10,060 bases of DNA, taken from the NCBI GenBank assembly GCA_030630935.1, contig DAOVMD010000077.1:1-10060 (forward strand), read 5' to 3'. This document shows, in pieces, positions 1-10,060 of this stretch. The stretch is from Candidatus Mcinerneyibacteriota bacterium. GTDB lineage: Bacteria > AUK180 > JAQVHJ01. The notes beneath the pieces are model-generated. The model was not told the DNA's origin and ran no database searches. It worked only from the letters and a program-made list of their open reading frames with translations. Within the stretch, counting starts at the first letter, position 1, and every line of letters starts with the position of its first letter. A program made the translations under genes and the position numbers.

Positions 1-23
1 AAAGGATATTTGAAATGTTCAGT

Positions 24-46
24 AGGGGCGACCGGCCGGGCGCCCT
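24..46. repeat. REP-like GC-rich hairpin
   Basis: A GC-rich inverted repeat stands out in AT-rich surroundings. GGGCG at 26-30 pairs with CGCCC at 41-45, with an inner CCGG/CCGG palindrome. It resembles the widespread GTAGGGGCGACC-type palindromic intergenic repeats, but the right arm is degenerate (CGCCCTGACC where a full palindrome would give CGCCCCTAC). From 51 to 205 I see nothing but AT-rich sequence. Confidence 0.55.
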
Positions 47-205
47 GACCATAAGAAATAAAACACCCATTCGATAAAATAATATGAAACAAAAGGATAA
101 AAAGAAAAAAAAATATTATTTAAATATAACGAAAATTAAACTCCAACACAAAGGTGACGATGAGATCAAAAAAGATTTCCTACGATGATTCAGGGAAATT
201 ATAAT

Positions 206-234
206 TTGACAAACATGGTGTCTGGTGGTATAAT
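206..234 (+). promoter_or_regulatory. Sigma-70 promoter of the 762-aa membrane protein
   Basis: TTGACA at 206-211, a 17-nt spacer, and TATAAT at 229-234 match the consensus perfectly. The expected start is near 241, giving a leader of about 15 nt. AAGAGG at 244-249 lies 6 nt before the ATG at 256. The 14 bases at 198-211 (ATTATAATTTGACA) recur exactly at the two pseudopilin-like gene promoters. Confidence 0.9.
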
Positions 235-255
235 ATTAATATAAAGAGGTTTTTT

Positions 256-2544
256 ATGAAGAAATCTATTCGTAAATTTTTTAGAATTATTATTTTCCTT
301 TCTATTTTAGTTTTTGTTTATTTGTTTTTCTGTCCTCGCGTTAGGGTTGTTAAAGAACACCTGAGGTCTTATCCTGGAACCTACATGTTTATCAGTACAG
401 AAATATTTTCCAAAATAAAAACCGAACTTGTTAGTGTAAAAGCAATTATTAAACATGATGGTAAAATTATTAAAAGTTATAAATTACGAAATTATAGTTG
501 GGATAACAAGGTCCCGGCTTTTAAATCCACAAATAATTATTCATATTTTGAATTTGTTGAAGACAGCATATATTCAGATTTAGTACTTAGAGATATAGAT
601 GAAGCTGATATTATTTTTATCTATTATTTTAAACCAATGCTTATTCGAAGGGTTAAGCGAAAGATTAGAGTTGTTGGTCCGGAATCGACTAAGACCGTTG
701 TACGGATAAAACACCTTTCAGTTGATGAGCCCTTAGCAGCAATACAGAAAATAAAACCATTATATAGTAAAGAGCTTTATTCCCCCTTGAAAAGGGTGCA
801 TTTAGATTCAATTTTTAGGCTTGAAAACCCTAAGGTTCAAGAAGATGAGCTGAGAATATTCCTGGATGAATATGGAAAGATTCAGGATGTTACTGAAATG
901 ATAAATGATAAGATTTCACAAAATCAAGTTCGTTGTTTCCAGTCTTTTGAAAAGATAGAAACAAGGATGAAGCAATTGAAAAAGGTTGTTTCGTTCCAGA
1001 AGAGATTTCTCCCTAATATGAAAACGGATTTACCATTATGTGAAATAGATTATTATTTTGCGAAGAAGGAATACAAAAAAGCATATAAATTATTAAAGGC
1101 TCAAGATCTAAATAAGATGAAAGAACTAAAAAAGGGGTATAATTATCATAATTATGCTTATCTCTGTTATATTAATGAGGATTATCAAGGTTGTGCTTTT
1201 TATTTAGCGATAGGATTTGAACTCTATGGACCAGATGAATTAGCGGCTGAGCTTAAGTCAAATCCGGATAATCTCGACTTAATAAAATTCGGACTTTCAC
1301 GGATTAATTATCCTAAGGAATACATGATTGAATTAAACCTAATCGATGATATCAATCCGGAGAACCTGGGACAATTTAAAGAAGACTATAATATAAGAAA
1401 AAAGTTGAGTATGCCATTAACAAAATGTTTTGATAAAGATAAAGCAATCCTTGCTGCTCGCGAAGAAAGTAAAAACATATTTGTTGTGATTAGAAATCCT
1501 GAAAGTAGACTTCAAAAATCGTTTTACTCTGATGAAAAAGAAAACATTTTAAAGTTTAATTTAATTCCTTTAATAATACTTAATGATAATGTAGAGTTTT
1601 GGAATGAATATCATATTGAGAATAGCGCACGTTATTTAATTCTTAATAATAACGGCGAGGAGCTGGATCGGATAGGAAGTACCAGGCATCCATCTATTGG
1701 AGAACATTATGATGTAACCCTGAATAAAATTTTAAATAAGAAACATAATTACAAGGAGTTTTCTAAAAGATATCAACAAGGTGAGCGGACCTCGGAACTA
1801 TTTGAGGGGTTAATAGAGATTTTTCTCCGACGTGCTGATGTTAAAAATGCTGTTAAATTTTCCCAGGAAATGTTTCAAAGATATCCCGAACTTCCTGAAT
1901 CACAGATTTGTTTTGCGTTTACCCAAAGGTTTCTAATGTATAACGAGTGGAGAGACAGTCGGGATCCTCGTGTATTTGAAAAGAGAAAAATGATTTGGAA
2001 AATTTTTACATTAAACTATCATAAATTGAATAGAGATAGTTTCTTTTATAAAGAAGGAGCTTATCTTGCTTATCGGGCTTATGAATATTATGGAGATGCT
2101 GAGAATTTAAAAGCTATATTAAAAGAAGATATTGAATTTAATAAACCAAGATATTGTTATGTTTGGACAAACACCGGAGACATAGACTCATTATTAAAAC
2201 ACCAGGGTGAATTGGGGGATGGTTTTTATTATTGTCCCAGAAATTACTATATATGGTTAGAAAAAATAAAGGACAAGGATAATGCAAAGGACCTGGTAAT
2301 TGGGTTAGCAGATTTTCTGAACAATTGCCGAAATAAAAAATTATGGGATTGGGAAAATGAATATGCTCCCAAACCTGGAGATAAGGCTGGATTCATTGAT
2401 GAAATCTCAGGAAAAGAAGTTTGTTTAGGTGAAAAGGATGGGATTCTATGTTTTATTTTACCTAATTTAGAAAATTATCACCTTAAAGAATTAATCGTCC
2501 CCGTCAATAGTTTTCACGACATCACTTTAATACCGGATGAATAA
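256..2544 (+). CDS. Membrane-anchored protein with TPR-like helices and a thioredoxin-like domain lacking CxxC; function unknown
   Basis: A 762-aa protein I do not recognise as a named family. A basic N-terminus (KKSIRKFFR) and one hydrophobic helix at about 9-25 suggest a single anchor or uncleaved signal, with the rest outside the cytoplasm. Residues 55-150 look beta-rich. Residues 262-320 form TPR-like helical pairs (AKKEYKKAYKLL, then a Tyr-rich helix). Residues 394-494 follow the thioredoxin-like pattern: an AILAAREESKNIFVVI opening, then LIILNDNVEFW, then YLILNNNGEELDRIG, followed by a helix. The position where WCxxC would stand reads NPESRLQ, so a redox role is unlikely. Residues 500-545 are again TPR-like. 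The strong promoter and SD support the start. It is monocistronic; its promoter resembles those of the pseudopilin-like genes. The ORF is certain, the domain calls are by eye. Confidence 0.85.
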   Translation: MKKSIRKFFRIIIFLSILVFVYLFFCPRVRVVKEHLRSYPGTYMFISTEIFSKIKTELVSVKAIIKHDGKIIKSYKLRNYSWDNKVPAFKSTNNYSYFEFVEDSIYSDLVLRDIDEADIIFIYYFKPMLIRRVKRKIRVVGPESTKTVVRIKHLSVDEPLAAIQKIKPLYSKELYSPLKRVHLDSIFRLENPKVQEDELRIFLDEYGKIQDVTEMINDKISQNQVRCFQSFEKIETRMKQLKKVVSFQKRFLPNMKTDLPLCEIDYYFAKKEYKKAYKLLKAQDLNKMKELKKGYNYHNYAYLCYINEDYQGCAFYLAIGFELYGPDELAAELKSNPDNLDLIKFGLSRINYPKEYMIELNLIDDINPENLGQFKEDYNIRKKLSMPLTKCFDKDKAILAAREESKNIFVVIRNPESRLQKSFYSDEKENILKFNLIPLIILNDNVEFWNEYHIENSARYLILNNNGEELDRIGSTRHPSIGEHYDVTLNKILNKKHNYKEFSKRYQQGERTSELFEGLIEIFLRRADVKNAVKFSQEMFQRYPELPESQICFAFTQRFLMYNEWRDSRDPRVFEKRKMIWKIFTLNYHKLNRDSFFYKEGAYLAYRAYEYYGDAENLKAILKEDIEFNKPRYCYVWTNTGDIDSLLKHQGELGDGFYYCPRNYYIWLEKIKDKDNAKDLVIGLADFLNNCRNKKLWDWENEYAPKPGDKAGFIDEISGKEVCLGEKDGILCFILPNLENYHLKELIVPVNSFHDITLIPDE

Positions 2545-2730
2545 AAAAAGATAATTATATTTTAACAATTAACAAAAGTCCAAGAAGAACTTCCATTATT
2601 ATTAGAATCATAAATCCTTTATTTAGAAAGTTCTGTAAGAAATCAATTTATGCTTATGACCAATATCAGATTACTCTGAAGAATTGAAGGAAATCAATCT
2701 ATTCAAAAGATATTATTCCTATATTACAAA

Positions 2731-2776
2731 GCAATTTATTGCATATATATCTCGTAGGCCATGTCTTTAGACATGG
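2731..2776 (-). repeat. CCTACGA composite hairpin element, copy 1
   Basis: Read on the minus strand: a hairpin with stem CCATGTC/GACATGG and loop TAAA, then CCTACGA, an AT spacer, then a hairpin GCAA-TAAA-TTGC. The order hairpin, CCTACGA, AT spacer, xxAATAAATTxx hairpin is repeated at 3077-3133 on the plus strand, and in part at 9706-9736. The stems differ between copies while the loops and the CCTACGA core stay the same. Confidence 0.7.
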
Positions 2777-2798
2777 TTCAACCAATCCCCAAATATCA

Positions 2799-2848
2799 TA
2801 GGAATTTATTCCTAATATGGATGGCTCATGCAACTCTGTTGCTTGAGC
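2799..2848. repeat. Two adjacent short palindromes
   Basis: TAGGAA (2799-2804), loop TTTA, TTCCTA (2809-2814) is one hairpin. GCTCA-t-GCAAC (2824-2834), loop TCT, GTTGC-t-TGAGC (2838-2848) is a second, with one T/T mismatch. They sit in the gene-free stretch 2545-3163. The part from 2545 to 2730 shows no gene or clear structure. Confidence 0.6.
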
Positions 2849-2855
2849 AGAAAAC

Positions 2856-2951
2856 AGATATCAGAGAACTGAGAACAGAATAACAATCGACTATTCTTCA
2901 ATCCTCATAATCTTTTTCTATAAAACAACGGTTCTCTATTCTCTGATATCT
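2856..2951. repeat. 96-bp element with 23-bp imperfect terminal inverted repeats
   Basis: AGATATCAGAGAA at 2856-2868 is the exact reverse complement of 2939-2951. The match continues inward to 2878 and 2929, giving 23 bp with three mismatches. The 50-bp interior has no ORF. The layout is MITE-like or that of a small non-autonomous element; no target-site duplication is obvious. Confidence 0.5.
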
Positions 2952-2962
2952 ACTCTCTATAA

Positions 2963-2998
2963 GGTTAACAAAGTTAACCGTAATGGGACTGAAGTCCC
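2963..2998. repeat. Pair of short hairpins
   Basis: GGTTAAC (2963-2969), loop AAA, GTTAACC (2973-2979); then GGGAC (2985-2989), loop TGAA, GTCCC (2994-2998). These are further members of the scattered short palindromes in this intergenic region. Confidence 0.6.
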
Positions 2999-3020
2999 TA
3001 AGAGTTGTGTGTACATGATA

Positions 3021-3071
3021 CCCGGGTTTGATTGCCGCGTCGCATCGCTTCTCGCAATGACATTACCTGGG
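3021..3071. repeat. REP-like repeat (GATTGCCGCG...GCAATGAC type)
   Basis: ATTGC at 3031-3035 pairs with GCAAT at 3054-3058 around a GCGTCGCATCGCTTCTC core, the hallmark of a repeat seen in many unrelated bacterial genomes. An outer stem CCCGGGT (3021-3027)/ACCTGGG (3065-3071) has one G-T pair. A partly related, more degenerate copy in the opposite orientation lies at 9635-9699. Its translation on the minus strand gives the well-known artefact peptide containing ARSDATRQS. Confidence 0.75.
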
Positions 3072-3076
3072 CTGTG

Positions 3077-3133
3077 CAGGTTTACCCTACGTGGTAACCT
3101 GCCTACGAAATATAAAAGGAATAAATTCCTTTT
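3077..3133 (+). repeat. CCTACGA composite hairpin element, copy 2
   Basis: First hairpin: CAGGT-(T)-TACC at 3077-3086 with GGTAACCTG at 3093-3101 and loop CTACGT. It runs directly into CCTACGA (3102-3108), an AT spacer, then an 8-bp hairpin AAAAGGAA-TAAA-TTCCTTTT (3114-3133). This is the same architecture as 2731-2776 on the other strand. Confidence 0.7.
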
Positions 3134-3170
3134 GTTTTGGAGAGAGAAAAAATGGAGAAACTTCAAGGAT

Positions 3171-3207
3171 ATTATAATTTGACATTTTAAAATTAATGTA
3201 GTATAAT
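3171..3207 (+). promoter_or_regulatory. Sigma-70 promoter of pseudopilin-like gene A
   Basis: TTGACA at 3179-3184, 17-nt spacer, TATAAT at 3202-3207: a perfect match. ATTATAATTTGACA (3171-3184) is identical to 198-211 and 5139-5152. The SD AGGGG at 3221-3225 lies 5 nt before the ATG at 3231. Confidence 0.9.
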
Positions 3208-3230
3208 ATAATAGTAAACCAGGGGAAATT

Positions 3231-3977
3231 ATGAACGAAATAATGGAAGAGGAAAAGACAACAACAAAGAAGAAAATCAATTGGAAAAGATTTTGGTTTT
3301 GGTTAATATTTTTAATTGTTATTTCATTACTTTTAATTATTTATATCCCGAACAGGATTTATTCAAGAAGGAAGGCAGTCCTTTCAAGTTGTTCCGGTAA
3401 CTTGAGAAATCTTGGAATCATAATTACAAACTACTCGACTGACCATAAAGGACATTATCCACAGAACCTGGAAGTGTTAGTTGAGCAAAAATACATTCTT
3501 GAACTTCCGGTTTGTCCGGTTTCCGGGAAATCCTATTTATATTATTCTGATGGTTGGAATTCAACTGATTTTATAGTTTCATGCCCAAATCCGCAAGAGC
3601 ATGTCGGGTCACAAGGACCAAAGAGCGTTACTCGTTTACTATATTATGCAAGTGGTCGCGGAGTTTCTGGAGGATATACTCCAAGTTATGTTGATAGTTT
3701 CTATAATTTAGGAACTATTATTAAGATTTATTCAATGACTCATGGGGGGCATTACCCACAACATCTTAGAGTTTTAAAAGATATGAAATATATTGAAGAA
3801 ATCCCCACCTGTTCTAAAACAAAGAAGCCGCTTATTTATCAAATAAACGGTTGGGATGACGATGATTTCACTATCTGGTGTCCCAATCCTGAAAAGCATA
3901 ATTATTATGGATCTAAAAGTAAATTAAAATCATTATATTATCATAAAGGAGAAGGTATTATAGAGGTAGAAAAGTGA
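3231..3977 (+). CDS. Two-domain pseudopilin-like membrane protein (copy A)
   Basis: A 248-aa protein with a charged cytoplasmic tail (1-20) and one membrane helix (about 21-41). It then has two tandem copies of a domain of the type CxxNLRNLGxxxxxYSTDHKGHYPQNL...CP...F..CPNP, at about 51-145 and 150-245. The helix followed by PNRIYSRRKAxLSSC matches the N-terminal helix and linker of type IV pilin/PulG-like pseudopilins. However, the prepilin peptidase site (G/A-FTLIE) is absent and a 20-residue charged extension precedes the helix. Domain 1 has Cys54, Cys95 and Cys118. In domain 2 the first Cys is Tyr153, while Cys194 and Cys217 remain. It is a paralogue of the gene at 5200-5952. Role unknown; a fixed envelope protein derived from a pseudopilin is inferred. 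Confidence 0.85.
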   Translation: MNEIMEEEKTTTKKKINWKRFWFWLIFLIVISLLLIIYIPNRIYSRRKAVLSSCSGNLRNLGIIITNYSTDHKGHYPQNLEVLVEQKYILELPVCPVSGKSYLYYSDGWNSTDFIVSCPNPQEHVGSQGPKSVTRLLYYASGRGVSGGYTPSYVDSFYNLGTIIKIYSMTHGGHYPQHLRVLKDMKYIEEIPTCSKTKKPLIYQINGWDDDDFTIWCPNPEKHNYYGSKSKLKSLYYHKGEGIIEVEK

Positions 3978-4000
3978 AAAACAATTTAATTTTATCATGA
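3974..4000 (+). pseudogene. Vestigial start of the secreted-protein gene downstream of copy A
   Basis: A GTG at 3974 overlaps the stop of copy A (TGA 3975-3977) and opens an 8-codon reading frame, MKNNLILS, ending in TGA at 3998-4000. The intact gene after copy B begins MKKLILIT. Position and peptide match, so this is best read as the remnant of a second copy of that gene, cut off after a few codons. It is short, so chance similarity is possible, but its placement within the duplication supports the call. Confidence 0.5.
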
Positions 4001-4052
4001 TCAAGAAATAAATCAAAATATTTCCCTGACTTTGATTACACCTTAAATATCC

Positions 4053-4081
4053 TTGCTTTATTTTTGGATTTATGTTATAAT
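4053..4081 (+). promoter_or_regulatory. Extended -10 promoter of the nucleotidyltransferase/HEPN operon
   Basis: TTGCTT at 4053-4058, 17-nt spacer, TATAAT at 4076-4081, with a TGT extended -10 at 4073-4075. The weak -35 with a strong extended -10 is typical of autoregulated cassettes. The expected start is near 4088, just before the operator-like repeats. Confidence 0.75.
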
Positions 4082-4087
4082 TATATT

Positions 4088-4128
4088 GTTCTGTATTAAG
4101 AACGAATGTTTTATTAATAAAACGAATG
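4088..4128 (+). promoter_or_regulatory. Operator-like direct repeat and palindrome in the leader
   Basis: AACGAATG occurs at 4101-4108 and again at 4121-4128, exactly 20 bp apart (two helical turns). Between and overlapping them lies the perfect 16-bp palindrome GTTTTATTAATAAAAC (4108-4123). Just upstream is a small hairpin GTTCT/AGAAC (4088-4103). The location between -10 and start codon suits binding by the winged-helix protein encoded next. Binding is inferred. Confidence 0.5.
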
Positions 4129-4146
4129 GTTTGAAAGAGGTGAAAA

Positions 4147-4695
4147 GTGAGTTGGTTTGAATTGAACTTAAAGTGGAAGGTTTTGGGGTTTCTTGCAGGG
4201 AATCCGGGGCAATCTTTCTATGTATCACAGTTAGCAAAGGAGATTGAATCCGGGAAGGGAATGGTGAGTGTAGTTCTTCGAGAATTAGAGAAAGAAGGAG
4301 TTTTATCCCGGAAGTCCTATGGTAATTCCAAGTTTTATACCTTGAAGGATAATTACATGACCCGTGAATTAAAGAGATTTTATTTCATCACCAAAGTTTG
4401 GGATTTTGATTTACCTGGTTATTTCCTTCGTCAGGATGATTGCATTGAATTTATTGTTATATATGGCAGTCATTCTTCCGGAACCCAAACGGCAGATAGC
4501 GACCTTGATCTTTTAATTATTACCTCATCTCCCCGTGGTTTTAAAATAACAAAATTAGAGAAAGTCCTTAATAAGAAGGTTAATATTACGAAACAAAGCC
4601 TTGGTGATTGGCTTCGATTAAAAAGAAAGAAAGAGCCATTTTATCAGTCCACCAAAGTAAATCACCGGGTTATCTATGGAAGTGAATTACCATGA
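4147..4695 (+). CDS. Winged-helix/minimal nucleotidyltransferase protein, antitoxin-like partner of HEPN
   Basis: A 182-aa protein. Residues about 7-78 form a winged helix-turn-helix (SQLAKEIESGKGMVSVVLRE recognition region, then GVLSRKSYGNSKFYTL wing). Residues about 100-180 form a minimal nucleotidyltransferase domain with the full signature G107-S108-xxx-G112-x5-S118-D119-L-D121. The third acidic residue usual in active enzymes is not evident; VNITKQ (146-151) stands at that strand. The family transfers nucleotides, and MNT members are known to AMPylate HEPN toxins. The start is GTG with AAAGAGG upstream; an in-frame TGA at 4132 rules out extension. Its stop overlaps the HEPN start by 4 nt (ATGA), indicating translational coupling. 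It may also repress its own promoter through the repeats at 4101-4128. Confidence 0.85.
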   Translation: MSWFELNLKWKVLGFLAGNPGQSFYVSQLAKEIESGKGMVSVVLRELEKEGVLSRKSYGNSKFYTLKDNYMTRELKRFYFITKVWDFDLPGYFLRQDDCIEFIVIYGSHSSGTQTADSDLDLLIITSSPRGFKITKLEKVLNKKVNITKQSLGDWLRLKRKKEPFYQSTKVNHRVIYGSELP

Positions 4696-5114
4696 ATTTA
4701 AAAGATTGTCTTCGCGAAGGTTTGTTAAGAAAATTTACCTTTCCTGAAAATACATTCAGAAAAGAACTTGAAAACTCAAAACATCATCTTAATAATGCAA
4801 AGAAATGTCTGGACAATGATATGTTTGATCTTGCTATTGTCTCTATTTATACTTCAATGTTTCATGCTTCAAGGTCGATATTATACCGGGATAATTTTAA
4901 AGAGAGAAGTCACATCTGTTTAAAGATTTATCTAGATGAGAAATATCCATCTCTAAAAGAACATTTGATTATCTTTAATGCTTATAGAAAAAATCGTCAT
5001 AATATGCTTTATGGCTTGGATATATCTGCGAAGAAAGAAGATATTATTGAAGGGTTAAATGTATCCGAAGAATATTTAATTAAAGTTAAAAGTCTTTTGA
5101 GAGAAATTGTGTAA
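4692..5114 (+). CDS. HEPN domain protein, likely toxin-type partner
   Basis: A 140-aa all-helical protein. Residues about 23-137 match the HEPN pattern: a helix with ELENSKHHLNNAKKCL, then DLAIVSIYTSMFHASRSILYRDN, then KERSHICLKIYL, then the conserved YRKNRHNMLYG (98-108). HEPN proteins are commonly ribonucleases using an Rx4-6H motif. Here the motif region reads R99-K-N-R102-H103, an arginine-rich variant without the usual spacing, so nuclease activity is uncertain. It follows the nucleotidyltransferase gene with a 4-nt overlap and is probably expressed only with it. Together they form a MNT/HEPN pair of the toxin-antitoxin type. Confidence 0.85.
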   Translation: MNLKDCLREGLLRKFTFPENTFRKELENSKHHLNNAKKCLDNDMFDLAIVSIYTSMFHASRSILYRDNFKERSHICLKIYLDEKYPSLKEHLIIFNAYRKNRHNMLYGLDISAKKEDIIEGLNVSEEYLIKVKSLLREIV

Positions 5115-5138
5115 ATGTTTTACCATGTTCCCAAGGAT

Positions 5139-5175
5139 ATTATAATTTGACATTTTAAGGTTATTGTAGTATAAT
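5139..5175 (+). promoter_or_regulatory. Sigma-70 promoter of pseudopilin-like gene B
   Basis: TTGACA at 5147-5152, 17-nt spacer, TATAAT at 5170-5175. ATTATAATTTGACA at 5139-5152 is identical to the other two copies. The SD AAGGA at 5190-5194 lies 5 nt before the ATG at 5200. It probably also drives the gene at 5966. Confidence 0.9.
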
Positions 5176-5199
5176 ATATTAGTAAAAGTAAGGATAAAA

Positions 5200-5952
5200 A
5201 TGAATAATATCAGGGAAGAGGAAAAGACTCCACAGAAGAAGAAATTCAACTGGAAAAGATTTTGGTTTTGGTTAATATTTTTGATTGTTATTTCCTTGGT
5301 TATAATTATTGTTATTCAGAACATGATTTATGCAAGAAGGAAGGCTCTTCTTTCAAGTTGTTCCGGGAACTTAAGAAACCTTGGAATTATAATTACAAAT
5401 TACTCGACTGACCATAAAGGTCATTATCCCCAGAACCTGGAGGTGATAGAAACCCTCGGTTATATCGAGAAGCTTCCGGTTTGTCCGGTTTCCGGGAAAT
5501 CCTATTTATATTATTCTGATGGTTGGAATTCAACTGATTTTATAGCTTCATGCCCAAATCCGCAAGAGCATGTCGGATCACAAGGACCAAAGAGCGTTAC
5601 TTCTTCACTATACTATGCAAGTGGTCGTGGAGTTATAGCAGTAGCAAATCCTCCTCCAAGCTGTGGAGATAATTTGAGGGATTTAAAAAGAATTATTATT
5701 ATCTATTCAATAAATCACAAAGGTCACTATCCACAAAATCTTCAAGTTTTAAAAGACTTAGGTAACATTGAAAAACCTCCAGCCTGTCCCGAAACAAATA
5801 AATCATACATATATCAAATAAATGGTTGGGACGACGATGACTTTACTATCTGGTGTCCCAATCCTGAAAAGCATTCTCGTTATGAGTCTGGCAAAAAACT
5901 AAAATCATTATATTATCATAAAGGAGAAGGAATAATAAAGGAGAAGGAATAA
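5200..5952 (+). CDS. Two-domain pseudopilin-like membrane protein (copy B)
   Basis: A 250-aa paralogue of the gene at 3231-3977 with the same plan: charged tail 1-20, membrane helix about 21-41, and two tandem pseudopilin-type domains at about 51-145 and 151-245. All six cysteines are present: Cys54, Cys95, Cys118 and Cys155, Cys196, Cys219, three per domain. The extended domain-2 signature is DNLRDLKRIIIIYSINHKGH. As in copy A, the cleavage motif of true pilins is missing. Domain 1 is nearly identical to copy A over residues 91-134. The C-terminus ends KGEGIIKEKE, where copy A has KGEGIIEVEK; a 17-bp tandem duplication explains the change. The next gene starts 13 nt downstream. Function unknown. 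Confidence 0.85.
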   Translation: MNNIREEEKTPQKKKFNWKRFWFWLIFLIVISLVIIIVIQNMIYARRKALLSSCSGNLRNLGIIITNYSTDHKGHYPQNLEVIETLGYIEKLPVCPVSGKSYLYYSDGWNSTDFIASCPNPQEHVGSQGPKSVTSSLYYASGRGVIAVANPPPSCGDNLRDLKRIIIIYSINHKGHYPQNLQVLKDLGNIEKPPACPETNKSYIYQINGWDDDDFTIWCPNPEKHSRYESGKKLKSLYYHKGEGIIKEKE

Positions 5953-5953
5953 T
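5920..5953 (+). repeat. Perfect 17-bp tandem duplication at the 3' end of copy B
   Basis: AAAGGAGAAGGAATAAT at 5920-5936 is repeated without change at 5937-5953. Because 17 is not a multiple of three, the second unit is read in another frame and supplies a new TAA at 5950-5952. Removing one unit would restore KGEGIIKVEK followed by TGA at 5967-5969, matching the end of copy A. Confidence 0.95.
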
Positions 5954-5965
5954 AAAGGTGGAAAA

Positions 5966-6637
5966 ATGAAAAAACTCATCTTAATCACTCTTTTAATTCT
6001 ACTCCTCTTCCCTGTTGTGAATTGTGAGACATCGGATAATGAAATAAATGTTATTGAGAGTGAGAAAGGGACAAAAGCAACTTGTAAAATTTCAGGCCAT
6101 ATAAAAAATGAATTTGATATTCCTGTTAAAAATGTTTATATAGAAATAAAGGGTGATACAGATTCAAGTGCAATTACTGATAGCAATGGTTATTATGAGT
6201 TTTCCTCTTTAAATACAGGGGCGACATATATAATAACACCAATTGTTTTAATTCCTCTTTGTCCGGGATGTGAATATTATATTTACTTACCAGAAAATAG
6301 AATAATTAAAAATATTTCAGAAAATAGAAAACAAGATTTTGTTGCAATAAAAAAGATGACTTATTCATCTAATTTAGAAAACATTAAGGTTTATCCAAAT
6401 CCATACGTTAAAAACAAGTATAAAAACTATATAACTTTCGAACCCCTTACACAAAAGTCCAAAATTGAAATTTTTACTTTAGATTCAAAAAAGATCTTAG
6501 AAGTTTATTTTAATAACTCACAATTTAAATGGAACGTTGAAAACGCTATCCCAAGAATCTCATCTGGAATATATATCTATGTCATTACAAATGTCTACGG
6601 GCATAAAAAAATAGGAAAGATAGCTATTATCAAATAA
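5966..6637 (+). CDS. Secreted CarboxypepD_reg-like protein with T9SS/FlgD-like C-terminal tail
   Basis: A 223-aa exported protein. The N-terminus has two Lys, a hydrophobic core and PVVNC (16-20). This could be a lipobox with an unusual Asn at -1, or a plain Sec signal cut nearby. Residues about 40-92 resemble a carboxypeptidase-regulatory-like/Cna-B-type beta-sandwich: SGHIKNEFDIPVKNVYIEI, then TDSNGYYEFSSLNTG. Residues about 136-223 resemble the type A sorting tail of type IX secretion, or the FlgD Ig-like domain: VYPNPY at 142-147, KIEIFTLDSKKI, SSGIYIYVI and the Lys-rich end KIGKIAIIK. It probably binds or decorates the cell surface. It is co-transcribed with copy B; the SD AAAGGTGG ends 4 nt before the ATG. 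No secretion machinery is visible here. Confidence 0.8.
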   Translation: MKKLILITLLILLLFPVVNCETSDNEINVIESEKGTKATCKISGHIKNEFDIPVKNVYIEIKGDTDSSAITDSNGYYEFSSLNTGATYIITPIVLIPLCPGCEYYIYLPENRIIKNISENRKQDFVAIKKMTYSSNLENIKVYPNPYVKNKYKNYITFEPLTQKSKIEIFTLDSKKILEVYFNNSQFKWNVENAIPRISSGIYIYVITNVYGHKKIGKIAIIK

Positions 6638-6697
6638 CGAATGAATAGAGTGCTGATCCACGAGTACTATATAGAGGCTGTCCGACAACTTGTGTTA

Positions 6698-6715
6698 ATT
6701 TTTTTTGTTTTTTTT
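6698..6715 (+). terminator. T-tract, possible terminator of the copy B operon
   Basis: Two runs of eight T (6700-6707 and about 6709-6715) occur about 60 nt after the stop at 6637. Only weak pairing (ACA/TGT around 6685-6693) precedes them, so this is a possible rather than a clear intrinsic terminator. Confidence 0.25.
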
Positions 6716-6742
6716 AGTTCTCGTAAGTTTTTTAATAGGGAA

Positions 6743-6780
6743 CCCTACGTGCGGTGCCATGCATCGTACCTGGTGCATGG
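6743..6780. repeat. CCTACGT-hairpin fragment
   Basis: CCCTACGTG at 6743-6751, then a 7-bp hairpin CCATGCA (6757-6763)/TGCATGG (6774-6780). CCCTACGTG also occurs in the loop of the composite repeat at 3085-3093, so this may be a decayed member of the same family. Confidence 0.45.
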
Positions 6781-6814
6781 GTTTCTTACTCTTCAGTTCT
6801 CCCGATGAGAAAAT

Positions 6815-6953
6815 CCCCGACAAATCGGGGTAAACTCAATCTCCTCTCTCCGTTCGTCGACCTGCTAAAGAAATATGTTTTCTTTTTATTATTTTCATAC
6901 TAGCCCTAAACGGCTAGCTGTTTTCAATCGTCTCCTAGGGGTAAACCCCTAGG
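6815..6953. repeat. Three short hairpins with CAAA/TAAA loops
   Basis: CCCCGA-CAAA-TCGGGG (6815-6830); CTAGCC-CTAAAC-GGCTAG (6900-6917); CCTAGGGG-TAAA-CCCCTAGG (6934-6953, 8 perfect pairs). The stems are unrelated but the loops are alike. They lie between the convergent genes ending at 6637 and 7314, where no coding gene is seen. Confidence 0.65.
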
Positions 6954-7040
6954 CTATGAATCATTTTCATAAAAGCCATAAATAGCTCTCAAAAACACTT
7001 GATTCAAAACATAAAATCTTTTTTATATTATCCTTTACAA

Positions 7041-7191
7041 GTCTCGTAAAAGTCCCTGTCAATTTTTGTCTTTGGTCTTCATTTTATACTTTATTTTTGT
7101 TATTTCACCAACCTTTTTGGAGATGAGCTATTTTTATTTTATTTATTTTATTTTTTAAGTTCTCGTTAGTTCTCGTCAGTTCCCTGTCAAT
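7041..7191. repeat. Short direct repeats in the convergent intergenic region
   Basis: AGTTCTCGT occurs at 7158-7166 and 7168-7176 (10-bp period) and once more at 6716-6724. CCCTGTCAAT occurs at 7054-7063 and 7182-7191, each time preceded by TCTCGT plus 5-7 nt. The two halves look like diverged direct repeats. The rest of 6954-7313 is T-rich with no gene. Confidence 0.45.
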
Positions 7192-7313
7192 ATGTTTTTT
7201 TTGCATTCAATCGAATCATTAAGCATCAATGTCTCTAAACAAAAGTAATATTATAATTAAAGCAAAAACATTATTTATTCTTCATTGTTACATACAGAGC
7301 GAAGCGAAACTAT

Positions 7314-9404
7314 TTAGAAATACTGTGTTGCAGTGAATAAAAAAGTTCTACCCAAGCACGGGATATCTATCCTTAAGTCATCGGTACCATATCCCGGGTA
7401 ACTATATTTTTCATTAGAGATATTTTTCAGATTGCAGCTGAAAACAGTTTCGTTTTTAGAAAAGAGCTTTAATCCCTGTGTAGATATTGTTAAATTATGA
7501 ATTATATATGAATCGAGACTATAATCAGGTATAGCAATTTGAGTTCCGGATGCTTCCTTTGGAGAAATTATTTCACCGACATAGTGTGTCTCCAAATTTA
7601 AATTTAATTTATTAAAGAAAAGGTAATTAATTCCCAGATTAGATGTATTTTTAGGAACGAGTGATGTCTCTTCTCCTGTTGAATCATCAGTTGTATCCTG
7701 ATATGAAGTATTAAGGTAAGAAGAAAAATTTCCAAAACTTAATTTAATTTCACCTTCAGCACCATTAGATGTAAAGCTTCCGATATTATTCATTTTATTA
7801 GTTTCGTCATATCCAATAAAGCTATCAATTGTATTCTTGAAGAGATTAAATGTAATAAGTATATTTTTTATTGGCTTTACTCCCAATGCAAATTCTCTAG
7901 TTATTGCAGTTTGCGGTTCAAGCAATGAATTGCCTTGTGTACCTCCCGGTCTGCTTGGCTGATCAAATAATTGTCTTGGGGTTGGCGGTTTGAAAGATGT
8001 CCCATATAACAGTTTCATATAGAAGTTAGTCGAGAATTCATAAACTCCTGCAAGCCTATAATTATGAACATTACCATAAATATTATGATTGTCAAATCTG
8101 TATCCTACTGTGAGCCCAAGTTTTTCTGTTGGATAAAAAAGATCTTGAAGATAAATCCCTATATTTGTAAATGTTTTTTTACCAAATGGCTGGGCTGTTA
8201 TAGGAAGGCCATATAGCCTTTGTACCAATTCTTGTGCTAACATTTCGTCACCCGCCTTAACAGGAAGTCCATAAGCGTTATCTATTTTAAATACTGCCCA
8301 ATTATTTTGTAGTTGGTGTTTATCTTGTGTGTAGTCGATACCTGTAGTAATGTGGTTTTTATGAAGATTATAAGTTCCTTCCAAATTAATATCCATACCA
8401 CTATAATTTAATTCTCTTCTAATCCAATATTTATCAGAATTTACCTCAAGACGGTCTTTATCAGTTGGCCCGCCTTGAGAAAAAGCAATCGACGTTTTTA
8501 TAGTATTTTTTTTAATAAATTTTAGATATTCAGCTTTAATAAACCAATTCATTGAATTTATACGGTTTGAATGGGTTAATACTCCCCAATCAGAAAACTC
8601 TGCATAGTTATCTTGATACTGGAAATTACTGATTAATGAAAACCCTTTATAATTTAACCTGCCATAAAAACTTGATGGCTTCATTATATCTTCTTCACTA
8701 GTTTCAAACTTTCCTTTTGGGAGGTCACTTACAAGATCGTCTGACATAACATTAGTGTCCGGAATAGAAAGGCCATTTTTATCTTGATTGAAATGAGAAA
8801 TGGCAAGTGTAAGATCAAAATCATTGGATTTCTTCATAATACACATATCTAAATTATAGGTATCTCTATTTCCATAGGCAAGTGCGATAGAATTTTGGTT
8901 CTCTTTTTTTGTAATAATATTAATAACTCCAAGATAAGCATTCGCTCCATATAAAGAAGATGCCGGGCCACGAATGATTTCAATTCTTTCTACTGCGCAA
9001 ATAGGAATTAGGGAATAATCAATAATATTACCGGTACTAAATCTAAGAGAAATGGGCTGCCCATCGATCATTATCTTTAGATTCTGATTCCAGGCACGCA
9101 CAGCATTAAATCCCCTAATAGTAATACTTGGATTTATTAAATCTCTCCAAACATAAAAACCCATAATTGACTCCATTGCATCTGCTAATGTATGGTATCC
9201 TCTTCTTCTTATCTGGTCAGCAGTTATTACGGTAACAATAGACGGAGCTTCAGCAAGTGTTTGAGGTTTTTTTGCAGCAACAGTTATCAATTCATCTTCT
9301 GAAAAAAGATCTATTTCAGTTATGGCTTCGTCAGAAACCGCTTGTGGTACCAGAGTAGCAGTGAATAAAACAACGAGTATTATTGTTCGAATTATTATTT
9401 TCAT
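7314..9404 (-). CDS. TonB-dependent outer-membrane receptor
   Basis: A 696-aa outer-membrane receptor. The signal peptide (about 1-24) ends near VPQAVS; ELITVAA (39-44) fits a TonB box. The plug is at about 48-167 with the family signature VERIEIIRGPASSLYGANA (138-156) and the ITIRGF motif (94-99). The remainder is a beta-barrel ending FTATQYF with the C-terminal Phe that the BAM complex recognises. Such receptors import scarce ligands (iron chelates, cobalamin, others) using energy from TonB-ExbBD; the ligand cannot be told from sequence and no transport neighbours are in view. I chose the ATG at 9404 over the one at 9428 because it has a perfect AAGGAGGT (9416-9409) 4 nt upstream and begins a clean signal peptide. 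It is monocistronic and convergent with the 5966 gene. Confidence 0.93.
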   Translation of the reverse strand: MKIIIRTIILVVLFTATLVPQAVSDEAITEIDLFSEDELITVAAKKPQTLAEAPSIVTVITADQIRRRGYHTLADAMESIMGFYVWRDLINPSITIRGFNAVRAWNQNLKIMIDGQPISLRFSTGNIIDYSLIPICAVERIEIIRGPASSLYGANAYLGVINIITKKENQNSIALAYGNRDTYNLDMCIMKKSNDFDLTLAISHFNQDKNGLSIPDTNVMSDDLVSDLPKGKFETSEEDIMKPSSFYGRLNYKGFSLISNFQYQDNYAEFSDWGVLTHSNRINSMNWFIKAEYLKFIKKNTIKTSIAFSQGGPTDKDRLEVNSDKYWIRRELNYSGMDINLEGTYNLHKNHITTGIDYTQDKHQLQNNWAVFKIDNAYGLPVKAGDEMLAQELVQRLYGLPITAQPFGKKTFTNIGIYLQDLFYPTEKLGLTVGYRFDNHNIYGNVHNYRLAGVYEFSTNFYMKLLYGTSFKPPTPRQLFDQPSRPGGTQGNSLLEPQTAITREFALGVKPIKNILITFNLFKNTIDSFIGYDETNKMNNIGSFTSNGAEGEIKLSFGNFSSYLNTSYQDTTDDSTGEETSLVPKNTSNLGINYLFFNKLNLNLETHYVGEIISPKEASGTQIAIPDYSLDSYIIHNLTISTQGLKLFSKNETVFSCNLKNISNEKYSYPGYGTDDLRIDIPCLGRTFLFTATQYF

Positions 9405-9408
9405 AATG

Positions 9409-9416
9409 ACCTCCTT
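9409..9416 (-). promoter_or_regulatory. Ribosome binding site that sets the receptor start
   Basis: On the minus strand AAGGAGGT is followed by CATT and then ATG at 9404. It lies inside the 8-codon extension that a start at 9428 would give, so 9404 is the better start. Confidence 0.9.
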
Positions 9417-9445
9417 ATTGCTTGCCATGTAATTGCCTTCCTTTA

Positions 9446-9477
9446 ATGATGATTATTTATAAAAATTCCTTCATCAT
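9446..9477 (-). promoter_or_regulatory. Hairpin in the receptor mRNA leader
   Basis: ATGATGA and TCATCAT (9446-9452, 9471-9477) form a 7-bp stem with an 18-nt AU-rich loop inside a leader of about 120 nt. I do not recognise a known riboswitch; a regulatory role is only possible. Confidence 0.3.
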
Positions 9478-9532
9478 GGCCTGGATGCTTATTATATTTT
9501 TCAAAGTTCTTTAATACTTAACTTCTAATAAT

Positions 9533-9561
9533 ATTATATACCAATTTAACCAAAAAGTCAA
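9533..9561 (-). promoter_or_regulatory. Sigma-70 promoter of the TonB-dependent receptor
   Basis: Minus strand: TTGACT at 9561-9556, 17-nt spacer, TATAAT at 9538-9533. The expected start is near 9526, which leaves an unusually long leader of about 120 nt before the ATG at 9404. Confidence 0.85.
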
Positions 9562-9579
9562 TAAAGGTTTTTAAATTTT

Positions 9580-9605
9580 GGGGGACGGTCCTCCCATTTT
9601 GTCCC
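9580..9605. repeat. GGGGGACGGTCC-type palindromic repeat
   Basis: GGGGGA (9580-9585), loop CGG, TCCTCC (9589-9594) form a hairpin with one G-T pair; alternatively GGGAC (9582-9586) pairs with GTCCC (9601-9605). Both arms are flanked by ATTTTG. The form resembles REP elements moved by RAYT (Y1) transposases, which is an inference from appearance. Confidence 0.5.
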
Positions 9606-9634
9606 AGAATTATGTTTACTTCAGATCATAAATT

Positions 9635-9699
9635 GTCATTGCACATCAAAGCGAAGCAAGCTCTAGCTTGCATCTGTCCTCGCAGAGATCGCGGCAATC
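9635..9699. repeat. REP-like repeat with inserted hairpin
   Basis: GTCATTGC at 9635-9642 and GGCAAT at 9693-9698 are the ends of the GATTGCCGCG...GCAATGAC-type repeat, reversed relative to 3021-3071. Inside lies a hairpin GCAAGC-TCTA-GCTTGC (9656-9671). Confidence 0.65.
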
Positions 9700-9705
9700 T
9701 ACCAT

Positions 9706-9736
9706 GCCTACGAAATAGAAAAGGAATCAATTCCTT
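9706..9736 (+). repeat. CCTACGA composite hairpin element, copy 3 (partial)
   Basis: GCCTACGAAATA (9706-9717) is followed by the hairpin AAGGAA-TCAA-TTCCTT (9721-9736). This matches the right half of the element at 3077-3133; the left hairpin is reduced to CATG. Confidence 0.65.
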
Positions 9737-9807
9737 TCAACTTAGATTATTAGATGACTCAAAATTAATATAATAAAAAATGGTAAAACTCCTGTCACTG
9801 AATTAGT

Positions 9808-9836
9808 TTGACAAATCTCAATAAATATTGTATAAT
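9808..9836 (+). promoter_or_regulatory. Strong sigma-70 promoter without a gene in view
   Basis: TTGACA at 9808-9813, 17-nt spacer, TATAAT at 9831-9836: a consensus promoter. The expected start is near 9843. From there to 10060 no convincing coding gene begins, so it serves a gene beyond the window with a leader over 200 nt, or a small RNA. Confidence 0.8.
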
Positions 9837-9842
9837 GCTATC

Positions 9843-10060
9843 AAATTAACATCAAGAATTTGGGTAAGTTTTTTATCCCGGTCGAGAATAAATGAAGCAA
9901 ATAAGATACTTGAATTATCTTAAACACCGATTCTTGCAAGGCGAAATAGCGACATAGTCTTTCATTAAAATACCCCAATATCTATTTTTAACCTAATTAC
10001 TGTAAATCCTGTAATATAGGGAATATAGCACTTACACTCCATTCGTTACCTAACGATAAA
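9843..10060 (+). other. Transcribed leader or small RNA region, structure uncertain
   Basis: The region contains a hairpin AAGATA (9903-9908)/TATCTT (9916-9921) with a 7-nt loop, a possible closing stem GGGTA (9862-9866)/TACCC (9971-9975), and TCGTTA/TAACGA at 10043-10056. None matches a riboswitch or RNA family that I recognise. The 21-codon frame at 9892-9957 has no SD. Confidence 0.3.

Follow-up and report, generated by a model that had tools for sequence, protein, structure and literature searches.

A 17-bp tandem duplication, probably made by slippage, separates a pilin-derived gene from its downstream neighbour in a Candidatus Mcinerneyibacteriota bacterium

Termination-reinitiation has been described at gene pairs whose stop and start codons overlap at a spacing of -4 (ATGA) (PMC10666635, PMC6728339), and reporter experiments have followed its dependence on the distance between the two codons. 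In Haloferax, a 13-nt gap gave 60% less reinitiation in one pair, and in three pairs little or none was left at 22-23 nt (PMC10666635). In E. coli, a distance of 38 nt brought reinitiation down by 80-90% or fully, the effect of shorter gaps varied by pair, one pair losing only 5% at +2 nt, and the range from +11 to +20 nt was set aside by the authors as gene-specific (PMC10666635). Two kinds of tandem repeat also bear on the locus considered here, namely short tandem duplications arising by replication slippage at microhomology, and phase-variable simple-sequence tracts, in which tandem units are placed where translation could be altered. Direct repeats of 7 bp at 17-bp spacing are a standard substrate for slippage, and misalignment between them duplicates exactly one 17-bp unit. 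The present locus appears to be the same in kind as the slippage duplications, with perfect units, a 7-bp direct repeat and a frame-changing unit length, its particular feature being that the duplication hits a stop/start overlap without altering the length of the protein. The likely ancestral junction and that of an outgroup match the -4 ATGA systems, whereas the present junction stands at +13 nt, a distance at which coupling differs from gene to gene. Unlike phase-variable tracts, it has two units only and no frame switch past the first duplication.

The window, by which we mean the whole 10,060-nt stretch of DNA that was analysed, carries two related genes, copy A (3231-3977, + strand, 248 aa) and copy B (5200-5952, + strand, 250 aa), and the duplication lies at the 3' end of the latter. 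As an earlier note on this DNA had reported, the unit AAAGGAGAAGGAATAAT is present twice in perfect tandem, unit 1 (5920-5936, +) and unit 2 (5937-5953, +) being adjacent and letter for letter the same. TRF places here an exact period-17 array of 2.41 copies and 41 bases (5918-5958, +; 100% match), which with a score of 82 is the top-scoring tandem repeat of the window, the runner-up scoring 43. Because the exact periodicity extends over 5918-5958, the unit boundary adopted above is one of several equivalent placements. The same genome was sampled over 587,299 bases (the window, five earlier stretches and 80 more contigs, with C31 and a few others possibly partial). For perfect arrays with a period of 10-100, no fewer than two full units and a run of 17 or more, this sample gave three, including the present one, and a first-order Markov sequence of equal length gave none under the same rule; such arrays are rare in this genome, and their number is above chance. 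The other two arrays have periods of 36 and 12, each divisible by three, and the 17-bp array is thus the sole one of the three with a frame-changing unit length. The collapsed one-unit pattern found no match in the viral contigs searched.

Both copies encode two-domain pilin-like proteins without a GFxxxE prepilin signal, in place of which a charged stretch, MNxIxEEEKT, precedes the hydrophobic segment at the N-terminus; a paralog on another contig (C338, L003) has the signal, and it is from paralogs with this pilin N-terminus that copy B is taken to be pilin-derived. Over 162 nt (3504-3665 versus 5473-5634) the two copies are 96% identical, and in blocks of 20 codons outside this segment the identity is about 62-93%. 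This mosaic points to gene conversion or to strong constraint acting locally. A perfect TTGACA-17-TATAAT promoter-like site lies upstream of copy B (5147-5175, +). Such sites number four in 10 kb (at 206, 3179, 5147 and 9808, +), and three of them are directly upstream of a 762-aa gene, copy A and copy B. Between the copies, a nucleotidyltransferase gene (4147-4695) with a helix-turn-helix-like start overlaps a HEPN gene (4692-5114) by ATGA, a pair resembling toxin-antitoxin systems of the MntA/HepT type, with an MntA NCBIfam score under the cut-off.

With a single unit, obtained by computed collapse, copy B has 250 residues and the end KGEGIIKVEK, and its TGA shares a 4-nt overlap with the ATG that follows, just as the earlier note had argued from deleting one unit. 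With two units, as assembled, it again has 250 residues, and ends in KGEGIIKEKE at a TAA (5950-5952, +) that lies 13 nt ahead of the ATG at 5966. Since three does not divide 17, the reading frame shifts past unit 1 and meets this TAA at the same codon number as the former TGA; copy B is no longer or shorter than before, and the replacement of VEK by EKE is the sole change. The last three codons and the stop are hence made by the duplication. The C-terminus was said to have been rewritten; it is indeed changed, but by a three-residue swap in a protein of unaltered length. With three, four or five units the computed protein does not differ from the two-unit one, and the gap becomes 30, 47 or 64 nt. 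The structure prediction for copy B has a mean pLDDT of 50.9 and values of about 25-33 across the last 30 residues, a level at which the tail is not judgeable from the model.

Two relatives align across the junction, one a paralog (copy A) and one an outgroup gene, and both have one unit. Copy A ends in KGEGIIEVEK with the DNA end GGAGAAGGTATTATAGAGGTAGAAAAGTGA, and its TGA overlaps a GTG (GTGA at 3974-3977), as previously noted. This GTG opens just an eight-codon frame, MKNNLILS (3974-4000), which may be what is left of a downstream gene since lost; the similarity is weak. The outgroup gene (G001:C398, L062; the contig is also L052) comes from the only same-family genome among 60 searched, one of a different genus, and supplies the comparison with a related genome that the earlier note had called for: it has one unit, GGTATAATTCAGGTGGATAAATGAAGAAACTC, and ends in GIIQVDK, GGTGAAGGTATAATTCAGGTGGATAAATGA, with a TGA overlapping an ATG. 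That ATG opens a 59-codon frame starting MKKLLLLTLLV, much like the leader of the downstream gene in the window, MKKLILITLLI. The collapsed window sequence aligns without gaps with both copy A and the outgroup gene, and none of the relatives examined has a repeat tract at the junction. Elsewhere in the source genome, an unrelated 353-residue frame on C20 also ends in ATGA over a gene with an MKKLIL leader, and on C461 a related pilin-like gene ends in TAA and is followed by an MKKLIL leader gene without overlap at that leader. Among 334 gene pairs sampled from this genome by crude ORF calling, a spacing of -4 is the commonest, with 23 of them. Beyond the earlier deletion argument, the one-unit copy A and the outgroup comparison support one unit with a stop/start overlap as the better ancestral state, as had been proposed.

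In the collapsed one-unit form the 7-bp direct repeat ATAAAGG occurs twice at 17-bp spacing, and copy A retains six of the seven repeat bases (ATAAAGG...ATAGAGG). Slippage, which the earlier note had invoked, would thus find a good substrate here and is the ordinary explanation for a 17-bp duplication. We consider it quite probable that slippage between the two ATAAAGG repeats, or an equivalent microhomology-mediated copying error, duplicated one 17-bp unit at the end of copy B and likely weakened its coupling to the downstream gene. The addition of one unit would have shifted the frame after unit 1, bringing a TAA to the codon of the former TGA, and would have moved the stop from a 4-nt overlap with the next ATG to a position 13 nt before it. 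Termination-reinitiation coupling would then be weaker, and the downstream gene would rely more on its own ribosome-binding site. Since the duplication is missing from copy A, it is probably later than the split of A and B. The event had been called recent, and the bound on its age is weak: 17 identical sites exclude a divergence of more than about 16% at the 95% level (1 minus 0.05^(1/17)), and stronger recency is not supported.

The downstream gene (5966-6637, +, 223 aa) consists of a leader, a carboxypeptidase-regulatory-like domain (Pfam PF13620, E 1.8e-6, under the curated cut-off) and a T9SS type A sorting-like tail (NCBIfam TIGR04183, 25.2 bits versus a cut-off of 23). A nearly identical MKKLIL..LLILLLFPVVYC leader heads unrelated domains in the same genome (at 5966-6030 here, at L057 1373, at L053 about 1618 on the - strand and at L054 6357), its partners being carboxypeptidase-regulatory-like in the window and WG-repeat-like, as judged by eye, on C20, C383 and C461. 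The sequence AAAGGTGGA (5954-5962, +), to which a duplex scan assigns -6.5 kcal/mol, is likely the Shine-Dalgarno site of the downstream gene. It is identical with one or two units, and most fold windows predict a low accessibility for it that hardly differs between the two. We also considered that the added AAAGGAG unit might act as a decoy, releasing the native ribosome-binding site from pairing, and rejected this model: its apparent effect in one fold disappeared in other fold windows and was matched by shuffled inserts.

How much coupling would be lost is less certain, and here a neutral outcome, with the duplication real and coupling and protein function essentially unaffected, is a serious rival to which we give not much less than an even chance. 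It shares the origin step with the slippage explanation and differs in effect only, and our confidences in the two overlap. Copy B has the same length and differs in three tail residues, the downstream ribosome-binding site is as before, the related junction on C461 is likewise separate from its leader gene, and reinitiation can be nearly intact at very short gaps, as in the E. coli pair at +2 nt (PMC10666635). Against neutrality, the outgroup retains the overlap, and so does the junction ahead of the similar leader on C20, a hint that the arrangement may be under some constraint. The gap of +13 nt lies within the range called gene-specific (PMC10666635), and the published distance effects come from E. 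coli and Haloferax, with gene pairs that differ. Our best guess is that coupling is weaker but not abolished at 13 nt. The two genes had been described as uncoupled; this is plausible, but the expected loss is partial, and the ribosome-binding site is unchanged.

An origin of unit 2 in faulty assembly or sequencing, the real genome having one unit with a stop/start overlap, seems improbable to us. In its favour, the source genome is a draft at 80% completeness, broken into 471 contigs, and a single unit is what copy A and the outgroup show; however, the whole array of 41 bp is below ordinary short-read length, and with 3 arrays in 587 kb the assembly shows no general tendency toward such arrays. 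The two-unit allele is probably real. The phase-variable-like tract suggested in the earlier note, a switch of the downstream gene in which unit number alters coupling, is very hard to credit, since for all that the predicted gaps of -4, +13, +30 and +47 nt for one to four units span the published range of falling reinitiation (PMC10666635), there are just two copies, none of the relatives examined has the tract, and the protein is identical at every n of at least 2 (n=1 differing by three residues), which leaves no on/off frame switch. Equally far-fetched in our judgement is a coarse dial on stop-to-start distance, by which unit number would tune the T9SS-type downstream protein with copy B constant past the first step. 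Our literature search for short tandem repeats joined with phase variation, translational coupling and slipped-strand mispairing found no paper that combines all four.

General understanding is left unchanged by this locus. It does offer a clean natural example in which one small duplication separates an overlapping gene pair and the length of the upstream protein is kept, and the copy B junction may in this way serve as a tidy natural test of distance-dependent coupling.
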